Source of the DNA: Reichenbachiella ulvae
Lineage (GTDB): Bacteria; Bacteroidota; Bacteroidia; Cytophagales; Cyclobacteriaceae
Length of the DNA: 64,000 nt
Reading direction: 5' to 3'
Assembly (NCBI RefSeq): GCF_025833875.1
Contig: NZ_JAOYOD010000001.1
Location: 434,001-498,000, forward strand
Below are positions 1 through 64,000 of this stretch, piece by piece. Position 1 is the first letter of the stretch; each line of letters opens with the position of its first letter. The translations under genes were made by a program, and so were the position numbers. The notes under the pieces are model-generated. The model saw nothing but the letters and a program-made list of their open reading frames with translations. It ran no database searches and was not told where the DNA came from.

Positions 1-1689
1 TTTTTCGGTCTGGAGCAAGAAAAGGTAGATGCCTGGCAGAAGGCTTGTTTGGAGAATCAGCGATATTTCTTTCCTCCTGAAGAGTTAATAGAATTGTTGC
101 CTCGGATAGAAGCTTTCCTCAATGCACAGACAAGCGCTCAGATTTTAGCGGCCATTACAGACTTTATTCATGAGAGTCCATTGGACGAATGGGCAGAGTT
201 GGATCGATCAGTGGCGGTCTTGCTGCACAGCACTTTCAAGCGATTGGCCAAAGCAGCAGAACAGTTTCAGATCGAGCTGGAGCCGAGCTCATTGTTGCGA
301 CTTTATAAGAAATTAGGGACGAATTTGAAGTTGCCTTTTACCGGTGATTCAGATGGCGGGCTTCAGGTCATGGGGATTTTGGAAACCAGAAATTTGAGCT
401 TCAAGAATATTTTGATCCTTGGGATGAATGAAGGCTCCTGGCCGAGAGAGTCCAGTCAATCGTCTTTTATTCCCTACAATATCCGCAAGGCCTTTGATCT
501 ACCGACTACCGAGCATCAAGATGCGATGCAGGCCTATTTGTTTTACCGACTGTTACACAATAGTGATCAACTTTGGATCTCATACAACAATGTGACCGAG
601 TTTAATAAAAATGGCGAACTGAGTCGTTACATGCAGCAGTTGGAGTTCGAGTCGGATGAGACAAAGGTAGAGATCAAACGACAGTCTGTCTTGACGCAGA
701 TTGCTCCTGTGCCAGCTTACAGCATCACCAAGACCAAAACAGCAGAAGTGATGAAGCGATTGGGAGAATATCTCTATGATTCTTCCAGTCCTCGTAAACT
801 TTCGCCATCTGCGCTCAATACCTACATAGATTGCAAATTGAAATTCTATTTCAACTACGTCGAGCGAATCTATGAGCCCAATGAAATAAGAGAGGACATC
901 GATCCATCGATGCTGGGGAATCTGTTGCATCGGGCTATGGAGTTTCTATATGAGGGACAGTCTGAGATGACAAAGGAGTTGGCTGAATCCTTGAATGGGA
1001 AGGTAGAAGCAGCTGTCAAGGCAGCCTTTGTGGATCAGAAATTAAACATAGAGGACAGCAGGCAGAGTCTGGGGCGCCAGATGATCGTATTTGAAGTGAT
1101 CAAGAAATTCGTCCTCGACATATTAAGAACTGATGCTGCAAGTGCTCCTTTCGAATTTGTAGGGCTGGAGTCTGAAGACTTCTTCTATGATTTTCCGATT
1201 GAGACGATGGAAGGGTCCACCAAGGTCTCGCTGAAAGGTATCATCGACCGGATCGACCGAAAGGGGGAGAGCATTCGTATCGTAGATTACAAGTCGGGTA
1301 GCGACAATCGTGAATTTGGTGATTTGGAAGATCTGCTTGACGCTGGTTCTACCAATCGCAACAAAGCGGTTTTTCAGCTCTTTTATTACTCGATGCTTTA
1401 TAAGGAAAACCACCCCGACAATGCACTACCCATCCAACCGTTGATGTACAATAGCCGTGACTTATCCCAGGCGGACTTTGATGGTCAGATCAGACAAAAG
1501 AAAGGTACTAAGGGGTCTGATCGTAAAGGAGGGATAGTCATGGATTACCGTCAGTTCGAGGAGGAGTACAAGCAAACACTTGAGCATCTCCTGACTGAAA
1601 TCTTTAACTCCTCTATTGATTTTAACCAGACGGATGACTTGAAGAAATGTCAGTATTGTCCCTACGTGGAGATCTGTAGGAGGAGTTGA
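1..1689 (+). CDS. PD-(D/E)XK nuclease family protein, AddB/RecB-like C-terminal part (5' end outside window)
   Basis: The reading frame is open from base 1, so the window cuts the gene; only the last 562 or so residues are visible. Numbering from the TTG at base 49, a nuclease core is seen: GNLLHRAMEF (about 288), D400 in GIIDRID, D413-Y-K415 in IVDYKSG, then QLFYYSMLY. Cys262 and a C-terminal trio Cys534, Cys537 and Cys543 fit the four-cysteine iron-sulfur clasp of AddB-type nucleases. By family knowledge this would be a subunit of a RecBCD/AddAB-like end-resection enzyme for double-strand break repair. The upstream helicase-like part and any AddA partner are not in view, so the exact type is uncertain. 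The next gene starts 97 bp downstream with its own promoter-like element. Confidence 0.85.
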   Translation, partial: FFGLEQEKVDAWQKACLENQRYFFPPEELIELLPRIEAFLNAQTSAQILAAITDFIHESPLDEWAELDRSVAVLLHSTFKRLAKAAEQFQIELEPSSLLRLYKKLGTNLKLPFTGDSDGGLQVMGILETRNLSFKNILILGMNEGSWPRESSQSSFIPYNIRKAFDLPTTEHQDAMQAYLFYRLLHNSDQLWISYNNVTEFNKNGELSRYMQQLEFESDETKVEIKRQSVLTQIAPVPAYSITKTKTAEVMKRLGEYLYDSSSPRKLSPSALNTYIDCKLKFYFNYVERIYEPNEIREDIDPSMLGNLLHRAMEFLYEGQSEMTKELAESLNGKVEAAVKAAFVDQKLNIEDSRQSLGRQMIVFEVIKKFVLDILRTDAASAPFEFVGLESEDFFYDFPIETMEGSTKVSLKGIIDRIDRKGESIRIVDYKSGSDNREFGDLEDLLDAGSTNRNKAVFQLFYYSMLYKENHPDNALPIQPLMYNSRDLSQADFDGQIRQKKGTKGSDRKGGIVMDYRQFEEEYKQTLEHLLTEIFNSSIDFNQTDDLKKCQYCPYVEICRRS

Positions 1690-1758
1690 ATTCGAAAATA
1701 AATACAATTACCTACCCCACTTGTAGCATATTGCCCCTGAATAAGTCCTGAGAAATTC

Positions 1759-1766
1759 TAGTTTTG
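1759..1766 (+). promoter_or_regulatory. Candidate Bacteroidota -7 element (TAGTTTTG)
   Basis: The octamer matches the Bacteroidota TAnnTTTG -7 consensus exactly and ends 19 bp before the ATG of the TPR-CHAT gene. No convincing TTTG -33 partner is seen at the usual 19-21 bp spacing. Confidence 0.4.
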
Positions 1767-1785
1767 CGCTCAAATCAATTCACTT

Positions 1786-4700
1786 ATGAAGCGCATTCTA
1801 TTGCCCCTTTTTATTTTTCAGTTGCTGTTCCATTCGGTTTTGGCTCAATCCAGCAAAGAGCTGCTAAGAAAGGCGGACGAGCAATTCGAAAATTTGCATT
1901 ACGATAAGGCTTTGCCTCTTTATGAAAGGGCCTTTCAAAATAAGGAGGAAAATCAGGCTCTGCGTGGGATCATTCGTTCTCATCTGGAGTTGGGTATGCA
2001 AAAGCAATTGAATGGTGATGCCACTGGTAGCCAAGCGCAATTGGCGATGGGACTGAAAAGAGCAGAAGAGCTGGTGCAACGCAATGCATCCAATGAGGAA
2101 AACCGTTTGCTTAGAGGGTTGCTTTATGTCTACAATGCTCAATATGAAAAGGCTAGAGCCGATTTTGAGTATGTAAAAGGAATTAACCCAGATAATGGCA
2201 GAGTTTATTATTATCTCTGGCTTTTGGAGCCTGTTCAGGGTTTGGCACGCATCAATCATGCTTATGTGTCTAAGGCCCTTCGTTTGGATCCCGGTTTGTT
2301 CGAGTTGTATCAGGAATTGGGGTCGTACTATGCTGCCGAGGGAATGGCTACTGAGGCAATTTCTTCTTTCGAAAAAGCCATTGAGATTTCTCCAAAGAAT
2401 TATAAAGCACACTTTGCTTTGGGTCAAGTCTACTGGTCGATGGGTGATTTGGAAAAGATGCGCTATCATTTTGAACAATCACTGCTGTACTTCCCTGATT
2501 TTGGATATGGGCAGATGCTACTGGGCGGTGTGGAGTTGATGAGTGGAAATACTACAGAGGCAGTGAGTTGGATCAAAAAAGCCCTGGCCAATAACCCACA
2601 GGCGGAGGACTACCTGCCGATGTATAAGCAGAACTATCCTGTACTCAATAATTACAATTTTAAAGTCGAAAAGGATTCGGGGAAGGGGCCACTGGATGAA
2701 AATGGCTACCCGCGTTATTATCAGGAGGCACTTGGTTTGGCTCAGGGCTATGATTATCCTACTGCTATTAACAAGTTCCAGCAATGCTATGATCTGTATC
2801 AAGACTATGATCAGAAGCAGGTCCAATGGAGCATTTCTATTTTGTCATGGATATCACATTGCTACCTGGAGATGGGTGAATATGCCCATGCGATTCATAG
2901 TAGTAAAGATGCCTTGCAGCTGGCAATTAAGGAAAATATTACCACAGATCAGGCCAGTTTGGCGGCTGGTATTGGTATGATTTATTATTACTGGGGTGAT
3001 TTACCCAATGCCATTGACTTTACCCATCAATCGCTCGAGTATCTGCAGAAATACAATCAAAACGAACAGCTATATGATGCCAATATCAATCTGGCTGGAT
3101 ACTATCGTAAATGGGAGAACTATGATAGTGCCATCTACCACAACCAAAAGGCGGTAGAATTTGCCATGTCTAGAGAGAAATTAGCGCAAGTATTGGCTCT
3201 CAAAGAATTGGCTCTGAGCCAAAGCAAAGCAGGGCTGAATGCAGAGGCTAGAATCAGTGTAGAAAAGATGCTGAGTTTGGCAGAAAATACCGATATGAAG
3301 AACCAAGCCAGCGCTATGCAGCTGGGAGCAGCTCAGGTATATTATAGGTTAGGCGAATATGAGAAGGCTAAAAAATACCTGTTGCAGGCAAAGAAGCATT
3401 TTGTGGAGTTTCAAAGTGTATTTTCCTATCATCCTACTTTGATTGATTTTTCCTTTACTTACTCAGGAATCAATTCTGTCCTTGGTCAGGTTGATTTATC
3501 TTACCATAACCTTCAATATTTGAATAAGAATTTGATTGATCAGATCTCGACTCAATTCCCAGCTATGAATGAGCAGGGGAAATTGTTGTTCTACCGTCAG
3601 GCTAGCCACTATTTTGAAATCTTCAATTCCTTTGCTTTTACGCATACCAATGTCAATCAGCTGGTACTAAATCGGCTATATGAAAATCAATTGTTGAAAA
3701 AGGGTTTGCTATTCAATGATGCAGCGAAATTTCATCAGATGATGTCCAATTCTGATAATGAGCTGGTTGTACAGCTTTATGATAAAATCGAAAGGGATAG
3801 GAACCTGATTGCTCGATCAATGTCTTATTCCAACGAGGAGCAAGAAAAAAGAGGGGTGGATATAAAAGTCTTGCAGAATGAAGTAGATAGTCTACAAGTG
3901 GAAATCTCAAGGATTACGAATGTCAATCAAGAGAGCCCAATCTATGAAAGGAATTTGGTGAAAAAGGTTAAGAAGACTCTACAGCCAGATGAAGCAGCAA
4001 TTGAAATGATTCGCTTTCGAGCATTTGATTTTCACAAAGGCGGACATTTTACGGATCAAGTATATTATTTGGCTTTGATTCAAAAGGGGAATACTGACTC
4101 GATTGAATATGTGCTGCTCCGTGACGGGAATTTCATGGAGAACAAGGGCTATCAGGCATATTTCAATGCGATTGAATATGAGTTGGAAGATGAGAAGTCT
4201 TACGATATCTATTGGGCGCCTGTACAGGAAAAATTGGATGGGATCAAAAGGGTGTATTTTGCGGGAGACGGGGTCTATCACAAACTGAACTTAAATACCC
4301 TTTATGATGCAAGGGATGGTTCTTATGTCATTGAGAAAATGGATTTGAGACTATTGACGAGTACCAGAGATCTGATCAAAAAAACACCCAAGTTTCCAAA
4401 AGAGGGAAAAATCTTCTTGATCGGGTCACCGTCATTTGACTTGCAGAATGAATCAACAGGTGGTCAGGCTGTTGAGACTTTTGAAACCCGAGCGTTTACT
4501 AATATAGAGTTTTTAAGTCCACTGCCGGGCACCTATGAAGAGGTGAAATCGATTGAAAGATTGTTGGGAGGTAAGTGGGAGACTGAGGTGTTGACAGGTT
4601 CGGAAGCTATGGAGGGAGAGGTCAAACGCATCCAAAGCCCTACGGTGCTGCATATTGCAACACATGGTTATTTTCAGCAACCAGAAAAGAATCAGAATCC

Positions 4701-5106
4701 TTTGCTCTACTCAGGACTGTTTTTGTCTGGAGCGGTGAATACTTTTCGGGATAAGCACTATCAGGGGGAAGATGGAATCTTGACAGCATATGAAGCCATG
4801 AACATGGATTTGTTTGATACTCAGATGGTGGTAATGTCTGCTTGTGAAACAGGTATGGGACAAATAGAAAATGGCGAGGGAGTTTATGGGCTTCAACGGG
4901 CCTTTTTGATTGCTGGCTCCCAGTCAGTGGTGATGAGTATGTGGAAGGTCAATGATCAGACGACTATGGAGTTGATGAGTGATTTTTATGCCAGGCTCAG
5001 AGACTCTAATGATAAACATCAGGCATTTAGAGAAGCGCAATTACAACTCAAAAAAATACACCCCAGTCCTAAATACTGGGGCGCTTTCAATATCGTGGGA
5101 AAGTAG
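1786..5106 (+). CDS. Exported TPR-repeat CHAT-domain protein (caspase-like)
   Basis: The protein has 1106 residues. Residues 1-20 look like a Sec signal peptide ending VLAQ. TPR-type helical repeats follow, roughly residues 25-280 and 305-560 (for example AISSFEKAIEISPKNYKAHF). A helical linker leads to a C-terminal CHAT domain of about 300 residues. The CHAT catalytic dyad is visible: His960 in LHIATHGYF and Cys1020 in MSACETGMG, followed by the usual GVYGLQRAFLIAG. CHAT is a caspase-family cysteine peptidase fold normally found with TPRs. The signal peptide implies action in the periplasm or outside the cell, unlike cytoplasmic CHAT proteins of type III-E CRISPR or gasdermin systems. The substrate is unknown. 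No gasdermin-like or partner gene is adjacent, and an SDR gene converges on it 1 bp downstream. Confidence 0.9.
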   Translation: MKRILLPLFIFQLLFHSVLAQSSKELLRKADEQFENLHYDKALPLYERAFQNKEENQALRGIIRSHLELGMQKQLNGDATGSQAQLAMGLKRAEELVQRNASNEENRLLRGLLYVYNAQYEKARADFEYVKGINPDNGRVYYYLWLLEPVQGLARINHAYVSKALRLDPGLFELYQELGSYYAAEGMATEAISSFEKAIEISPKNYKAHFALGQVYWSMGDLEKMRYHFEQSLLYFPDFGYGQMLLGGVELMSGNTTEAVSWIKKALANNPQAEDYLPMYKQNYPVLNNYNFKVEKDSGKGPLDENGYPRYYQEALGLAQGYDYPTAINKFQQCYDLYQDYDQKQVQWSISILSWISHCYLEMGEYAHAIHSSKDALQLAIKENITTDQASLAAGIGMIYYYWGDLPNAIDFTHQSLEYLQKYNQNEQLYDANINLAGYYRKWENYDSAIYHNQKAVEFAMSREKLAQVLALKELALSQSKAGLNAEARISVEKMLSLAENTDMKNQASAMQLGAAQVYYRLGEYEKAKKYLLQAKKHFVEFQSVFSYHPTLIDFSFTYSGINSVLGQVDLSYHNLQYLNKNLIDQISTQFPAMNEQGKLLFYRQASHYFEIFNSFAFTHTNVNQLVLNRLYENQLLKKGLLFNDAAKFHQMMSNSDNELVVQLYDKIERDRNLIARSMSYSNEEQEKRGVDIKVLQNEVDSLQVEISRITNVNQESPIYERNLVKKVKKTLQPDEAAIEMIRFRAFDFHKGGHFTDQVYYLALIQKGNTDSIEYVLLRDGNFMENKGYQAYFNAIEYELEDEKSYDIYWAPVQEKLDGIKRVYFAGDGVYHKLNLNTLYDARDGSYVIEKMDLRLLTSTRDLIKKTPKFPKEGKIFLIGSPSFDLQNESTGGQAVETFETRAFTNIEFLSPLPGTYEEVKSIERLLGGKWETEVLTGSEAMEGEVKRIQSPTVLHIATHGYFQQPEKNQNPLLYSGLFLSGAVNTFRDKHYQGEDGILTAYEAMNMDLFDTQMVVMSACETGMGQIENGEGVYGLQRAFLIAGSQSVVMSMWKVNDQTTMELMSDFYARLRDSNDKHQAFREAQLQLKKIHPSPKYWGAFNIVGK

Positions 5107-5107
5107 T

Positions 5108-5899
5108 TTACAGCCCCAGGGATTTCTTGTACTGCTTTCCCAAAATGGCAGAGATCAGTTTGAGCGGCAAGATTTTCATCACTGCGAAACTGATTCTATT
5201 GGGTAATCCGGGGATGTAATTGTGCTTGCCTTTGATGAAGCATTTGATGGCTTCTTTAGTAGCAGTCTCTACCGGCATAAGCCAATTTTGTAAGTCTTTG
5301 AATCCTTCATCGGCGGTCATTTCTGTCGCAATGCCTCCAGGGCTGAAAACGCTCAGTTTCAATTGAGGGTTTTGAATCTCCAAGGCGATGCTGTTGATCA
5401 GATTGGTAATGAAACCTTTAGTGCCGGAATACAGCGCTTGATAAGGGGTAGGGTAGTGGGCAGCCAAGCTAGAGATGACCATGATTCGACCCGCTTTTCC
5501 TGTTTCCTCAAAGTGTTTGATCAGACGGCTGGCCAGCTGTGTGGTGCTGATTACATTGAGATTGATGATGCGCTGAATTTGATCTTCCTCCAGTCCAGTG
5601 TGTTTGCCCAGATAGGTCATGCCAGCATTCAGTATCGCTCCATAAAACTCAGGCTTGCTCAAACAAAGTTCTGTCACTGCATCGAAAGATTGGCTGTCAG
5701 ATAGATCTGCAGTCAGTAGATCCACTTCTACACTCTGGTTGGCGGTGATTTCCTCTTTGAGCTTTTCTAATCGATCCGTTCTACGAGCTACCAGTATCAG
5801 GTTGGCCTGATGACGAGCAGCCAGGTGCCTGGCCATCTCCAGTCCCAAGCCTGAGGAAGCTCCGGTGATTAGTACCCATTTGTTTTGTAGTGATTGCAT
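5108..5899 (-). CDS. SDR family NAD(P)-dependent oxidoreductase
   Basis: This is a 263-residue classical short-chain dehydrogenase. The N-terminal cofactor motif TGASSGLG is at about residues 13-20, the NAG motif (LNAGMTYLG) near 92, and the catalytic Ser plus YSGTKG (YxxxK) near 145-160. It resembles the DltE/YqjQ-like SDRs with a hydrophobic C-terminal tail. The substrate cannot be read from sequence. The stop codon lies 1 bp from the stop of the convergent CHAT gene, so the two genes share a termination zone with no visible hairpin. A REP-like palindrome separates it from glnS upstream. Confidence 0.9.
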   Translation of the reverse strand: MQSLQNKWVLITGASSGLGLEMARHLAARHQANLILVARRTDRLEKLKEEITANQSVEVDLLTADLSDSQSFDAVTELCLSKPEFYGAILNAGMTYLGKHTGLEEDQIQRIINLNVISTTQLASRLIKHFEETGKAGRIMVISSLAAHYPTPYQALYSGTKGFITNLINSIALEIQNPQLKLSVFSPGGIATEMTADEGFKDLQNWLMPVETATKEAIKCFIKGKHNYIPGLPNRISFAVMKILPLKLISAILGKQYKKSLGL

Positions 5900-5910
5900 A
5901 TACAGTAATT

Positions 5911-6026
5911 AACTATCCCAAAGCTAAGGATATCACGTCACTTCGACGAATGGAGAAGTCTCGTACGGTAGGGTAGGCCGTACGAGATATCTCGCTTTGC
6001 TTCGATATGACGAAGATGGGATAGTT
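5911..6026. repeat. REP-like long imperfect palindrome between glnS and the SDR gene
   Basis: The outer arms AACTATCCCA (5911-5920) and TGGGATAGTT (6017-6026) are perfect inverses. Inside are CGTCA-CTTCGA / TCGATATGACG arms and a strong inner hairpin, TCTCGTACGG with CCGTACGAGA. The element fills the whole spacer. The CGTCAyTTCG...CGAArTGACG core recurs at 54396-54450, so this is a dispersed family. It could end transcription of glnS, but there is no T-run. Confidence 0.7.
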
Positions 6027-6028
6027 CG

Positions 6029-7696
6029 TTATTTATTCTGTTTTGCCCAGTTGTCTCTCAAAGTGACCGTCCGGTTGATGATCGGCTTGTCACCTGTAGA
6101 GCCTTTGTCGATGATGAAGTAGCCCATTCTTTCGAATTGGAATTGTTCACCTGGCTTCATGTCCTTTACGGAAGGTTCTGCTACAGCGTTTTTCATCACT
6201 TGAAGTGAATCTGGATTTAAATGGTTTTTGAAATCATCTTCAATCTTATTTAGGTCCTCTGTCATGAACAGACGATCATAAAGTCTCACTTCTGTTTCGA
6301 TACCCGCATTGGCATCTACCCATCCGAGCGTACCCTTCACTTTTTTGCCGGTATTGTCCTGGCCACTCTTGGTAGCTGGATCATACTCTGCATAGATCTC
6401 TTCAATTTCACCTGCATCGTTCTTTTTGAATCCCGTACATTTTACGATGTAGGCATATTTGAGACGTACTTCGCGATCAGGTCCCATTCGGAAAAATTTC
6501 TTCTGAGGATCTTCCATGAAGTCACCACGCTCGATGTATACCTCGCGTGAGAAAGGAATCTTACGTTTGCCTGCTGATTCATCTTCTGGATTATTAACTG
6601 CATCCAGTTCTTCCGTTTGGCCTTCTGGATAGTTGGTGATGATCAATTTGACCGGATCCAAAACTCCCAATACGCGATTGGCTTTCTTGTTCAGGTCTTC
6701 GCGAACGCTGAATTCTAACAAAGCCACATCGCTGATACCATTTCTTTTCGCTACACCGATTTTGTCTGCAAAGCTTCGGATCGATTCTGGTGTGTATCCT
6801 CTGCGTCTGATGCCGGAGATAGTAGGCATGCGGGGATCGTCCCAGCCGTCCACATGGCCGCCTTCTACCAATTCGCGCAATTTACGTTTCGATACGATGG
6901 TATAGCCGAGGTTCAAACGAGCAAATTCCGTTTGCTCTGAAGGGAAAATACCCAGGTTCTCGATAAACCAGTTGTACAAGGGTCTGTGAGCGGCAAACTC
7001 CAGGGTACACAGCGAGTGAGTGATCCCCTCGATAGAATCCGACTGCCCATGTGCAAAGTCATAGGTAGGATAGATGCACCATTTGTCACCTGTACGGTGG
7101 TGAGCCATTTTCTTGATACGATAGATCACTGGATCGCGCATTTGCATCACTGGAGAAGTCATGTCTATTTTCGCACGAAGCACATGAGTACCCTCATCGT
7201 ATTTTCCTGCTTTCATGTCCTCGAATATCTCAAGGCTTTCTTCCACAGGTCTGTTGCGATAGGGGCTTTCTTTTCCTGGTTCGTTGGGTGTTCCTCGTTG
7301 TTCGCTGATGAGTTCTGCAGGCTGGTCATCGATATAGGCTTTGCCATCTTTGATCAGTTTCACTGCATAGTCATACAATTGATCAAAGTAGTCAGAGGCA
7401 TAGTATTCTCTGTCGCCCCAGTCGAAACCTAACCATTTGATGTCTTCCTTGATGGATTCTACGTATTCGGTCTCCTCCTTTTCTGGGTTGGTATCGTCGA
7501 ATCGCAGGTTGCAGAGGCCATTGTATTTCTCTGCCAATCCAAAATTGAGACAGATGGATTTAGCATGACCAATATGCAAATAACCATTGGGTTCGGGAGG
7601 GAAACGCGTGTGCAGACGCCCATCGTTTTTACCTTCCGCCAAATCCTTTTCTATCATTTGCTCTATAAAGTTGAGCTTTTCCTTTTCAGTACTCAT
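6029..7696 (-). CDS. glnS: Glutamine--tRNA ligase
   Basis: The product has 555 residues, normal for GlnRS, and charges tRNA-Gln with glutamine in the cytoplasm. The class I signature is FPPEPNGYLHIGHAKS (HIGH at about residues 40-43) and the KMSKS equivalent is VSKRKL near 267. The two C-terminal anticodon-binding beta-barrels run from about 340 to 555. A dedicated GlnRS implies that Gln-tRNA is made directly rather than by transamidation. The gene sits 82 bp downstream of rpe on the same strand and may be cotranscribed with it. Confidence 0.97.
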   Translation of the reverse strand: MSTEKEKLNFIEQMIEKDLAEGKNDGRLHTRFPPEPNGYLHIGHAKSICLNFGLAEKYNGLCNLRFDDTNPEKEETEYVESIKEDIKWLGFDWGDREYYASDYFDQLYDYAVKLIKDGKAYIDDQPAELISEQRGTPNEPGKESPYRNRPVEESLEIFEDMKAGKYDEGTHVLRAKIDMTSPVMQMRDPVIYRIKKMAHHRTGDKWCIYPTYDFAHGQSDSIEGITHSLCTLEFAAHRPLYNWFIENLGIFPSEQTEFARLNLGYTIVSKRKLRELVEGGHVDGWDDPRMPTISGIRRRGYTPESIRSFADKIGVAKRNGISDVALLEFSVREDLNKKANRVLGVLDPVKLIITNYPEGQTEELDAVNNPEDESAGKRKIPFSREVYIERGDFMEDPQKKFFRMGPDREVRLKYAYIVKCTGFKKNDAGEIEEIYAEYDPATKSGQDNTGKKVKGTLGWVDANAGIETEVRLYDRLFMTEDLNKIEDDFKNHLNPDSLQVMKNAVAEPSVKDMKPGEQFQFERMGYFIIDKGSTGDKPIINRTVTLRDNWAKQNK

Positions 7697-7778
7697 ATAT
7701 TCTTATTTGAGACGATAGACTCGTCTTTTTGTTCATCAGATTATTGGCCTTTTTTGGCCTTATACTTTCACTTACTAC

Positions 7779-8456
7779 TTAAACAGACTGTGTGGTTCCT
7801 ACCTGCTTCATCTGCTGGATAGTAGCGATAGGGTCAGGCGTATTATATATGCCCGAACCAGACACGATAATGTCCGTGCCAGCATCGATCACCTGCTGGA
7901 TGTTGTCCAGTTTCACTCCTCCATCGATTTCGATCTCGATGTGTTCCAGATTGCGCTGGATCAATAGGTTCTTCAATCTTGCGATTTTGTCCAGGCAAGA
8001 TGCAATCAAACTTTGTCCACCAAAGCCCGGATTCACAGACATAATCAATACGAAATCCACATCTGGCAGGATATCTTCTATCGCCGACAGTGGGGTGTGA
8101 GGATTCAAAACGACTCCCGCTCTTTTGTCCAGACTTTTGATCAGCTGGATGCTGCGATGTAGATGCGGACACGCTTCCACATGCACACTGATCCAATCAG
8201 CTCCCGCTTTGGCATAGGCTGGGATGTAATCATCCGCATTTTCTATCATCAGGTGTACATCGATCGGTAGTTGGGTGACCTTTCGGATGCTGTCCAGTAC
8301 CAGCGGCCCAATGGTAATATTGGGAACAAAGTGACCGTCCATCACATCGTAGTGAATCACATCTGCTCCTCCTTTTTCTACGAGCTGAATGTCTTCTCCT
8401 AGCTTGGAGAAATCTGCTGATAGGATAGAAGGCGCGATTTGAATCTGTTTTTGCAT
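7779..8456 (-). CDS. rpe: Ribulose-phosphate 3-epimerase
   Basis: The 225-residue TIM-barrel enzyme interconverts ribulose-5-phosphate and xylulose-5-phosphate in the pentose phosphate pathway. Visible motifs are IAPSILSADFSKLGED at the N terminus, the metal-binding HYDVMDGHFVPN (His and Asp), HLMIENAD, MSVNPGFGGQ near 140 and EIDGGV near 175. Length and motifs are standard. It is transcribed divergently from the acyltransferase gene. A TAnnTTTG element lies just upstream of its start. Confidence 0.97.
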   Translation of the reverse strand: MQKQIQIAPSILSADFSKLGEDIQLVEKGGADVIHYDVMDGHFVPNITIGPLVLDSIRKVTQLPIDVHLMIENADDYIPAYAKAGADWISVHVEACPHLHRSIQLIKSLDKRAGVVLNPHTPLSAIEDILPDVDFVLIMSVNPGFGGQSLIASCLDKIARLKNLLIQRNLEHIEIEIDGGVKLDNIQQVIDAGTDIIVSGSGIYNTPDPIATIQQMKQVGTTQSV

Positions 8457-8472
8457 GGGCTTAATTTTGATG

Positions 8473-8480
8473 CAAATATA
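8473..8480 (-). promoter_or_regulatory. Candidate -7 element for rpe (TATATTTG on the minus strand)
   Basis: This is an exact match to TAnnTTTG, ending 16 bp upstream of the rpe start codon. No clear -33 element is seen. Confidence 0.45.
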
Positions 8481-8597
8481 TATGTGTGACCGCTTTTCTC
8501 ATTTATTAAAAACCACTTTCTTCTATTCCCCCATTATTTAGTTAATTTGCGCTCTCAAAGGGGTGAATGATGGGTTCATCCTTTTTATTGTAGATAT

Positions 8598-10298
8598 ATG
8601 AAGTCCTTGGGAATAAGAAGAAAGACTAAAAAGAGATACAAGCCAATCCTAAAAAACGCCAACACTTGGCCTGTCGTTCAGATGGCTAAAAAGCGAAAGG
8701 AGTTTGTTCATCTGGTCGCCGAGGAGAGCTTCGAGAACCTGATGGAACTGCGCCGTGGCAAATCTCTGCAGGAGGAGTTGGAAGTGACCATCTACCGTGA
8801 GAAACAACGCGTAAGAGTAAATCCGTGGAAAGTAGATCCTGAAGATGATGCGAGCTACTGGGAAGGGATGCACCAAAAGTTGCTTCAAGTAGACGCATTA
8901 CCAGAGGAGCAAAAAGAAGAAGAACTCAAGAAAATTTTAAGGAAGATTGTTCAGCGCTATAGCGAAGAAATCGCTGGCCATTTCAATCCTTCACAATATC
9001 ATGTCACCAAAACTTTGGTGACCATTGGTTTTGGTCGATTGCTCAATGCGGCGCGTGTCAAGGGACCCTGGTCGGTATTTAGTAATCAGCTCGATCTGGA
9101 TGACAAAATCCATATCAAAGGAAAAGTCGATGAGCTGCGAAGACTTGCCAAAATAGGAACCGTCGTAATGGTGCCCACCCACTATAGTAATCTTGACTCT
9201 GTACTGATTGGTTGGGTGATTCAGTTCCTGGGATTGCCTCCTTTTATCTATGGGGCGGGGTTGAATCTATTCAATCTGAAGATATTCTCCTACTTCATGA
9301 ACAGCGTAGGAGCTTATAAAGTTGACCGAAGAAAGAAAAACCCTCTATATCTGGAGACATTGAAGGCCTACTCCACCATCGCGATTCGCGAAGGGTGTCA
9401 CAGTTTGTTCTTCCCGGGAGGTACTAGATCTCGCAGTGGTAAGATCGAAAAACAACTGAAACTTGGTCTGCTAGGTACGGCCATTGAAGCACAAAGACAG
9501 GTCTTTCAGAGTCTTGATGAGGAGCAAAAGCAAAACAAGGTTTTTATCGTCCCCGTCGCGATCAACTATCACTTTGTGTTAGAGGCACCAAGCCTGATCA
9601 ACGATTATTTGAAGCGTAAGGGTCAGCAAAAATACTATGAGGAAAATGATGAGTATACTACCTCATATAAGATATCTAAGTTCTTACTGAAGTTCTTTAC
9701 TCGTGGTTCGGACATATCCGTGACCATAGGAGATGGCATGGACGTACTGGGCAACTATGTGGATACCAGAGGAAATAGCCTCGATAAACATGGTCAGGTC
9801 ATTGACATTCGGGATTACTTCAAGTCCAATGGTGAGGTGACAGAAAATCTACAGCGTGAGCAAGAGTATAACCGTATCCTTGGAAAGAAAATCGTGGAGG
9901 AATTCCACAGACACAATAGGATTTTTTCCAGTCAATTGGTGGCCTATGTGGCTTTCCGTATGCTGGGCAGAATCCATAAGCATCTCGATCTTTATGGTCT
10001 TCTGAGAATTCAGGATGATGATTTGATTTTGAATTACGAAGATTTTAAAGCGAAATTTCAGGAGATAGTAGATGTACTAAAAGAAAAAAATGCCAGAGGG
10101 GAAGTGGGGCTGGCAGACCACATGTTCAAGGCGGATATGGATGAGGTCATTTCCTTGGGATTGAAAAATCTGGGAATGTATCATGCGACGATTCCTGTGG
10201 TTAAGAATAAGCAAGGAAATATAGAAGTGCAGAGCATGAACCTGCTCTATTATTATCACAACAAAGTCCTGGGCTATGATCTCGAAAAATACTTCTAA
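8598..10298 (+). CDS. PlsB/LPLAT-type glycerolipid acyltransferase
   Basis: The protein has 566 residues with an acyltransferase (LPLAT) core. Motif I is H195-x4-D200 in THYSNLDS; motif III is FFPGGTRSRSGK near 275; a P-rich motif (FIVPVAINYHF) lies near 315. The length and the region after the core resemble PlsB-like glycerol-3-phosphate acyltransferases rather than short PlsC proteins. The likely role is acylation of sn-glycerol-3-phosphate at the inner membrane. Its last 23 bp overlap the start of gpsA, the gene that makes glycerol-3-phosphate, which supports the substrate assignment and implies translational coupling. There is no clear membrane helix apart from the hydrophobic segment near 205-240. 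Confidence 0.82.
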   Translation: MKSLGIRRKTKKRYKPILKNANTWPVVQMAKKRKEFVHLVAEESFENLMELRRGKSLQEELEVTIYREKQRVRVNPWKVDPEDDASYWEGMHQKLLQVDALPEEQKEEELKKILRKIVQRYSEEIAGHFNPSQYHVTKTLVTIGFGRLLNAARVKGPWSVFSNQLDLDDKIHIKGKVDELRRLAKIGTVVMVPTHYSNLDSVLIGWVIQFLGLPPFIYGAGLNLFNLKIFSYFMNSVGAYKVDRRKKNPLYLETLKAYSTIAIREGCHSLFFPGGTRSRSGKIEKQLKLGLLGTAIEAQRQVFQSLDEEQKQNKVFIVPVAINYHFVLEAPSLINDYLKRKGQQKYYEENDEYTTSYKISKFLLKFFTRGSDISVTIGDGMDVLGNYVDTRGNSLDKHGQVIDIRDYFKSNGEVTENLQREQEYNRILGKKIVEEFHRHNRIFSSQLVAYVAFRMLGRIHKHLDLYGLLRIQDDDLILNYEDFKAKFQEIVDVLKEKNARGEVGLADHMFKADMDEVISLGLKNLGMYHATIPVVKNKQGNIEVQSMNLLYYYHNKVLGYDLEKYF

Positions 10299-11331
10299 GC
10301 AACTCGTAGGTGTCGTAGGGGCCGGGAGTTTCGGGACGGCGATCGCTAACATACTCGCAGAAAAGAACAATGTGCTGCTTTATGTGAGGGATAAGAACAA
10401 GGCGAAAGATGTGATGACTACCCGCATCAGTTCTGGGCAGGAGCTTTCAGAAAACATCGATGTGACCACTAATATCGCTGAGATTGGCAATCGCTGTGAG
10501 ATCATCTTTCCGGTCGTTCCATCGGCTAATTTCCGATCTATGATCCGTGATCTGGCGCCCTTTCTTAAGCCGTATCATATCTTGATTCATGGCACCAAAG
10601 GGCTAGACTTGAATGTTCCGGAAGGAGTGAAACTGTCTAAAGAGAACCCTTTATCCAGAAAGCACGTGCGGACCATGAGTGAAGTGATTCTCGAAGAAAC
10701 CTCAGTGCTACGTGTAGGCTGTCTGGCAGGCCCCAATCTAGCCAGAGAGATCCAGCAGCGACAACCTGCTGCTACAGTAGTGGCCAGTCATTTCGAAGAG
10801 GTAATCGACGAAGGACAAAAGCTCCTAAAGAATGACCGTTTTATGGTCTATGGTAGCAATGATTTGATCGGGATTGAATTCTGCGGGGTGTTGAAAAACA
10901 TCATTGCGATCGGTTCTGGAGCTGTGAGTGGCATGGGAATGGGAGAGAATACCCGTTCGCTACTGATCAGTAGAGGGATGGTAGAGATGATCCATATCGG
11001 CAATGCCCTGGGAGGAAACACTAAGGCATTTTTAGGACTGGCGGGTGTCGGAGATTTGATTGCAACCTGTACTTCTAATCTCAGTAGAAACTTTACCGTA
11101 GGCTATCGATTGGCTCAGGGAGAGACCCTAGACGAAATCAAAAGCTCTATGGATGAGGTCGCCGAAGGACTCAATACCATTCAGATTGTGAAATGGTTAG
11201 CCGATAGCTTGAACATCCGTGTACCGATCACAGAAACCCTACACAAGGTCATCAATGGTAAAATGACCATCCAGGAAGCAAGCGAATACTTTATGAAATT
11301 TCCGTTCCGTGCGGAGATTGATTTTATGTGA
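10276..11331 (+). CDS. gpsA: NAD(P)H-dependent glycerol-3-phosphate dehydrogenase
   Basis: The 351-residue enzyme reduces dihydroxyacetone phosphate to sn-glycerol-3-phosphate for phospholipid synthesis. An N-terminal Rossmann motif, VGVVGAGSFGTA, is at residues 11-22. The catalytic Lys lies in the conserved GVLKNIIAIGSG segment near 207, and GLAGVGDLIATCTS near 255 is the family signature. It is somewhat longer than the usual 330 residues because of an insertion around 110-135. The start at 10276 lies inside the acyltransferase gene. Confidence 0.96.
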   Translation: MISKNTSKQLVGVVGAGSFGTAIANILAEKNNVLLYVRDKNKAKDVMTTRISSGQELSENIDVTTNIAEIGNRCEIIFPVVPSANFRSMIRDLAPFLKPYHILIHGTKGLDLNVPEGVKLSKENPLSRKHVRTMSEVILEETSVLRVGCLAGPNLAREIQQRQPAATVVASHFEEVIDEGQKLLKNDRFMVYGSNDLIGIEFCGVLKNIIAIGSGAVSGMGMGENTRSLLISRGMVEMIHIGNALGGNTKAFLGLAGVGDLIATCTSNLSRNFTVGYRLAQGETLDEIKSSMDEVAEGLNTIQIVKWLADSLNIRVPITETLHKVINGKMTIQEASEYFMKFPFRAEIDFM

Positions 11332-11350
11332 TTTGTTCTTGCACCTGAAT

Positions 11351-12514
11351 ATGGGGAAAATCTTTCAGTTATTTCATTTTTTTCTAAGTTCACTGTTTAG
11401 GCTTATAAGTGATCAGAGGTATGGTATTGTACTACTAATGATTCTATGGGCTGCTTTGCAGGTGATTGCTTCATGGATGTTTGAAATGAGGAGCTCTGTG
11501 GATTCAGATTTTTATATCACAAACGCAATCAAATTGACTGAAGGTAAATGGCCAAATGGTAGAGCCCTCTTTTATTCTTCATATCTTATTGTTTTAGCAA
11601 TAGCTTATATTGTTTTAGGAGGAGTCGAGTATGTTTTTGTCTTTCAGATATTATGTGCCTTGATTTCTCTGGTTTGCCTATATAAGATTACACAAAAAAT
11701 TAGCGGTAGTAATCAAATGGCTTTTATTTCCGGAGTGCTTTATCTCTGTTGGTTTAAGTTTTTTCAATGGAATCTAATACTGTACACCGAATCCCTATTC
11801 ACAAGCTTTGTTGTAATTACGGCTTATATAATTTTTACCAAAAAGGGTAGAATTAGAATTTTACTTGCTCCCATGGTTATTGTTTTTACAGTTTTTTTAA
11901 GGCCGACTGGTATGGGTTTGCTTGTTGCCGTGTTGGCAATTATTATGAATTTGATTTTTCAGAAGAAGAATATTAATAGACTGGGTAAAGCATTGGTGGT
12001 TTTGTTCGTAATGGTTTTGTTCTTAATTGGAATGAATATCATTCTTCGACCATTTGTTGATTCGTTTATAGATAGTTATGCTAAAGCTGAGATTCTATAT
12101 CCCAATCAAAGTTTATTCTTAAATGTTGCTGAAGATTTTAAATTACCGCCACAGGATTGTAGTCCTATCGTCAAGATGTTGTTGGTTTGGTATGAAAACC
12201 CAATTTATATGATGAGATTAACAGGGCTAAAGGTGTTGCTTTTCCTGTTTCATGCCAAGCCGTACTACTCTGTTTTTCATAATATTTATATTTTTTCCTG
12301 TTTGATCCCTCTGTATTTTTTTGCTCTAAGAGGCTGCAGGGTGAATAAGTGCTATACAATATTTAGTTTCAGCTTTCTTTTTTTTCAGGTGTTCACCGTG
12401 GGGTTGACTAGCGAAAACTGGGATGGTCGTTTTTTGTTGCCAGTCATCCCGCTTTTGGTAGTTTTAGCAACCCTTGGAGTTTATCAAGCCCTTGAGCAAA
12501 GAAGTGCTGTATAG
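11351..12514 (+). CDS. Polytopic membrane protein, GT-C (ArnT/PMT-like) glycosyltransferase candidate
   Basis: The start is placed at ATG 11351, 19 bp after gpsA, because the in-frame upstream extension overlaps gpsA. About 387 residues carry roughly ten hydrophobic helices. The first loop holds SSVDSDFYITNAIKLTEG, with an acidic residue pair as in GT-C transferases that use lipid-phosphate sugars. LRPTGMG near residue 185 also fits that family. The substrate is unknown. The gene is visibly more AT-rich than gpsA and nrnA on either side and uses many Ile/Phe TTT/ATT codons, so it may have been inserted into the operon. The family call is by topology and motif only. Confidence 0.55.
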   Translation: MGKIFQLFHFFLSSLFRLISDQRYGIVLLMILWAALQVIASWMFEMRSSVDSDFYITNAIKLTEGKWPNGRALFYSSYLIVLAIAYIVLGGVEYVFVFQILCALISLVCLYKITQKISGSNQMAFISGVLYLCWFKFFQWNLILYTESLFTSFVVITAYIIFTKKGRIRILLAPMVIVFTVFLRPTGMGLLVAVLAIIMNLIFQKKNINRLGKALVVLFVMVLFLIGMNIILRPFVDSFIDSYAKAEILYPNQSLFLNVAEDFKLPPQDCSPIVKMLLVWYENPIYMMRLTGLKVLLFLFHAKPYYSVFHNIYIFSCLIPLYFFALRGCRVNKCYTIFSFSFLFFQVFTVGLTSENWDGRFLLPVIPLLVVLATLGVYQALEQRSAV

Positions 12515-12540
12515 AGCCTCATTCTTGTAACCGACTGAGC

Positions 12541-12548
12541 TATGTTTG
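12541..12548 (+). promoter_or_regulatory. Candidate -7 element (TATGTTTG) for the DHH phosphoesterase
   Basis: This is an exact TAnnTTTG match, 21 bp upstream of the ATG at 12570. Confidence 0.4.
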
Positions 12549-12569
12549 CACTTTAATCTGGTATAATAA

Positions 12570-13571
12570 ATGAACGTATATAAAAAAATTGTAGAGGAGA
12601 TCTTAAAGGCTTCTCATATTGTCATCACTGCTCACAAATCAGCCGATGGAGATTCAGTGGGTTCCTCTTTGGGTTTGCTGTATTTTATCGAAAAACTAGG
12701 GAAGAAAGCAGTGGTTTGCCATCCGGATGAAGCACCAGATTTTCTTTACTGGATGGATACCTCAGAGATCTTGCTGATGAATCAGCAACCAGATAAGGTT
12801 AAGCAGAAATTCGAAGAAGCGGATTTGATCTTCAGTTTGGATTATAATGGAACAGATCGAGTAGGACCAGAGATGCAAGCTTTGTTGGAAGCGGCTAACT
12901 GCCAAAAGATCATGATTGATCATCATCTTAATCCTGAGGATTTTGCCACGATTAGGGTGTCGGAGACTTCCGTGTCTTCTACTGCTCAGTTGATTGGCGA
13001 ATTGATCTTGCAGTCGGGTCATGAAGACCTACTGGATGAGAAAATCGGAACGCCGCTGTATTTGGGAATACTCACTGATACTGGAGTTTTTCGCTTTCCA
13101 TCAGTAGATCCACGCACGCACGAAGTGACTGCCAAATTATTGGCGGCTGGTGTGCAGAATCATTTGGTACACGAATACCTGAATGACAACAATACGGCTA
13201 GTCGATTGCGTCTACAGGGCTATGCATTGAGTGAAAAAATGCTGATTTTGGAGGATTACCGGGCGGCCATCATTTACCTGACCAAAGAGGAGTTAGAGAA
13301 ATACAATTTCAAGAAAGGAGATACGGATAGTCTGGCCAATCAGGCTCTGTCAATCAGAGGGATGAAAGTGGCTGTGATGATGTCTGAGAGAGATGGTATT
13401 ATCAAAATATCCTTCCGTTCTAAAGGAGAGAATAACCCAGTGAATGTACTGGCAGCTGACCACTTCGATGGTGGAGGTCACGCCAATGCCGCAGGTGGTA
13501 TGAGCAATCTTTCGATGGACGAAACATTGGAGAAAATCAAAGGATTGATACCGGAGTATTTTTCTAATTAA
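12570..13571 (+). CDS. DHH/DHHA1 phosphoesterase, NrnA-like (nanoRNase / pAp phosphatase)
   Basis: The 333-residue protein has the DHH motifs in order: HKSADGDSVGSS near residue 22, DYNGTDR near 92, the DHH triad in MIDHHLNPED near 116, and the DHHA1 glycine-rich GGGHANAAGG near 307. This is the architecture of NrnA, which degrades 2-5 nt RNAs and dephosphorylates pAp; some relatives hydrolyse c-di-AMP products (pApA). Substrate preference cannot be read here. The stop overlaps the convergent EEP-family gene by 4 bp. Confidence 0.9.
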   Translation: MNVYKKIVEEILKASHIVITAHKSADGDSVGSSLGLLYFIEKLGKKAVVCHPDEAPDFLYWMDTSEILLMNQQPDKVKQKFEEADLIFSLDYNGTDRVGPEMQALLEAANCQKIMIDHHLNPEDFATIRVSETSVSSTAQLIGELILQSGHEDLLDEKIGTPLYLGILTDTGVFRFPSVDPRTHEVTAKLLAAGVQNHLVHEYLNDNNTASRLRLQGYALSEKMLILEDYRAAIIYLTKEELEKYNFKKGDTDSLANQALSIRGMKVAVMMSERDGIIKISFRSKGENNPVNVLAADHFDGGGHANAAGGMSNLSMDETLEKIKGLIPEYFSN

Positions 13572-14278
13572 AAGGATGTCTCCATCATCAATGGCATGTG
13601 GTCGCTTACTTTAAGCCAATCGTCAATTACACCGATACTTATTTTCTCTGTTTGCTTTAGTATTTCTTCTGATGCAAAGAAGTAGTCTATATGATAGGGC
13701 TTTTCGGGATTCTTCTGAAGGAATAAGGTAGGCTTAGATTCTTCTCCTTGAATTTCATTTGTGAAATGATGGTATAGACTCGTTATCCCTTTCTTTTTAA
13801 GGTGTTTAACTACGTCTGAATGATTCCACCACCTGTCCCATTTATCCCAAATTGCATTACTGTTTAGGTCTCCAGCAATAATTATTTTGTCAAACTTGTC
13901 AGCATTGATGTTCAGGTATTTCCAAACTTGGCCAATGTAACCGAATGTAGGTGAGTTATTGTGATGTGCCCATGTGGCTAATAACTGAAAGTGATTTTCA
14001 ATAAGGCATGGTAGGAAATATTTGACTTGGTGATCTTCATATTGGTTGCTCCAGTTTAACGGAGTTAGTAATATGTCCGTTTTGGCAAAAATCCCTAGTC
14101 CTTTGTTTTTATTGTCTCCTACCCAAAGATGGTTGTCGGCCCAGGACTTATAATCTTCATCTTTTGATTGATTAGGGTCTTCACATTCTTGAATTACATA
14201 AATGTCTGCATTCCAAGATGTGATTTCTTTGAGTTTTTTTCTCAAAGCCCCATTGCAATTCCAAGATACAACCTTCAT
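13568..14278 (-). CDS. Endonuclease/exonuclease/phosphatase (EEP) family protein
   Basis: The 236-residue protein has the EEP fold motifs: WNCNGALRKK at the N terminus (metal-binding Asn), QECEDPN near 33 (Glu), AGDLNSNAIWD near 145 and VSDHMPLM at the C terminus (catalytic Asp-His). There is no signal peptide, so it is probably cytoplasmic. It may act on DNA, as exonuclease III-like proteins do, or on another phosphodiester. The gene ends 6 bp before the M48 protease stop region on the same strand. It is AT-richer than its neighbours. Confidence 0.85.
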   Translation of the reverse strand: MKVVSWNCNGALRKKLKEITSWNADIYVIQECEDPNQSKDEDYKSWADNHLWVGDNKNKGLGIFAKTDILLTPLNWSNQYEDHQVKYFLPCLIENHFQLLATWAHHNNSPTFGYIGQVWKYLNINADKFDKIIIAGDLNSNAIWDKWDRWWNHSDVVKHLKKKGITSLYHHFTNEIQGEESKPTLFLQKNPEKPYHIDYFFASEEILKQTEKISIGVIDDWLKVSDHMPLMMETSF

Positions 14279-14284
14279 TTGGCG

Positions 14285-15523
14285 TTATTTAACAGCTTCC
14301 ATTGCTTCTATTCTTTGTTTCAAGCTGGGGTGAGAATAATTGACAAAGACATAAGCCGGATGTGGTGTGAGGTTACCCAAATTGTCGGAAGTTAATTTCT
14401 TCAATGCTGTGATCAATGGTTCGCGTTTGTAGGTTTTGACTGCATATTCGTCTGCCTCATATTCATTTTTTCTACTCAATAGGTTCATCAAAATACCGAT
14501 GACTGTAGAGATAGGGGAAAACAGAATACCAAAGGCCAATACATTGATATGAACGCTGGTGGAATTGGCTCCTAAAGCCCATGAGACCTCCGTGCTGAAG
14601 ATCATTTGAGAAAGCACCCATAGCATAAAGCCGATTTGCGCGACACTCAGAATCATTGACCAGATGATGTGTTTCTTTTTGTAATGCCCTACCTCATGTG
14701 CCAATACTGCTACTAGTTCTTCTTCGCTATGATTGTCGATGAGCGTATCGTAGAGGACGACTTTCTTTTTCTTTCCCAATCCACTGAAAAAGGCATTGGC
14801 TTTGGATGATCTTTTGGAGCCATCGATCACGAAAATATTGTTCAGCGGAAAGTCTACTCCCTTACTGTATTGCGTGATGGCTTCTTTCAATGATCCGTCT
14901 TGCAGTGGAGTGAGTTTGTTGAATAAAGGGATGAAAAGGGAGGTGTAGAACAGATTGATGAAAATCATGAAGGCAGCAGCCACCATCCAAAAATAGATCC
15001 AAAAATTCTGCTCGAAAAAGGCGACCAGAAAGATGAATATAGCTGCAATCAGTCCACCGATGATAAGAATCAGTAGCCAGCCTTTGATCTTATCAATGAC
15101 ATAAGTTTTCCAGGTCATCTTGTTGAAGCCAAACTTCTCTTCGATCACAAAAGTGCCATATAGATCGAAGGGAATACCCATCAGATCCGAGGCAAAAAAG
15201 AGAATGCCAAAAAAGTAGAGTGAAGCGAGGTATTCCATAGGTGCAAGAGAACGAACAATTCCGTCAAGCCATCCGAATACTCCAAACCAAAGCATGGCTA
15301 ACATGACCAGGAAACTGAAGGTAGAACTGATCAAGGAGAAGCGAAAAACTGTTCTTTGATAGCGCTGGGATTGTGCGTATTTTTCTTCATCATAGATGCC
15401 TTCCAAGGATGCTGGAATGGGCTGCTTACTGCTTTTGTTGTTCAGGATTCCAAGGACTTTGTTGAATACAAAGTCGAAAACCGTGATGCCAATGATGAGA
15501 TATAAAATTTGATCGCTGTCCAT
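14285..15523 (-). CDS. M48 family metallopeptidase (Ste24/CAAX protease-like)
   Basis: The 412-residue integral membrane protease has the HExxH zinc site in LAHEVGHYKKKH near residue 275 and a third ligand region, EYEADEYAVK, near 355. An N-terminal membrane part has about four helices, and two further helices lie near 170-200, as in Ste24. In bacteria such proteins act in membrane protein quality control. FGVFGWLDG and FGFNKMTWKTYV are typical of this subfamily. It has its own -7 element upstream. Confidence 0.93.
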   Translation of the reverse strand: MDSDQILYLIIGITVFDFVFNKVLGILNNKSSKQPIPASLEGIYDEEKYAQSQRYQRTVFRFSLISSTFSFLVMLAMLWFGVFGWLDGIVRSLAPMEYLASLYFFGILFFASDLMGIPFDLYGTFVIEEKFGFNKMTWKTYVIDKIKGWLLILIIGGLIAAIFIFLVAFFEQNFWIYFWMVAAAFMIFINLFYTSLFIPLFNKLTPLQDGSLKEAITQYSKGVDFPLNNIFVIDGSKRSSKANAFFSGLGKKKKVVLYDTLIDNHSEEELVAVLAHEVGHYKKKHIIWSMILSVAQIGFMLWVLSQMIFSTEVSWALGANSTSVHINVLAFGILFSPISTVIGILMNLLSRKNEYEADEYAVKTYKREPLITALKKLTSDNLGNLTPHPAYVFVNYSHPSLKQRIEAMEAVK

Positions 15524-15539
15524 GTCTACTAATTTGCGG

Positions 15540-15547
15540 CAAAGCTA
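15540..15547 (-). promoter_or_regulatory. Candidate -7 element for the M48 protease (TAGCTTTG on the minus strand)
   Basis: This is an exact TAnnTTTG match, 16 bp upstream of the start codon. Confidence 0.4.
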
Positions 15548-15587
15548 GTAAAATGAGTCAAAAGCCTATGAACTATTCAGGTGACTG

Positions 15588-16904
15588 TCAGTTTTGATCG
15601 ATCAGAATCCATTCATTGTGGCCAAAATAGTTCCAGGGCGTATGTGCCAGGTCTATGTTGGGGTCTATGAAGTCTCTGTATTCTCCTCGGTTGATTCTCG
15701 CCTTGCTATCCTTGACATAGACTTGAGGGGCATTAATGCCCTTTTTTTTGAATTCTTCGGCCAGAATCTGAGCAAACTGCCAGGTCATGTCTGGGTAGCA
15801 AGTGACACGGGAGAGTTGTTTTCTGCTGAGATATTTGTATTCCCGAACATTTATGGATTTTCCTGTCTCAGCGTCTTTCACTACGAACTTGCACTTTCCA
15901 GATCTGGATCTTAGCATCATGCGCCAGCTGAGTTTGTGCCCTTCTTCCGTCCAAAGTACATCGCCCGGTATGAAGTGGTGTCTAAGTGGTAAATAAAGCT
16001 GCCAAATGAAATAGGCGATGAAGAGGTATAGAAACCAGGGCTTATTATTGGCTTCTGAAGAATGGAAAGTCTGTCGTTTGCTGAAAAAGAGTTTTCTGAT
16101 CTGATCAGGTTCGAAAAAGAAAATGGCCAGGGCTACTACCATGTAGGGAAAGATGCCGATTTGGAAGACGGCAGAATTGAACAAATTGAATAGAATCAAT
16201 GTTGCAAAAGCCCAAATGCGGGTTTTCCTCCAGAGTAATAAAGGAGAAATGAGCGCATCGAATAAAATTCCAGAATATACAATGAACCATTGAAACCACT
16301 GTTGGGCAAGCAAAGGGCCGATCAGGAAGTAATTGGTTTTGTGACTGAACTGTAGTGCGATAAAATCTCCACTGAGCCAGCTGTCCGAAAATTTTGCTAT
16401 CGAGGCATAGCTGAAGAAAATGAAGAATTGAAAAATGAAGAACCAACGATACCAATTGGGGCAAGTGTCAGATTCGTGTTTTTTTCTTTTGCTGTCCCAG
16501 GAATACCTGAGATGTGGACTGATTAATACCATGAACCAGCAGAACAAAACGGCCAGATAGTAATGGTTGTTGTAACTGGTCTTTTGCATAAAATAGCAGC
16601 CGCTCCATAGCAAAGCAAGAGCCAGTGCGCTCCATCGGTAATAGATACCTGCGGCCACCAATAAGCTAATGATACCCATAATGACAAAGTAGTAATACAT
16701 GCCATCCCCGGGTAGAGGCGAGAGCCAATCCATCCAGATAAATGGGAAGTGATGAGAGGGCTCGATAAATGTTTTTCTTACCCAGCCGGTGGCTATTGCA
16801 CCAAAAGATTCGACGGCCATCAGAAGCCCAAAAAGGATTCGGAAGATTACAATCTGGCTATTGTCGATGGGTTGGAAGAAAGCCTGTTGTAGGTTGCGAA
16901 ACAT
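15588..16904 (-). CDS. HTTM domain membrane protein (vitamin K-dependent gamma-carboxylase-like)
   Basis: The 438-residue protein opens with QPIDNSQIVIFRILFGLLMAVES, typical of HTTM proteins, and has six or more membrane helices over residues 18-300. A soluble C-terminal half contains the Arg-rich RMMLRSRSGKCKF segment. The HTTM domain is related to the membrane part of vertebrate gamma-glutamyl carboxylase. Bacterial members are common in marine Bacteroidota and have no established substrate. It ends 3 bp upstream of the PorP/SprF gene stop region on the same strand, so the two may be cotranscribed. Confidence 0.85.
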   Translation of the reverse strand: MFRNLQQAFFQPIDNSQIVIFRILFGLLMAVESFGAIATGWVRKTFIEPSHHFPFIWMDWLSPLPGDGMYYYFVIMGIISLLVAAGIYYRWSALALALLWSGCYFMQKTSYNNHYYLAVLFCWFMVLISPHLRYSWDSKRKKHESDTCPNWYRWFFIFQFFIFFSYASIAKFSDSWLSGDFIALQFSHKTNYFLIGPLLAQQWFQWFIVYSGILFDALISPLLLWRKTRIWAFATLILFNLFNSAVFQIGIFPYMVVALAIFFFEPDQIRKLFFSKRQTFHSSEANNKPWFLYLFIAYFIWQLYLPLRHHFIPGDVLWTEEGHKLSWRMMLRSRSGKCKFVVKDAETGKSINVREYKYLSRKQLSRVTCYPDMTWQFAQILAEEFKKKGINAPQVYVKDSKARINRGEYRDFIDPNIDLAHTPWNYFGHNEWILIDQN

Positions 16905-16907
16905 GTT

Positions 16908-17945
16908 TTAGAACATATATGGAACCGGGCATTTGAGCTCTCGGACGTCACGCGAAGGTTTGCGAGGATCTCCCCATTTGAAGGTGTAAGTAATAGAGAC
17001 CTCATGGGCTCCTCCAGTTGCGATACCCAGATTGGATAGGGTATAGTCAAAACTATATCCGAAGGTCAATTTCTTTTGGGTGACTCCAAACATGAAGATG
17101 AGCGATTCGGTATTCGAGCCGCTGCCTTCTGGTGTTTTGATAGGAATACCCCTGTACCAAAGCCCGAAGATCACAGGCTGCCAGGTAAAGTACATTCCTA
17201 CATCCAGTTGGTCGAATTCACCTTGAGTACGATAGTTGAAAGTAGGGGATAGGCTTCTTTCCATGCCTTTGGCAGTTTCACCTTTTTTATATCCTGTTCG
17301 CAGTGGGATACGGTACCCACCATGTAGAGAAAGTTTTCTGGGTAGCGGGCTGCCATCTCCGAGGAAGGATTGATCTGGCTCTCTCAAATGATGCATCGAT
17401 GCACCGAACCAAATGCGGTCAGAAAAGACAATGCCTCCAACCCCTAAATCCCAATAGTGAACTGTACCAGCAGCATCAAACTGCTCAGCTGTAGGGTTGC
17501 CATTGAGTCCATTGGCATCTATTTGATCCCCGAAGGTGAGTCGATTGAAATTTAAATCTCTGAAAGTATAAGAGGCCTGAATGGCTGGACGAAAGGTCCA
17601 TTTGTAATTGACTCTGACCTGATAGGCATACTGCAGAGCGATCTCGGTAGACGTCAGACCTGCAATTCCCTCCTGATCAGAAGTAACCATTAGCCCCACA
17701 CTACTGTTTTTTTCGTCGAAATTCACATCCACATAGGCAGAGAAGGTCTCAAAACTCGCATCAATAGATGGCCACTGATTTCTATAGTTTACACCTGCAC
17801 GTCCCAATTGATTGATGCCAGCCAATGCTGGGTTGAGATACAAAGGGGCGGCATAATACTGCGAAAACTGAGGGTCCTGCCCTTGAGATTCATTTAGAAT
17901 CAAAAGGGTAGAAGCAAATAGAAAAAGGAGAGTTTTTCTTAGCAT
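16908..17945 (-). CDS. PorP/SprF family type IX secretion-associated outer membrane protein
   Basis: The ATG at 17945 is preferred over an upstream TTG because the signal peptide then begins MLRKTLLFLFASTLL. About 345 residues follow the hallmark QDPQFSQYYAAPLYLNPALAG just after the signal peptide. Alternating beta-strands and the conserved LPRKLSLHGGYRIPL complete the family pattern. PorP/SprF proteins sit in the outer membrane and help secrete or anchor partner proteins with gliding-type C-terminal domains. The divergent neighbour encodes exactly such a protein, so they are a likely pair. Confidence 0.92.
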   Translation of the reverse strand: MLRKTLLFLFASTLLILNESQGQDPQFSQYYAAPLYLNPALAGINQLGRAGVNYRNQWPSIDASFETFSAYVDVNFDEKNSSVGLMVTSDQEGIAGLTSTEIALQYAYQVRVNYKWTFRPAIQASYTFRDLNFNRLTFGDQIDANGLNGNPTAEQFDAAGTVHYWDLGVGGIVFSDRIWFGASMHHLREPDQSFLGDGSPLPRKLSLHGGYRIPLRTGYKKGETAKGMERSLSPTFNYRTQGEFDQLDVGMYFTWQPVIFGLWYRGIPIKTPEGSGSNTESLIFMFGVTQKKLTFGYSFDYTLSNLGIATGGAHEVSITYTFKWGDPRKPSRDVRELKCPVPYMF

Positions 17946-18153
17946 TGAGTTAAATTTCCACAAGTTGGCTTACAGTATAAGAATCGATGCAAAATATAAA
18001 ATATTGTAGCAATAAGGAAATGATTTATTTTTTGTTGAGGCTTACGACATTGAAATGTCTTTTTTCGCGTTACATTATAAAATTGTCTTATTTTTAGGCG
18101 TAATTTGATTATTCGAACACGTATTCATATCAGCTTTGAGTAGAGAAAGAAAC

Positions 18154-21100
18154 ATGAAAAACCGCCTGAATCCGTCATTTGTCTGGATGCTGATGGTTTT
18201 CCTTTGGCTTTTCGGCTATGAATCAAATGCTCAGGTTCAGAACTATTCGGAATACAATTGGCTTTTTGGGAATTCCAATGGAATGATCACCTTCAATAAG
18301 TCAGACGCACGGGCTCAGTTGGATGATTTTATGACCACTCCTTTTGGAATCGGAGGGGGAGCAGTCATTTCGGATCCAGTGACAGGAGATCTTTTGTTCT
18401 ATACTGATGGCGAAAGAATCTATGATGCCAATCACGCTACGCTACCAGGTAATCCACTACTCAACGGTAATCCCTCGATCAATCGATCTGCAGTTGTTTT
18501 TCCATTGCCATACTCTACTGGACAGTATTATATTTTTACCAATTCGGGAAGTGCAGGGGTCAATGAGATTCAATATAGTATTGTAGATCGCACTTTGCCC
18601 GGAAATGCGGCAGGTGGAGAACCAGCTTTGGGAGATATTGTCAGTACTAACACCAGTACGGGTCTGACCGATCCCGCGGAGGGTATGATTATGATCCGGC
18701 AGAATATTGATAACTACTGGTTGATCACGCAGGATCGAAATACCTATGATTATCGCGTTACAGCTATTAGTAGTACTACAGGGGTTGGAGCGACTACCAA
18801 TTTCAATTTTGATACAGCTACTGATCCGGCATACGAAACTGCCAGTTTTGCCTATGATGCAGTCAATGGACGAATAGCTGTGGCTCCTCGAGATCCAAAC
18901 AGAAATATTTATATCCTTGATTTTGATGTAGCGACGGGTGTTTTGGCTTTTAATAGAAGCATCCTGAATACTGGAAATGCAGATGCAGCAGGGGAGTCTA
19001 TCTACGATGTAGAGTGGTCTGCCTCAGGAAATCAGTTGTATTTTACTCGATTTGGAGATGCAGGAGAGTTTGGGGATTTGTATCAATTTGATTTCAATGA
19101 TCCGGTCGCTACGGTTAATTCCATTCTCTTTCAACCTGTATTTAGAAGCTACGGAATCCAAAGAGGACCAGATCAGAATATTTATCACTTGTATCAACAG
19201 TCTAGTGGGGATGCTTTTGAGATCGGTGTGATTACAGAGGCTGATAGTACCTATCATGAAGATAGTTTGGCCTTCAATGTAGGTTATGATAGCCTGGCCT
19301 TTACACCAAGCAATATAAATGGTCGTCAATTCCCAGCCTTTGCTGGTGAGCATTTCGAAGAGTTTGATTCAGTAGGCTTTGTCTATTATGATACTTGTAC
19401 GACTCAAAAGACCAAGTTTATGTCTGTGGTTGAGCCGACTCCCGAAAGTTATGTTTGGGACATGGGCGGAGATACGACGCTGACAGGTCCATCACCAGTA
19501 CATGTATTTAGCGGAGCAGGGACCTATCCCGTTACCCTCACCGTGACCCTCAATGGGGTTGAAGAAACCTATACGCAAAATGTTACTATTAACGAATTGG
19601 ACCTGATCATTGATCTAGGGATGGATACGGTAAGATGTCCTGGAGAGGTGTTTACCTACGATGCAGGAGATGGGGCACTGAGCTACGCCTGGAATACGGG
19701 TGAAACAACCCAAACCATAGAGGTAGATACGACGGGCACTTTTTCTGTGGCTATCGAGACTCCAGCTGGCTGTATGAATTACGGCTATGTTCAGGTGGTA
19801 ACCTACGAGGATCAGTCTCAGTTCAGAAACCAATGGTACTTTGGTGAGCAGGCAGGTATTGATTTTAATGACCCTGCAGGTACGGTGGCCATCACCGACG
19901 ACAACCAGATCAATTCCCCACAGGCGGCTTCTTCGGTGTCTGATCTCAATGGGGATTTGTTGTTTTATACAGATGGAGAGACGGTTTGGAATCGGGAACA
20001 TAATGTGATGCCCAATGGAACCAATATTGGCGGGGACAACACCTCCATGCAAGGAGCCATGATAGTACCACTGCCGCAGGATACGACGACCTATTATATT
20101 TTTACTACTGATCCTGTCTATGGAGACAATACCTTCAATATGAGGTATTCGGTGGTGGATATGAAACTGGACTTGATGCGGGGTGCTGTAGTGCAAAAGA
20201 ATTTACCTTTCTATACCAATAGCTCTGAGCGAATGACCGCTTTAGGAGTTGGCCAGGGTTTTACTTATCTGATTACCCACGAGTATGGAAACAACCAGTT
20301 CAAATCCTATCCAATCTCTGTGTCGGGTATTGGTGAGCCCCTGACCTCTGCTGCGGGTAGCGTACTCCGGTGGGATGAGGAAAAAATGGGAACGGCGGAG
20401 CTTCAAATTGCTCAGGCGGGTCAGTATATCGCCATGGCCATTCAGGAGACCACCGAAAATTACGTCGAGCTTTTTGAAATCGATAGTTTGACTGGGGGTA
20501 TTTCTCAGGTTGCTAAGATCAATATTCAAGAACCTGCTCCTGCACTGGTTTATGGAGTCGAGTTTTCTGCCGGAGCTGAAAAATTATATATCAGTACGAA
20601 TTCTAATGGATCCAAATTGCTTCAGTACGATTTGGATAGTATTCAGGCACCAACTGCGGAAGCAGATATTGAAGCGACGAAATTTGAATTAGGTTCTAGT
20701 GCCAGCTTACAATATGGCGCTTTACAGACTGGTGCGGACGGAATCATCTACATGGCTGTCGATGGACAAGGTACACTTGCTACAATCAATAATCCATCTG
20801 GAGACGATGCATCGGCAGGTTTTGTGGAGGATGGTTTTGATTTGGCAGGCAGAACCAGCCGTTTAGGACTTCCCAATTTTGCCCAGTCAGTTCCATTGCC
20901 TTTGATGAATCCCGGAGCAGTTATTACCAATGCTTGTTTGGGTCAGGAGGCTGAATTTGATGGTTCAGGAACCTCTATCATTGATACCTATCTCTGGACC
21001 TTTGATGATGGAACATTTGCTGATGTAGAAGACACTACCCACGTTTATAACCTGCCAGGCACCTACAATACGTCATTGAGAATTATGAATCGATGTGGTT

Positions 21101-23364
21101 TGGATACGACCTTTTTACAGCCGGTCGATGTTTACGCAATTCCAACCGCACCTACTGTATTGGATGCAGTGACACTATGTAATGGTCCTGTGACCTTGGA
21201 GGCCTGGCCTACGGACACCGCAGCTTTTAGCTATACATGGTCAACAGGGGATACTACGAGACAAATTACCGTTTCACAAGCTAGCCTGATCAGTGTGTTT
21301 ATCACCGATACGACCGGTTGTCAATCTGAGCCTAGAGAATCATTTGTGGATGACACCAGCCCAATTGTCAATTTGGGGCCTGATCAGTTTATCTGCCAGG
21401 ATGTGCCTTTCGGTCCTTTGGATGCCCAGAATCCCGGGTCGCAGTTTACATGGACCCTAGATGGTACCGATACAGGAAATAATCTGGCTCAGCAGACGGT
21501 GGATACCTCTGTGCCGGGTACCTATGTGTATGAGGTGGAAGTAGTGGATATTTTCGACTGTCGAACAGTGGATGAAATTGAATTGACCGTTCAAAACTTC
21601 CCGAACTATACCTTTACCACAACACCAACTACTGGCTGTGGAGCTACGGATGGAGCCATCAATATTGACATTACCGATGCGGGTAGCTTTACCTATGCAC
21701 TAGCAGGCCCAGTGAGTCTGTTGACTACACCTATTACCGGACCTTCAGGCGATACGCAGTTGTCGAACGCTTTGAGCGGTGGTGCTTATGTGATCAATGT
21801 GACCAATACAGTTACTGGCTGTGCTAATAACCAGCAGGCTAATGTGATTGATGGAGGAACTTTTACTTTGGATGTAGTTCCTGTTCCGGGTTGTCCTGGA
21901 GATGGAGAGCTGCAGGTGACGGTCAATGCGCCGATTTCGACTGCAGTAGATTATGATTTGCTGGATCAGGTAGGTAATGTGATTTTCTCCTCTACTGCTA
22001 CTTTGGACGCTTCCAATCAGTTTAGTATTACGAGTCTCGATTCAGGAACTTATAATCTCGTCGTTCAGGGAATGGATGCCTTGGGTAATGTGTGTACGGG
22101 AGCATTAAATGATATTGTTCTAAGTGGAAACGATTTAGCGGACTTTACGGTAGCGCCACAGTTTATTTGTGGAGATGAAGGTCAGATCGGAATACTTCCA
22201 ATCACTGTCAATGCGGCTGATCCGATACTTTATACCTGGTCTGGTTCGGATATCATTGGTTCAGCGCAAGGAGATTCTATCGTAGTAGGTTCTGGTGGTA
22301 CCTATACGGTGACCTCTTCGGGCACAGGTTACTGCGACTATACGCAGACCGTGAGAGTTACCCAAAATGCACTCCCACAAATAGCCATTGATGTACAAGG
22401 GAATGAATGCGACGGTAGTTTGACGTTGGTTGCTGATGTGACCAATCCTCTGGTAGGCAATGCCGCTTACCGATGGGACAATGGAAACCTCACCGCACAA
22501 AGGGCGGTGGTCAGCTCTGGAACTTATGAATTGTCTGTATTAGATCAGGGCTCAGGGTGTGTCAATACCGTTTCGACGGATGTGCAAGTCTTTGATGAGC
22601 TGACAGTATTCATTGCTTCTGATCCGAATTGTGAAGAAAATGGTGCAGTGAGTTTAAGTGCATTTGCCAATATCACAGAGGATGTGACTTTTACCTGGAC
22701 AGATTTGAATGGTGATGTGATCACCACATCTGGCGCTGAAATAGATATTACCGAAAGCGGAAATTACTCTGTCAATGTGGCTTCTGATCTGAGCTCCTGT
22801 CAGGCTGATGCCAGTATTGACATTGCAGTGATTCCGATCGATGAAGATCAATTGATTTTGCCTCAGAATGAGTCTTTCTGTAGTCAGGATCCAGACCCAA
22901 CTAATAGTCAGGTGGATTTGGATGCAGGCTTTTTTACTTCCTATTCATGGAATATCGTGAATGATACGGAGGTATTGGGAACGGATCGAATCTACACCGC
23001 TACCACTCCTGGTGTCTATGAGGTGACTTTGGGCAATGGTTTTACCTGTATCACGGATATTGTTGAGGTTTTTGACAATTGTGCACCGATTATCAATGCG
23101 CCGAATGCTTTTGCACCCAATGGAGTCAACAATACTTTCTTTGTATATCCGAACGACTATGTGACTAATTTCGAAATTAAGATTTATTCTCGATGGGGAG
23201 AATTGGTTTATTATTCTACAGATTTGGAGTTCAGGTGGGATGGATACTATAGAGGTCAATTACTGCCTCAAGGGACATTTGCTTATGTCATGACTTTCGA
23301 AAGTTCCCTTCAGCCGGAGAGAGGAAGAATTCAACAAAGAGGTGGAGTTCTTTTGCTACGTTAA
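18154..23364 (+). CDS. Giant exported protein with PKD/Ig-like modules and gliding-motility-type C-terminal domain
   Basis: The start is taken at ATG 18154 rather than a TTG 18 bp upstream. The protein has about 1736 residues and a signal peptide (to YESNAQ). Two long propeller-like segments begin with near-identical openings (WLFGNSNG... and WYFGEQAG..., each followed by LLFYTDGE), so they look like an internal duplication. PKD domains occur near residues 425-485 and 930-985 (SPVHVFSGAGTYPVTLTV; TTHVYNLPGTYNTSLRI). Many Ig-like repeats follow. The C terminus (APNAFAPNGVN to PQGTFAYVMTF) is the gliding-associated CTD used as a type IX secretion signal. It is probably cell-surface displayed and dependent on the divergent PorP/SprF. 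Confidence 0.93.
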   Translation: MKNRLNPSFVWMLMVFLWLFGYESNAQVQNYSEYNWLFGNSNGMITFNKSDARAQLDDFMTTPFGIGGGAVISDPVTGDLLFYTDGERIYDANHATLPGNPLLNGNPSINRSAVVFPLPYSTGQYYIFTNSGSAGVNEIQYSIVDRTLPGNAAGGEPALGDIVSTNTSTGLTDPAEGMIMIRQNIDNYWLITQDRNTYDYRVTAISSTTGVGATTNFNFDTATDPAYETASFAYDAVNGRIAVAPRDPNRNIYILDFDVATGVLAFNRSILNTGNADAAGESIYDVEWSASGNQLYFTRFGDAGEFGDLYQFDFNDPVATVNSILFQPVFRSYGIQRGPDQNIYHLYQQSSGDAFEIGVITEADSTYHEDSLAFNVGYDSLAFTPSNINGRQFPAFAGEHFEEFDSVGFVYYDTCTTQKTKFMSVVEPTPESYVWDMGGDTTLTGPSPVHVFSGAGTYPVTLTVTLNGVEETYTQNVTINELDLIIDLGMDTVRCPGEVFTYDAGDGALSYAWNTGETTQTIEVDTTGTFSVAIETPAGCMNYGYVQVVTYEDQSQFRNQWYFGEQAGIDFNDPAGTVAITDDNQINSPQAASSVSDLNGDLLFYTDGETVWNREHNVMPNGTNIGGDNTSMQGAMIVPLPQDTTTYYIFTTDPVYGDNTFNMRYSVVDMKLDLMRGAVVQKNLPFYTNSSERMTALGVGQGFTYLITHEYGNNQFKSYPISVSGIGEPLTSAAGSVLRWDEEKMGTAELQIAQAGQYIAMAIQETTENYVELFEIDSLTGGISQVAKINIQEPAPALVYGVEFSAGAEKLYISTNSNGSKLLQYDLDSIQAPTAEADIEATKFELGSSASLQYGALQTGADGIIYMAVDGQGTLATINNPSGDDASAGFVEDGFDLAGRTSRLGLPNFAQSVPLPLMNPGAVITNACLGQEAEFDGSGTSIIDTYLWTFDDGTFADVEDTTHVYNLPGTYNTSLRIMNRCGLDTTFLQPVDVYAIPTAPTVLDAVTLCNGPVTLEAWPTDTAAFSYTWSTGDTTRQITVSQASLISVFITDTTGCQSEPRESFVDDTSPIVNLGPDQFICQDVPFGPLDAQNPGSQFTWTLDGTDTGNNLAQQTVDTSVPGTYVYEVEVVDIFDCRTVDEIELTVQNFPNYTFTTTPTTGCGATDGAINIDITDAGSFTYALAGPVSLLTTPITGPSGDTQLSNALSGGAYVINVTNTVTGCANNQQANVIDGGTFTLDVVPVPGCPGDGELQVTVNAPISTAVDYDLLDQVGNVIFSSTATLDASNQFSITSLDSGTYNLVVQGMDALGNVCTGALNDIVLSGNDLADFTVAPQFICGDEGQIGILPITVNAADPILYTWSGSDIIGSAQGDSIVVGSGGTYTVTSSGTGYCDYTQTVRVTQNALPQIAIDVQGNECDGSLTLVADVTNPLVGNAAYRWDNGNLTAQRAVVSSGTYELSVLDQGSGCVNTVSTDVQVFDELTVFIASDPNCEENGAVSLSAFANITEDVTFTWTDLNGDVITTSGAEIDITESGNYSVNVASDLSSCQADASIDIAVIPIDEDQLILPQNESFCSQDPDPTNSQVDLDAGFFTSYSWNIVNDTEVLGTDRIYTATTPGVYEVTLGNGFTCITDIVEVFDNCAPIINAPNAFAPNGVNNTFFVYPNDYVTNFEIKIYSRWGELVYYSTDLEFRWDGYYRGQLLPQGTFAYVMTFESSLQPERGRIQQRGGVLLLR

Positions 23365-23438
23365 TCTCCTATTTTTCAGTTTTTTATAATTTTGGCACGG
23401 AAATGGAAATAACAGTCCTGAAACAACTTAAAGTTTAC

Positions 23439-23807
23439 ATGGAAAAGTATTTTTCAAAGACTGTATTGTGGATTTTTGTTTTGATGTTATCGGCTTCTTT
23501 TCAGCCTGCTGAATTGAAATTCTTGCCGACCAAACTAAAAATCACAGTGTTAAATGAGTTAGGGAACCCAGTTCCAGGAACTGCGGTGACCTTGTTTTCT
23601 ACCAAAGAAGATTATCGAGCAGAGACCAACCGTGTGGTACCAACAGATACCACCGATGCAGAGGGTAAGGTTACTTTCAAGGGCTTAGATCCTAAGCCTT
23701 ATTATGTGCATGCCATCAAAGAGGATAAAAGTAACATAGGGGCGGGTGTATTGACTTCACCGCTTCAGGAAGGAAGAATCAATAAAGTAAATACGATCAT
23801 TGAATAG
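23439..23807 (+). CDS. Small exported protein with carboxypeptidase-regulatory-like Ig fold
   Basis: The start at ATG 23439 gives a compact signal peptide (MEKYFSKTVLWIFVLML); an ATG at 23403 would add 12 residues. The mature part, ITVLNELGNPVPGTAVTLF followed by TDAEGKVTFKGLDPKPYYVHA, has the pattern of a single transthyretin/CarboxypepD_reg-like beta-sandwich. The function is unknown. The end overlaps the Nudix gene by 8 bp. It lies 74 bp after the giant T9SS protein. Confidence 0.75.
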   Translation: MEKYFSKTVLWIFVLMLSASFQPAELKFLPTKLKITVLNELGNPVPGTAVTLFSTKEDYRAETNRVVPTDTTDAEGKVTFKGLDPKPYYVHAIKEDKSNIGAGVLTSPLQEGRINKVNTIIE

Positions 23808-24336
23808 AGCAGAGTTAATATCACAGATTGAGAATTATCAATCCGAACATGCGGAAGAAATGGAAATGAAAGGGAGGTTTTTGGACCTCCTTTTGATTGA
23901 AAACTGTTTTGAACGTAGTTTGGCGATTGGGCATATCACGGCTTCTGCCTGGGTAGTAAACCCTGCTGGCGATGAGGTGCTTTTGCTGCACCATCGAAAA
24001 CTGGATCGATGGCTCCAGCCGGGTGGGCATGCCGATGGCGATGAGGATGTGATTCGTGTGGCACAAAAGGAACTGGAAGAAGAAACCGGTCTGGAGGATG
24101 TGATTCTCCTGCAAGAAGGGATATTTGATCTCGATATTCATAGCATCCCAGCTCGCAAATCCGATCCAGAACACGAGCATTTTGATATTCGATTCGCGTT
24201 TGTAGCCAAATACCCCGATCGTATCAAAAAAAACGAGGAGTCACACGACCTGGCCTGGATTCCTTTGGACCAATTGGAATCTTACGTCGGAGGAGAGAGA
24301 TCTATCTTGCGCATGCGGGACAAAATGTTTGCCTAA
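23800..24336 (+). CDS. Nudix hydrolase
   Basis: The 178-residue protein has a Nudix box at about residues 75-97 (GGHADGDEDVIRVAQKELEE): Gly, Glu and the EExG core are present, with Lys in place of the usual Arg. It hydrolyses a nucleoside diphosphate linked to some group X; the substrate is not readable. The start is probably the TTG at 23800, since the N-terminal MNRAELISQIENY matches the family's usual opening and no earlier ATG fits. It overlaps the preceding gene by 8 bp, implying coupling. Confidence 0.9.
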   Translation: MNRAELISQIENYQSEHAEEMEMKGRFLDLLLIENCFERSLAIGHITASAWVVNPAGDEVLLLHHRKLDRWLQPGGHADGDEDVIRVAQKELEEETGLEDVILLQEGIFDLDIHSIPARKSDPEHEHFDIRFAFVAKYPDRIKKNEESHDLAWIPLDQLESYVGGERSILRMRDKMFA

Positions 24337-24410
24337 GCAAAGTCCTTTTTTCCTGCATTGGGATTGAAATACCTACCATTTAGCGAAATTAATTTGAGAC
24401 CTGTTCCTGG

Positions 24411-24474
24411 GGTTTTACTTTGATTGTGAATAGTAGAATTCGGAGAATTCTACCTCACATCAATCGTAAAAACC
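24411..24474. repeat. Long imperfect palindrome in the leader of the CBM9-like gene
   Basis: The arms GGTTTTAC...GATTG.TGA...TAGAATTC pair with GAATTCTA...TCACA.CAATC...GTAAAAACC around a gga loop. The element ends 3 bp before the ATG at 24478. RNA made through it would fold into a long hairpin directly against the start codon. It could be a regulatory structure or a small mobile repeat. Confidence 0.6.
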
Positions 24475-24477
24475 AGT

Positions 24478-25545
24478 ATGTTTAAGTTTTCGCAAATCCT
24501 CAGTGTATTATTTCTGTTCACCATTTGGTCCATCCAGGCCCAACACCCCCATCCCCAACATTACCTTGCTCTAAGTGCTAATGAAACCATCAATATAGAC
24601 GGATCGATTGATGAACCTGATTGGCAAAGAGTCGAATGGAGTGCTGATTTTGTGGATATAGAAGGGGAAGCAAAACCAGCTCCGCTCTATAGAACCCGAA
24701 TGAAAATGCTATGGGATGAAGATTACCTCTACATAGCTGCGGAGATGGAGGAACCTCATCTTTGGGCAACCTATGATCAAAAGGACATGATCATTTTTCA
24801 TGAAAATGATTTTGAGGTATTTATCGATCCTGATGGAGATACCCATCAATACTACGAACTGGAGGTCAATGCATTGGGGACAGATTGGGATCTGATGCTG
24901 GTCAAACCTTACAGAGATGGCGGCCCTGCTGTCGATGCATGGGATATTCAAGGTCTGAAAAAAGGGATCGTTCTAAATGGAACACTCAATGATCCAGGCG
25001 ATACGGATGAAGGGTGGACTCTGGAGTTGGCACTGCCGTGGGCGGTGCTAGAGGAGGCTGCCATCGATGGTCAAAGACCTGCCGTTGGCGATCACTGGCG
25101 AATCAACTTCTCTCGCGTCAATTGGCGTACCGAAGCAGTGAATGGGGAATACCAGAAACAGGTTAATCCTCAAACTGGAAAGCCATATCCTGAATACAAC
25201 TGGGTATGGTCTCCTCAGGGAGTCATCGCCATGCATCAGCCTGAGACCTGGGGCTATGTCAGTTTTGTGAATCAAAAGGAAGAAGCAAGCGTGCCCAAAG
25301 ATTTTGAGATCCTAATGGAACTACGCGCCATCTATCAAGCGCAGAAAAACTACTACCAACAGAAAGGCCGATACAGTGATGATTTGAATCAACTCGGCCT
25401 AACCCAAACGTATCAATCAATTTCAATTTCTTTCACTCCGTCCAGCTTTGAAGCCATCATTGACGATCCTGCCTTAGGGACCTGGCATATCAACAGTGAG
25501 GGACGGACCTGGAAGTCAACTCAAAAAGAAGCGAAGAATGGATAA
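24478..25545 (+). CDS. Exported CBM9-like carbohydrate-binding domain protein
   Basis: The 355-residue protein has a signal peptide ending SIQAQ. A CBM9-like beta-sandwich covers about residues 35-260, with the family features IDGSIDEPDWQ, MLWDEDYLYIAAEMEEP, FEVFIDPDGD and the WRINFSRV segment. About 90 residues with a helical stretch follow. Such proteins accompany glycoside hydrolases; this one is followed by a GHL10-like gene overlapping by 8 bp, so the pair is likely translationally coupled. The bound sugar is unknown. A long leader palindrome precedes the start. Confidence 0.88.
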   Translation: MFKFSQILSVLFLFTIWSIQAQHPHPQHYLALSANETINIDGSIDEPDWQRVEWSADFVDIEGEAKPAPLYRTRMKMLWDEDYLYIAAEMEEPHLWATYDQKDMIIFHENDFEVFIDPDGDTHQYYELEVNALGTDWDLMLVKPYRDGGPAVDAWDIQGLKKGIVLNGTLNDPGDTDEGWTLELALPWAVLEEAAIDGQRPAVGDHWRINFSRVNWRTEAVNGEYQKQVNPQTGKPYPEYNWVWSPQGVIAMHQPETWGYVSFVNQKEEASVPKDFEILMELRAIYQAQKNYYQQKGRYSDDLNQLGLTQTYQSISISFTPSSFEAIIDDPALGTWHINSEGRTWKSTQKEAKNG

Positions 25546-26695
25546 AAGAAAGTTTATCAAGCAATTGGCGAAGGGTACAGTTGGATTGGCTAGTTCGTCC
25601 TGGCTGATCGAAGCGTGTATGCCTGCAAGTAAGCAAGTATCAGAATCACCGGTAGATGCAGATTTGAAAAACTGGTCGTGGGCGACTCCTAATCACGAGT
25701 GGAAACTAGATGATTGGAAAAAGAGACTCACACAAGCCAAAGAATCAGGGATAGACGCCATCCTGTTAGAAGTGTACAACGGAGATCATGCGTACTTCGA
25801 TACCGATCGTTTGGATGTAGAGGAAGATCTGCTTGGACAGGTGTTGCCGATATGTCAGGATTTGGGATTGGAATTTCATGCCTGGATGTGGACCATGCCT
25901 TGTAACAATAAGAAAATCGTAAGCGAGCATCCGGATTGGTATGCGGTCAATGGATTAGGTCAGTCTGCCGCGACTCATCCGGCCTATGTGGATTACTACA
26001 AGTTTTTAGATCCCTGTAATCCCGAAGCGCAGAATTTTATCAGAGAGAATGTCCATTCACTGGCTCAAATCAAGGAGATCGATGGGGTGCATCTGGACTA
26101 TGTTCGATTGCCTGATGTGATCCTGGCTGAAGCCTTGCAACCTAAGTACAACATCGTCCAGGACCGAGAGTATCCTGAGTATGATTACAGTTATTCTGAG
26201 ATTTGTAGACAAAGTTTCAAAGAGCAAACAGGAATTGATCCACTGACTGATCTGGAGGATCCTTCTGCCCATTCAGAGTGGAGACAGTTTCGTTATGACA
26301 GTGTTTCGAATCTTGTGAATGGGATTTTACTTCCAGAAGCGAAAAAGTTTGATAAGAAGGTCACAGCAGCCGTATTCCCTAACTGGAAGAATGTACGACA
26401 GGAGTGGCATACCTGGGATCTGGATGCGTTTCTGCCCATGCTTTATCACAATTTCTACAATAAAGACATTGATTTTGTCCGTCATCATGTGGAAGCCGCC
26501 CTCGGTAGAATGGAGAAAAAGAAGCCCGTTTATGGCGGTGTATTTGTTCCTTCCCTTAGTCCAGAAGAGTTGGCTAAGACCTATGAGCTCTCGATACAGG
26601 GAGGAGGTAAAGGGATTTCCACCTTTGCTTTGGGTAGCATGACGGATGATCACTTCGCTGCTCTGAAGAAGGTGGTGAAGGCTTCAAAATCGTAG
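25538..26695 (+). CDS. Family 10-like (GHL10/DUF187-type) glycosyl hydrolase, exported
   Basis: ATG 25538 (MDKRKFIKQLAKG) is chosen; upstream codons only overlap the previous gene. About 385 residues begin with a Tat/lipoprotein-like leader ending LIEACMP. The TIM-barrel features are AILLEVYNGDHAYF, GLEFHAWMWTMPCNN and HLDYVRLP (likely acid/base region). The C-terminal half contains VFPNWKNVRQEWHTWDLDAFLPMLY. The GHL10 family hydrolyses glycans, and the exact linkage is not known. It is coupled to the CBM9-like gene. A 21-bp repeat array begins 1 bp after its stop codon. Confidence 0.85.
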   Translation: MDKRKFIKQLAKGTVGLASSSWLIEACMPASKQVSESPVDADLKNWSWATPNHEWKLDDWKKRLTQAKESGIDAILLEVYNGDHAYFDTDRLDVEEDLLGQVLPICQDLGLEFHAWMWTMPCNNKKIVSEHPDWYAVNGLGQSAATHPAYVDYYKFLDPCNPEAQNFIRENVHSLAQIKEIDGVHLDYVRLPDVILAEALQPKYNIVQDREYPEYDYSYSEICRQSFKEQTGIDPLTDLEDPSAHSEWRQFRYDSVSNLVNGILLPEAKKFDKKVTAAVFPNWKNVRQEWHTWDLDAFLPMLYHNFYNKDIDFVRHHVEAALGRMEKKKPVYGGVFVPSLSPEELAKTYELSIQGGGKGISTFALGSMTDDHFAALKKVVKASKS

Positions 26696-26696
26696 T

Positions 26697-26927
26697 TGCA
26701 GACTGCAGAGTTCTCTGTGCATAGCTCCGAGCGCTTCGTGCAGACCTAGGAGATGTTTATGCAGACAATTGTGACGACTGTGCAAACGTTGGAGATGACT
26801 GAGCAGACTGTCGAGGGCTTTATGCAGACTGATGAGTGTTGTATGCAAAGGAATGAGCGCTTTGTGCAGAGGTCGGAGGGGACTATGCAAGGCTCCGAGA
26901 GGTATATGCAGATTGTTGACGGGGTCT
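26697..26927 (+). repeat. Array A: eleven degenerate 21-bp tandem repeats
   Basis: There are eleven consecutive 21-bp units with no spacers. In the phase starting TGCA, positions 3-4 are CA in all eleven units. Ten units begin TGCA and one begins AGCA. Position 12 is G in all, and GAG stands at 12-14 in nine. Positions 8-11 and 15-21 vary freely. All three plus-strand frames carry stops, so the array is not a coding repeat on that strand. It starts 1 bp after the GHL10-like stop, so it would lie in that operon's 3' UTR, upstream of the terminator at 27130. It is not a CRISPR: there is no long constant repeat and no spacer. Confidence 0.9.
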
Positions 26928-27007
26928 ATTCAGTGAACTGTGTCATTGTTAATTAATATCTAATGGGGCTATTCAGTGAACTGTGTCATTGTTAATTAAT
27001 ATCTAAT
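26921..27007. mobile_element. Two tandem copies of an IS256-family-like terminal sequence
   Basis: The segment GGGG(T)CTATTCAGTGAACTG... occurs at 26921-26964 and again at 26965-27007, identical over 39 bp. The second copy runs directly into the 3' end of the transposase remnant, so both are the transposase-distal end of the same insertion sequence. A tandem end suggests nested insertion or aberrant transposition. Confidence 0.7.
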
Positions 27008-27126
27008 CTATCTTGATAAATAATAGCTAATTGAGCGAAAGCCTCTTTCCAATTACCTATAGGCTTACTCCATTTTTCTGAGACCCTTTGTGTGACCAAA
27101 TATAGTAATTTCAAAAGGGCATTAAG
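26992..27126 (-). pseudogene. IS256/Mutator-family transposase, C-terminal remnant
   Basis: The minus strand reads ILNALLKLLYLVTQRVSEKW, then SKPIGNWKEAFAQLAIIYQD and RLDIN-stop. This is the diagnostic C-terminal end of IS256-family transposases (KLLYL ... KW..PI.NW...L.QLAI....RL). Everything upstream of roughly base 27126 is missing and is replaced by a terminator hairpin and an unrelated gene. The element is dead. Confidence 0.8.
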
Positions 27127-27129
27127 GAT

Positions 27130-27170
27130 AGAGTTGCGAATCGAACCGATATCGCAACTCTATTTTTTTT
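27130..27170 (+). terminator. Intrinsic terminator
   Basis: A perfect 10-bp stem, AGAGTTGCGA (27130-27139) with TCGCAACTCT (27152-27161), is followed by A and eight T residues. It is oriented to end transcripts from the GHL10-like operon after array A. Confidence 0.85.
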
Positions 27171-27603
27171 ATATCACTCTCTGTAGTGCAGCTCCCTGAT
27201 TTCTTTTTGATTCATCAGATCCAAAATATCCCCAGAACTGAGCTATCCCCCATAAAAGTTCGGGAATTAAGAAGAAGTAAATGACTGGAGTGGCCTGGTA
27301 CAGGAATAAATAGTACATCATGAGCGAGGCAAAGAACATTCGACAAATCGCATCATAGAGTCCCATGACAGCATGGGAGTGTCGGATCCTAATGACGGAC
27401 CAAATAATCACCAGAGACCCTAATAGGTTGGTGAAAATGAAGTGGAAGGGTTCGAATGTAGGGACATATCCTCCCAGGTTCATGGATTGGTCAATTTGAG
27501 CCATTAGTTCTACCGTCAACTTGGCGGTAAATGGAAGAGCGAATGGAGCGGTGACAATCAAATCGTACCACGCACTGGCTTTTACTAGTTGGATGTATTT
27601 CAT
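27169..27603 (-). CDS. Small polytopic membrane protein
   Basis: The start is placed at ATG 27603; the frame continues upstream into the Crp/Fnr gene region without a better start. The 144 residues hold about four hydrophobic helices (near 12-30, 55-75, 85-110 and 112-130). I recognise no family with certainty. It follows the Crp/Fnr regulator by 55 bp on the same strand. This arrangement, a CRP-like regulator with a small membrane protein, is common in Bacteroidota and suggests the protein is part of the regulator's unit. Confidence 0.65.
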   Translation of the reverse strand: MKYIQLVKASAWYDLIVTAPFALPFTAKLTVELMAQIDQSMNLGGYVPTFEPFHFIFTNLLGSLVIIWSVIRIRHSHAVMGLYDAICRMFFASLMMYYLFLYQATPVIYFFLIPELLWGIAQFWGYFGSDESKRNQGAALQRVI

Positions 27604-27658
27604 GATTCTTTTTTTTGACAAAAGAACCTGATGCAGGGAAGCTTTCCCTTGACAAATG

Positions 27659-28234
27659 TTAAGAAATGCTGAGCTCGCGCCGAATCCTGCTGAGCGATTC
27701 AGGAGCCATTCCCAGGAAACTCGCAATCATGTGTTGGGGGAGGGACTGCACGATTTTACTTGGGTAGCTGGCTATAAAGTGTTCGTACTTTTCTCTACCC
27801 GTACGTGTTTGCATCAAGTGGGTGCGTTCGATCACGCAGAGGTAAGTTTGTTCCGCAAGATAGCGCCCCAGCTTTTCGAACCGAGGAAATCTATCATAGC
27901 AGTCTTGTAAAGCCTGGTGGCTGAGTGAATACAGCTGGCAATCCTCCATTGCTTCCACGTTTTCTGCAGATGCCGTCTGGGAGATGAAGCTCGCATATGC
28001 GGAAATGAACTGCCCATCGCAGGCAAAGTAGGTGTTCACTTCCTTGCCATTTAGGTAGTGATAGCTGCGCAGCAATCCCTGATCTATGAAAACAATCTGT
28101 CGGGCGATTTGCCCCGTCTTCACAAGAAATTGTTTGGCAGATAGCTGCTGTTGTTTGAGATGTGAACTGAAGTAATCCCACTCATCCGGTGTGATGTCCA
28201 GTACTTCTCTCAGTATTTTCCGGATGGCCTCCAA
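27659..28234 (-). CDS. Crp/Fnr family transcriptional regulator
   Basis: The 191-residue protein has an N-terminal cyclic-nucleotide-binding-like jelly roll (about 25-115; GQIARQIVFIDQGLLRSYHY). The C-terminal helix-turn-helix contains IASFLGMAPESLSRIRREL. It lacks the conserved cAMP-binding arginine-serine pair and the FNR cysteine cluster in any obvious form, like most Bacteroidota members of this superfamily, so the ligand is unknown. Its start abuts the stop of the PhnA-like gene (1 bp), so the two are cotranscribed. Confidence 0.9.
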   Translation of the reverse strand: MEAIRKILREVLDITPDEWDYFSSHLKQQQLSAKQFLVKTGQIARQIVFIDQGLLRSYHYLNGKEVNTYFACDGQFISAYASFISQTASAENVEAMEDCQLYSLSHQALQDCYDRFPRFEKLGRYLAEQTYLCVIERTHLMQTRTGREKYEHFIASYPSKIVQSLPQHMIASFLGMAPESLSRIRRELSIS

Positions 28235-28798
28235 TTAGCTTTTCTTCACGTACTGTGTCAAGATAACGATCTGCTGGCCGTTGACTTTGCCTTCGATGTA
28301 GGTGGCATTGTCTGGATCTAGTGTAATGTTACGAACAGCTGTGCCGCGCTTGGCGGTGAAGTTGGCCCCTTTCACATTCAGGTCCTTGATCAGTACCACA
28401 GAGTCTCCAGCTGATAGCTGAGCGCCGTTGCTGTCGACGTGTTTGATGGCTTCTCCGTCGGACATGCCAGATTTAGCCCAGGCTTCCGTTTCTTCGTCGA
28501 GGAAGAGCATGTCAATTAGGTTTTGTGCCCATCCCTCGTTGTTCAATTGGCGGAGCATGCGCCAGGCCAGCACCTGTACTGCAGGAACTTCACTCCACAT
28601 GCTTTCATTGAGGCAGTGCCAGTGATTGGGGTCGATCTTCTCTGGATTGTCAATTTGCTCGATGCAGATGGTGCAGAGATAAGCATTTTCAGAAATGTCC
28701 TGACCGGATTTTGGAGATACTACATAGGTCTGCAAGTCTATGGGCGCGCTACATAGTTCACACTTGGATCCGCTTCTTTCTTCTAATGCTTCTTTCAT
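28235..28798 (-). CDS. PhnA-domain protein
   Basis: The 187-residue protein has an N-terminal zinc-ribbon-like part (CELCSAP near residue 13; CTIC near 43) and a C-terminal PhnA domain of about 70 residues (LSAGDSVVLIKDLNVKGANF ... RNITLDPDNATYIEGKVNGQ). The family name comes from the E. coli phosphonate locus, but PhnA-domain proteins are widespread and not clearly phosphonate enzymes. The gene heads a run of three minus-strand genes (PhnA, Crp/Fnr, membrane protein) and has a -7 element upstream. Confidence 0.88.
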   Translation of the reverse strand: MKEALEERSGSKCELCSAPIDLQTYVVSPKSGQDISENAYLCTICIEQIDNPEKIDPNHWHCLNESMWSEVPAVQVLAWRMLRQLNNEGWAQNLIDMLFLDEETEAWAKSGMSDGEAIKHVDSNGAQLSAGDSVVLIKDLNVKGANFTAKRGTAVRNITLDPDNATYIEGKVNGQQIVILTQYVKKS

Positions 28799-28820
28799 GT
28801 CTGTTATATTAAATGGGCAG

Positions 28821-28828
28821 CAAAGATA
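28821..28828 (-). promoter_or_regulatory. Candidate -7 element for the PhnA-Crp operon (TATCTTTG on the minus strand)
   Basis: This is an exact TAnnTTTG match, 22 bp upstream of the start codon at 28798. Confidence 0.45.
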
Positions 28829-28877
28829 TCAGTTTCAATAGCGATTTGAAATGACATGAAAGAATTAAGGCTGCTAG

Positions 28878-29039
28878 CTACTCCAAAACTTCAGCATCCA
28901 CATACATGCGATAGCCATGGGGAGGACGTGTCCATTCCTTCTTCTTATCCGTCCGATAGTAGCTTTTTCCTCCACGCAAAGGTTGGTTCGTGACATTGTG
29001 CAAAATACCATTGGCTATTAGCAAAGAGCTAAAAGCCAA
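28878..29039 (-). other. Short frame with protein-like composition, no ATG start
   Basis: The minus-strand frame from TTG 29039 to TAG 28878 encodes 53 residues ending GGKSYYRTDKKKEWTRPPHG and YRMYVDAEVLE. The charged, aromatic-rich composition looks like the end of a real small protein. However, its 5' part runs through a 35-bp palindrome (29008-29042) just after fabF and there is no ATG start. It may be a gene remnant or a leaderless microprotein. Confidence 0.3.
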
Positions 29040-29042
29040 TGG
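29008..29042. repeat. Palindrome downstream of fabF
   Basis: CCATTGGCTATTAGC pairs with GCTAAAAGCCAATGG across an AAAGA loop, with one mismatch. It lies 9 bp after the fabF stop codon. It could act as a processing or termination hairpin, although there is no T-run. Confidence 0.5.
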
Positions 29043-29051
29043 CTAGTATGC

Positions 29052-30302
29052 TTATTTGAACTCCTTGAACACAGCGATTCCGTTGTGCCCACCGAAACCA
29101 AAGGTGTTGCTCATGGCTACTTTGATTTCCTTTTCCTTTGCCTCTTTGATCACAATATCTAAATCATCTCCGATCTCCGGATCGATGCTATCGGTATTGA
29201 TCGTAGGAGGTACGATGTTGTTTCTGATGGCCTGAATGCTCAAAATCGCTTCGACTACCCCAGCGGCTCCTAATAAGTGGCCTGTCATGGATTTGGTTCC
29301 GCTGATGGAAGCATTGTTGGTATGACCATCCATCAACCTGCGAATGGCAGCAGGCTCGCTGATGTCACCGACCGGAGTAGAGGTAGAGTGAGTGTTGATA
29401 TAGTCTACTTCCGATGGGTTGATTTTTCCTTCATTGAGTGCCAACTGCATGGCCTTGTAGGCACCCAGTCCTTCTGGATGGGTAGCAGTCATATGGTAGG
29501 CATCGTTGGTCATAGACGAGCCAGCCAGCTCAGCATAGATGTGCGCTCCGCGTGCTTTGGCATGTTCATAATCTTCCAATACCAGCGCACCGCCACCTTC
29601 GCCCATCACGAACCCGTCCCGGTCTGGATCGTAAGGACGAGAAGCCGTTGCTGGAGAGTCGTTTCTAGTAGAAAGTGCCTTCATGGCAGAGAATCCACCA
29701 ATTGAAGCTTCAGTCACACCTGCTTCTGACCCTCCTGTAATGATGATTTTAGCTTTGCCCAACTTGATGTAATTGAAGGCGTCCATGATAGACGTATTGG
29801 AGGTCGCACAGGCGGACACTGCTGAGTAATTGATGCCCATATAACCGTACTTAAGTGCGATCATACCACCTGCCATATTGGATAGCATCTTTGGGATCAG
29901 AAAAGGATTGAATCGTGGGTCATAATCTCTGGCCGTATAGCTTTGAACTTCCTTTTCCAGGGTTTCGAGTCCTCCCTGACCGGTACCCCAGATCACGCCT
30001 ACATCGAAAGGATCCATCTTGTCAAATTCGAATCCTGAATCTTCGATGGCTTGTGCAGCTACGTCGATTCCATATTGGGCATATAGGTCGGTTCTTTTGA
30101 TTTCGTTTCTGTCTAGTCTCAACTTAGGATCAAAGCCCTTTACCTCGCATGCGAATTGGGTTTTGAATTTTTCGGGATTGAAATGGGTGATGCGTCCTGC
30201 ACCACTTGTGCCTTTTACTGCGTTTTCCCAAAAGGTTTTGACATCATTTCCTAGGGGCGTGACGGCACCCATTCCTGTTACAACTACTCTTCTCTCTGAC
30301 AT
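29052..30302 (-). CDS. fabF: Beta-ketoacyl-ACP synthase II
   Basis: The 416-residue enzyme elongates acyl-ACP with malonyl-ACP in fatty acid synthesis. The catalytic triad is visible: Cys165 in SACATSNT, His in NTHSTSTPVGD near 305, and His in GTKSMTGHLLGAAG near 342. The C-terminal GFGGHNG is standard. Unlike the usual Bacteroidota arrangement, no acpP or rnc is adjacent, so this may be a second, stand-alone copy. The start is supported by VVVTGMGAVTPLG. Confidence 0.96.
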   Translation of the reverse strand: MSERRVVVTGMGAVTPLGNDVKTFWENAVKGTSGAGRITHFNPEKFKTQFACEVKGFDPKLRLDRNEIKRTDLYAQYGIDVAAQAIEDSGFEFDKMDPFDVGVIWGTGQGGLETLEKEVQSYTARDYDPRFNPFLIPKMLSNMAGGMIALKYGYMGINYSAVSACATSNTSIMDAFNYIKLGKAKIIITGGSEAGVTEASIGGFSAMKALSTRNDSPATASRPYDPDRDGFVMGEGGGALVLEDYEHAKARGAHIYAELAGSSMTNDAYHMTATHPEGLGAYKAMQLALNEGKINPSEVDYINTHSTSTPVGDISEPAAIRRLMDGHTNNASISGTKSMTGHLLGAAGVVEAILSIQAIRNNIVPPTINTDSIDPEIGDDLDIVIKEAKEKEIKVAMSNTFGFGGHNGIAVFKEFK

Positions 30303-30373
30303 GTGCTATTTGTTTAGGGCCGATGCTTTGATGTTCAGCGGTTCGCATTCTGGCCTTTCCAAAATTTCGGCTG

Positions 30374-30381
30374 CAAACATA
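30374..30381 (-). promoter_or_regulatory. Candidate -7 element for fabF (TATGTTTG on the minus strand)
   Basis: This is an exact TAnnTTTG match, 71 bp upstream of the fabF start codon. Confidence 0.4.
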
Positions 30382-30539
30382 GTGTCTTTTGAAGTTAATG
30401 GTTAATGGGAGATTGACTAATTAGTAGAGACAACAAGTCATTCCATCTTTTCATCTTCTTTTTACTTTATGATCCCTCGGTAATTTTCCTAAAAGTTTGA
30501 GATTTTGAGGTAAAGCCTGTGTTTGACGGCTAGGCTTGC

Positions 30540-30547
30540 TAGATTTG
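30540..30547 (+). promoter_or_regulatory. Candidate -7 element for the SulP gene (TAGATTTG)
   Basis: This is an exact TAnnTTTG match, 32 bp before the start. A TTTG lies 14 bp upstream (30522-30525), closer than the usual spacing. Confidence 0.45.
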
Positions 30548-30579
30548 CGGCTTGTTTTTAGCAAACGCACACAAATAAG

Positions 30580-32163
30580 ATGATGAATTTGATCAAAAAA
30601 TTAACTCACAACCCAAAAAATGATATTCTTTCTGGGATCACCGTAGCGCTCGCGCTGGTACCTGAGGCAGTGGCATTCGCCTTTGTAGCAGGGATAGATC
30701 CGCTGATAGGACTCTATGGGGCATTTATGGTCGGACTGGTTACAGCTCTTTTCGGTGGTAGACCAGGTATGATCTCAGGAGCGACTGGCGCTCTCGCGGT
30801 AGTGATGGTTTCGCTGGTCAAAGAAGGTAATGAAATGATGCCGGGCGTAGAAAATGCCGGTGTTCAGTACCTATTTGCAACACTTATTGTGATGGGCTTA
30901 CTGCAGATTTTAGCAGGGGTGTTCAAGCTCGGTAAGTTCGTGCGTTTGATTCCTCATCCTGTGATGCTTGGATTCGTCAATGGTCTGGCGATCGTGATTT
31001 TTCTCTCTCAGTTAGGGATGTTCAAGAGCGGAGGAGAGTGGTTGGAAATGTCTGATCTCATGGTAATGCTCGGTTTGGTGGCACTGACCATGGCGATCAT
31101 GTACGGATTACCAAAACTAACGGACAAGATTCCTTCAGGACTGGCAGCCATTCTTGTGGTTTCGTTGATCGTAATTTTTGGAGGTATAGATACAGCTACA
31201 GTTCAGTCTTTTGTACAGGCGAGCGGTGGAGAAGGAATAGAAGGTGGTCTGCCTTCTTTCATGGTTCCACAGATACCCTTGACCTGGGCAACCTTGAAAT
31301 TTATCTTTCCTTATGCGGCGATCCTGGCGGCAATTGGGTTGATTGAGTCTCTGATGACTCTGACGCTCGTAGACGAGATCACAGAGACCCGTGGCAGCAG
31401 TAATCGTGAGTGTGTGGCTCAGGGTGGTGCCAATATCCTCAATGGCTTCTTTGGAGGTATGGGGGGCTGTGCGATGATCGGTCAGTCCATGATCAATGTC
31501 AATTCTGGCGGTAGAGGTCGATTGTCTGGTATCGTTGCAGCACTGATGTTGTTGTCGTTTATTTTATTCCTTTCTCCCTACATCGAGCAGATTCCTATTG
31601 CTGCATTGGTAGGGGTAATGTTTATGGTTGTGATCGGAACTTTTGCCTGGTCCAGTTTCCGTATCATGCACAAGATTCCTTTTGCAGATGCATTTGTTTT
31701 GGTGCTGGTATCGGGTGTGACTGTGGTTTTTGACCTTGCCATAGCCGTGATCTGTGGGGTGATTGTATCTGCTTTGGTGTTTGCCTGGCAAAATGCCACT
31801 AAGATCCGTGCTCGTAAGACTATGAAAGAGGATGGAACGAAGGTGTACGAAATTTGGGGACCTTTATTTTTTGGTTCGGTGACAGCTTTTAATTCTAAAT
31901 TCACCTTGAAAGAAGATCCAGATCAAGTAGAGATTGATTTTATCGATTCGAAAGTGTCTGACCACTCAGGCGTAGAGGCTATCCGTAGCATTGTGAATAA
32001 GTATGAAGAAGCTGGGAAAACGGTAAAGTTGAAACACTTGAGTTCTGACTGCAAGAGCATCTTGATGAAAGCGAATCCTAAGTTTGATGAAATCATCCTG
32101 ACGGATATAGATGATCCAAGATATTATGTAATGTCAGATATGGCAGTTCATGACGCTGAATAA
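30580..32163 (+). CDS. SulP family anion transporter with STAS domain
   Basis: The 527-residue inner membrane protein has about 12-14 helices. It opens NDILSGITVALALVPEAVAFAF, the SulP signature, and has NGLAIVIFLSQL near 130 and the QGGANILNGFFGGMGGCAMIGQ-type segment near 285-300. A C-terminal STAS domain covers about 425-515. The family moves sulfate, bicarbonate or other anions; this subgroup in marine bacteria is often bicarbonate-like, but the substrate is not decided by sequence. Two start ATGs are adjacent (30580 and 30583). A terminator follows directly. Confidence 0.93.
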   Translation: MMNLIKKLTHNPKNDILSGITVALALVPEAVAFAFVAGIDPLIGLYGAFMVGLVTALFGGRPGMISGATGALAVVMVSLVKEGNEMMPGVENAGVQYLFATLIVMGLLQILAGVFKLGKFVRLIPHPVMLGFVNGLAIVIFLSQLGMFKSGGEWLEMSDLMVMLGLVALTMAIMYGLPKLTDKIPSGLAAILVVSLIVIFGGIDTATVQSFVQASGGEGIEGGLPSFMVPQIPLTWATLKFIFPYAAILAAIGLIESLMTLTLVDEITETRGSSNRECVAQGGANILNGFFGGMGGCAMIGQSMINVNSGGRGRLSGIVAALMLLSFILFLSPYIEQIPIAALVGVMFMVVIGTFAWSSFRIMHKIPFADAFVLVLVSGVTVVFDLAIAVICGVIVSALVFAWQNATKIRARKTMKEDGTKVYEIWGPLFFGSVTAFNSKFTLKEDPDQVEIDFIDSKVSDHSGVEAIRSIVNKYEEAGKTVKLKHLSSDCKSILMKANPKFDEIILTDIDDPRYYVMSDMAVHDAE

Positions 32164-32183
32164 GAGATAAAGTATTGAAATCG

Positions 32184-32221
32184 AAAAAGGGGTGTGACTG
32201 TTTGGTTACACCCCTTTTTTA
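32184..32221 (+). terminator. Intrinsic terminator after the SulP gene
   Basis: AAAGGGGTGT pairs with ACACCCCTTT and is followed by a T-run, 20 bp after the stop. Confidence 0.9.
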
Positions 32222-32351
32222 TGCAATGATAGAATCCGCTATGATCAATATTTTTAGTTGTAATGGTGCCTGGGCACTTACATTTTTACTGAACTAATTA
32301 ATATAGAAGAAATTGTTATGGAGTTAATTGAGATAGGCTCAGGAGCCAGAC

Positions 32352-32855
32352 TTACTCAATCTCCCTCTTCTCCATGATGATTTTTTCTTCCTCCTCACTA
32401 AGGCCTAATTCGTCTATAATTAGGTTAAGAGTCGGGCGACTGAGGGATAGAAGGATCATAGAGGCTACATAAGCCATGATGAATAGTCCACTACCCGTTA
32501 GATAAAGCATCATAGTGCATACGGCACCTATACCTGTATATATAGCAAACCTGCGAGAGAGAAGCTGCTGAAAGGCGTCTAATTTGTTTCGCAAGCCTTC
32601 CACTGATTTGGCTGCCTTTTTATCTTCTTTAAAGTTCTGCTGCGATCGCCACATGATCCATCCCAGCGCGATGACCACTGGCAATGAGATTACCCAATGT
32701 TTCCATTCGTCAATGGGCATGGAGACCAAATCGCCGCTGTGTTTCTCGAGGACCAAATAGCCAAAGGGTAGGAGTGTGATAGCCACACTGAGGTTGAAGA
32801 GCGTATATATCTTGTTATAGTACTCTTCTCCGTTTTTGTATTTTTTTTTTGCCAA
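32352..32855 (-). CDS. Hypothetical membrane protein with four helices
   Basis: The 167-residue protein has hydrophobic segments near 18-35, 50-66, 98-116 and 118-136. The second and third are separated by a charged, helical cytoplasmic loop (QQNFKEDKKAAKSVEGL...). It ends in an acidic coil, SEEEEKIIMEKREIE. I do not recognise the family. It begins 3 bp after the glycerophosphodiesterase stop codon on the same strand, so the two are an operon. Confidence 0.75.
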   Translation of the reverse strand: MAKKKYKNGEEYYNKIYTLFNLSVAITLLPFGYLVLEKHSGDLVSMPIDEWKHWVISLPVVIALGWIMWRSQQNFKEDKKAAKSVEGLRNKLDAFQQLLSRRFAIYTGIGAVCTMMLYLTGSGLFIMAYVASMILLSLSRPTLNLIIDELGLSEEEEKIIMEKREIE

Positions 32856-32858
32856 GGT

Positions 32859-33791
32859 TTAATTTTCGTCTTGGTTTCTGATTTTGTCCAGTTGTTCGAG
32901 TTCTTTGCGAATCTCAACCATTCGGTCAGGGTAGTCAGTGATGATTCCATCCACGCCCATGTTCAGCATTTTGATCATGTCTTCACGTTCGTTGACTACA
33001 TAGGTAAACACCTTGTATCCTCTGGCCTTGAACCTGAATAATCTACGCTGAGACAGGGTGGTATAGTGTGGATTGATCGTGCTGTAAAACTCATGCTTTT
33101 CGCGGTGATCGGTGAAACTTTTGGCATTGATATAGAAGGCCAGTAGATGCGTTTCATCTTCACCCATCATGATTTTTTTGAGTTGTACAGTAGAGTCAGC
33201 TTCATAGGCCTCTTCCAGATATGCTTCGTCATAGGCTTGAACGATGGCCCAATCCTTGGCCTCATATTCATCGATTATCTCAATGACTCGTTTGGCAAAC
33301 CCTTCATAGAATTCATGTCCCTTAGATTTGATATCAATCACACACTCCATTTTGCCATGGATCAGCTCGAGGGTTTCTTGTAGGGTGGGTACTTTTTCAC
33401 CTCTATACTGTTCGTGATCTCCAAACCAGGAGCCTGCATCCAGCTGCTTGATTTCCTCCAATGTGAATTTGTGGATTTTGCCAGTGCCATTGGTGGTACG
33501 GTCCACGTCTTCGTCGTGAAAAACTACTACTTCTCCATCTTTGGTATAGTGTACATCGATTTCCACCATGTCCGCTCCCATATCCATGGCTTTTTGAAAA
33601 GCAGCCAGGGTATTTTCTGGAGCCACTCCAGAGGCACCTTTGTGTCCCACGATTTTAAAGTTCCTTTTTTTGATATCCTCTATGTCATCACTCACGATAT
33701 ATCTCTGGTAAAACCAAGGTTCGTAAAGCCACATCAGGGCGAGGAATAACATCATTGGGAGGGCATACCAGATAAAGTTGCGACTATTCAT
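32859..33791 (-). CDS. Glycerophosphodiester phosphodiesterase (GDPD), membrane-anchored
   Basis: The 310-residue protein has one N-terminal membrane helix (about 6-22) and then a GDPD TIM barrel. The catalytic site is clear: VGHKGASGVAPENTLAAF near residue 48 (His, Arg-equivalent Lys, Glu) and VEIDVHYTKDGEVVVFHD near 82 (Glu, Asp, His). It cleaves glycerophosphodiesters to glycerol-3-phosphate and an alcohol, probably on the periplasmic face. It heads a two-gene unit. Confidence 0.93.
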   Translation of the reverse strand: MNSRNFIWYALPMMLFLALMWLYEPWFYQRYIVSDDIEDIKKRNFKIVGHKGASGVAPENTLAAFQKAMDMGADMVEIDVHYTKDGEVVVFHDEDVDRTTNGTGKIHKFTLEEIKQLDAGSWFGDHEQYRGEKVPTLQETLELIHGKMECVIDIKSKGHEFYEGFAKRVIEIIDEYEAKDWAIVQAYDEAYLEEAYEADSTVQLKKIMMGEDETHLLAFYINAKSFTDHREKHEFYSTINPHYTTLSQRRLFRFKARGYKVFTYVVNEREDMIKMLNMGVDGIITDYPDRMVEIRKELEQLDKIRNQDEN

Positions 33792-33947
33792 ATGTTGCTT
33801 CTATGGATGAAAATTTTCGGCTTAAAAATACAACAACAATGCTAACATAAAAAATGCGGTTTGCATGTTGAACGACAGTCTGTTTTAGGGCGGTTTTATT
33901 AATTTACCGGTCGTCTAAAAACTGACTTTCGATTAACATCCGCAAAA

Positions 33948-36731
33948 ATGATAAAAACGTGTCGGGCTTTCACTTCAGCTGTTGGGATTTTTTTGTTCAT
34001 CTTGGTCTTTTCTTGCACTGCTCCCGAAACGCAAGAGGAAGTAAGCATAGAAGCACCTCATGCCATTGGGAGCAAAGAAAATCCTCAGGCTCGATTGGAA
34101 TTTGAGATGATGCAGCTGGTAGATCCTGCCACAGGTAGATTGCCTATCAATATCAACCATGATCAATTGGCCTATGCAGCCAGGATGCAATCAGAGCAGC
34201 CTCAGGCTCGTCGACTGACTCAGGACTGGAATGCCAAGGGGCCAGCCAATGTAGGAGGTAGAACCAGAGCATTGGCAGTCGATGTGACCGATGAAGATGT
34301 TTTGCTGGCAGGAGGTGTATCGGGAGGCATGTACCGATCTACAGATCAGGGCAATTCCTGGACAAGGACTACCCATCCTTCCATATTAAATAGCATCAGT
34401 TGTATAACACAAGACAAAAGACCCGGTCATGAAAACGTTTGGTACTATGGCACAGGAGAGTTGCGAGGCAATTCGCCGAGAGCCACAGGTGCACCCTATA
34501 GGGGAGATGGGATATACAAATCTACAGATGGTGGGTTGTCATGGGATATCCTTCCTTCTACGAGCAATAACAGACTGACAGATTTTGAAAGCCCTTTCAA
34601 TTATGTCTGGAGCATAGAGGTAGATCCCAATGGTGTGATCTATGCTGCACTCTATGGATGCGTGGTGAAGTCAGAAGATGATGGAGTGAGCTGGGAGGTA
34701 GTTTTGGGGCCGGATTTACTGAATCCACAAAGTCTGGACCCACCAATCACCGACCTGAATGATTCTGAAGCCCCCTTTTATACCAGTTTGCTTCAGACCC
34801 CATCGGGTACATTATACGCAGCCTTAAGTGCGTTTACTTCTCTGGGCTATCGGCAGGCATATGCAGGCATCTACCAAAGAGAGTCCCCTAACAACTGGGT
34901 TGATATAACTCCCACCCAATGGTCAGATGGACATGATCGTACTGTTATGGCCTATGCACCTACGGATGAGGAGGTCATTTACACTTTGAGTGATGGAAGA
35001 GATCTGGAGCTGTGGAAACGAAAAAATAACCTATGGCAGAATCGATCGATGAATTTGCCTGGGCTTCAGGATACTTTGCCTTCCTTAGATACGCAAGAGT
35101 CTTACAATATGGTGATCAAGGTTCATCCAGAAAATGAGAACGTGGTTTTCGCTGGAGGGACCAATCTCTATCGGTCATCTGATGGATTTGCTACTTCCAA
35201 TAATTCTCGATGGATTGGAGGCTATAATCCAGGACCTGAAGAGGGGAATTTGTATCCTGGACATCACCCAGATCAGCATGAACTCGTGTTTCTACCTTCT
35301 GATCCGAATACTATGTTTTCGGCCAACGACGGTGGGGTTCGGCTTACCAGAGACAATCTTGCGGATAAGGTCAGCTGGACAGCTAAAAATGAGGGCTATG
35401 TCACTTCCCAGTTTTATACAATTGCATTGAGTCAGCAGGAGGGGAGTTTGAAAGCACTGGGTGGCATGCAGGATAATGGCACCTATCTCAAGATTTTGGG
35501 TAGTGACAATTCCACCTGGAGGTACCTTTTGGGTGGTGATGGTTCATATGTAGCGACTACTCCCAACGATACCTATTGGTATGCTTCTTTTCAATCGGGG
35601 AGTACTTTTCGTCTATCGCTCAACAATAGCAACGAACTGGTTTCATTTGCTGAGGTAGATCCGGTAGGTGGAGAAGGCTATTTGTTCATTAATCCATTTG
35701 TTTTAGATCCGAACAACTTCAACCGTATGTATATGGCCGGAGGAAATGTAATATGGAGAAATGACAATCTTTCACAGGTCCCTTCTGGAAAACAACAACC
35801 TACGCCGATCAACTGGTCTAAGATTGAAAGTACCGAAAGTGAAGTAGGTGCCGTTTCGGCCATGGCGATTTCCACACGTCCTGGTCATGTGCTCTACTGG
35901 GGCACAAGCTATGGAGCGGTTTTTAAGACCATCTATGCCAATACAGATAGCGCAGAGACCTTCTTTCTGTTTCAACATGTGGTAACTGATGAAGGGGGAA
36001 ATCCATCCAGTGGTTATATCTCCAATGTTTCTGTGAACCCGTCCAATGCAGACCAGGTTTTATTTTCATATGCCAACTACCATTTTCCAAGTTTGTTTTA
36101 TTCGGAAGATGGTGGGGCGACCTTTACAGATGTAGGGGGCAATCTAGAGGAAAATCCAGATGGCAGTGGGAGCGGTCCTAGTGTTCGTTGGAATCAGATC
36201 ATACCTTTAGCAGATGGCAGTTCGATGTATTTTACTGCGACCAGTACGGGGTTATACAGTACAAGGGAGCTAAATGGTGCTTCGACTGTTTGGGTCAAGG
36301 AGGGAGACGAGACCATTGGTAATTCGGTGATTAGAATGATGGATTATCGCTCTTCTGATGGGACTTTTATTGTAGCTACTCATGGCAATGGGGTGTTTGA
36401 GACGACCATAGAAACACCCGAGTCGGTGCTTCCCGAATCTGGAGATGTATCGGGTTTGCAGATTGTCAAGGGGTACCCGAACCCATTTGAGGAAACCATC
36501 AAAATTCAATTCAAAATTCCTGAAGAAGATCGTGTGGTTGTTCATGTGTTGAATAGCTCGGGTCAACTAATCAAATCAATTTTGGATTCAAGACAATTTG
36601 CTGGCGATGTGCAAGTTAGCTGGGATGGGACTAATGTGGTGGGAGGCCCGGTGGACGATGGCTTGTATTTCTATCGCATCTACTATCAGGGCAAAATGAA
36701 ATCCGGAAAAATGCTTTATTTCAAAAAATGA
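33948..36731 (+). CDS. Exported sortilin/BNR-type beta-propeller protein with T9SS type A sorting domain
   Basis: The protein has 927 residues. The N terminus ends FILVFSCTAPE, readable as a lipoprotein-type signal. Residues 95-800 carry BNR/VPS10-like repeats (GGVSGGMYRSTDQGNSWTR, GIYKSTDGGLSWD, LFYSEDGGATFTD). The C-terminal 85 residues are a T9SS type A domain (GYPNPFEETIKIQFKIP ... DDGLYFYRIYYQGKMKSGKM). Proteins of this type are secreted through the type IX system and may be proteins or glycan binders of the cell surface. A lipobox together with a T9SS tail is unusual. Confidence 0.9.
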   Translation: MIKTCRAFTSAVGIFLFILVFSCTAPETQEEVSIEAPHAIGSKENPQARLEFEMMQLVDPATGRLPININHDQLAYAARMQSEQPQARRLTQDWNAKGPANVGGRTRALAVDVTDEDVLLAGGVSGGMYRSTDQGNSWTRTTHPSILNSISCITQDKRPGHENVWYYGTGELRGNSPRATGAPYRGDGIYKSTDGGLSWDILPSTSNNRLTDFESPFNYVWSIEVDPNGVIYAALYGCVVKSEDDGVSWEVVLGPDLLNPQSLDPPITDLNDSEAPFYTSLLQTPSGTLYAALSAFTSLGYRQAYAGIYQRESPNNWVDITPTQWSDGHDRTVMAYAPTDEEVIYTLSDGRDLELWKRKNNLWQNRSMNLPGLQDTLPSLDTQESYNMVIKVHPENENVVFAGGTNLYRSSDGFATSNNSRWIGGYNPGPEEGNLYPGHHPDQHELVFLPSDPNTMFSANDGGVRLTRDNLADKVSWTAKNEGYVTSQFYTIALSQQEGSLKALGGMQDNGTYLKILGSDNSTWRYLLGGDGSYVATTPNDTYWYASFQSGSTFRLSLNNSNELVSFAEVDPVGGEGYLFINPFVLDPNNFNRMYMAGGNVIWRNDNLSQVPSGKQQPTPINWSKIESTESEVGAVSAMAISTRPGHVLYWGTSYGAVFKTIYANTDSAETFFLFQHVVTDEGGNPSSGYISNVSVNPSNADQVLFSYANYHFPSLFYSEDGGATFTDVGGNLEENPDGSGSGPSVRWNQIIPLADGSSMYFTATSTGLYSTRELNGASTVWVKEGDETIGNSVIRMMDYRSSDGTFIVATHGNGVFETTIETPESVLPESGDVSGLQIVKGYPNPFEETIKIQFKIPEEDRVVVHVLNSSGQLIKSILDSRQFAGDVQVSWDGTNVVGGPVDDGLYFYRIYYQGKMKSGKMLYFKK

Positions 36732-36796
36732 ATCAATGTGGTAAACCTTTGATGTTTTTCACGTAATAGTATTTTTCATTAACTCAATTCTGATCT

Positions 36797-37693
36797 ATGC
36801 CGGCTCGTAATTTCCTTTTGTATGCAGTCCCCGCCCTCATTTGGGGCTCTACCTGGTTTACCATTACTTTCCAGCTGGGCAAGGTAGATCCATTGGTATC
36901 CGTCGTTTATCGATATGTGATTGCAGGAGCTGTGATGATGGGTTATTGCTGGTTGAAGGGGCTACCTATGAAATTTGCTCCGAGGCAGCATGCTTTTATG
37001 CTAGGACAGGGAGCCTTGCTTTTTGGAATCAACTACTGGATGGCCTATCGAGCGGAAGAATACATTCCAAGTGGATTGATGGCAGTTGCTTTTTCTACCA
37101 TCGTTTTTGCCAACTCCCTTTTTGGCTATGTTTTTCTGAAACGGCCTATCAACAAGGGGGTCCTTATTGGGGCGGTTTTTGGCTTGAGCGGAACCTTTAT
37201 CATTTTTAGTAAGCAGTTTTTTGGGATTGGATTGACTGATGAATTCCTCTTCGGAGCTGGTATGGCCATGCTTTCGGTGACTATGGCTTCCCTGGGCAAT
37301 ATCATTTCAGCGCGAAACACCGGCAAAGGTGTACCTGTCATTCAGGCCAATGCATACAGTATGGTCTATGGCTGTATCATTACGGCTTTACTAGGGTTGT
37401 TCATGGGGAAGGAATTTACCTTTGAATATACCCAGACTTATGTTCTGTCTCTTTTGTATCTGTCAATTATCGGTTCTGTTGTGGCCTTCGGTTTTTATCT
37501 AACTCTGGTAGGGGAGATTGGTGCTGACAAGGCCTCTTATGCGCTGGTGATCATCCCTATTATTTCTATATCTCTGTCTGCAATATTCGAAGGATACCAG
37601 TTGACCTGGATGACACTTTTTGGGGTAATTATGATCGTGATGGGAAACCTTTTTGCCTTGCGAAAGAAAAAGCCCATTTCAGTAACAAACTGA
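36797..37693 (+). CDS. DMT/EamA family transporter
   Basis: The 298-residue inner membrane protein has ten predicted helices in two EamA repeats. It begins LLYAVPALIWGSTWFTI, with the YRYVIAG and EYIPSGLMAVAFS motifs of the first repeat. The second repeat ends GDKASYALVIIPIISI-type near residue 250. The family exports metabolites or amino acids, with substrate unknown. The gene stands alone. Confidence 0.92.
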   Translation: MPARNFLLYAVPALIWGSTWFTITFQLGKVDPLVSVVYRYVIAGAVMMGYCWLKGLPMKFAPRQHAFMLGQGALLFGINYWMAYRAEEYIPSGLMAVAFSTIVFANSLFGYVFLKRPINKGVLIGAVFGLSGTFIIFSKQFFGIGLTDEFLFGAGMAMLSVTMASLGNIISARNTGKGVPVIQANAYSMVYGCIITALLGLFMGKEFTFEYTQTYVLSLLYLSIIGSVVAFGFYLTLVGEIGADKASYALVIIPIISISLSAIFEGYQLTWMTLFGVIMIVMGNLFALRKKKPISVTN

Positions 37694-37920
37694 TCGAATT
37701 TAAGAGAATTACGTAGTTTTAAGAATTACTGAAGTCTCGGATAGGAATTCTCCTATTTAATGTCATCAGTGCAAACACGTATTTTTTAGTAGTCGTCCAA
37801 AATTGCCTTTTTTGGGCCTTATTTATTCCTTTTTTCATGCTTCCTTTGAATAGACAATGGGTAGGGTATTTCCTGATCTCATCGTTTTAGACCACAAGAA
37901 CCAAGCTATAAAAGAAGGAA

Positions 37921-39015
37921 GTGAAGAAGATAATAATAGCAATAAGCCTTGTGCTTAGTTTAGGAGAAGTAGCAACTGCACAGACCTCAGTTGCAGATGG
38001 AGATTGGATCGATGGGCCGACTTGGGGAGGAACTTCTCCCGGCTATGCTGGATTAACAAACCCTATTGTGGATTCTTATGTGATCTCCAATAATACCCTA
38101 ACTTTTTCCACTGTAAATGGTTGCTCTCTATCAGTCTATGATACACTCATTGTTTATGGAAGTGTGTTCTTTGATGTTGGAAGTAATAATGCGGCCATAC
38201 ATGTAGGCGCTAATAACGTTCTTATCATTTTTGGTGATTTAGAAATGGGGAAAAATAATGCTGGAGCCAACGTAGAGACTGGTGGGGTTTTAGTGGTAAA
38301 AGGAAGTATCACAGCATCTGGTAATAATGGAGAATTCACTGGAGGAGGTAACATATACACTGATGGAACCACTGCTGGCATGGCCAATAATGGTACAGGA
38401 ACTGTTGAGACAGTGGCTGACCTAAGTGGTGATGGTTTAACTACTATTGAAGAATTTGTTGCAGGAGGTGGGACCACACCATTGCCAGTGAAATTGCTTC
38501 ATTTTAATGCGGAGCTAGCAGATTATGAGGTGAATTTGTCATGGGCTACTTCGATAGAAATCAACAATGATTATTTTCAGCTAGAGAGATCGGTTAATGG
38601 AAATGATTTTGAAGCCATAGCAAAGATATCCGGGGCTGGTGATTCGAATGAAACTATAGATTATTATTTCACAGATAGAAACGTATCAGCCAATGTGGTT
38701 TACTATAGACTGAAACAAGTAGACTTTGATGGGGCCTTCGAATATTTCAATACCGTAAAAGTGCAGATGAATCAGTCTTCATCAGTTCACGTTTATCCAT
38801 CTTTAGTGAAGGGTGCTAGTTTTCAGGTAGTGTCCGAAGACCTTATGGAGGTTCATATCCTAAACATGAAAGGAGCTGTAATTAGGTCTGCCAAAGCAGA
38901 TTACCAATCACAGCTCCAGGTCAATGTCAACGACCTTCAAAATGGCATTTATTTCGTCCGAACAATTTCAGGTTTGGGAGAAGTGTCTACCCAAAGAATT
39001 CTCATTCAGCGTTAA
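37921..39015 (+). CDS. Exported protein with T9SS type A sorting domain
   Basis: The GTG start at 37921 gives a signal peptide, VKKIIIAISLVLSLGEVATAQ. About 364 residues follow. A beta-helix-like segment rich in Asn/Gly covers residues 60-150. The linker LPVKLLHFNAELADYEVNLS with SIEINNDYFQLERSVNG is the conserved pre-CTD module of Cytophagales exported proteins. The final 70 residues are the sorting domain (VYPSLVKGASFQV ... GIYFVRTISGLG). The function of the mature protein is unknown. Confidence 0.85.
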   Translation: MKKIIIAISLVLSLGEVATAQTSVADGDWIDGPTWGGTSPGYAGLTNPIVDSYVISNNTLTFSTVNGCSLSVYDTLIVYGSVFFDVGSNNAAIHVGANNVLIIFGDLEMGKNNAGANVETGGVLVVKGSITASGNNGEFTGGGNIYTDGTTAGMANNGTGTVETVADLSGDGLTTIEEFVAGGGTTPLPVKLLHFNAELADYEVNLSWATSIEINNDYFQLERSVNGNDFEAIAKISGAGDSNETIDYYFTDRNVSANVVYYRLKQVDFDGAFEYFNTVKVQMNQSSSVHVYPSLVKGASFQVVSEDLMEVHILNMKGAVIRSAKADYQSQLQVNVNDLQNGIYFVRTISGLGEVSTQRILIQR

Positions 39016-39018
39016 ATT

Positions 39019-40101
39019 TCATTTTAGTCCGGAGATTTGATCTTCGGTCACGATACCAATGGGTCCTTTGTAGATGCCGCCATGGTATCCTATATCTTTC
39101 ACCCTTACGGCTATCACATTGTCTCCATTTTTGTCAATGAGACTGGGTGGTATGCGGTATAAGCGTAGTTTATCAAATGACGTACTTTCACCAAATCTGA
39201 GTCCGTCATTAGTCATTCCCAGTCGCTTACCGTTCAGATAGGTGATATCAAAGTCATCAATTTTTCCTAATATCAGGTAGTATTGTTTATTAGGGTCGTA
39301 AGTAAAATTGACTTTGAAATGTTTGCGGTACCAGGCGATCCCGTCAAATGTACGAAAGCCCTGATCATCCCATTTGGCAGGAACCCAAATTTCATCCCAA
39401 CCCGAATCGTCATGATTCACCTCGAGTGATTCTTTGTCATCCCATTTTTGAAAACGCCATGGACCTGATAGGTCTTGTTCCAGATTTTCACTGTTGAGAC
39501 TGGCATATAGCCCGGGGGCATTGCCTACTATTCCGCCATCCAAGGTTTGGTCATAGACACGCACGGCGATTATATTTTCACCATTGAAGTTAATGTTCTC
39601 ATTAGGAATCAGGTAGTTGCGATGAGCTGTATAAGCTGTTTTGAAATCAGGAGCGAAGCGCCCGCTCTTGCCAACCATACGTCCATTGACATAGCACTCG
39701 TCTGCGTCATCGATTTGGCCTAGCAACAAGAAATGAGTTTGCTTTTGATTCAATTTTCTTCCATCGAAACGAATCCGGTACCAGGCTATGCCATCATAGC
39801 CATTGAATCCCTGGTTTTCCCATTTGGATGGTACTTTGATCTTTTCCCAATGTTGGTCATTGTATGTCGTAGTGGCCCAATTAAGGTTGTCCCCAATGCT
39901 AAATGACCAGCTGCCCTCCAGATCAATCTTTTTAATAAGTTCACTGTTTTCGTAGAGAGGAGAGCTGTTGTAGTTTTCATGCTCATAGTTAAATTCTTCT
40001 CTTAGCCAATTCAGAAACCATTCAAAGCCACTATCCTCCTGAGCCTGAAGTCTGAAAATCAGGCCCAAAGAAAACATCAATATGAGTGTGAATCTTTTCA
40101 T
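39019..40101 (-). CDS. Exported protein of two tandem GH2-type sugar-binding (jelly-roll) domains
   Basis: The 360-residue protein has a signal peptide ending RLQAQ. Two homologous modules follow (about 52-205 and 208-350): LEGSWSFSIGD...WEKIKVPSKWENQGFNGYDG and LSGPWRFQKWD...WDEIWVPAKWDDQGFRTFDG. Each has the GIAWYR motif and the LGQIDD/LGKIDD plus NG.R.G pattern of glycoside hydrolase family 2 N-terminal domains. No GH2 catalytic barrel is present, so it is probably a binding protein. It lies 15 bp after the retropepsin-like gene on the same strand. Confidence 0.85.
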   Translation of the reverse strand: MKRFTLILMFSLGLIFRLQAQEDSGFEWFLNWLREEFNYEHENYNSSPLYENSELIKKIDLEGSWSFSIGDNLNWATTTYNDQHWEKIKVPSKWENQGFNGYDGIAWYRIRFDGRKLNQKQTHFLLLGQIDDADECYVNGRMVGKSGRFAPDFKTAYTAHRNYLIPNENINFNGENIIAVRVYDQTLDGGIVGNAPGLYASLNSENLEQDLSGPWRFQKWDDKESLEVNHDDSGWDEIWVPAKWDDQGFRTFDGIAWYRKHFKVNFTYDPNKQYYLILGKIDDFDITYLNGKRLGMTNDGLRFGESTSFDKLRLYRIPPSLIDKNGDNVIAVRVKDIGYHGGIYKGPIGIVTEDQISGLK

Positions 40102-40116
40102 TTGTGAGCAGTCTTC

Positions 40117-40653
40117 CTAGTTTCTTTTAGCAATAGTAAAAAGGCCGTTGTTATCATCCTGATTTCTGTCCTTCTTTTTTACTTTATAGGTCATAGAAAC
40201 CTTCTGAGTCCCCATGTCGATTACAAATCCATAGTCTCGCATCAGATTGGTCCCAATGATGGCTGTAATGGTTTTGTCGGTTCGGGCTCGGATAGATGCG
40301 GCAATGTGACTGATATCGTAGGCATAGTAAACAGATCTTAACTTTACATCTCCAAAATAGAGTTCGGCATTCGTTACCTGGTGTAGTTCGTTGTGTCGGG
40401 TTCCGAATCCAGCCACCTTGATGGTTTGGTTAAAGTCCTGATGGGCATGAAATTCATATTTGTCTTTGGCCTTGAGGTTCAAAACACTGATGTCCGAACC
40501 AGTATCCAAAAGCACCCAGGTTTTTTTACCATTTAGCTCCATTTCCACAATTGGTTTATCATGGTAGTGCATTTCCAGGGTGTTGAACTTTTGCCCCATG
40601 CATAGAGGAATGGATAGAATCATCAGTGCGAGAATTAGAAATTGCTTTTTCAT
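40117..40653 (-). CDS. Retropepsin-like aspartic protease, exported
   Basis: The 178-residue protein has a signal peptide ending CMGQ. A retropepsin fold carries the DTGSD catalytic motif near residue 51 and IIGTNLMRDYGFVIDMG near 135-150 (hydrophobic-hydrophobic-Gly flap partner). It would work as a homodimer in the periplasm. It is upstream of the GH2-like gene (15 bp) and downstream of the two-component system (89 bp), with three TGTCAC direct repeats in the spacer. Confidence 0.85.
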   Translation of the reverse strand: MKKQFLILALMILSIPLCMGQKFNTLEMHYHDKPIVEMELNGKKTWVLLDTGSDISVLNLKAKDKYEFHAHQDFNQTIKVAGFGTRHNELHQVTNAELYFGDVKLRSVYYAYDISHIAASIRARTDKTITAIIGTNLMRDYGFVIDMGTQKVSMTYKVKKKDRNQDDNNGLFTIAKRN

Positions 40654-40709
40654 AGTACGTCGTTGTTTTGAGTTTACATTTCAAAGCAACTCACTATGAT
40701 GTTACCCTG

Positions 40710-40746
40710 TGTCACGGCCAGGTAAAGAGATGTCACAAGTTGTCAC
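40710..40746 (-). promoter_or_regulatory. Three GTGACA direct repeats (candidate response-regulator operator)
   Basis: On the minus strand GTGACA occurs with starts 10 bp and then 21 bp apart (plus-strand TGTCAC at 40741, 40731 and 40710). Direct repeats at one- and two-turn spacing are the usual site form for OmpR-type regulators. They lie 57-93 bp upstream of the retropepsin-like start and overlap the end of the OmpR-family gene itself. Confidence 0.45.
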
Positions 40747-41423
40747 AGCATTTTATATCCCATCCCATGTACGGTCAGGATGATTTTTGGGTCGTTTGGA
40801 TTGATTTCTACTTTTTGGCGGATTCTAAGGATGAAATTGTCAATGGTACGAGTCGTTGGGAATTCGTCATAGCCCCAAATGTTTTTGAGTAAATCGTCTC
40901 TGCTGACAATTTTCTGGCGGTGATTGTAGAGAAAATGCAATACCTCAAACTCTCTGTGGGAGAGCTTGACCTTTTCTGATCCGACAAAGGCTTCATACTT
41001 TTCAAAATCGACTTTCATCTGGCCTATTTCAGTCAGATTTTGAACGGGTGTTGTACTATGCTGAGTTCTGCGGAGGATGGCCTTGATACGAGCCAGCAAT
41101 TCTCTCAGGCTAAAAGGCTTGGATATATAGTCATCAGCCCCAAACTCCAGCCCCAATACACGGTCTATTTCTTCGCCTTTTGCGGTTAGCAAGATGATGG
41201 GGACCTGATTACCTGCCTGTCGCAGCTGCTTGCATACATCGAATCCAGATAGCTCTGGCATCATCACATCTAATACGATCAGGTCATAGCTTTCAGATTG
41301 GATTTTGTCGAGAGCCACTTTCCCGTTTTCGGCTTCATCCACTTCATAGCCTTCAAACATCAGGTTGTCGACCAGACCCTGACGCATGGCCATTTCGTCA
41401 TCTACTACGAGTATTTTAGTCAT
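40743..41423 (-). CDS. OmpR/PhoB-family response regulator
   Basis: The 226-residue protein has a receiver domain (residues 3-115; phospho-acceptor Asp in LIVLDVMMPELSG near 53, Lys in KPFSLRE near 103). A winged-helix Trans_reg_C domain follows (about 130-225; LSHREFEVLHFLYNH, RTIDNFILRIRQKVE). It overlaps the histidine kinase stop by 4 bp, so the two form a cotranslated pair. Confidence 0.96.
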   Translation of the reverse strand: MTKILVVDDEMAMRQGLVDNLMFEGYEVDEAENGKVALDKIQSESYDLIVLDVMMPELSGFDVCKQLRQAGNQVPIILLTAKGEEIDRVLGLEFGADDYISKPFSLRELLARIKAILRRTQHSTTPVQNLTEIGQMKVDFEKYEAFVGSEKVKLSHREFEVLHFLYNHRQKIVSRDDLLKNIWGYDEFPTTRTIDNFILRIRQKVEINPNDPKIILTVHGMGYKML

Positions 41424-42994
41424 TCTTGATCATGTTTTGGGAACTGAAGGGTGAATGTACTGCCTTCTCCACTTTTGGATTGGAGCAATATCTTTCCATC
41501 ATGTGCCTCTACGATGTGCTTGACCAGGCTAAGCCCCAAGCCTGTGCCCTTAGTCTTTTGAGTCAATGCACTCTCCACACGATAGAATTTTTCGAATACT
41601 TGACCTTGTGCACTTTTGGGTATTCCTAACCCAAAATCTTTGACATGGCATAAAACTGCATTCCCCTTTATTTCGGTTATTATTTCAATTTTTTTACTCT
41701 CTCCACTGTATTTGATAGCATTGTCGAGGAGGTTAGAGATGGCTTCTTCTATGGCCGTACGGTCGATTAGTATCCTGGTGCTACTCTCGGTCAATGAAAG
41801 TGTACAGGTCATCTGCTTTTCTTTCAAAGCAAAGGCATAGTTCTCTTTTATCTGTTGGATGATGGTGTTTAGCTCGATGACTTCTTTTTGATATTGTTTT
41901 TTGTTGGCTTCTATCTTTGAGAAATCGAGAATGTTGTTGACCATGTAGGTGAGTCGGCCTGACTCGTGATGGATGACCTGATAGTATTGCTGCTTTTTTT
42001 CTTCGGAGGGGAGTCGTCCCATTAGCAGGGTTTCAGAATACATTCGGATCAGCGAAAGAGGTGTACGAATCTCATGGGAGACATTGGATACAAAATCAGA
42101 TTTAAGCTGGGCGATTTTTACCGCTTTACGGATGTTGCGCATGACGATAAGGGTTCCGATTAGCATCACGATCAATGAAGAGAGCAGGATGTAGAGGTTG
42201 TTTTTACTTCTGTCTCTGATCAGCTCGGCGTAGCTTCTGCCTTTGGTCTGTATGGTCAGGAAGGTCTGAGGTAGAATCCAAAGCTCATTCTGTATGAAAT
42301 CTCTTTCCAGATCGAAGGGTTCGGTTTGGTATATCCGTTGTGGTTGGTCGCTAGTGTCATTTCGTTGCATTACTGCGAGTCGCAGGTTGTTGTTTTGTGC
42401 GATCTCCTGCATATTCAGACCCAGCAACTGCTCAGTCCAATAATAAGGCTCTAGTACAAATAGCGCACTATAAAAGGCCGAATCCTTGTCGTAAAACATC
42501 ACAGTAAGTGGGGCCTGGGCTCCCTGCAGACCGGGTAAAGCAGGAAAGTCAGTAGCAGGTTGGATCTTTTGAAACCCTGCCTCCAAATAGCGACACAGCT
42601 GGTCTATCAGATCGGGTTGCTGCTGATACCAACCATTGATAAGCGTACTGTCTGCTTCTGCTCCTCCTACATATTCGCTATAGTATCTTTGACTCTTCCC
42701 AGTTTTGAGGGATCTGATGGACAACAGTTGTATGGCCTCATTTTCTCTGACCAACATACGTGCATTGGCCTCTATGCTCTTTTCTTCTGAGCCCAAAGTC
42801 CTGATCCAGCGATCCATGTAGTCGTCAGCATATTGGTTGAGTGAAAAAAGAATGGTTTCCATCTGTTTTTCATAAACCTGATTGGCTACTTTTTCATCCT
42901 CTGCCAGCGATTGTGTTTGCAACGCAGCATAGATCAAAATGGGCAAGACGATGACCAGTGCGAGTATAATTAGGATTCGGTTGTTGCCCTTCAT
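41420..42994 (-). CDS. Sensor histidine kinase
   Basis: The 524-residue kinase has membrane helices near 6-24 and 268-290 framing a periplasmic sensor of about 240 residues with no recognised domain. The DHp domain has SHEIRTPLSLIRMYSE (phospho-His near 310) and the HATPase domain has N, G1 (VKDFGLGIP) and G2 (KGTGLGLSLVKHI) boxes. No HAMP domain is evident. It is coupled to the response regulator by a 4-bp overlap. The signal is unknown. Confidence 0.95.
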   Translation of the reverse strand: MKGNNRILIILALVIVLPILIYAALQTQSLAEDEKVANQVYEKQMETILFSLNQYADDYMDRWIRTLGSEEKSIEANARMLVRENEAIQLLSIRSLKTGKSQRYYSEYVGGAEADSTLINGWYQQQPDLIDQLCRYLEAGFQKIQPATDFPALPGLQGAQAPLTVMFYDKDSAFYSALFVLEPYYWTEQLLGLNMQEIAQNNNLRLAVMQRNDTSDQPQRIYQTEPFDLERDFIQNELWILPQTFLTIQTKGRSYAELIRDRSKNNLYILLSSLIVMLIGTLIVMRNIRKAVKIAQLKSDFVSNVSHEIRTPLSLIRMYSETLLMGRLPSEEKKQQYYQVIHHESGRLTYMVNNILDFSKIEANKKQYQKEVIELNTIIQQIKENYAFALKEKQMTCTLSLTESSTRILIDRTAIEEAISNLLDNAIKYSGESKKIEIITEIKGNAVLCHVKDFGLGIPKSAQGQVFEKFYRVESALTQKTKGTGLGLSLVKHIVEAHDGKILLQSKSGEGSTFTLQFPKHDQE

Positions 42995-43082
42995 ACTTGG
43001 ATTCGATTATCGGATAAATATAGACAAAATCAAGAGTCCACAACCTTTAGTTCAATGGCCAGAAAGGAGGGTCATAAGGAGA

Positions 43083-43850
43083 TTAATAATTGAAGATATC
43101 ATTTCCTTCTGTGAGGATTATTGGATTCCTATCCGTTACTACGATGGTATGTTCGTGCTGTGCCACATATCCTCCCCGGTTGCCGACCAGCGTCCACCCA
43201 TCTTTCAATTCGACCGCCTGAGTGGACTTGGTAGAGATAAATGTTTCGATGGCCACTACATCGTCCTTTTTGAATTTCTTTTTGTTGCGTCTGTCAGGAT
43301 AGTTCAGGATGTCCTCTGGTTCTTCGTGTAAGCTACGGCCCACCCCATGTCCTGCCAGGTTTTTGAGCACTTTAAATCCTGCTCGGTTGGCCTCATTCTG
43401 AATGATCGCGCCTATTTCAGCTATTGGAGTTCCGTCTTTAATATTGATAATGGCATTGTGGAGGACCTTTTTAGAGGCTTCTACAAGAGGTAGATGGTTG
43501 TGAATGTCTTCTCCCAAAACAAAAGAACCTCCATTGTCCGCCCAAAAGCCATTGAGTTCTGCTGATACATCTATATTGATCAGATCCCCTTCTTTCAGGA
43601 TTCGTTTAGTGGATGGGATGCCGTGTGCTACTTCGTTGTTTACGCTGATGCAGGTCCATCCTGGGAAACCATAGGTCTCATAAGGTGCAGATTTGGCACC
43701 AAATTGTTTCAGGATTTTGCCTCCAAATTCATCTAACATTCGAGTACTAATTCCTGGTTTGGCGTAGTTTCTCATTTGAAGGAGGGTAGAAGCGACTGCT
43801 TCGCTTACTTTTTTCATTCCCTCGAGTTCTGCTGCTGTTTTAATGGACAT
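43083..43850 (-). CDS. map: Type I methionine aminopeptidase
   Basis: The 255-residue cytoplasmic metalloprotease removes the initiator methionine. Metal ligands are seen in order: NIDVSAELNGFWADNGGSF (Asp, Asp), HGVGRSLHEEP (His), AIETFIS (Glu) and QHEHTIVV (Glu). Length and the YETYGFPGWTCISVNNEVAHG motif are standard. It is a stand-alone gene here, not in the ribosomal operon, so it may be an additional copy. Confidence 0.96.
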   Translation of the reverse strand: MSIKTAAELEGMKKVSEAVASTLLQMRNYAKPGISTRMLDEFGGKILKQFGAKSAPYETYGFPGWTCISVNNEVAHGIPSTKRILKEGDLINIDVSAELNGFWADNGGSFVLGEDIHNHLPLVEASKKVLHNAIINIKDGTPIAEIGAIIQNEANRAGFKVLKNLAGHGVGRSLHEEPEDILNYPDRRNKKKFKKDDVVAIETFISTKSTQAVELKDGWTLVGNRGGYVAQHEHTIVVTDRNPIILTEGNDIFNY

Positions 43851-44265
43851 AGTTTTTTGATTGTCGATTTCAAAAAATTAAAGATAGTAAAAACCTATGG
43901 GACGAGAGTTGTGGGGGTAATGGTTCGATTATTTAATAAATATTCGTCTACATCTGTAATATTTATTGGTTTTTAACCACTAAGAGGTTACAACCGAATC
44001 ATTCAATATTCGGGGATTCTATTTATCACAAAAACCAATTAACATGAAAAATTCAATTTTGCCAGAGCGAATACATCATTCTTCTTACCAATAAGAGGAG
44101 GAGAGGTTTGCAGGATTTCTTAGGTGAGACGGTGGTGATCAAAAAGAAACTGATCCCACGTATCGAATTGTGGAAAAAGGAAAATGCACATTAGAAAAAG
44201 GCCCGATTTCGGGCCTTTTTTCATACTCTTGCTTCTCAACTAACAATTGTTATTTTTGAAGCAAA
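43851..44265. other. Intergenic region with a possible broken small gene
   Basis: No full gene is seen in this 415-bp gap. Two short plus-strand frames lie just before a strong terminator: ATG 44044 to TAA 44094 (16 residues) and a second frame, open before TTG 44108 and ending at TAG 44194, reading GLQDFLGETVVIKKKLIPRI then ELWKKENAH. A +1 shift would join them into one small basic protein, so this may be a frameshifted gene. Confidence 0.35.
44195..44221 (+). terminator. Intrinsic terminator
   Basis: AAAAAGGCCCG and CGGGCCTTTTTT pair closely around a short loop, with a T-run. No complete upstream gene on this strand explains it, which supports a transcribed small gene or RNA at 44044-44194. 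Confidence 0.85.
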
Positions 44266-44880
44266 ATGAACGCTATGAAGAAGGTGATTGTAGGTTGGGT
44301 ACTGATATTTGGATTGTATGCTAGCCTTTTGGCTCAAGGGGATTACGTGTCTGAGATCAGGGCCTTTCAGCATGAGCTGAACAAGGAATATAAAGACCCA
44401 AAGACGTCACCACTTTCCTCAAGAGACAGGAAGAAGTTCGAGTCACATGAGTTTTTTACTATTGACAATAAATACCGCATCAATGCGAAATTCAAACCAC
44501 ATCACGGGCTGACAGAAACCATTCATATGGAGACCTCTAGCGGTATGAAAGCCAAATATGATAAGTTCGGAATCGTCGAGTTTGAGTTAGATGGACAAGT
44601 CCATCAGTTGACAGTGTACCAAAGCCATCGACTAAGAGAGATGGAGGAATACAAAGATCATTTGTTCCTTCCATTTACCGATATGACCAGTGGCGATGAT
44701 TCATATGGAGCGGGTAGGTATCTGGATTTGATTATTCCAGATGGAGATCAAATCATACTAGATTTCAACAAAGCCTACAACCCCTACTGTGCGTATAGTG
44801 AGGGATATTCGTGCCCAATCCCCCCTTCTGAAAACAATCTGCAAGTAAGAATTGAGTCTGGTATTAAATATAAATATTGA
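44266..44880 (+). CDS. DUF1684 domain protein, exported
   Basis: The 204-residue protein has a signal peptide ending LLAQ (starts at 44266 or 44275). It carries the DUF1684 hallmarks: SPLSSRDRKKF, LFLPFTDMTSGDDSYGAGRYLD, LDFNKAYNPYCAYSEGYSCPIPP and the C-terminal IESGIKY. The conserved Asp, His and Cys residues hint at an enzyme, but no activity is established for the family. It converges on the YdcF-like gene, 1 bp apart. Confidence 0.9.
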   Translation: MNAMKKVIVGWVLIFGLYASLLAQGDYVSEIRAFQHELNKEYKDPKTSPLSSRDRKKFESHEFFTIDNKYRINAKFKPHHGLTETIHMETSSGMKAKYDKFGIVEFELDGQVHQLTVYQSHRLREMEEYKDHLFLPFTDMTSGDDSYGAGRYLDLIIPDGDQIILDFNKAYNPYCAYSEGYSCPIPPSENNLQVRIESGIKYKY

Positions 44881-44881
44881 A

Positions 44882-45583
44882 TCAATAAGAGCTTAATTCC
44901 TCGTTTTCTAGCTTCCCATTGGCATAGAAATTTTTCTTGATGTTTTTGCCTCTGGTACCATTGATTCGTTTCCACCAGGATTCTCGGTCTTCTATAGAAA
45001 CAAAATCCTGGTCATAAGCCAGACTGTCTCTATCCGTTATGGACAATTGAAGAGAATCAGTATTCAGTGTTGTCATGGTATCTATCACAAAAGGTATGAT
45101 TCCCACCTCATTACTTATTTTTTCTTTGATAAAATCCTCTAGCATGGAGGCCTGAAAAGGATCTGTAGCCAGGGCTACTTTTTTGAAACCAAGATTCTGG
45201 GCTTTTTTGTATCCGTAATATATGTTTTCAGTACTGTGTTCGGCACGAATCTCCGTGTAGATGACCGAATCCGGAATCCCCAGCTCCTGGGCGTACATGG
45301 CCATGATTTTCGCCTCGTAGTAGGGTGAGTAGACGGCAGAGCCTGAATACATGATGTTTTTGGTTACGCCCTGATCATAAAGGTATTTGCTCCAATACAC
45401 GCGGCCTTTCATGATTTGACTCCAATCCCCATCCTCATAGGGCACTCCCGGTACTACGATTACATCATACTTTTCGTCCATAGCGTCAGATAGGAGTTCC
45501 TTGCATCGATCCTGAGGTATCATGCAGCCGGTCAGTAGCGATAGGCAAACAATTGTCAAATAGGAGTGAAGGTTCTGCTTCAT
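44882..45583 (-). CDS. YdcF/SanA-like (DUF218) lipoprotein
   Basis: The 233-residue protein has a lipoprotein signal (LLTGC near residue 20). A DUF218 fold follows: DVIVVPGVPYEDG, an SGSAVYSPYYEAKIM segment near 95 with the conserved Glu, and EIRAEHSTENIYYGYKKA near 130. The family is linked to cell-envelope integrity (ElyC/SanA/YdcF) without a firm reaction. It ends 1 bp from the DUF1684 stop. Confidence 0.85.
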   Translation of the reverse strand: MKQNLHSYLTIVCLSLLTGCMIPQDRCKELLSDAMDEKYDVIVVPGVPYEDGDWSQIMKGRVYWSKYLYDQGVTKNIMYSGSAVYSPYYEAKIMAMYAQELGIPDSVIYTEIRAEHSTENIYYGYKKAQNLGFKKVALATDPFQASMLEDFIKEKISNEVGIIPFVIDTMTTLNTDSLQLSITDRDSLAYDQDFVSIEDRESWWKRINGTRGKNIKKNFYANGKLENEELSSY

Positions 45584-45886
45584 GGTGTTTTTGTTTATTT
45601 ATTTTCCTTAATCAATAAACGGTATTGATCTTAAAAAGATACTCTGAAATATAGTTGTCTCGTACAATGGAGCAAAAATCAGTCTTATTCCTATACTGAG
45701 AAGTGATTTTAGATAAAGATAAATCATCAGAAGTTAGGGAGGAGACATGTGTGAATGAAAGGGGTTTTTAGCCCATTTTAATATTGTATACAGGTGTCAA
45801 TCATTTCTATACATGACCTATGTCATGTGTTTCCGAAATAGAGATGAGCATATTTGTTTCATCGAAAGCGAATAAACCTGATAACC
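45584..45886. other. Divergent intergenic region upstream of the universal stress protein gene
   Basis: No gene is seen. The only clear structure is the 18-bp palindrome at 45811-45828. The rest is AT-rich. Confidence 0.6.
45811..45828. promoter_or_regulatory. Crp/Fnr-type operator candidate (TGA-N6-TCA palindrome)
   Basis: ACATGACCTATGTCATGT has perfect 7-bp arms around ctat and contains TGA-N6-TCA, the Crp/Fnr half-site spacing. It lies 58 bp before the universal stress protein start, a position suited to activation. Confidence 0.55.
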
Positions 45887-46663
45887 ATGAACATCATCCA
45901 AAACATCCTAATCCCTGTTGACTTTTCAGAAGTAGCCCTGGGAGCGGTCAAATACGTGCTGGGAATGGCACGAGGTGATCGAAAAGTCAATTTCACCCTG
46001 CTGCATATAGCGGAGGCAGGCTCAGATTTAGCTGAAGCAGATCTGCGACTCAAACAACTCAAGGAGGAGTGGTTTGATCCTGAAGATTTTACCTGTCAAA
46101 CATTGGTGAAAGAAGGCGTGCTCATGAACAGTGTGGCTGATTTGGTTACAGAGGAAAAAATAGACCTGGTGGTGATGGGCACTGCAGGTAGCCAGGACGA
46201 ATCTGTCAATACACATACGGCACAGCTGATCGAGCTGATAGACTGTCCTGTATGGGTGATTCCTAATCCAGCTGCAGATTTTAAGCTTAACAATATTGCG
46301 CTCGCACTGGACGAAAACGAATTGGACAATGCTTCTGACCTGCGAGTATTTCATGAGATCGCGAGATGGTACAATGCTAAGGTTCACTTATTGAAAGTGG
46401 ATCCAGAAGACAAGGAAAGAAAGAAAGTCGCCTTGAAAAAGGAAGAGACACTGGAATACTATCTGGATAGTCTGGAGTATCACTACTCCTTCCCCAAAAA
46501 CAGCGATATAGAAGAAGGTATCAATCAATATATCAGTAATAATGACATAGATGCGCTGGCGATTATTCCGCGGATTCATGCACAGAATTCCCAGCCGTCC
46601 AAAGGGAAACTGACCAAGGCGTTGGCTTCTCATAGCAAGGTGCCACTACTGGTGATTGACTAA
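45887..46663 (+). CDS. Universal stress protein (two Usp-like domains)
   Basis: ATG 45887 is preferred (MNIIQNILIPVDFSE, the family opening). The 258 residues hold an N-terminal Usp domain with ATP-loop-like VVMGTAGSQDES near 110. A diverged second Usp domain ends DIDALAIIPRIHAQ...KVPLLVID. These proteins respond to oxygen limitation or stress. The Crp/Fnr-type palindrome just upstream fits that role. Confidence 0.9.
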   Translation: MNIIQNILIPVDFSEVALGAVKYVLGMARGDRKVNFTLLHIAEAGSDLAEADLRLKQLKEEWFDPEDFTCQTLVKEGVLMNSVADLVTEEKIDLVVMGTAGSQDESVNTHTAQLIELIDCPVWVIPNPAADFKLNNIALALDENELDNASDLRVFHEIARWYNAKVHLLKVDPEDKERKKVALKKEETLEYYLDSLEYHYSFPKNSDIEEGINQYISNNDIDALAIIPRIHAQNSQPSKGKLTKALASHSKVPLLVID

Positions 46664-46695
46664 AGAAAGATTATTTTATTTGGGTGCAGTTTAAG

Positions 46696-46730
46696 TCCTT
46701 GGAGTCGCGGCGACTCCAGGGATTTTTTTG
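46696..46730 (+). terminator. Intrinsic terminator after the Usp gene
   Basis: TTGGAGTCG pairs with CGACTCCAG, followed by seven T residues, about 35 bp after the stop. Confidence 0.85.
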
Positions 46731-46883
46731 TTTACAGCCAGGGCCTATTTGTAGGTTAACTGGACATTTCTTTAAGATAAACAGGGAGTTATGTTCATCA
46801 TTTCTTTATTTAATTTTTTTCTCAAAAGTATTGAAAATAGAAAAATACACGTACCTTACTTCCTTTAATAACAATTTAATACA

Positions 46884-47075
46884 ATGAATAACGGTACAGT
46901 AAAATTCTTTAATGAGTCCAAAGGTTATGGTTTCATTATTGATGACGAGACAAAAAAAGAGTACTTTGTACATGTCTCAGGTTTGGTTGACGAAGTAAGA
47001 GAAGGCGACCAAGTAGAATTTGATTTAAAGGAAGGTAAAAAAGGATTAAATGCTGTCAGCGTAAAGGCAGTTTAA
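46884..47075 (+). CDS. Cold-shock domain protein
   Basis: The 63-residue single cold-shock domain has the RNP1-like KGYGFI and RNP2-like YFVHVS motifs (residues 13-33), typical of the CspA family of RNA chaperones. The 220-bp region upstream is AT-rich, holds the Usp terminator and offers room for the long leader common to such genes. A terminator follows. Confidence 0.95.
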   Translation: MNNGTVKFFNESKGYGFIIDDETKKEYFVHVSGLVDEVREGDQVEFDLKEGKKGLNAVSVKAV

Positions 47076-47102
47076 TTATATAACGACTTTTAATCATTGC
47101 TG

Positions 47103-47129
47103 ACCCGGGCCTAAAGCCCGGGTTTTTTT
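47103..47129 (+). terminator. Intrinsic terminator after the cold-shock gene
   Basis: ACCCGGGC-ctaaa-GCCCGGGT with seven T residues. Confidence 0.93.
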
Positions 47130-47308
47130 GTGCTTTTTTATTTCACTTCCAAACGGCAGTGATTTTCCTTATAGACCAGTAAAGAGGGCAATGACTATTG
47201 AAGTAGACCCATCATAGCAATACAATTAACTGATGCATGTATCCATGTTTTTTTGGATGAATGGATAAAAATGTGTTTACTTTATCACAAACCAAGACCA
47301 AAACAAAC

Positions 47309-47497
47309 ATGATCAAAGCGCTAAAATATCGTTGGCTGGCCCCTTTGCTGGTGTTGACCAGTTGTGTACTCGGGTGGATCAACAATGCGGAAATGAGAGG
47401 GGTGTATGCTGGGCTCATGTTCTTTTCCGTGCTGTTTTTGATTCATGGCGTATTATGCCACTGGAAGTATATCAAAGAGCATAGGGAGAACCAATGA
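47309..47497 (+). CDS. Small two-helix membrane protein
   Basis: ATG 47309 gives 62 residues with helices near 9-25 and 34-52, and a charged C-terminal tail (KYIKEHRENQ). An ATG at 47261 would add a polar 16-residue extension. I recognise no family. It stands alone between the cold-shock gene and a terminator. Confidence 0.6.
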   Translation: MIKALKYRWLAPLLVLTSCVLGWINNAEMRGVYAGLMFFSVLFLIHGVLCHWKYIKEHRENQ

Positions 47498-47526
47498 TCT
47501 TAGTTGATCGACTTCATGCATGAGCA

Positions 47527-47561
47527 TAAAAAAAGCCTGACTCTTTCGAATCAGGCTCTTT
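47527..47561 (-). terminator. Bidirectional terminator, T-run on the minus strand
   Basis: AGCCTGA (47534-47540) pairs with TCAGGCT (47551-47557). On the minus strand the stem is followed by seven T residues, ending transcription of the small exported protein gene. Confidence 0.85.
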
Positions 47562-47581
47562 AGTAGTTTTCTCTAAATGTC

Positions 47582-47923
47582 TTATTTCAGCTCAACGATT
47601 TTCTTCACGCTGTATACTTCGTTAGAAACCACGTAAGCATATTTACCAGCTGGGTAAGCAGAAAGATCGAATGATTTAGCGTAAGAAGTGTTCGCTACGT
47701 CTTTGTCAGAGTAGATCAAGGTACCGTAAGCATCGTAAATTTTAACATTTACTTCTTCACCTTCTAGTTTGCCGAATCTCACGACTACTTTAGATTCTGC
47801 CGCTTGTTTGATTTGAACGTTTAGCTCAGCGCTAACTACTTTTTCAGCGTTGTCCGCAGCGAAAGCAGAAGTAGAAAGAGCAACTAATAGGGACAGGGCG
47901 ATTGTTTTAAGTGTCGTTTTCAT
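47582..47923 (-). CDS. Small secreted protein with T9SS-CTD-like beta-sandwich
   Basis: The 113-residue protein has a signal peptide ending TSAFAAD. The mature 90 residues, KVVVRFGKLEGEEVNVKIYD, then GTLIYSDKDVA, then AYPAGKYAYVVSNE, resemble the sorting domain of T9SS cargo. Almost no other mature protein is present, so it is a near-bare CTD-like fold. Such small proteins are common and often highly expressed in Cytophagales; the role is unknown. A -7 element lies upstream and a terminator downstream. Confidence 0.8.
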   Translation of the reverse strand: MKTTLKTIALSLLVALSTSAFAADNAEKVVSAELNVQIKQAAESKVVVRFGKLEGEEVNVKIYDAYGTLIYSDKDVANTSYAKSFDLSAYPAGKYAYVVSNEVYSVKKIVELK

Positions 47924-47961
47924 ATGTGTAATTTTATCGTTTTTTGAATTTGATTACGATG

Positions 47962-47969
47962 CAAACATA
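47962..47969 (-). promoter_or_regulatory. Candidate -7 element (TATGTTTG on the minus strand)
   Basis: This is an exact TAnnTTTG match, 38 bp upstream of the small secreted protein start. Confidence 0.45.
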
Positions 47970-48158
47970 GAGCAGCCTGCTTCCTTATTAAAGGAGAAAT
48001 CGGTGAGCTTAAAGATTATTCAGGTGAAGTGAAGAGTTTTTATGGTATTTGGTAATGGGGTTTATTGTTTGTCGTGTAGGAGCACGGTAACGAATCGGTA
48101 GCTAGCGTATTCTGTAGTTGCCCTGTGGATTCCTGTCAGATGGCAGTTTGGGATTTGT

Positions 48159-48290
48159 AAGGCCCATGGATCAATGGATCGCAGGGCTTTTATTTTGGGT
48201 GGGGTTGGAGCTTTGGTAGGAGTAAGGTAATTTGGCAGTGAAGATGCCGTGTGTATAATATGGATGGCTATTATGAAAATTGTTACCTTC
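48159..48290 (+). repeat. Dispersed repeat copy R1
   Basis: About 130 bp aligns by eye at roughly 70% or better with 54461-54600: AAgGCCC...GGGCTTTT hairpin, then TGGGGTTG, GGTAATTTG, a GTG.G.ATAA segment and TTGTTA. Each copy sits directly upstream of an AT-rich orphan gene. The rest of 47924-48158 shows no gene. Confidence 0.65.
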
Positions 48291-48299
48291 CATAACTGT

Positions 48300-48662
48300 A
48301 TGAGCCAAACTATTCAGACATTGGAACAACTGGAGGACATAATTGAGTCCGAATTAATCACTCCTGAACTAAGAGGACTTGCTGAACTATTGATAACGTC
48401 TATGAACGACTGGCCAACTCAGAATCTCGAATCAATTAAGCAGTTCATTGATGAACTCTCAAGCTATTTTGGACGGCCTATAACCAAGAAACGATTGAAC
48501 AGTGTTTCTTTTTCTGGTACCAACTCTTGGGAACTTGAAAGCAAAGCTTCTCTTGAAGAACTTCTATCGACAGCCTCAGCGATTTTCGGAACGAACACCA
48601 TCGAAGGAATGGTTGAACAACTACTTGCAAAACTAGCCACGCTCGAAAAACACACCAGTTAG
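48300..48662 (+). CDS. Small orphan protein, unrecognised
   Basis: ATG 48300 (MSQTIQTLEQLED) is preferred over upstream starts at 48249 that run through the R1 repeat. The 120 residues are mostly helical and acidic, ending EGMVEQLLAKLATLEKHTS. There is no signal peptide or membrane helix. I do not recognise the family. The gene is AT-rich, lies between repeat R1 and an attC-like hairpin, and may be a cassette gene. Confidence 0.5.
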   Translation: MSQTIQTLEQLEDIIESELITPELRGLAELLITSMNDWPTQNLESIKQFIDELSSYFGRPITKKRLNSVSFSGTNSWELESKASLEELLSTASAIFGTNTIEGMVEQLLAKLATLEKHTS

Positions 48663-48665
48663 AAT

Positions 48666-48706
48666 CATAACTTCGAGAGAAAGCCAACGTATTATGGCTT
48701 GTTATG
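48666..48706 (+). repeat. Short attC-like hairpin
   Basis: CATAAC (48666-48671) pairs with GTTATG (48701-48706) and inner AAGCC with GGCTT. The arrangement resembles a minimal attC site (outer R-box pair, spacer, inner L-box pair), but at 41 bp it is shorter than usual. Confidence 0.4.
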
Positions 48707-48776
48707 TAACTCCGAACATGCGGATAAAAAGAACTCATTAGGTTTTCGAATACTCAAATATTCTATTGCCATCAAA

Positions 48777-49013
48777 ATGTTGAACCTGAACTAAAAAGAA
48801 AGAATAAAGGAGCGAATCGATGGGATCAACGATCCACAGCTGTTAGATGAACTTCTAAAGGCTGTTGATTTGGAGTATGAAATCCAGCATGTAGACGAAC
48901 TGACAAATGCTGAAAAAACAACCATAGATCGAGGAATTAAGGATGCGGAGCTAGGAAAGCTGTATTCCAACTCTGAAACAAGTCAACTGGTCAAAGAATG
49001 GCTAAAAAAGTGA
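48777..49013 (+). pseudogene. Antitoxin-like small protein with in-frame nonsense codon
   Basis: The frame from ATG 48777 reads MLNLN, then TAA (48792-48794), then 72 residues: KERIKERIDGINDPQLLDEL ... KTTIDRGIKDAELGKLYSNS ... VKEWLKK. The INDPQLLDEL opening, a middle segment with TIDRGIKDAE and the basic tail match RelE/ParE-associated antitoxins of Bacteroidota. No intact toxin follows, and the frame after it is full of stops. The alternative is translation from a non-ATG start after the stop. Confidence 0.6.
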
Positions 49014-49067
49014 GATAGGCTACCCAATTCATCAGAAACCTCTAGAATAGAACTTACCCGATTTTAT

Positions 49068-49268
49068 TTAAGCTCTCAAGCCGAGCAGGCTCTTCATTTT
49101 TGGCTTGACCGCAGCGGCGGACCGTCCAAAAACGAATCGGAGGGGCGCTCCCCCAAAAAGGTCAAGCGGTTCCCCGCCGGGACTGTAAATCAAATTACTA
49201 AATTTCAGTTCGTTACACTGAAAAATCATAAACTCGCTGCGCTCAAACAGTATGATTTTTTTAACCAT
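49068..49268. repeat. GC-rich structured non-coding element
   Basis: This is a GC-rich island in AT-rich sequence. It has nested inverted repeats: GCTTGACC with GGTCAAGC, a GGGGCGCTCCCC hairpin, CAGT...ACTG, and AAAAATCATA with TATGATTTTT at the right end (about 49230-49260). One minus-strand frame is open for 66 codons, but its sequence is dictated by the palindromes. It looks like a mobile or dispersed repeat. Confidence 0.6.
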
Positions 49269-49298
49269 TTCACTCCCTAAAATTCTTAACGCATTTGA

Positions 49299-49409
49299 TT
49301 TAAGGCCGGAGAAAACCTTGAAGAAACAGATTATTCACTGATTTCGGGGTTATTAAAAGTGATGCTTGATTTTAAAATCCGTCTAGAGAAAATTCTATTG
49401 GAGAATTAA
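49299..49409 (+). pseudogene. C-terminal remnant of an unidentified protein
   Basis: After an in-frame TGA, the frame encodes AGENLEETDYSLISGLLKVM then LDFKIRLEKILLEN and a stop. Composition and codon use look protein-like, but there is no start or upstream part. The rest of 48663-49514 holds only the antitoxin relic and the GC-rich element. Confidence 0.3.
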
Positions 49410-49514
49410 TCTTCAATAACAATTAACCGAGATCCCCTAAAATAGAGATATCACAATTAACAAAAAAGCACAGAAGAAAACTCCTGTGCTTTGTATTAGA
49501 TAACTTAATGAAGA

Positions 49515-51059
49515 CTATAGTACAAACTCGCTGACGGTTTCGTCGAGCTCTCGGGACTTGTTTTGCAGCTCCTGAGAGGAGGCGGACAGCTCTTCCGAAG
49601 AAGCGGCCATGCGCTGCGAGGATTCGTTGAAGGACTGAACCGCGGTGTTGATCTCGTCACTGGCCGAGCGCTGCTCGAGTGATGAGTTGGCGATTTCGGT
49701 CGAGTACCGAGACATGTTCTCGATGTGAGGCACGATCTCGGTGATTTTTTCTTGTGAGATTTTGGAGTTGCCCAGGGTCTGGGTAGCCAGCTCCATGATC
49801 TGGGCTGCAGCATCTCTACTGCGGTCTGCCAGTGCGCGAACTTCCTTGGCGATCACGCTGAATCCCTTGCCTGCTTCACCGGCATTGGCGGCTTCCACAT
49901 TGGCATTGATGGCGAGTAGGTTCGTTTGATTGGCGATTTCTTCTATGTATTTGATTTTTTCGGTGATGTCCGACACGTCCTTTAGCGTCTGATCGACGGA
50001 GCTTTTGCCCTCGATCATGTGCTCCCTGGCTTCCACACTGATTTTGGCAGATCGCTGCGAGTTGTCAGTGGACAGGTTGATGTTGGCGGCCATCTCTTCT
50101 ACACTGGAAGCGATCTCTTCGGCACCTGCGGCCTGCTCTGTCGAGTCGCTGGACAGTCCGATAGACATCTGGGCCAGCTCCTCACCGGTATGTCTGATAT
50201 AGGTCGAGTTGTGTTTGATGTTTTCGATCACCGCTTTCAGATTAGAGCGGAGGACTTCCATAGAGTCGGACATCAAGCCAAACTCGTCGCGGCTAGGAAT
50301 AAGACTCGCCTTGGTCAGGTTCTTTTGGCTGATGCTCAGCATCACCTCCTTCAGCTGAATGATGTAATTGGTGAAGATGTTGCCCAAAATGATATTAGGT
50401 GCCATCTGTAGTAGCATGATGATGATGCCGATGAAGATGATCTTTTGAGCGAAGATGGCAGGTGTCAATCCCAGCTCTGGGAAATCCATCATACGCCATG
50501 ATAGCGTATAGGCCGCAGTAGCGAGCAGGCCGATCCCGGCAAAGGAAGAAATGAAAGTCGTGATACCAAATTTGGCTTTGATCCTAAAGATCCTTTTTTC
50601 GTCCTTAGGCACCTCTGCATACACTTTGTCCAAAAACTGAATGAACTTGAGCAGAAAGGGGATGTTGGCCACCATGGTATAGAAGATGGCACTGATGGTT
50701 CCGAGTTGGTTTTCTACATCGCTGCTACCGACCAAAGCACCTATGACCAGGGCCATGAAACCATAAGCCACTGCTATGACCGAAAAGGTAAGGATCGTGG
50801 TTCGATAGCTGGCATTGGCTGCACGGTAGTTTTTGTTTTCGATCTTGGTCACAGCTCCCATCACCATGCTGCGGATCAGCAGAGGCGTCAATATCATGTA
50901 GGGAATCGTGAAGGCGTAAAAAGACCAGTGTGCCACGAGTCTTTCTGTGAAATCGCCGATGTTGGTCATGGCGATGTTGTTGATGGTAGCGACAATGGCT
51001 GGTGGGATCAAAAAAGTAAGTACCACCACCCAGGTTAACTTGTCTATGCTCTTCTTCAT
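49515..51059 (-). CDS. Methyl-accepting chemotaxis-type protein with multi-helix membrane N terminus
   Basis: The start is ATG 51059 (MKKSIDKLTWVVV). The 514 residues have about six membrane helices up to residue 260 and no periplasmic Cache or four-helix sensor. A HAMP-like segment near 265-315 (LKEVMLSISQKN...IPSRDEFGLM) precedes the MA signalling domain, whose tip NQTNLLAINANVEAANAGE is fully conserved. Helical membrane receptors of this form signal to CheA and may sense membrane state or redox. No che or flagellar genes are near. The gene is more GC-rich than its flanks. Confidence 0.88.
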   Translation of the reverse strand: MKKSIDKLTWVVVLTFLIPPAIVATINNIAMTNIGDFTERLVAHWSFYAFTIPYMILTPLLIRSMVMGAVTKIENKNYRAANASYRTTILTFSVIAVAYGFMALVIGALVGSSDVENQLGTISAIFYTMVANIPFLLKFIQFLDKVYAEVPKDEKRIFRIKAKFGITTFISSFAGIGLLATAAYTLSWRMMDFPELGLTPAIFAQKIIFIGIIIMLLQMAPNIILGNIFTNYIIQLKEVMLSISQKNLTKASLIPSRDEFGLMSDSMEVLRSNLKAVIENIKHNSTYIRHTGEELAQMSIGLSSDSTEQAAGAEEIASSVEEMAANINLSTDNSQRSAKISVEAREHMIEGKSSVDQTLKDVSDITEKIKYIEEIANQTNLLAINANVEAANAGEAGKGFSVIAKEVRALADRSRDAAAQIMELATQTLGNSKISQEKITEIVPHIENMSRYSTEIANSSLEQRSASDEINTAVQSFNESSQRMAASSEELSASSQELQNKSRELDETVSEFVL

Positions 51060-51302
51060 TTTAGTAGGTATAATGCGTTTCGCAATGGCTATAGGATGCA
51101 AATAAATGGAAGACAATCAGCATCCGGAAAATCCTGAGGAACGAAAAGAGTTGTCCCTATAAAGATTAGGTGTTTTACGCTAGAAGAGAATAAGCGGTAT
51201 GTTGGAGAGGAGGGAGCCGCTGAGTTTAGAAAGGTGAAGCAATGGGCCCTTCGATCTATACCACCGAAGAGCCCAGTCTTATTTTTGAATCAACCGTGTC
51301 GA

Positions 51303-52787
51303 TCAGTACTTCGCTGCTTTGCCCTTAGAGAGGCTGCTGTTGATGAAGTCTCTCAGGTCCTGATTGGCGGATTTTAGGTCTTCGCTGCGTAGGTACATCA
51401 TGTGTCCGCTGCGGTAGCCTTTGAAATCCAGGCGCTCCTTCATTTGCCCACTAGGATCGATCTGCCACAGGGTGTATTTGGAGTTGAAATAGGTCGTGGC
51501 ACCATCGTAGTAGCCTGCCTGAAAGAGGACCTTGAGATAGGGGTTCTCCGCCGTGGCGAGGCGCAGGTTTTCGCGTGTATGGTTGTTTTGTTTGTCCCAG
51601 GGATGTACATCGCCAAACATGTTGTATTTGATGTCGGTTTTGAAATTGAGTTCTTCTCTGAGGTAATAATTGATGGCGGGAGTGAAGGAGTGCAGCCAGG
51701 AGCTCAGCTCGGCATTATAGTCTGGCGAATCTCCAGCGAGGGTTCGATCCAGACCCAGGTATCTGGAGTCCAATCGGCCGATGGTTTGGCCACTTTCGTC
51801 TCTGAGTAGCTCCTTCCAGAAGAAATGCGTGGGCACGTCCAGGTTGTGCTCCAGGATGGCTTTTTGGGACAGTCCCGAATAGTAGGCCATCTGCTCGGCT
51901 ACCTTTAGTTTTTCCTCAGTAGAGAGAGACGCTCCTCGCGCCAGTGCAGGCATCAGCACATCCAGAGCGAAAGCTTCCGCATCCGGCAAGATCTCCAGGA
52001 GGTCTTTGGACTGAAGGGCCTCAGGCAATACGCCATGGTGCCAGGCTGCTGCGGTGAAGTAGGGCAGATTGAGCGAGGAAGAAATGGGCGTGTCAGAATC
52101 AAAGACTTTGTAATCGGCGGGCGAAACAAGGATGACGCCATTGAGGTACATCCACTGCTGGTCCTGTAGGGCGAGGGCCAGACCCGAAACCCGTGTGCCG
52201 CCATAGCTTTCGCCGATCAGGTACTTAGGAGAGGTCCATCGCTCGTGTCGAGATACGAAGGTGTTGAGCCACTCGGCTAGATAGGTGATGTCGGCATTGA
52301 TGCCAAAGAATTTTTCGCGTTTTACCTCTTCGCCACTGGCGGGGATGGTACGCGAGTAGCCCGTGTTGACCGGATTGACATAGACGATATCCGCCACATC
52401 CAGTATCGAGTGGGGATTGTCTTGTACGCCGTAGGGCTGCAGAGGATAGCCTTCGCTATCGATGTTCAGCACCTTGGGGCCGGTGTAGGCGATGTGCATC
52501 CATACGGAGGCCGAACCGGGACCTCCGTTGAAGGAAATGACCAGGGGTCTATCGGCCTTGCTGTCGCCATTGGTGCGGCGGTAGTAGGTGTAAAAGAGCG
52601 TGGCGATGGGTTCCCCTTTCTCGTCCCAAACGGGCTGCGTGCCGGTCGTGGCGCTGTAGTCCACCTTGCTGCCATTGATGGTGCTCGAATGCTGAGTCAC
52701 GATCATGGTATCGACCGGGATGCTACGGTTTTGGGCCAGGGTAGAGAGACTGAGGATACTGAAAAGTAGGATCAATGTGTGTTTCAT
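51303..52787 (-). CDS. S10 family serine carboxypeptidase-like protein, exported
   Basis: The 494-residue protein has a signal peptide ending TLAQ. Peptidase S10 features are the oxyanion motif VISFNGGPGSASVWMH near 83, the nucleophile Ser194 in IGESYGG, Asp in AGYYDGATT near 415 and His in YRSGHMMYL near 462. The family removes C-terminal amino acids from peptides at acid pH. It is probably periplasmic or outer-surface. The gene is GC-rich relative to the window, and the array B unit starts divergently upstream. Confidence 0.92.
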   Translation of the reverse strand: MKHTLILLFSILSLSTLAQNRSIPVDTMIVTQHSSTINGSKVDYSATTGTQPVWDEKGEPIATLFYTYYRRTNGDSKADRPLVISFNGGPGSASVWMHIAYTGPKVLNIDSEGYPLQPYGVQDNPHSILDVADIVYVNPVNTGYSRTIPASGEEVKREKFFGINADITYLAEWLNTFVSRHERWTSPKYLIGESYGGTRVSGLALALQDQQWMYLNGVILVSPADYKVFDSDTPISSSLNLPYFTAAAWHHGVLPEALQSKDLLEILPDAEAFALDVLMPALARGASLSTEEKLKVAEQMAYYSGLSQKAILEHNLDVPTHFFWKELLRDESGQTIGRLDSRYLGLDRTLAGDSPDYNAELSSWLHSFTPAINYYLREELNFKTDIKYNMFGDVHPWDKQNNHTRENLRLATAENPYLKVLFQAGYYDGATTYFNSKYTLWQIDPSGQMKERLDFKGYRSGHMMYLRSEDLKSANQDLRDFINSSLSKGKAAKY

Positions 52788-53197
52788 GCTGTTGAATATT
52801 GGTTCGATCCATCATAGACCGAATGGGGTTATAGGATCAATTTAAAAATTAATCAAAGGGCGTAATAGGGAAATCTTTTGGGCGGTTGAGATTTTGGACT
52901 GAGGCGCCAGATGGATGGATGAGTGGGGAGTCAGTGGGATAAAAACACCTGTATATTTTGAAAGTCGCGCCGTTATGATTAATATAGTGTTAGCAGCCTT
53001 ATTGAGAATGAAACTCGCGCCCGCGATTTCGATCGTTCTCGACGAACCGTCGCTATCTCTGGCCAACCTATATCACAGACCATAGACATAGGGTCGGATC
53101 TAACTATTGTAGGATTCTGATGTCAGGAAAGTGATGAAAAGAAGAAGAGAAACCAGACTATGAAAGCTGCCTTTTACTTAAAAAGACATGGGGAAAT
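52788..53197 (+). other. Leader region upstream of array B
   Basis: No gene is seen in these 410 bp between the S10 start and the array. There is no clear TAnnTTTG element; the closest is TATATTTTG near 52952, which has one extra base. It presumably contains the promoter for array B and the helical-protein gene. Confidence 0.4.
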
Positions 53198-53659
53198 TAC
53201 TAATGCTTCGGCACTCGATACAAAGCGGGTGACAGGCATTACAAAGCCTCCGGCAGGCGATACAAAGGGGCTGACAACCGATACAAAGGGGCTGACAACC
53301 GATACAAGGACTAGGGCATGCAGTACAAAGAGTCCGGTCAGTCAAACATCCCGAGCCGCATGCAGTACAAAGCCCTCGGTAACCGAAACAATAGAGATGG
53401 GAGGTGTTACAAAACCATCGGCCATCGGTACAAAGGAGTCGGCAGGCGATACAATAGACCTGACAAGCGATACAAAGACCAGGGCAGTCGATACAAGGGG
53501 TCCGGTCAGTCAAGCCTCTCAATGGGCGAGTGATACAAGGGAACCGGACATCCAAACATCGGGTGAGCGGGAGGAAGCAATGGGCCTGGCTCTGCGAGCC
53601 AATGAGCCGGCCGGGCAATCGAGAGCACAGGCCAGCAGCGCCTCAGAGGCGACCTATCC
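53198..53659 (+). repeat. Array B: twenty-two degenerate 21-bp tandem repeats
   Basis: There are twenty-two contiguous 21-bp units. In the phase starting TACAAAG, position 3 is C in all units, position 13 is G in 21, and 13 units start TACAA. Positions 8-11 vary. Units at 53261 and 53282 are identical; the last five units are strongly decayed. The plus frame from ATG 53160 stays open as 7-residue repeats (DTKxxxx), but because 21 is a multiple of three this openness is expected by chance, and the minus strand is open too. The array ends 79 bp before the helical-protein gene on the same strand. It shares period, orientation and anchor form with array A. Confidence 0.9.
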
Positions 53660-53738
53660 AGCGTATGGGGCCTAGACCCTTTCTCAGCTTTGGGTTAATC
53701 AAACAAGTAAATATTTTTTTTACCTAAACATATAGACA

Positions 53739-54383
53739 ATGCGAAAACGCGATGAAAACAAATTGAACATGTACAGAACGGTGCGAGACTGGTTGCTCAG
53801 TCAGTTGAGTGTTTTGTCAGTCCTGCCCAACTTTAGCGAGACGCTGACTGCCTTTGGTGGGCAACTAGAGCAGATCGAGGCGCTGGATGTGGACAAGCTC
53901 ACTACTACGACAGGGATCACCCAGGATAAGGCAGATGCCCGTACCCAGCTGGAGCAGCTCTTGCTACGGGTCATCAATATCCTGAAGGCCTATGCGACCT
54001 TTGCCGACAAACTGAGTCTGATCCCGGCCATCGACCATACGCCGACTCAGCTGGATCGAGCTTCGGAGCAGCTGCTGCTCTCCATCTCTGGCAAGGTGCG
54101 AGAGACTGCTACCGCCGAGCAAGCGGCTGCTGAACCCTATGGTCTCAGCACAGAATTGCTATCGTCCCTGCAGGCTGCCCATGAGCAATTTGCCACCCAG
54201 CAAAACAAGGTAAGAGTCGCCATCGTGGGCAAGAGCCATAGCGGTGATCAGCTAGAGGCTCGCATGGATGCCGCCGACGACCTGCTGAAAGAAAAGCTCG
54301 ATGTACTGATGGACCTGACCCAATTCACCCAGCCCGAACTCTACGAAGAGTATCAAGGCATCCGCATCATTGTGGATCGGTGA
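53739..54383 (+). CDS. Uncharacterised all-helical protein downstream of array B
   Basis: The 214 residues are predicted almost wholly helical, with no signal peptide or membrane segment. Features seen are TTTGITQDKADARTQLEQLL near 65-85, an AYATFADKLSL segment near 87 and a C-terminal ELYEEYQGIRIIVDR. I recall proteins with the same TGIT.DK..AR and Y...R.IVD pattern as a recurring uncharacterised Bacteroidota family, with no known activity. The 21-bp array occupies its presumed 5' leader. The alternative start is Met at 53769. A terminator follows. The gene is GC-rich. Confidence 0.75.
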   Translation: MRKRDENKLNMYRTVRDWLLSQLSVLSVLPNFSETLTAFGGQLEQIEALDVDKLTTTTGITQDKADARTQLEQLLLRVINILKAYATFADKLSLIPAIDHTPTQLDRASEQLLLSISGKVRETATAEQAAAEPYGLSTELLSSLQAAHEQFATQQNKVRVAIVGKSHSGDQLEARMDAADDLLKEKLDVLMDLTQFTQPELYEEYQGIRIIVDR

Positions 54384-54395
54384 TCGATAGTTCCC

Positions 54396-54450
54396 CGTCA
54401 TTTCGTCGTAGCTCAGGACTCGCGTCCTTATCTGCTCTGTCGAAGTGACG
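54396..54450. repeat. REP-like palindrome
   Basis: CGTCATTTCG (54396) and CGAAGTGACG (54441-54450) are inverted with one mismatch. The core matches the element at 5911-6026. Confidence 0.55.
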
Positions 54451-54460
54451 ATACTTTTTC

Positions 54461-54500
54461 AAAAGCCCTGTGGTTTACTGGATCGCGGGGCTTTTCTTTT
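54461..54500 (+). terminator. Intrinsic terminator after the helical-protein gene
   Basis: AAAAGCCC (54461-54468) pairs with GGGCTTTT (54488-54495), followed by more pyrimidines. It forms the first part of repeat R2. Confidence 0.7.
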
Positions 54501-54600
54501 GGATGGGGTTGCTGTTTTGGTGGAAGTGAGGTAATTTGTGGAGGAAATATGCAGTGCGCATAACAGCATTGCTGTTGCGAAATTGTTATTATGAGGAATG
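54461..54600 (+). repeat. Dispersed repeat copy R2
   Basis: This is the homologue of 48159-48290. Its end holds ATAACA (54560-54565) and TGTTAT (54584-54589), a perfect inverse pair around an inner CAGC/GCTG hairpin. That pattern could be a short attC-like site opening the first cassette. Confidence 0.6.
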
Positions 54601-54617
54601 TAAAAGCCTGAACCTGA

Positions 54618-55223
54618 ATGAATCATTATAATTGGAACAATCTTTTTACTGCGATTCCAGAATTAAAGTCTAAAAAGTTTGATAACCTAGAAGCAGTTAC
54701 AGAACATATTTTAGACAATAAGCTTCTGTGGGTAACGATAACCAAGCTAATATTCATCAAGTTTGAGAACCACCTTAATGTTCTTGGCATGAAAATATCC
54801 CCAGAAAAAAGCATTTACTATTCAACCTCCTTAGGCCCCAAGCTTATATTCAACGAAAGAGAATTTATGAAGGCCAGCGATCTAACTTTACCTAAAAGAG
54901 AAATGTCGAAAATCAAATTCTACATAACAACTGCCATGATGCTTACTGAAGTATTTCTTCTTTATAAGTTCTTTTCTAAAAACCCAGAATTCCTTCTTTT
55001 TGGATTTGATTTACTGAACGCAGCCCTTCCTTTAATTTTTGGCCTGCCATTATTAATTGCAGCCTTAGTATTTCCAAAGATCTTGGGTAATGAGAAAATT
55101 ATTGGGGTAGAAACTTTCAGCGATTTAACCGAGGATATGTACGGGTTAAACTTATGGAGATACAGACAAAACAACTTTGAAAAGTTAAAAATCGAACTTG
55201 CTGAATTGTTAAAATCCTCATAA
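54618..55223 (+). CDS. Cassette gene: hypothetical membrane protein
   Basis: The 201-residue protein has two hydrophobic helices near 103-122 and 132-155 and soluble flanks. I do not recognise the family. It is AT-rich, unlike the GC-rich genes to its left. TTGTTAT precedes it (54583) and ATAACAA overlaps its stop (55220-55226), as expected for the two ends of one integron-type cassette. The large attC-like palindrome follows at once. Confidence 0.65.
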   Translation: MNHYNWNNLFTAIPELKSKKFDNLEAVTEHILDNKLLWVTITKLIFIKFENHLNVLGMKISPEKSIYYSTSLGPKLIFNEREFMKASDLTLPKREMSKIKFYITTAMMLTEVFLLYKFFSKNPEFLLFGFDLLNAALPLIFGLPLLIAALVFPKILGNEKIIGVETFSDLTEDMYGLNLWRYRQNNFEKLKIELAELLKSS

Positions 55224-55462
55224 CAAATGGTAGGTCAGTATGCCTTGACCTCTGCACCGGAAGTCCGATATTTCTCTACCAGTGGAACGCTGTTCCGCTC
55301 TGGAAGCAATGCAAGTCCAAGGAATCCCATTTCTGTAGCCGATACATTCCTGATGAGACTGAACGACCAGTCAAACCTTGGCTGTGTGGAGCGGATCAGC
55401 TAGATTCGAGGTATTACAAACTTTTTGTGGTTAGGCACGCAGCCTACCATGACGTTAGTTAT
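55219..55462 (+). repeat. attC-like recombination site 1
   Basis: The left side has ATAAC (55220-55224), ATGGTAGG (55227-55234) and TGCCT (55241-55245). The right side mirrors it: AGGCA (55433-55437), CCTACCAT (55443-55450) and GTTAGTTAT (55454-55462). The arms are perfect inverses, with unpaired bases between boxes, and the right outer box has the GTTAG core where integron integrases cut. The centre is a long variable region of about 190 bp. The next gene starts 9 bp after the right box. Confidence 0.65.
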
Positions 55463-55470
55463 AGCTAATA

Positions 55471-56067
55471 ATGACCAGATTAATTTTAATTTTTTTTGCA
55501 CTTTTGATATTATATGGTTGTTCTGGTAATTGTGATTTTACAATTTCTAAAGCATACCGAGAATTCTTATTTGAGTATCATAAAGGTGACACAATATTTT
55601 TCCGATCCAACACAGGAGACCTAGACACATTACTGATCTCAAGTTACGATACAACAGAACACTGTGGAAGTGGTATAATGGCCTACAGAAGAAAAGATTT
55701 CAGAACAGGGATTCAACATTTGCCAAGTAATAACTGGATAGGAGGACGCGAAGGAAATAACGAATTAAATCAAGACTTATTTGTACTGGAAAAATCATTT
55801 AGAAGCAATCCCGATTCAGGTTGCTTTATCTATGTCTCTTATCGAGATTTTGAAGGTGAATTAGAGAATATCTCCAGTATAAAGCATAATGATAGTCTTA
55901 GTCACCTTGGCGTGTCCGAATACTGGCAAATAAAGAAATCAAACTATGATTCTAGAAATGGAGCTCCAATTCCTGATGATAAAATACACAGCGTGATATG
56001 GACAAAGGAATTTGGTCTAACTAGATACGAATATGGTAATGGTGAAGTATACACAATTATGAAATAG
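55471..56067 (+). CDS. Cassette gene: hypothetical lipoprotein
   Basis: The 198-residue protein has a lipoprotein signal (LILYGC, Cys near 17). The mature part has no recognised domain: residues 35-70 read GDTIFFRSNTGDLDTLLIS and there are four or more cysteines (EHCGSG, DSGCFIY). It is AT-rich and begins 9 bp after an attC-like right box, so its leader is the recombination site. The stop codon merges into the next attC-like site. Confidence 0.65.
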   Translation: MTRLILIFFALLILYGCSGNCDFTISKAYREFLFEYHKGDTIFFRSNTGDLDTLLISSYDTTEHCGSGIMAYRRKDFRTGIQHLPSNNWIGGREGNNELNQDLFVLEKSFRSNPDSGCFIYVSYRDFEGELENISSIKHNDSLSHLGVSEYWQIKKSNYDSRNGAPIPDDKIHSVIWTKEFGLTRYEYGNGEVYTIMK

Positions 56068-56261
56068 TTATAACGTGCTATACGACAGCATCCTTGAGTT
56101 TTGCTAGAGTAAGGGTTAGAGGTTCATGGATACCCCGCCAAAACTTCGTTTTGACCTATGAAGAAGAAATAAGCAATAGCCCAAAATGAATTTTTGGCTA
56201 TTTAGAAGACGAAACGTTAGATTTACAAAAAACGGACACTGCGTATAGAGGGGTTAGTTGC
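56067..56261 (+). repeat. attC-like recombination site 2
   Basis: CTATACG (56078-56084), CAG (56086-56088) and TCC (56091-56093) pair with GGA (56234-56236), CTG (56239-56241) and CGTATAG (56242-56248). One unpaired A (56085) stands where attC sites carry an extrahelical base. The outer boxes are ATAAC (56070-56074) and GTTAGTTGC (56253-56261). The Mrr-like gene starts 17 bp later. Confidence 0.65.
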
Positions 56262-56278
56262 AATTCCTTGCAGATCGA

Positions 56279-57328
56279 ATGAATAAACTAGAAGAATCCA
56301 TAGAGTTCCAAAAAATCAACCACAGTGAGTTCGAAGAAATCTGCTTTGAACTTTTGATGAAATTGGGTTTTTCAGGAATCACATGGCGAAAAGGAGCTGC
56401 GGATGACGGAAGAGATATTGAAGCATACAGGACGATAGATAATAATTTAGTTGAGGCATATAAAGATAAGTTTTTCATTGAGTGTAAGCATTTTACTGGT
56501 GGAGTCCCACCTGAAAAGCTGTACTCTAAGATTGCCTGGGCTGATGCAGAAAAACCTAATCATCTCGTTTTAATTTTAACATCTCACCTTACAAACAGTG
56601 CTCGTACTTGGCTTGAAAGGATAGAAAAAGATAAATCTTATAAAATCCATTTAATTGAAGGGCATCAAATTAAGAAACTGATTTCTCAGCATGATGATTT
56701 AATCAAGAAGTATTTCTTGAAAAATGACAGTATCGAACTTCTCAACGAGATAAAAAAGAATTGGCTAATACATAATTTGGTTCCTAGTTTCAGCACTTGG
56801 ATTTACATATTTGAAAACCTTGAAATGCAAGTTTTAACTATGACTGACAAGGTTTTCCTCTACTTGATTTACTATAGCAATTATTCTAAAATGGAAGAAC
56901 TCGAAAACAGAGTCTATCATGGCATTGAAGTGGAGTCTATAATTACGGAATTGGAACAGGAATTTCTGAAAAATGGACGAGAGCAAGCCTCGCTTTTGGC
57001 AAACCTGAAGGATATAGACACATTATCTGATGAAGGAGCATTAGTGGAGCAATTTGATGAAGAAGTTCACTATGATTTTATGACAACTGAAATGCTAATC
57101 AACTCTAAAGATCGGAATAACTACAGATTAGCTATATACTGCTTCAAAAGACTTAAGGATAATATGGCTATTGAATTACTAATGGATCACAATAGCAATT
57201 TTGACTTTCAAATTAGATTGATAAACCCATATACTTTTGAACATTATGAAAACGCTGTTCGAGGACTTAATTTCTACAAAACTGAATATGAAGACAGAGT
57301 TATCGACTCGAGCTTAGGAATGAGGTAA
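56279..57328 (+). CDS. Cassette gene: Mrr-like restriction endonuclease domain protein
   Basis: ATG 56279 is preferred; a TTG at 56258 lies inside the recombination site. The 349 residues begin with a PD-(D/E)XK Mrr-type domain (about 10-140): FEEICFELLMKLGF, GAADDGRDIEAY (Asp) and FIECKHF (Glu-x-Lys), then LVLILTSHLTNSARTWLE. The C-terminal 200 residues are helical with no known domain. Mrr-type enzymes cut modified or foreign DNA, so a defence role is likely. GTTAGTTGC before the gene and GCAACTAAC after it are exact inverses, which marks one cassette. Confidence 0.8.
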   Translation: MNKLEESIEFQKINHSEFEEICFELLMKLGFSGITWRKGAADDGRDIEAYRTIDNNLVEAYKDKFFIECKHFTGGVPPEKLYSKIAWADAEKPNHLVLILTSHLTNSARTWLERIEKDKSYKIHLIEGHQIKKLISQHDDLIKKYFLKNDSIELLNEIKKNWLIHNLVPSFSTWIYIFENLEMQVLTMTDKVFLYLIYYSNYSKMEELENRVYHGIEVESIITELEQEFLKNGREQASLLANLKDIDTLSDEGALVEQFDEEVHYDFMTTEMLINSKDRNNYRLAIYCFKRLKDNMAIELLMDHNSNFDFQIRLINPYTFEHYENAVRGLNFYKTEYEDRVIDSSLGMR

Positions 57329-57792
57329 AAAAGCAACTAACAAACACTTCCAAAAATAACCCTCAGTAGCTACAATTTTAATCCCAATACTTCCCATTGT
57401 TTCTTTTGGCCGTTTTAGAACCCGCTCTTTTAAGTCTTAGCGCAGCGTGACTTGAAAGTATAGATGATGTCAAGTCTCCAGACTTGTTCGGTTAATATTG
57501 CTAAATTAAAAGTTTGACAATCAATCTAATGATGAGTAAATCTGGCTATCAAACAAGAAATCAAGAAGGCATATGTTATGTAACATTTGCAGTAGCAGAA
57601 TGCCAGCCTTTCGGATGACAGGGGTAGATGGTATTTATGATCTACAAGTCTGAAGACTTGATTTTATATGTTAGTTTCAAGTGCCCCCTTCGGAACACTT
57701 AAAACGGCAGGGTGTCGACCTTTCGTCAACAAATACTTGGTTGAATAATGCTGAAAACTTTAACTTGCCTTGACCAATTAAACCAATGAATT
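57329..57792. other. Intergenic mosaic between cassette genes
   Basis: It begins with GCAACTAAC (57333-57341), the left outer box of a third attC-like site whose right half is not found. It contains hairpins AAGTC/GACTT (57427-57455 region), AAGTCTCCAGACTT and AAGTCTGAAGACTT (about 57652-57665), AAGTG/CACTT near 57678-57698, and a transposase remnant. Confidence 0.55.
57529..57618 (+). pseudogene. REP-associated tyrosine transposase (Y1/IS200-like), 5' remnant
   Basis: The frame reads MMSKSGYQTRNQEGICYVTF, then AVAECQPFG and a stop. This is the conserved opening of Bacteroidota RAYT proteins (...NQEG.YFVTFAV...). The HUH and catalytic Tyr parts are absent. Short AAGTCTnnAGACTT palindromes flank it, fitting a REP/RAYT unit. 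Confidence 0.7.
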
Positions 57793-58140
57793 ATGGCACT
57801 GGAGGTATTAAGGACAGCAGAAACTTTACTGGCATTAGAGGTATTTCTAGAAAAGAATAGACCAGATGAATCTGTCAGGAATCAAGTGGATGTGGGCTAT
57901 CGCATAGATAATCAAAGCGTGTTGATTTATGATATACGAGCAGACTGGAGGGATAAGGATAAGAAAATAGAAAGACCTATTGCCAAGGCTACATGGGTGA
58001 AAACACAAGAAGTATGGAAGGTCTATTGGATGAGAGGCGATCTGAAATGGCATGGTTACGAACCCTTGGCACAAGTCGATACAATAGACGCCTTTCTCAA
58101 TGCCGTGGATGAAGATGAGTTCGGATGTTTTTGGGGGTGA
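57793..58140 (+). CDS. DUF3024 domain protein
   Basis: The 115-residue protein matches DUF3024 along its length: DVGYRIDNQSVLIYDIRADW, then IAKATWVKTQEVWKVYWMRG and DLKWHGYEPL, and the C-terminal DEDEFGCFWG. The family is small, widespread and of unknown function, probably cytoplasmic. It lies at the right end of the mosaic region, so it may be a cassette gene, but its flanks show no clear attC site. Confidence 0.88.
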   Translation: MALEVLRTAETLLALEVFLEKNRPDESVRNQVDVGYRIDNQSVLIYDIRADWRDKDKKIERPIAKATWVKTQEVWKVYWMRGDLKWHGYEPLAQVDTIDAFLNAVDEDEFGCFWG

Positions 58141-58489
58141 TATGACTCGGTCGCAATTCCTAGTACTACCGAAATTTCAATGTGTTCTTTACCTAGTTAC
58201 TCGTCTCAAATTAGCCTATGCAGTCACGTGAAATTTCTCTTATAGATATCTCCCGCTGGTCGAAATGAAATGAACTACCTTCCACGAACAGAAGGGGCCA
58301 ATTGAACTTGTTGGGATATTGAATTTTGAAAAAAGGGGTGAAACCTCATAGGTCTAATTTTATGTGAGGGCACAGGGTTGTGTTTCGTTGTGTGCATGGT
58401 TAGATTTCACTAGATTGTGCCGATTATTGATTGAGGAGAGACAATACTGCTGTTTTTTGCTTTGTAAATGGCTACACTTCTCGTTGAAA
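58141..58489. other. Intergenic region with REP-like relic
   Basis: No gene is seen. A decayed copy of the CGTCA...AGATATCTC...TCGAAATGA type repeat is visible near 58225-58270. The frame of the next gene extends upstream to 58364, but that part is Cys/Trp-rich and not protein-like. Confidence 0.45.
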
Positions 58490-59827
58490 ATGAAGATGAT
58501 GAGAAAAGACTATTTAACTATTTTACTGTTCCTTTTTACATTGAGAGTCGGTTACGCACAGGTAATCAAGACGAAGCTTATAGATCAAGGTGGCAGTGGC
58601 AATTATCCGTCCATTGCTGTGACAGAACAGTCCCTTCCTGATTTTGTGGTCTATAGACCTGAAAATATAGAGAAGGCGGCTAAGCAACAAGGCAAATTAC
58701 CCATACTCGTATGGGCGAATGGTGGATGTATGAACTCGTCGATCCATCAGGAACGTTTATTGTCAGAGATCGCCTCTCATGGCTACATCATAGTGGCCAT
58801 TGGGACTTTGCAAATGACTGTGGAAGAACGGGTACATGAGTCCACTCCTGATGATGAACTGCTGAAAGCGCTGGACTGGATAGCGAAACAGGCCAGAACC
58901 CAGAGCAGTGACTATTACGACAAAGTAGATCTGGACAAAATAGCGGCAGGTGGACACTCATGTGGTGGGGCACAAACTCTGCGAATTGCTTACGATCCAC
59001 GGATTAAAACCTATTTGATTTTGAATGCAGGCATGGGCAACATGACCATGGCGGGTGCGAGTTCAGCATCATTGCCTATGTTGCACGCCCCGATCATCTA
59101 TATGATCGGAGGGAAGACTGACATTGCCTACGAAAACGCTGTTTTAGATTACGATCGAATCAGTCATGTGCCTGTCGTATTTGCTGACCATACTACCGCT
59201 GGTCACGGGGCAACTTTCTCGGAGGAGTTTGGAGGCTCTTTTGCTCAAATGACGATCGATTGGCTGGATTGGCAGTTTAAAAACAAAGACAATTCTCATA
59301 TTTTCTTAAATAATGATTTGTCGGATTATCCGGGGTGGACCATGAAAGCAAAGGGTTTTGAAACTGAAACTGGAAATACTGCCCCTTTGGAATTTACCCC
59401 ACCTGCATTAGAATTCGTTTGCGAATTGCAGGTGACCATTGATGAGCCTATGTCATTAGGTGCTACGCCTCATGGAGACAGGGTCATCATTCCGATTACA
59501 GGTGGTACCTTTAGTGGTCCTAAGATGAAAGGTGTGGTATTAAACGGCGGTGCTGATTATCAATATCGACACCTAGACCTTAATCGCACGGAGGTGAATG
59601 CTATTTACACCATCAAGACAGATGACGGGGTATTGATTCATGTACGTAACACAGGATTGATACATGAACCCTCAGAGGAAAGTTCTGAAGCATTCTATTT
59701 TAGAGCCGCACCTACATTTGAAGCACCCATAGATTCAAAATATGCCTGGCTCAATAATGCTATCTATGTTTGTAAACCGGAAGGCAAAGACGGGTATATA
59801 TCCATTCAAGTATGGAAAGTACTCTAA
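58490..59827 (+). CDS. Exported alpha/beta hydrolase fused to a DUF3237 domain
   Basis: The start at ATG 58490 gives the signal peptide MKMMRKDYLTILLFLFTLRVGYAQ. The 445 residues have two parts. The first (about 30-275) is an alpha/beta hydrolase with Ser157 in AAGGHSCGGAQT, an Asp near 195-200 and His in TTAGHGATFSE. The second (about 300-445) is DUF3237-like: SLGATPHGDRVIIPITGGTF, LNGGADYQYRHLD, TDDGVLIHVRNTG and FEAPIDSKYAWLNN. The fusion suggests an ester or lactone substrate bound by the beta-barrel. A carboxylesterase gene follows 61 bp later. Confidence 0.85.
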   Translation: MKMMRKDYLTILLFLFTLRVGYAQVIKTKLIDQGGSGNYPSIAVTEQSLPDFVVYRPENIEKAAKQQGKLPILVWANGGCMNSSIHQERLLSEIASHGYIIVAIGTLQMTVEERVHESTPDDELLKALDWIAKQARTQSSDYYDKVDLDKIAAGGHSCGGAQTLRIAYDPRIKTYLILNAGMGNMTMAGASSASLPMLHAPIIYMIGGKTDIAYENAVLDYDRISHVPVVFADHTTAGHGATFSEEFGGSFAQMTIDWLDWQFKNKDNSHIFLNNDLSDYPGWTMKAKGFETETGNTAPLEFTPPALEFVCELQVTIDEPMSLGATPHGDRVIIPITGGTFSGPKMKGVVLNGGADYQYRHLDLNRTEVNAIYTIKTDDGVLIHVRNTGLIHEPSEESSEAFYFRAAPTFEAPIDSKYAWLNNAIYVCKPEGKDGYISIQVWKVL

Positions 59828-59888
59828 ATAAACAGAACAGTCAATTCAAACCGATTTCGATAAAAACTAACTATCAAATATTAACAAA

Positions 59889-61451
59889 ATGAAGACGAAG
59901 AGATTTTTTGTGTACCTACTATGTTTAGGCTTCATGGTTTCTTGTGTGGAGCAAACTGTGGATACTGTAGAGGTTACAGGCGGTTCCGTTCAGGGGTCGA
60001 AAGAAAACGGGCTTACCGTGTTTAAAGGAATTCCTTTTGCCAAACCACCAGTAGGTGATTTGCGCTGGAAAGCCCCAGCACCTGTAGAACCCTGGGAAGG
60101 GGTAAAAGAGACGAAGGAGTTTGGTCCCTCTCCCTACCAACATGGCGAACCACCTGCAGGTAAGAGCGAAGATTGTCTGTATCTGAATGTATGGACACCA
60201 GCTCAATCGCCCAATGAAAAACTGCCCGTGTTAGTTTGGATATATGGAGGCGGATTTAGCTATGGATCTGCGGCAGAGTCAGTATGTACCGGCGAGCATT
60301 TAGCTCAAAAAGGGGTTATCGTGGTTAGTATTGCCTACAGAGTAGGGAAACTTGGCTTCCTGGCGCACCCAGAGTTGAGTGCCGAAAATCCAGAAAAGGT
60401 TTCTGGTAATTATGGATTGCTTGACCAGATTGCAGGTTTGCAATGGGTACAAGATAACATTGCCGGTTTTGGAGGTGATCCTGCGAAGGTTACCATTTTC
60501 GGAGAATCTGCCGGAGGGATATCAGTCAGTATGTTGTGTGCTTCGCCATTGGCCAAAGGCTTGTTCCGTGGTGCCATTTCTCAAAGTGGAGGTTCTTTCG
60601 GTCCAACCAGAGAGACCACATATCCAGGTGAAAACATGAAGACATTACAAAAGGCTGAGGAAAGTGGAAAGGATTTTTTAGAAGAGGCGAACGTTTCTTC
60701 CATAGCAGAATTGCGGAAGCTTAAAGTGGAAGAGCTGCCTATTAAACCAGGTATGGGCGGCGCATGGCCTAACGTAGATGGATATGTGATACCCGGTGAC
60801 CAATACCAATTGTATCAGGAAGGCAAGTACAATGATGTCGATGTACTAGTTGGTTATAATTCCGACGAGTGTGCATTTTTCCTAACTGCTAAGACCCCTG
60901 AAGAGCATATCACCAGAGTTCAACAACGCTATGGTCAGTTTGCAGATACCTTGCTTTCGGTCTTTCCTGTAGGAGAGAATTCAGTGCCTAAATCAGCTCG
61001 TGATCTCACCAGTGCTGCTGCTTTTGGTTGGCATTCCTGGACTTGGGCGAGGCTTCAAGCACAAACAGGCAATTCAAACGTATTCCTTTATTATTTTGAT
61101 CAGCACCCAGACCACCCTAAGGGTTCTCCTATGTATGGATTTGGTTCACCGCACGGCAGTGAGATTCCTTACGTTTTCATGACGTTGGATAAGGAAAATT
61201 CTCAAACCACCGAGGCTGATGTAGCCCTTTCTGAGACCATGAGTAGTTACTGGGTCAACTTTACAAAGTATGGTCATCCTAACGCTGAAGGTTTACCTGC
61301 TTGGCCAGAGTTTACCATGGAAAATCAGCAACTTATGTATCTCAATGAAGAGCCTCATGCATCTGATGTGCCGGATGAGAATGCGATGAAAGTATTGGAT
61401 TCATATTTTCAATGGAGGTTTACCAAAGAAGGCCAGGAGTGGGCTAATTAA
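59889..61451 (+). CDS. Type B carboxylesterase (para-nitrobenzyl esterase-like) lipoprotein
   Basis: The 520-residue protein has a lipoprotein signal (FMVSC, Cys near 19). The type-B signatures are complete: EDCLYLNVW near 98, Ser207 in FGESAGGIS, Glu in the VGYNSDECAFF segment near 330 and His in GSPHGSEIPYVF near 425. It hydrolyses esters at the cell envelope; the natural substrate is unknown. It probably forms a unit with the upstream hydrolase, both exported esterase-like proteins. Confidence 0.92.
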   Translation: MKTKRFFVYLLCLGFMVSCVEQTVDTVEVTGGSVQGSKENGLTVFKGIPFAKPPVGDLRWKAPAPVEPWEGVKETKEFGPSPYQHGEPPAGKSEDCLYLNVWTPAQSPNEKLPVLVWIYGGGFSYGSAAESVCTGEHLAQKGVIVVSIAYRVGKLGFLAHPELSAENPEKVSGNYGLLDQIAGLQWVQDNIAGFGGDPAKVTIFGESAGGISVSMLCASPLAKGLFRGAISQSGGSFGPTRETTYPGENMKTLQKAEESGKDFLEEANVSSIAELRKLKVEELPIKPGMGGAWPNVDGYVIPGDQYQLYQEGKYNDVDVLVGYNSDECAFFLTAKTPEEHITRVQQRYGQFADTLLSVFPVGENSVPKSARDLTSAAAFGWHSWTWARLQAQTGNSNVFLYYFDQHPDHPKGSPMYGFGSPHGSEIPYVFMTLDKENSQTTEADVALSETMSSYWVNFTKYGHPNAEGLPAWPEFTMENQQLMYLNEEPHASDVPDENAMKVLDSYFQWRFTKEGQEWAN

Positions 61452-61546
61452 TGACAATGTTAATTGAGCTTCTTTAGTGGTTAATAGACTTGCAAAAAGC
61501 TATCGAACAAATGCTTCGGTTATAACAATAAGGTCATAATATAAAG

Positions 61547-61691
61547 GAGGCTGTATCAAAAGTCTATCATTGTCATGTTGCCAGGTCGGGATTAATTCTT
61601 CCTTCCAATGGTGCATTTTCTGACCGTCTGATAGACGGACGACAAGTTCAATGTGACAAGATGGTTTTTTCGAAGCTTTTGATACAGCCTC
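61547..61691. mobile_element. MITE-like inverted-repeat element
   Basis: GAGGCTGTATCAAAAG (61547-61562) and CTTTTGATACAGCCTC (61676-61691) are perfect 16-bp terminal inverted repeats. Sub-terminal TTGTCATGTTG and CAATGTGACAA also pair. The 145-bp element has no coding capacity and sits between two convergent genes. Clear target-site duplication is not seen. It could also act as a bidirectional terminator. Confidence 0.75.
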
Positions 61692-61711
61692 TTTGTTTTT
61701 TGCTCATGACA

Positions 61712-64000
61712 TCATCTACTCATGAGCATTTCATCTTTCTCTAGTTTATGATTGATGTCCATCAGTATTGCATCCAAATCATTAGATTGATTTTGGATTA
61801 GTAGCAACAATTCATGGGTTTCCTCTTTGGTTCTGTCTTTCTCAAAGAGTTGAATGATGCCTTTGATATTAGCCACTGGTACGCGTAGGTTATGAGCATT
61901 GATAAAGGCGTATTCTGCTAATTTCTTATTTTTCAGTATTAGTTCGTTGGTTCGTTTTTGAACGGTTTCTTCCAGATGCTCATTTACATCTTTTAGTTCT
62001 TGATTCAAGTCCTTAAGGGCTTCATTGAAAGTAAGAAGTTTCTGAGCTTGTCGGGAGATTTGTTTGTTTTTAATTTCTAATTCTTCTGTTCCTTGTTTTA
62101 CTTTTTCTTTCAGGTAGGTCCGCTGAGCTTGCAAATACGAGGTTCTGTATTTTACAATGAAATAGACAATAAGGATCGTAAAGATCACTGCAAGTGTGTA
62201 GGCCCACCAGGTAAGCCACCAGGGTGGAAGTACAGTTATGTGAAGTTTTACACCTTCTTCATTCCAGATTCCATCATTGTTGGCAGATTTAACTCTAAAC
62301 ACATATTCTCCTGGAGCGAGATTGGAGTAAGCCGCGTTTTTTTGAGTTCCCACATAGTTCCAATCCTCTTCGAGACCTTCTAGTTTGAAGGCAAATTGAT
62401 TTTGGTCAGACCGGGTGTAGTTAAGGGAGGTGTATTCAAATGAAAACACATTTTGATTGTAATCAAGGGAGAGGTGATTAGTAACAGAGATATGTTCTTT
62501 CAGAGGGGAATTTTCAGAGTCGATCTCCACCTTTTTATTAAAAATCTTAAAATCAGTCAAATAAACAGGGGGGATGTGAGGGTTGTAAAATATGCTATCG
62601 GGATGGAAAATATTGAATCCATTCATCCCACCAAAAATCAATTCACCAGTGCTTAATTTTTTTGCCGAAAACCGGATGAATTTCTTGCCCTGAAGTCCGT
62701 CATTGACATTGAAGGTAGCAGTCTCTAAACTGATTGGGTCAAATCGGGTGAGTCCATCGGCTGTGCCCAGCCAAAGATGTCCATTGTGGTCTTCTACTAT
62801 CGAGGCGATGACATTGGAACCCAACCCATCGCGAGTGGTATAAGTGGTGAATGTGTCCTTGGTTTTATTTCGCTTGACGAGCCCTCCGTCCGTTGCAATC
62901 CAGAGATTGCCATTCCGATCTTCTATTACCTGGTTGACGTTGTTGTTGGGTAGGGCAGAGGAGTCATTTTCCTGTGCTTTGTATTGTACAAAGTAACCTT
63001 CATCACCTTCTTGGCGAATGAACTTAATTAAACCAAAAGAATCAGTGCCTAACCAAATGTTATTATCACTGTCTTCAAAAACCGAGATGATCAAAACTGC
63101 CGGAGATCCATTATCTTGATCTTTGATAAAATAGGTTTTGAATGATTTATCCTTGACATTGTATTTACTCAACCCTACTCCGTAATTGGCCGTCCATATA
63201 TTGCCTTCATGGTCTTTGATCAGGCAAAAGTGATTTGAGCTAAGAGAATCTGGGTAGTTTTCTAAATGGAGCGGTTCGAAGATCATTTTGTCTCTGTCTT
63301 TTAAAACACAGATTCCACCTCCCCAAGTCCCTATCATGAGCTGACCCGCCTCATTTTCGCATAAGCTTAGCATCGCGTCAGAACTTGGACTATTAGGATC
63401 CCTTGAGTGTGTATAGCTTTTAAAGGATTGTTCACTTCTATTAAAATAATTGAGTCCTCCACCGTCAGTGGCTATCCAGATGTTGCCAGAGTCATCTTCT
63501 GAAAATGATCGAGCGATATTGCTGCTTAAACTGTTGTAATCGCCCGGTCGATTGAAGTAATGAGCGAATTTGGCGTGATATTTATCGTAGTAATTGATGC
63601 CCTGTAGTGCTGTGCCGATCCAGATTCTTTCTTGACGATCTTCATTTATACACCAAATGGAATTGTGAGATAAACTATTGGCTTGCCTGGGATCGTTAGT
63701 GTAGTAGTAGAAGTTGCCCTCCTTTCGATTGAAAATATGAAGCCCTCCATTTTCATTGCCCACCCATAATCGTTTTTTACTATCGAGGAAAATATCAAAG
63801 ATTTCATTGTTTCCCAGACTATTGGGGTCATTGGCATCATGGAGGTATTGTTGGGTTGAAAGGGTTTGTTCATCTGTTATTTCTGCTAAAAAAAGTCCAT
63901 TGCCTTTGGTGCCAATCCATATTTTACCATCATAATCTTTCTCTAATGTCCATACCACTGCCCACCTATTGGAGCCTTTGATCATTCCTAAATCTGACAT
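61712..64000 (-). CDS. Two-component-type sensor: beta-propeller, Y_Y_Y and histidine-box domains, no ATPase (5' end outside window)
   Basis: The frame is open to the window edge, so the N terminus is missing; 762 residues are visible. Residues 1-490 hold many Reg_prop propeller repeats (IWIATDGGGLNYF, LWLGTADGLTRF). A Y_Y_Y domain (about 520-600; AFKLEGLEEDWNYVG) and one membrane helix (about 606-626) follow. A coiled coil then leads to a DHp-like pair with AFINAHNLRVPVANIKGI. The protein stops 65 residues later, and no HATPase or receiver domain follows. The relatives known as hybrid two-component systems regulate glycan use, but this one cannot phosphorylate itself. Confidence 0.88.
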   Translation of the reverse strand: MSDLGMIKGSNRWAVVWTLEKDYDGKIWIGTKGNGLFLAEITDEQTLSTQQYLHDANDPNSLGNNEIFDIFLDSKKRLWVGNENGGLHIFNRKEGNFYYYTNDPRQANSLSHNSIWCINEDRQERIWIGTALQGINYYDKYHAKFAHYFNRPGDYNSLSSNIARSFSEDDSGNIWIATDGGGLNYFNRSEQSFKSYTHSRDPNSPSSDAMLSLCENEAGQLMIGTWGGGICVLKDRDKMIFEPLHLENYPDSLSSNHFCLIKDHEGNIWTANYGVGLSKYNVKDKSFKTYFIKDQDNGSPAVLIISVFEDSDNNIWLGTDSFGLIKFIRQEGDEGYFVQYKAQENDSSALPNNNVNQVIEDRNGNLWIATDGGLVKRNKTKDTFTTYTTRDGLGSNVIASIVEDHNGHLWLGTADGLTRFDPISLETATFNVNDGLQGKKFIRFSAKKLSTGELIFGGMNGFNIFHPDSIFYNPHIPPVYLTDFKIFNKKVEIDSENSPLKEHISVTNHLSLDYNQNVFSFEYTSLNYTRSDQNQFAFKLEGLEEDWNYVGTQKNAAYSNLAPGEYVFRVKSANNDGIWNEEGVKLHITVLPPWWLTWWAYTLAVIFTILIVYFIVKYRTSYLQAQRTYLKEKVKQGTEELEIKNKQISRQAQKLLTFNEALKDLNQELKDVNEHLEETVQKRTNELILKNKKLAEYAFINAHNLRVPVANIKGIIQLFEKDRTKEETHELLLLIQNQSNDLDAILMDINHKLEKDEMLMSR

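Follow-up and report, generated by a model that had tools for sequence, protein, structure and literature searches.

Introduction

Iterons are direct repeats of ∼20–22 bp, equivalent to two helical turns, that lie beside the gene of a Rep initiator protein on plasmids. Partition centromeres of the parC/ParR type are made up of direct repeats in phase, with a small protein gene next to them, and in type III toxin-antitoxin systems a repeat RNA is found upstream of the toxin gene. TIGR-Tas arrays give rise to 36-nt RNAs with two spacers, and the accompanying protein carries a Nop domain (PMC12045711). Intergenic direct repeats of the heptamer TAACTGA, proposed to be regulator-binding sites, have been described in five Bacteroidetes, among others; longer arrays, with as many as 43 copies, occur in several Bacteroidetes and Cyanobacteria (PMC4679880).

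The locus described here lies within a stretch of 64,000 nucleotides from Reichenbachiella ulvae (the whole stretch is referred to below as the window), on a contig of 5.5 Mb. In it, a long array of degenerate 21-bp units stands next to the gene of a 214-aa protein. TIGR-Tas loci are similar in that one protein gene accompanies a long array whose short units have conserved and variable parts, but the step here is 21 bp and no RNA structure was seen; Pfam scans of the window protein and eight longer family members detected no Nop domain. Direct repeats of ∼20–22 bp near a protein gene are shared with iterons, yet the present arrays are probably chromosomal and far more degenerate, with several private codes per genome. 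No Rep initiator family reached the cut-off in Pfam (nine proteins) or NCBIfam (six), the one RepC match scoring 13.2 bits against a cut-off of 150, and a tblastn search of plasmid records with the window protein, which reaches only near relatives, gave no match. The combination of phased repeats and a small protein gene recalls partition centromeres, but there is no recurrent partner gene. Analogous to type III toxin-antitoxin loci, tandem repeats are placed just upstream of a single gene on the same strand; the units are, however, shorter and degenerate, no toxin family was matched in Pfam, and a fold search gave weak helical matches. Folding of the repeat RNA yielded a mean z of about −0.2 on both strands of 94 arrays, pseudoknots lying outside the model. 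In contrast to the near-identical repeats and unique spacers of CRISPR-Cas, the units are contiguous and degenerate, and, with regard to cas genes nearby, no neighbour family occurred in more than 9 of 148 loci, as counted from clustered rather than individually annotated open reading frames. The TAACTGA repeats are one fixed heptamer, whereas the 21-bp units have many sequences, and the excerpts of that report name no comparable partner protein family. Proteins of the DUF6261 family are similar in size and accompany arrays of period 42, but they have no detectable kinship with the family studied here.

The array and the protein together look like an undescribed DNA-and-protein system. In the scans made, the defining protein feature was detected for none of the known families considered, and the open-access papers of one library yielded no description of such arrays. 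By analogy, the system may work like the phased repeats of iterons and centromeres, which are read by a protein.

Results

The Window Array and Its Gene

The array occupies positions 53198–53659 on the plus strand (detected limits 53196–53663) and is followed, after a gap of 75–79 bp (53660–53738), by the start codon of the 214-aa protein gene (53739–54383, plus strand). A recount reproduced the figures given in an earlier reading of the DNA letters (hereafter the sequence-only reading), namely 22 units, with C at position 3 in all 22, G at position 13 in 21 of the 22, and TACAA in 13. Uniformity is highest near ACAA (positions 2–5) and GGC (positions 13–15). The self-match of the array is 0.485 at 21 bp and 0.548 at 42 bp; in 2000 shuffles, over periods of 10–63, it did not exceed 0.363. 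An open frame of 171 aa on the plus strand (53160–53675) spans the array and was judged a by-product of the repeat period, since 21 is a multiple of 3. No Rfam match was obtained between positions 52500 and 55000. The array and the gene had also been proposed to end in one terminator. A terminator-like hairpin is indeed present 3′ of the gene on the plus strand (54461–54495), but it is weak, and two such sites were counted against a mean of 1.8 in shuffles.

A Family of Helical Proteins

At cut-off, the 214-aa protein matched no Pfam family, and six family members matched nothing in NCBIfam. The AlphaFold model of the window protein (pLDDT 92.6, pTM 0.65) is all helical, as the sequence-only reading had expected of the gene at 53739, and residues 138–197 form a single helix. 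The architecture of the family is a long-helix bundle of ∼210 aa, often with a further C-terminal domain, and many members are 300–415 aa long. Among eight longer members scanned, a carboxypeptidase-regulatory-like domain reached the Pfam cut-off in L081 and L128 and a C-terminal PEGA domain in L028 and L128, the matches of the other members staying below cut-off; the C-termini of distant members resemble fibronectin-type domains, a label given by eye. Searches of the PDB by sequence and fold returned no clear relative, only weak helical matches. PADLOC, run on six proteins, produced a single match, between PDC-S32 and L114 (E 0.0013), over 73 residues of a helical part. The family proteins are acidic and without a known DNA-binding fold, which counts against their being readers of DNA. 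Conserved columns are basic in 11 cases and acidic in 6, and this surplus of basic columns lends weak support to DNA reading.

A profile search found four copies of the family in the host genome (G000). Within the genus, 4 of 8 genomes gave matches, that of the window among them. Samples of 395 genomes each had matches in 50 at the level of the class and in 18 at that of the phylum, the weakest of the latter being distant or partial. Among the named hosts are Carboxylicivirga, Marinilabiliaceae, Sunxiuqinia, one Cyclobacteriaceae bin and one Opitutia bin. Existing annotations mostly read "hypothetical protein," with one source giving "predicted DNA-binding protein." Genome G572 yielded 55 candidates at first look, of which seven were scored and five matched; its copy number may be high.

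Arrays Accompany the Gene at a 21-bp Step

Loci were collected from searches and from stretches fetched around matches, and 124 distinct genes were kept, those whose model start was missing or that scored <40 bits being dropped. At least 300 bp of upstream DNA was available for 116 of them, in which arrays were called at periods of 10–69 with an array score >15. The upstream DNA of the window gene scored 72.5; the best score among 108 shuffled upstream sequences was 14.3. An upstream array with a period of 21 or a multiple of it was found for 95 of the 116 genes (best period 21 in 49, 42 in 35 and 63 in 11), another upstream period for three (41, 49 or 61), and a downstream array alone, of period 21 or 42, for six (L032, L081, L084, L101, L115 and L122); 12 had neither, all these counts being partly non-independent because some of the genes are closely related. 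Among 16 full-length genes with usable upstream DNA that were fetched later, 13 have an array at a multiple of 21, the exceptions being L135, where the period is 20, L151, in which a 16-bp repeat at a greater distance is stronger, and L141, which has none. Partial or distant new matches have 21-bp arrays at L146, L148 and L158, a period of 20 at L143 and no array at L144, L145 and L159; at L147 and L156 the upstream DNA was too short for a call. The proteins of L146, L148 and L158 (G572 and G780) are distant relatives with fibronectin-like tails. L135 and L143, both with a best period of 20 bp, come from two genomes of one bacterial family, and some lineages may use a step other than 21.

Searching upstream of homologues had been suggested in the sequence-only reading, and the outcome (95 of 116 plus six downstream, and 13 of 16 in the later set) bears out its view of array and protein as one system, in the sense of an association across homologues. 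Its description of the array as the leader of the gene fits the upstream position in most loci but is too narrow, as downstream and stand-alone arrays exist. In 884 kb of loci, with overlapping loci counted, 147 arrays lie close to a family gene, and 139 of them have a period of 21, 42 or 63, as do five of nine away from one; those five all lie in G000 loci fetched for another element, and four of them adjoin other array-linked protein families. No neighbour gene recurs widely beside the family genes, the largest cluster being present in 9 of 148 loci.

The arrays are contiguous runs of degenerate 21-bp units, mostly 8–36 per array. In a unit-by-unit walk, 1236 of 1268 steps were exactly 21 bp, a count that becomes 1216 of 1268 when other steps carry no penalty, and 81 of 102 arrays had no other step, figures biased toward exact steps by the preselection of the walked arrays with a fixed-period detector. 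Most of the remaining steps were 20 or 22. Because many columns vary between units, the 21-bp step itself is probably held by selection.

Anchor Columns and Private Motifs

Consensus sequences differ widely from locus to locus, and within arrays the conservation of columns is uneven (z >3 in 64 of 94). The sequence-only reading had proposed comparing divergence at anchor and variable sites. In 16 of 19 homologous pairs, selected because their proteins are highly identical or their motifs alike, anchor columns diverge clearly less than variable ones, a result somewhat favoured by defining anchors as the most uniform columns in one array of the pair. In the three comparisons involving L003, the difference is 0.09–0.12 at anchors versus 0.43–0.49 at variable columns. 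The remaining pairs, L102/L111, L090/L103 and L044/L077, lack the contrast, and their arrays look as though they had been replaced. The contrast also appears in the pair L046/L047, whose ungapped alignment leaves no room for choice: with 11 comparisons per column, 0–2 differ at positions 3, 4 and 15–17 of the unit and 2–7 elsewhere. The arrays of four genes from three genomes of the genus (L003, L161, L162 and L164) keep TGCA and CT with the other bases scrambled.

A weak directional motif is common to 71 non-redundant arrays, with a score of 1.11 compared with 0.935 for random strands (sd 0.026, maximum 1.027) and 0.759 for permuted columns; in a larger set of 80 arrays it approximates GCAATnnCnnCTGnnnGTnnn. 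For 14 pairs with at least 80% protein identity the mean motif correlation is 0.81, against 0.27 in the opposite-strand control. Only above ∼40%–50% protein identity does motif similarity increase with that of the protein. Some pairs at 72%–87% identity have unlike arrays, and codes can therefore change fast. The array-switching pairs, which are few and related, have relatively more differences at residues 1–12 and 97–108; these are a lead only to specificity residues. The paralogues of G000 (the window gene, L002, L003 and L004) each have an array of another motif, and close homologues of different species have a motif in common. Going by these sequence comparisons, the code travels with the gene, not with the genome.

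Arrays without the Gene

A second array of the window, array A (26660–26910, minus strand, motif TGCAnA.....CTC), adjoins no family gene. Its motif is that of the array of paralogue L003, 250 kb away at ∼710 kb of G000. The two are collinear, the similarity extending from ∼10 bp before the array to approximately its end, and they agree at 77 of 85 anchor sites and 111 of 169 other sites (p = 9 × 10−6); on alignment, array A is a diverged copy of the L003 array. A 43-bp tandem duplication (26922–27007, 97% match) directly before the 5′ end of array A might be a trace of its arrival.

Allowing at most one mismatch, the TGCA-type pattern has 44 matches in G000, 16 of them exact, and 15 of the exact matches fall in four arrays, at 460.7, 531.7, 710.3 and 2712.2 kb; reversed, the pattern has one match. 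Only one of these four TGCA-type arrays is gene linked. Besides array A, the two remaining gene-less ones lie upstream of a Sua5-type gene and of mraZ. The gene-less array before mraZ in G000 (L242) has ∼13 units and is ∼350 bp away from the gene. At L241 (∼531.65–531.91 kb of G000) two short gene-less arrays share one intergenic region, TGCA on the minus and AAAATG on the plus strand, each directed at its own gene. Across the eight genomes of the genus searched, TGCA-type clusters occur in G000, G004 and G006, which are the three with a TGCA-type gene; the other five hold scattered single matches only, and one of them, G003, has other family genes and other arrays. G006 contains two more gene-less arrays, in different places.

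The TTACATA-CT motif forms clusters in five of six genomes searched, with 0–2 matches per genome for the backwards pattern. When six further array loci were fetched, a family gene was present at one and absent from five (one near a contig end). The same gene-less array occurs in two Carboxylicivirga species (L272 and L273), which agree at 111 of 121 anchors, 110 of 153 other sites and 216 of 255 flanking positions (p = 2.6 × 10−5). The gene-less array of L270 copies the gene-linked array of L271 in collinear order, the flanks not being shared. L186 has an L004-type array with a possible gene remnant (13 bits), and at L268 an array follows the neighbour gene that is also found at L271, but the family gene is missing; near arrays of these two kinds its loss is conceivable. 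The gene-less arrays may thus comprise leftovers as well as copies.

Other Array-Linked Families and Repeat Elements

Proteins of DUF6261 (PF19775, 215–269 aa) have period-42 arrays at 6 of 11 loci, in four genomes, and none at five, at an array threshold of 18 with a shuffle control not specific to DUF6261. The arrays are downstream at L192 and L193 (G000) and upstream at L201, L202, L205 and L207, with inverted repeats visible by eye inside several units. Profile comparison detected no relationship between DUF6261 and the array family (probability 7%). A 232-aa family, likewise present in G000 and with no Pfam match at cut-off, has a 21-bp array shortly 3′ of the gene at both of its two loci (arrays and genes at L189:3298–4186 and L194:1745–2716); homology with the array family was not detected with a profile of the 232-aa family built from two sequences only.

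Several further elements were encountered. Strong period-66 repeats lie downstream of the family gene at L008 and L139, those of L008 being CRISPR-like by eye. A dispersed element, TG[GT]CAGGATTTTAAAGT (L168–L185, G000), has 18 matches in G000 and a single one across the seven remaining genomes of the genus; several pairs are 21 bp apart, and it precedes array genes and ordinary genes alike. A 17-bp element considered as a shared promoter of array genes was dropped, the same element being present upstream of ordinary genes.

Discussion

Association of array and gene, a strict step, a motif common to close homologues and anchors kept even in gene-less arrays were observed directly, as was similarity confined to the array for two locus pairs. 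The explanation we favour, which we hold to be about evenly poised between right and wrong, is that the array is the DNA partner of the adjoining protein and carries a private code, by which each protein would read the arrays that belong to it, both in cis and in trans. The linked protein would be the reader because the code follows the gene and not the genome. A length of 21 bp corresponds to two turns of B-DNA and most other steps are 20 or 22, so the target would be double-stranded DNA. Each family protein would recognise its own 21-bp unit and bind the array on one DNA face; aligned on that face of the helix, the units would give rise to a large nucleoprotein array. With a private code bound to the gene, paralogues in one cell would have different arrays, and a protein would act in trans on further arrays of its motif at other chromosomal sites, to which they could be copied as whole blocks without flanks. 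The arrays may be sites of assembly or clustering, serving a scaffold, segregation or silencing.

Other readings place the function in the array's transcript or product. The 171-aa open frame (53160–53675), together with one sense frame open in all five subfamily arrays looked at, would suit a heptapeptide-repeat protein encoded by the array. This hardly tenable reading was rejected, as open frames are near expectation (a sense frame is open in 36 of 94 arrays versus 29.2 expected from permuted columns, and 45 of 94 have no open frame in any of the six) and there is no codon-like substitution pattern: whichever of the three frames is taken, the differences between L046 and L047 fall evenly on the codon positions (27, 26 and 25 for the shared open frame), and conservation by codon position in the window array is flat (0.62, 0.61 and 0.64). 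Alternatively, the array could be co-transcribed and act as RNA, its 21-nt units being bound or processed by the protein as a ribonucleoprotein, guide or sponge. The mostly constant strand relative to the gene (60 of 80 arrays on one strand when strand was left free) and the likeness to guide arrays, with units of fixed size and short variable parts, point in this direction, but a constant strand may be mere inheritance, the variable parts are as short as 4–7 nt by eye, and the six downstream arrays are divided three to three between strands, with small margins. Excess RNA structure is seen on neither strand: the mean z, taken over the first 210 nt of the 94 arrays, is −0.21 for one strand and −0.18 for the other. 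The promoter-like motif TAnnTTTG is not above chance in sense orientation before arrays (2 of 106, against 5.1 in shuffles), nor is it enriched before genes (4 of 85, against 5.3). Before arrays, the reverse strand has the motif more often (15 of 106), an excess read as belonging to putative divergent neighbours. An RNA role is, on this evidence, unlikely.

The helical protein could also be only a neighbour or effector, with another host factor reading the arrays, for example as operators. In favour are the acidic character of the proteins and their want of a DNA-binding fold, together with the 21- or 42-bp arrays of DUF6261 and the 232-aa family, which are not detectably related; it looks as though one shared factor gauged the 21 bp. 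On the other side, one genome contains several motifs (window, L002, L003 and L004), close homologues across species share a motif, and no neighbour gene recurs widely (at most 9 of 148 loci), which makes such a factor rather improbable. The two gene-less arrays that are collinear copies of gene-linked arrays, which they cease to resemble at roughly the array edges, could also mean that the arrays are selfish or mobile and that the protein aids their copying. We give this little credence: no transposase-like family appeared among the matches (nine proteins in Pfam, six in NCBIfam), no empty site is in evidence, and three queries reaching near relatives only had no match in plasmids, phages or viral contigs. 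Copying of arrays is, moreover, also compatible with their being the DNA partner of the protein.

Taking the arrays as DNA partners of their proteins, a broader proposal can be made, tentative and on the doubtful side: that they represent a new class of chromosomal systems, widespread in Bacteroidota and shared by several unrelated-looking families, in which private 21-bp addresses, each defined by one protein, would be kept in cis, copied as whole blocks to other intergenic sites and bound there in trans, so that a single cell would have several parallel sets of scaffold sites that do not cross.

An array exact in length and variable in sequence, beside one family found in 50 of the 395 class genomes sampled, points to a common physical rule of 21 bp combined with locus-specific recognition. 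The array family, DUF6261, the 232-aa family and the fibronectin-tailed relatives, all little known, thereby acquire a shared and testable context. If the protein reads the array, the two would constitute a new kind of programmable DNA-addressing pair, and the loci would provide a large natural set of matches between proteins and motifs from which the code could be learned.
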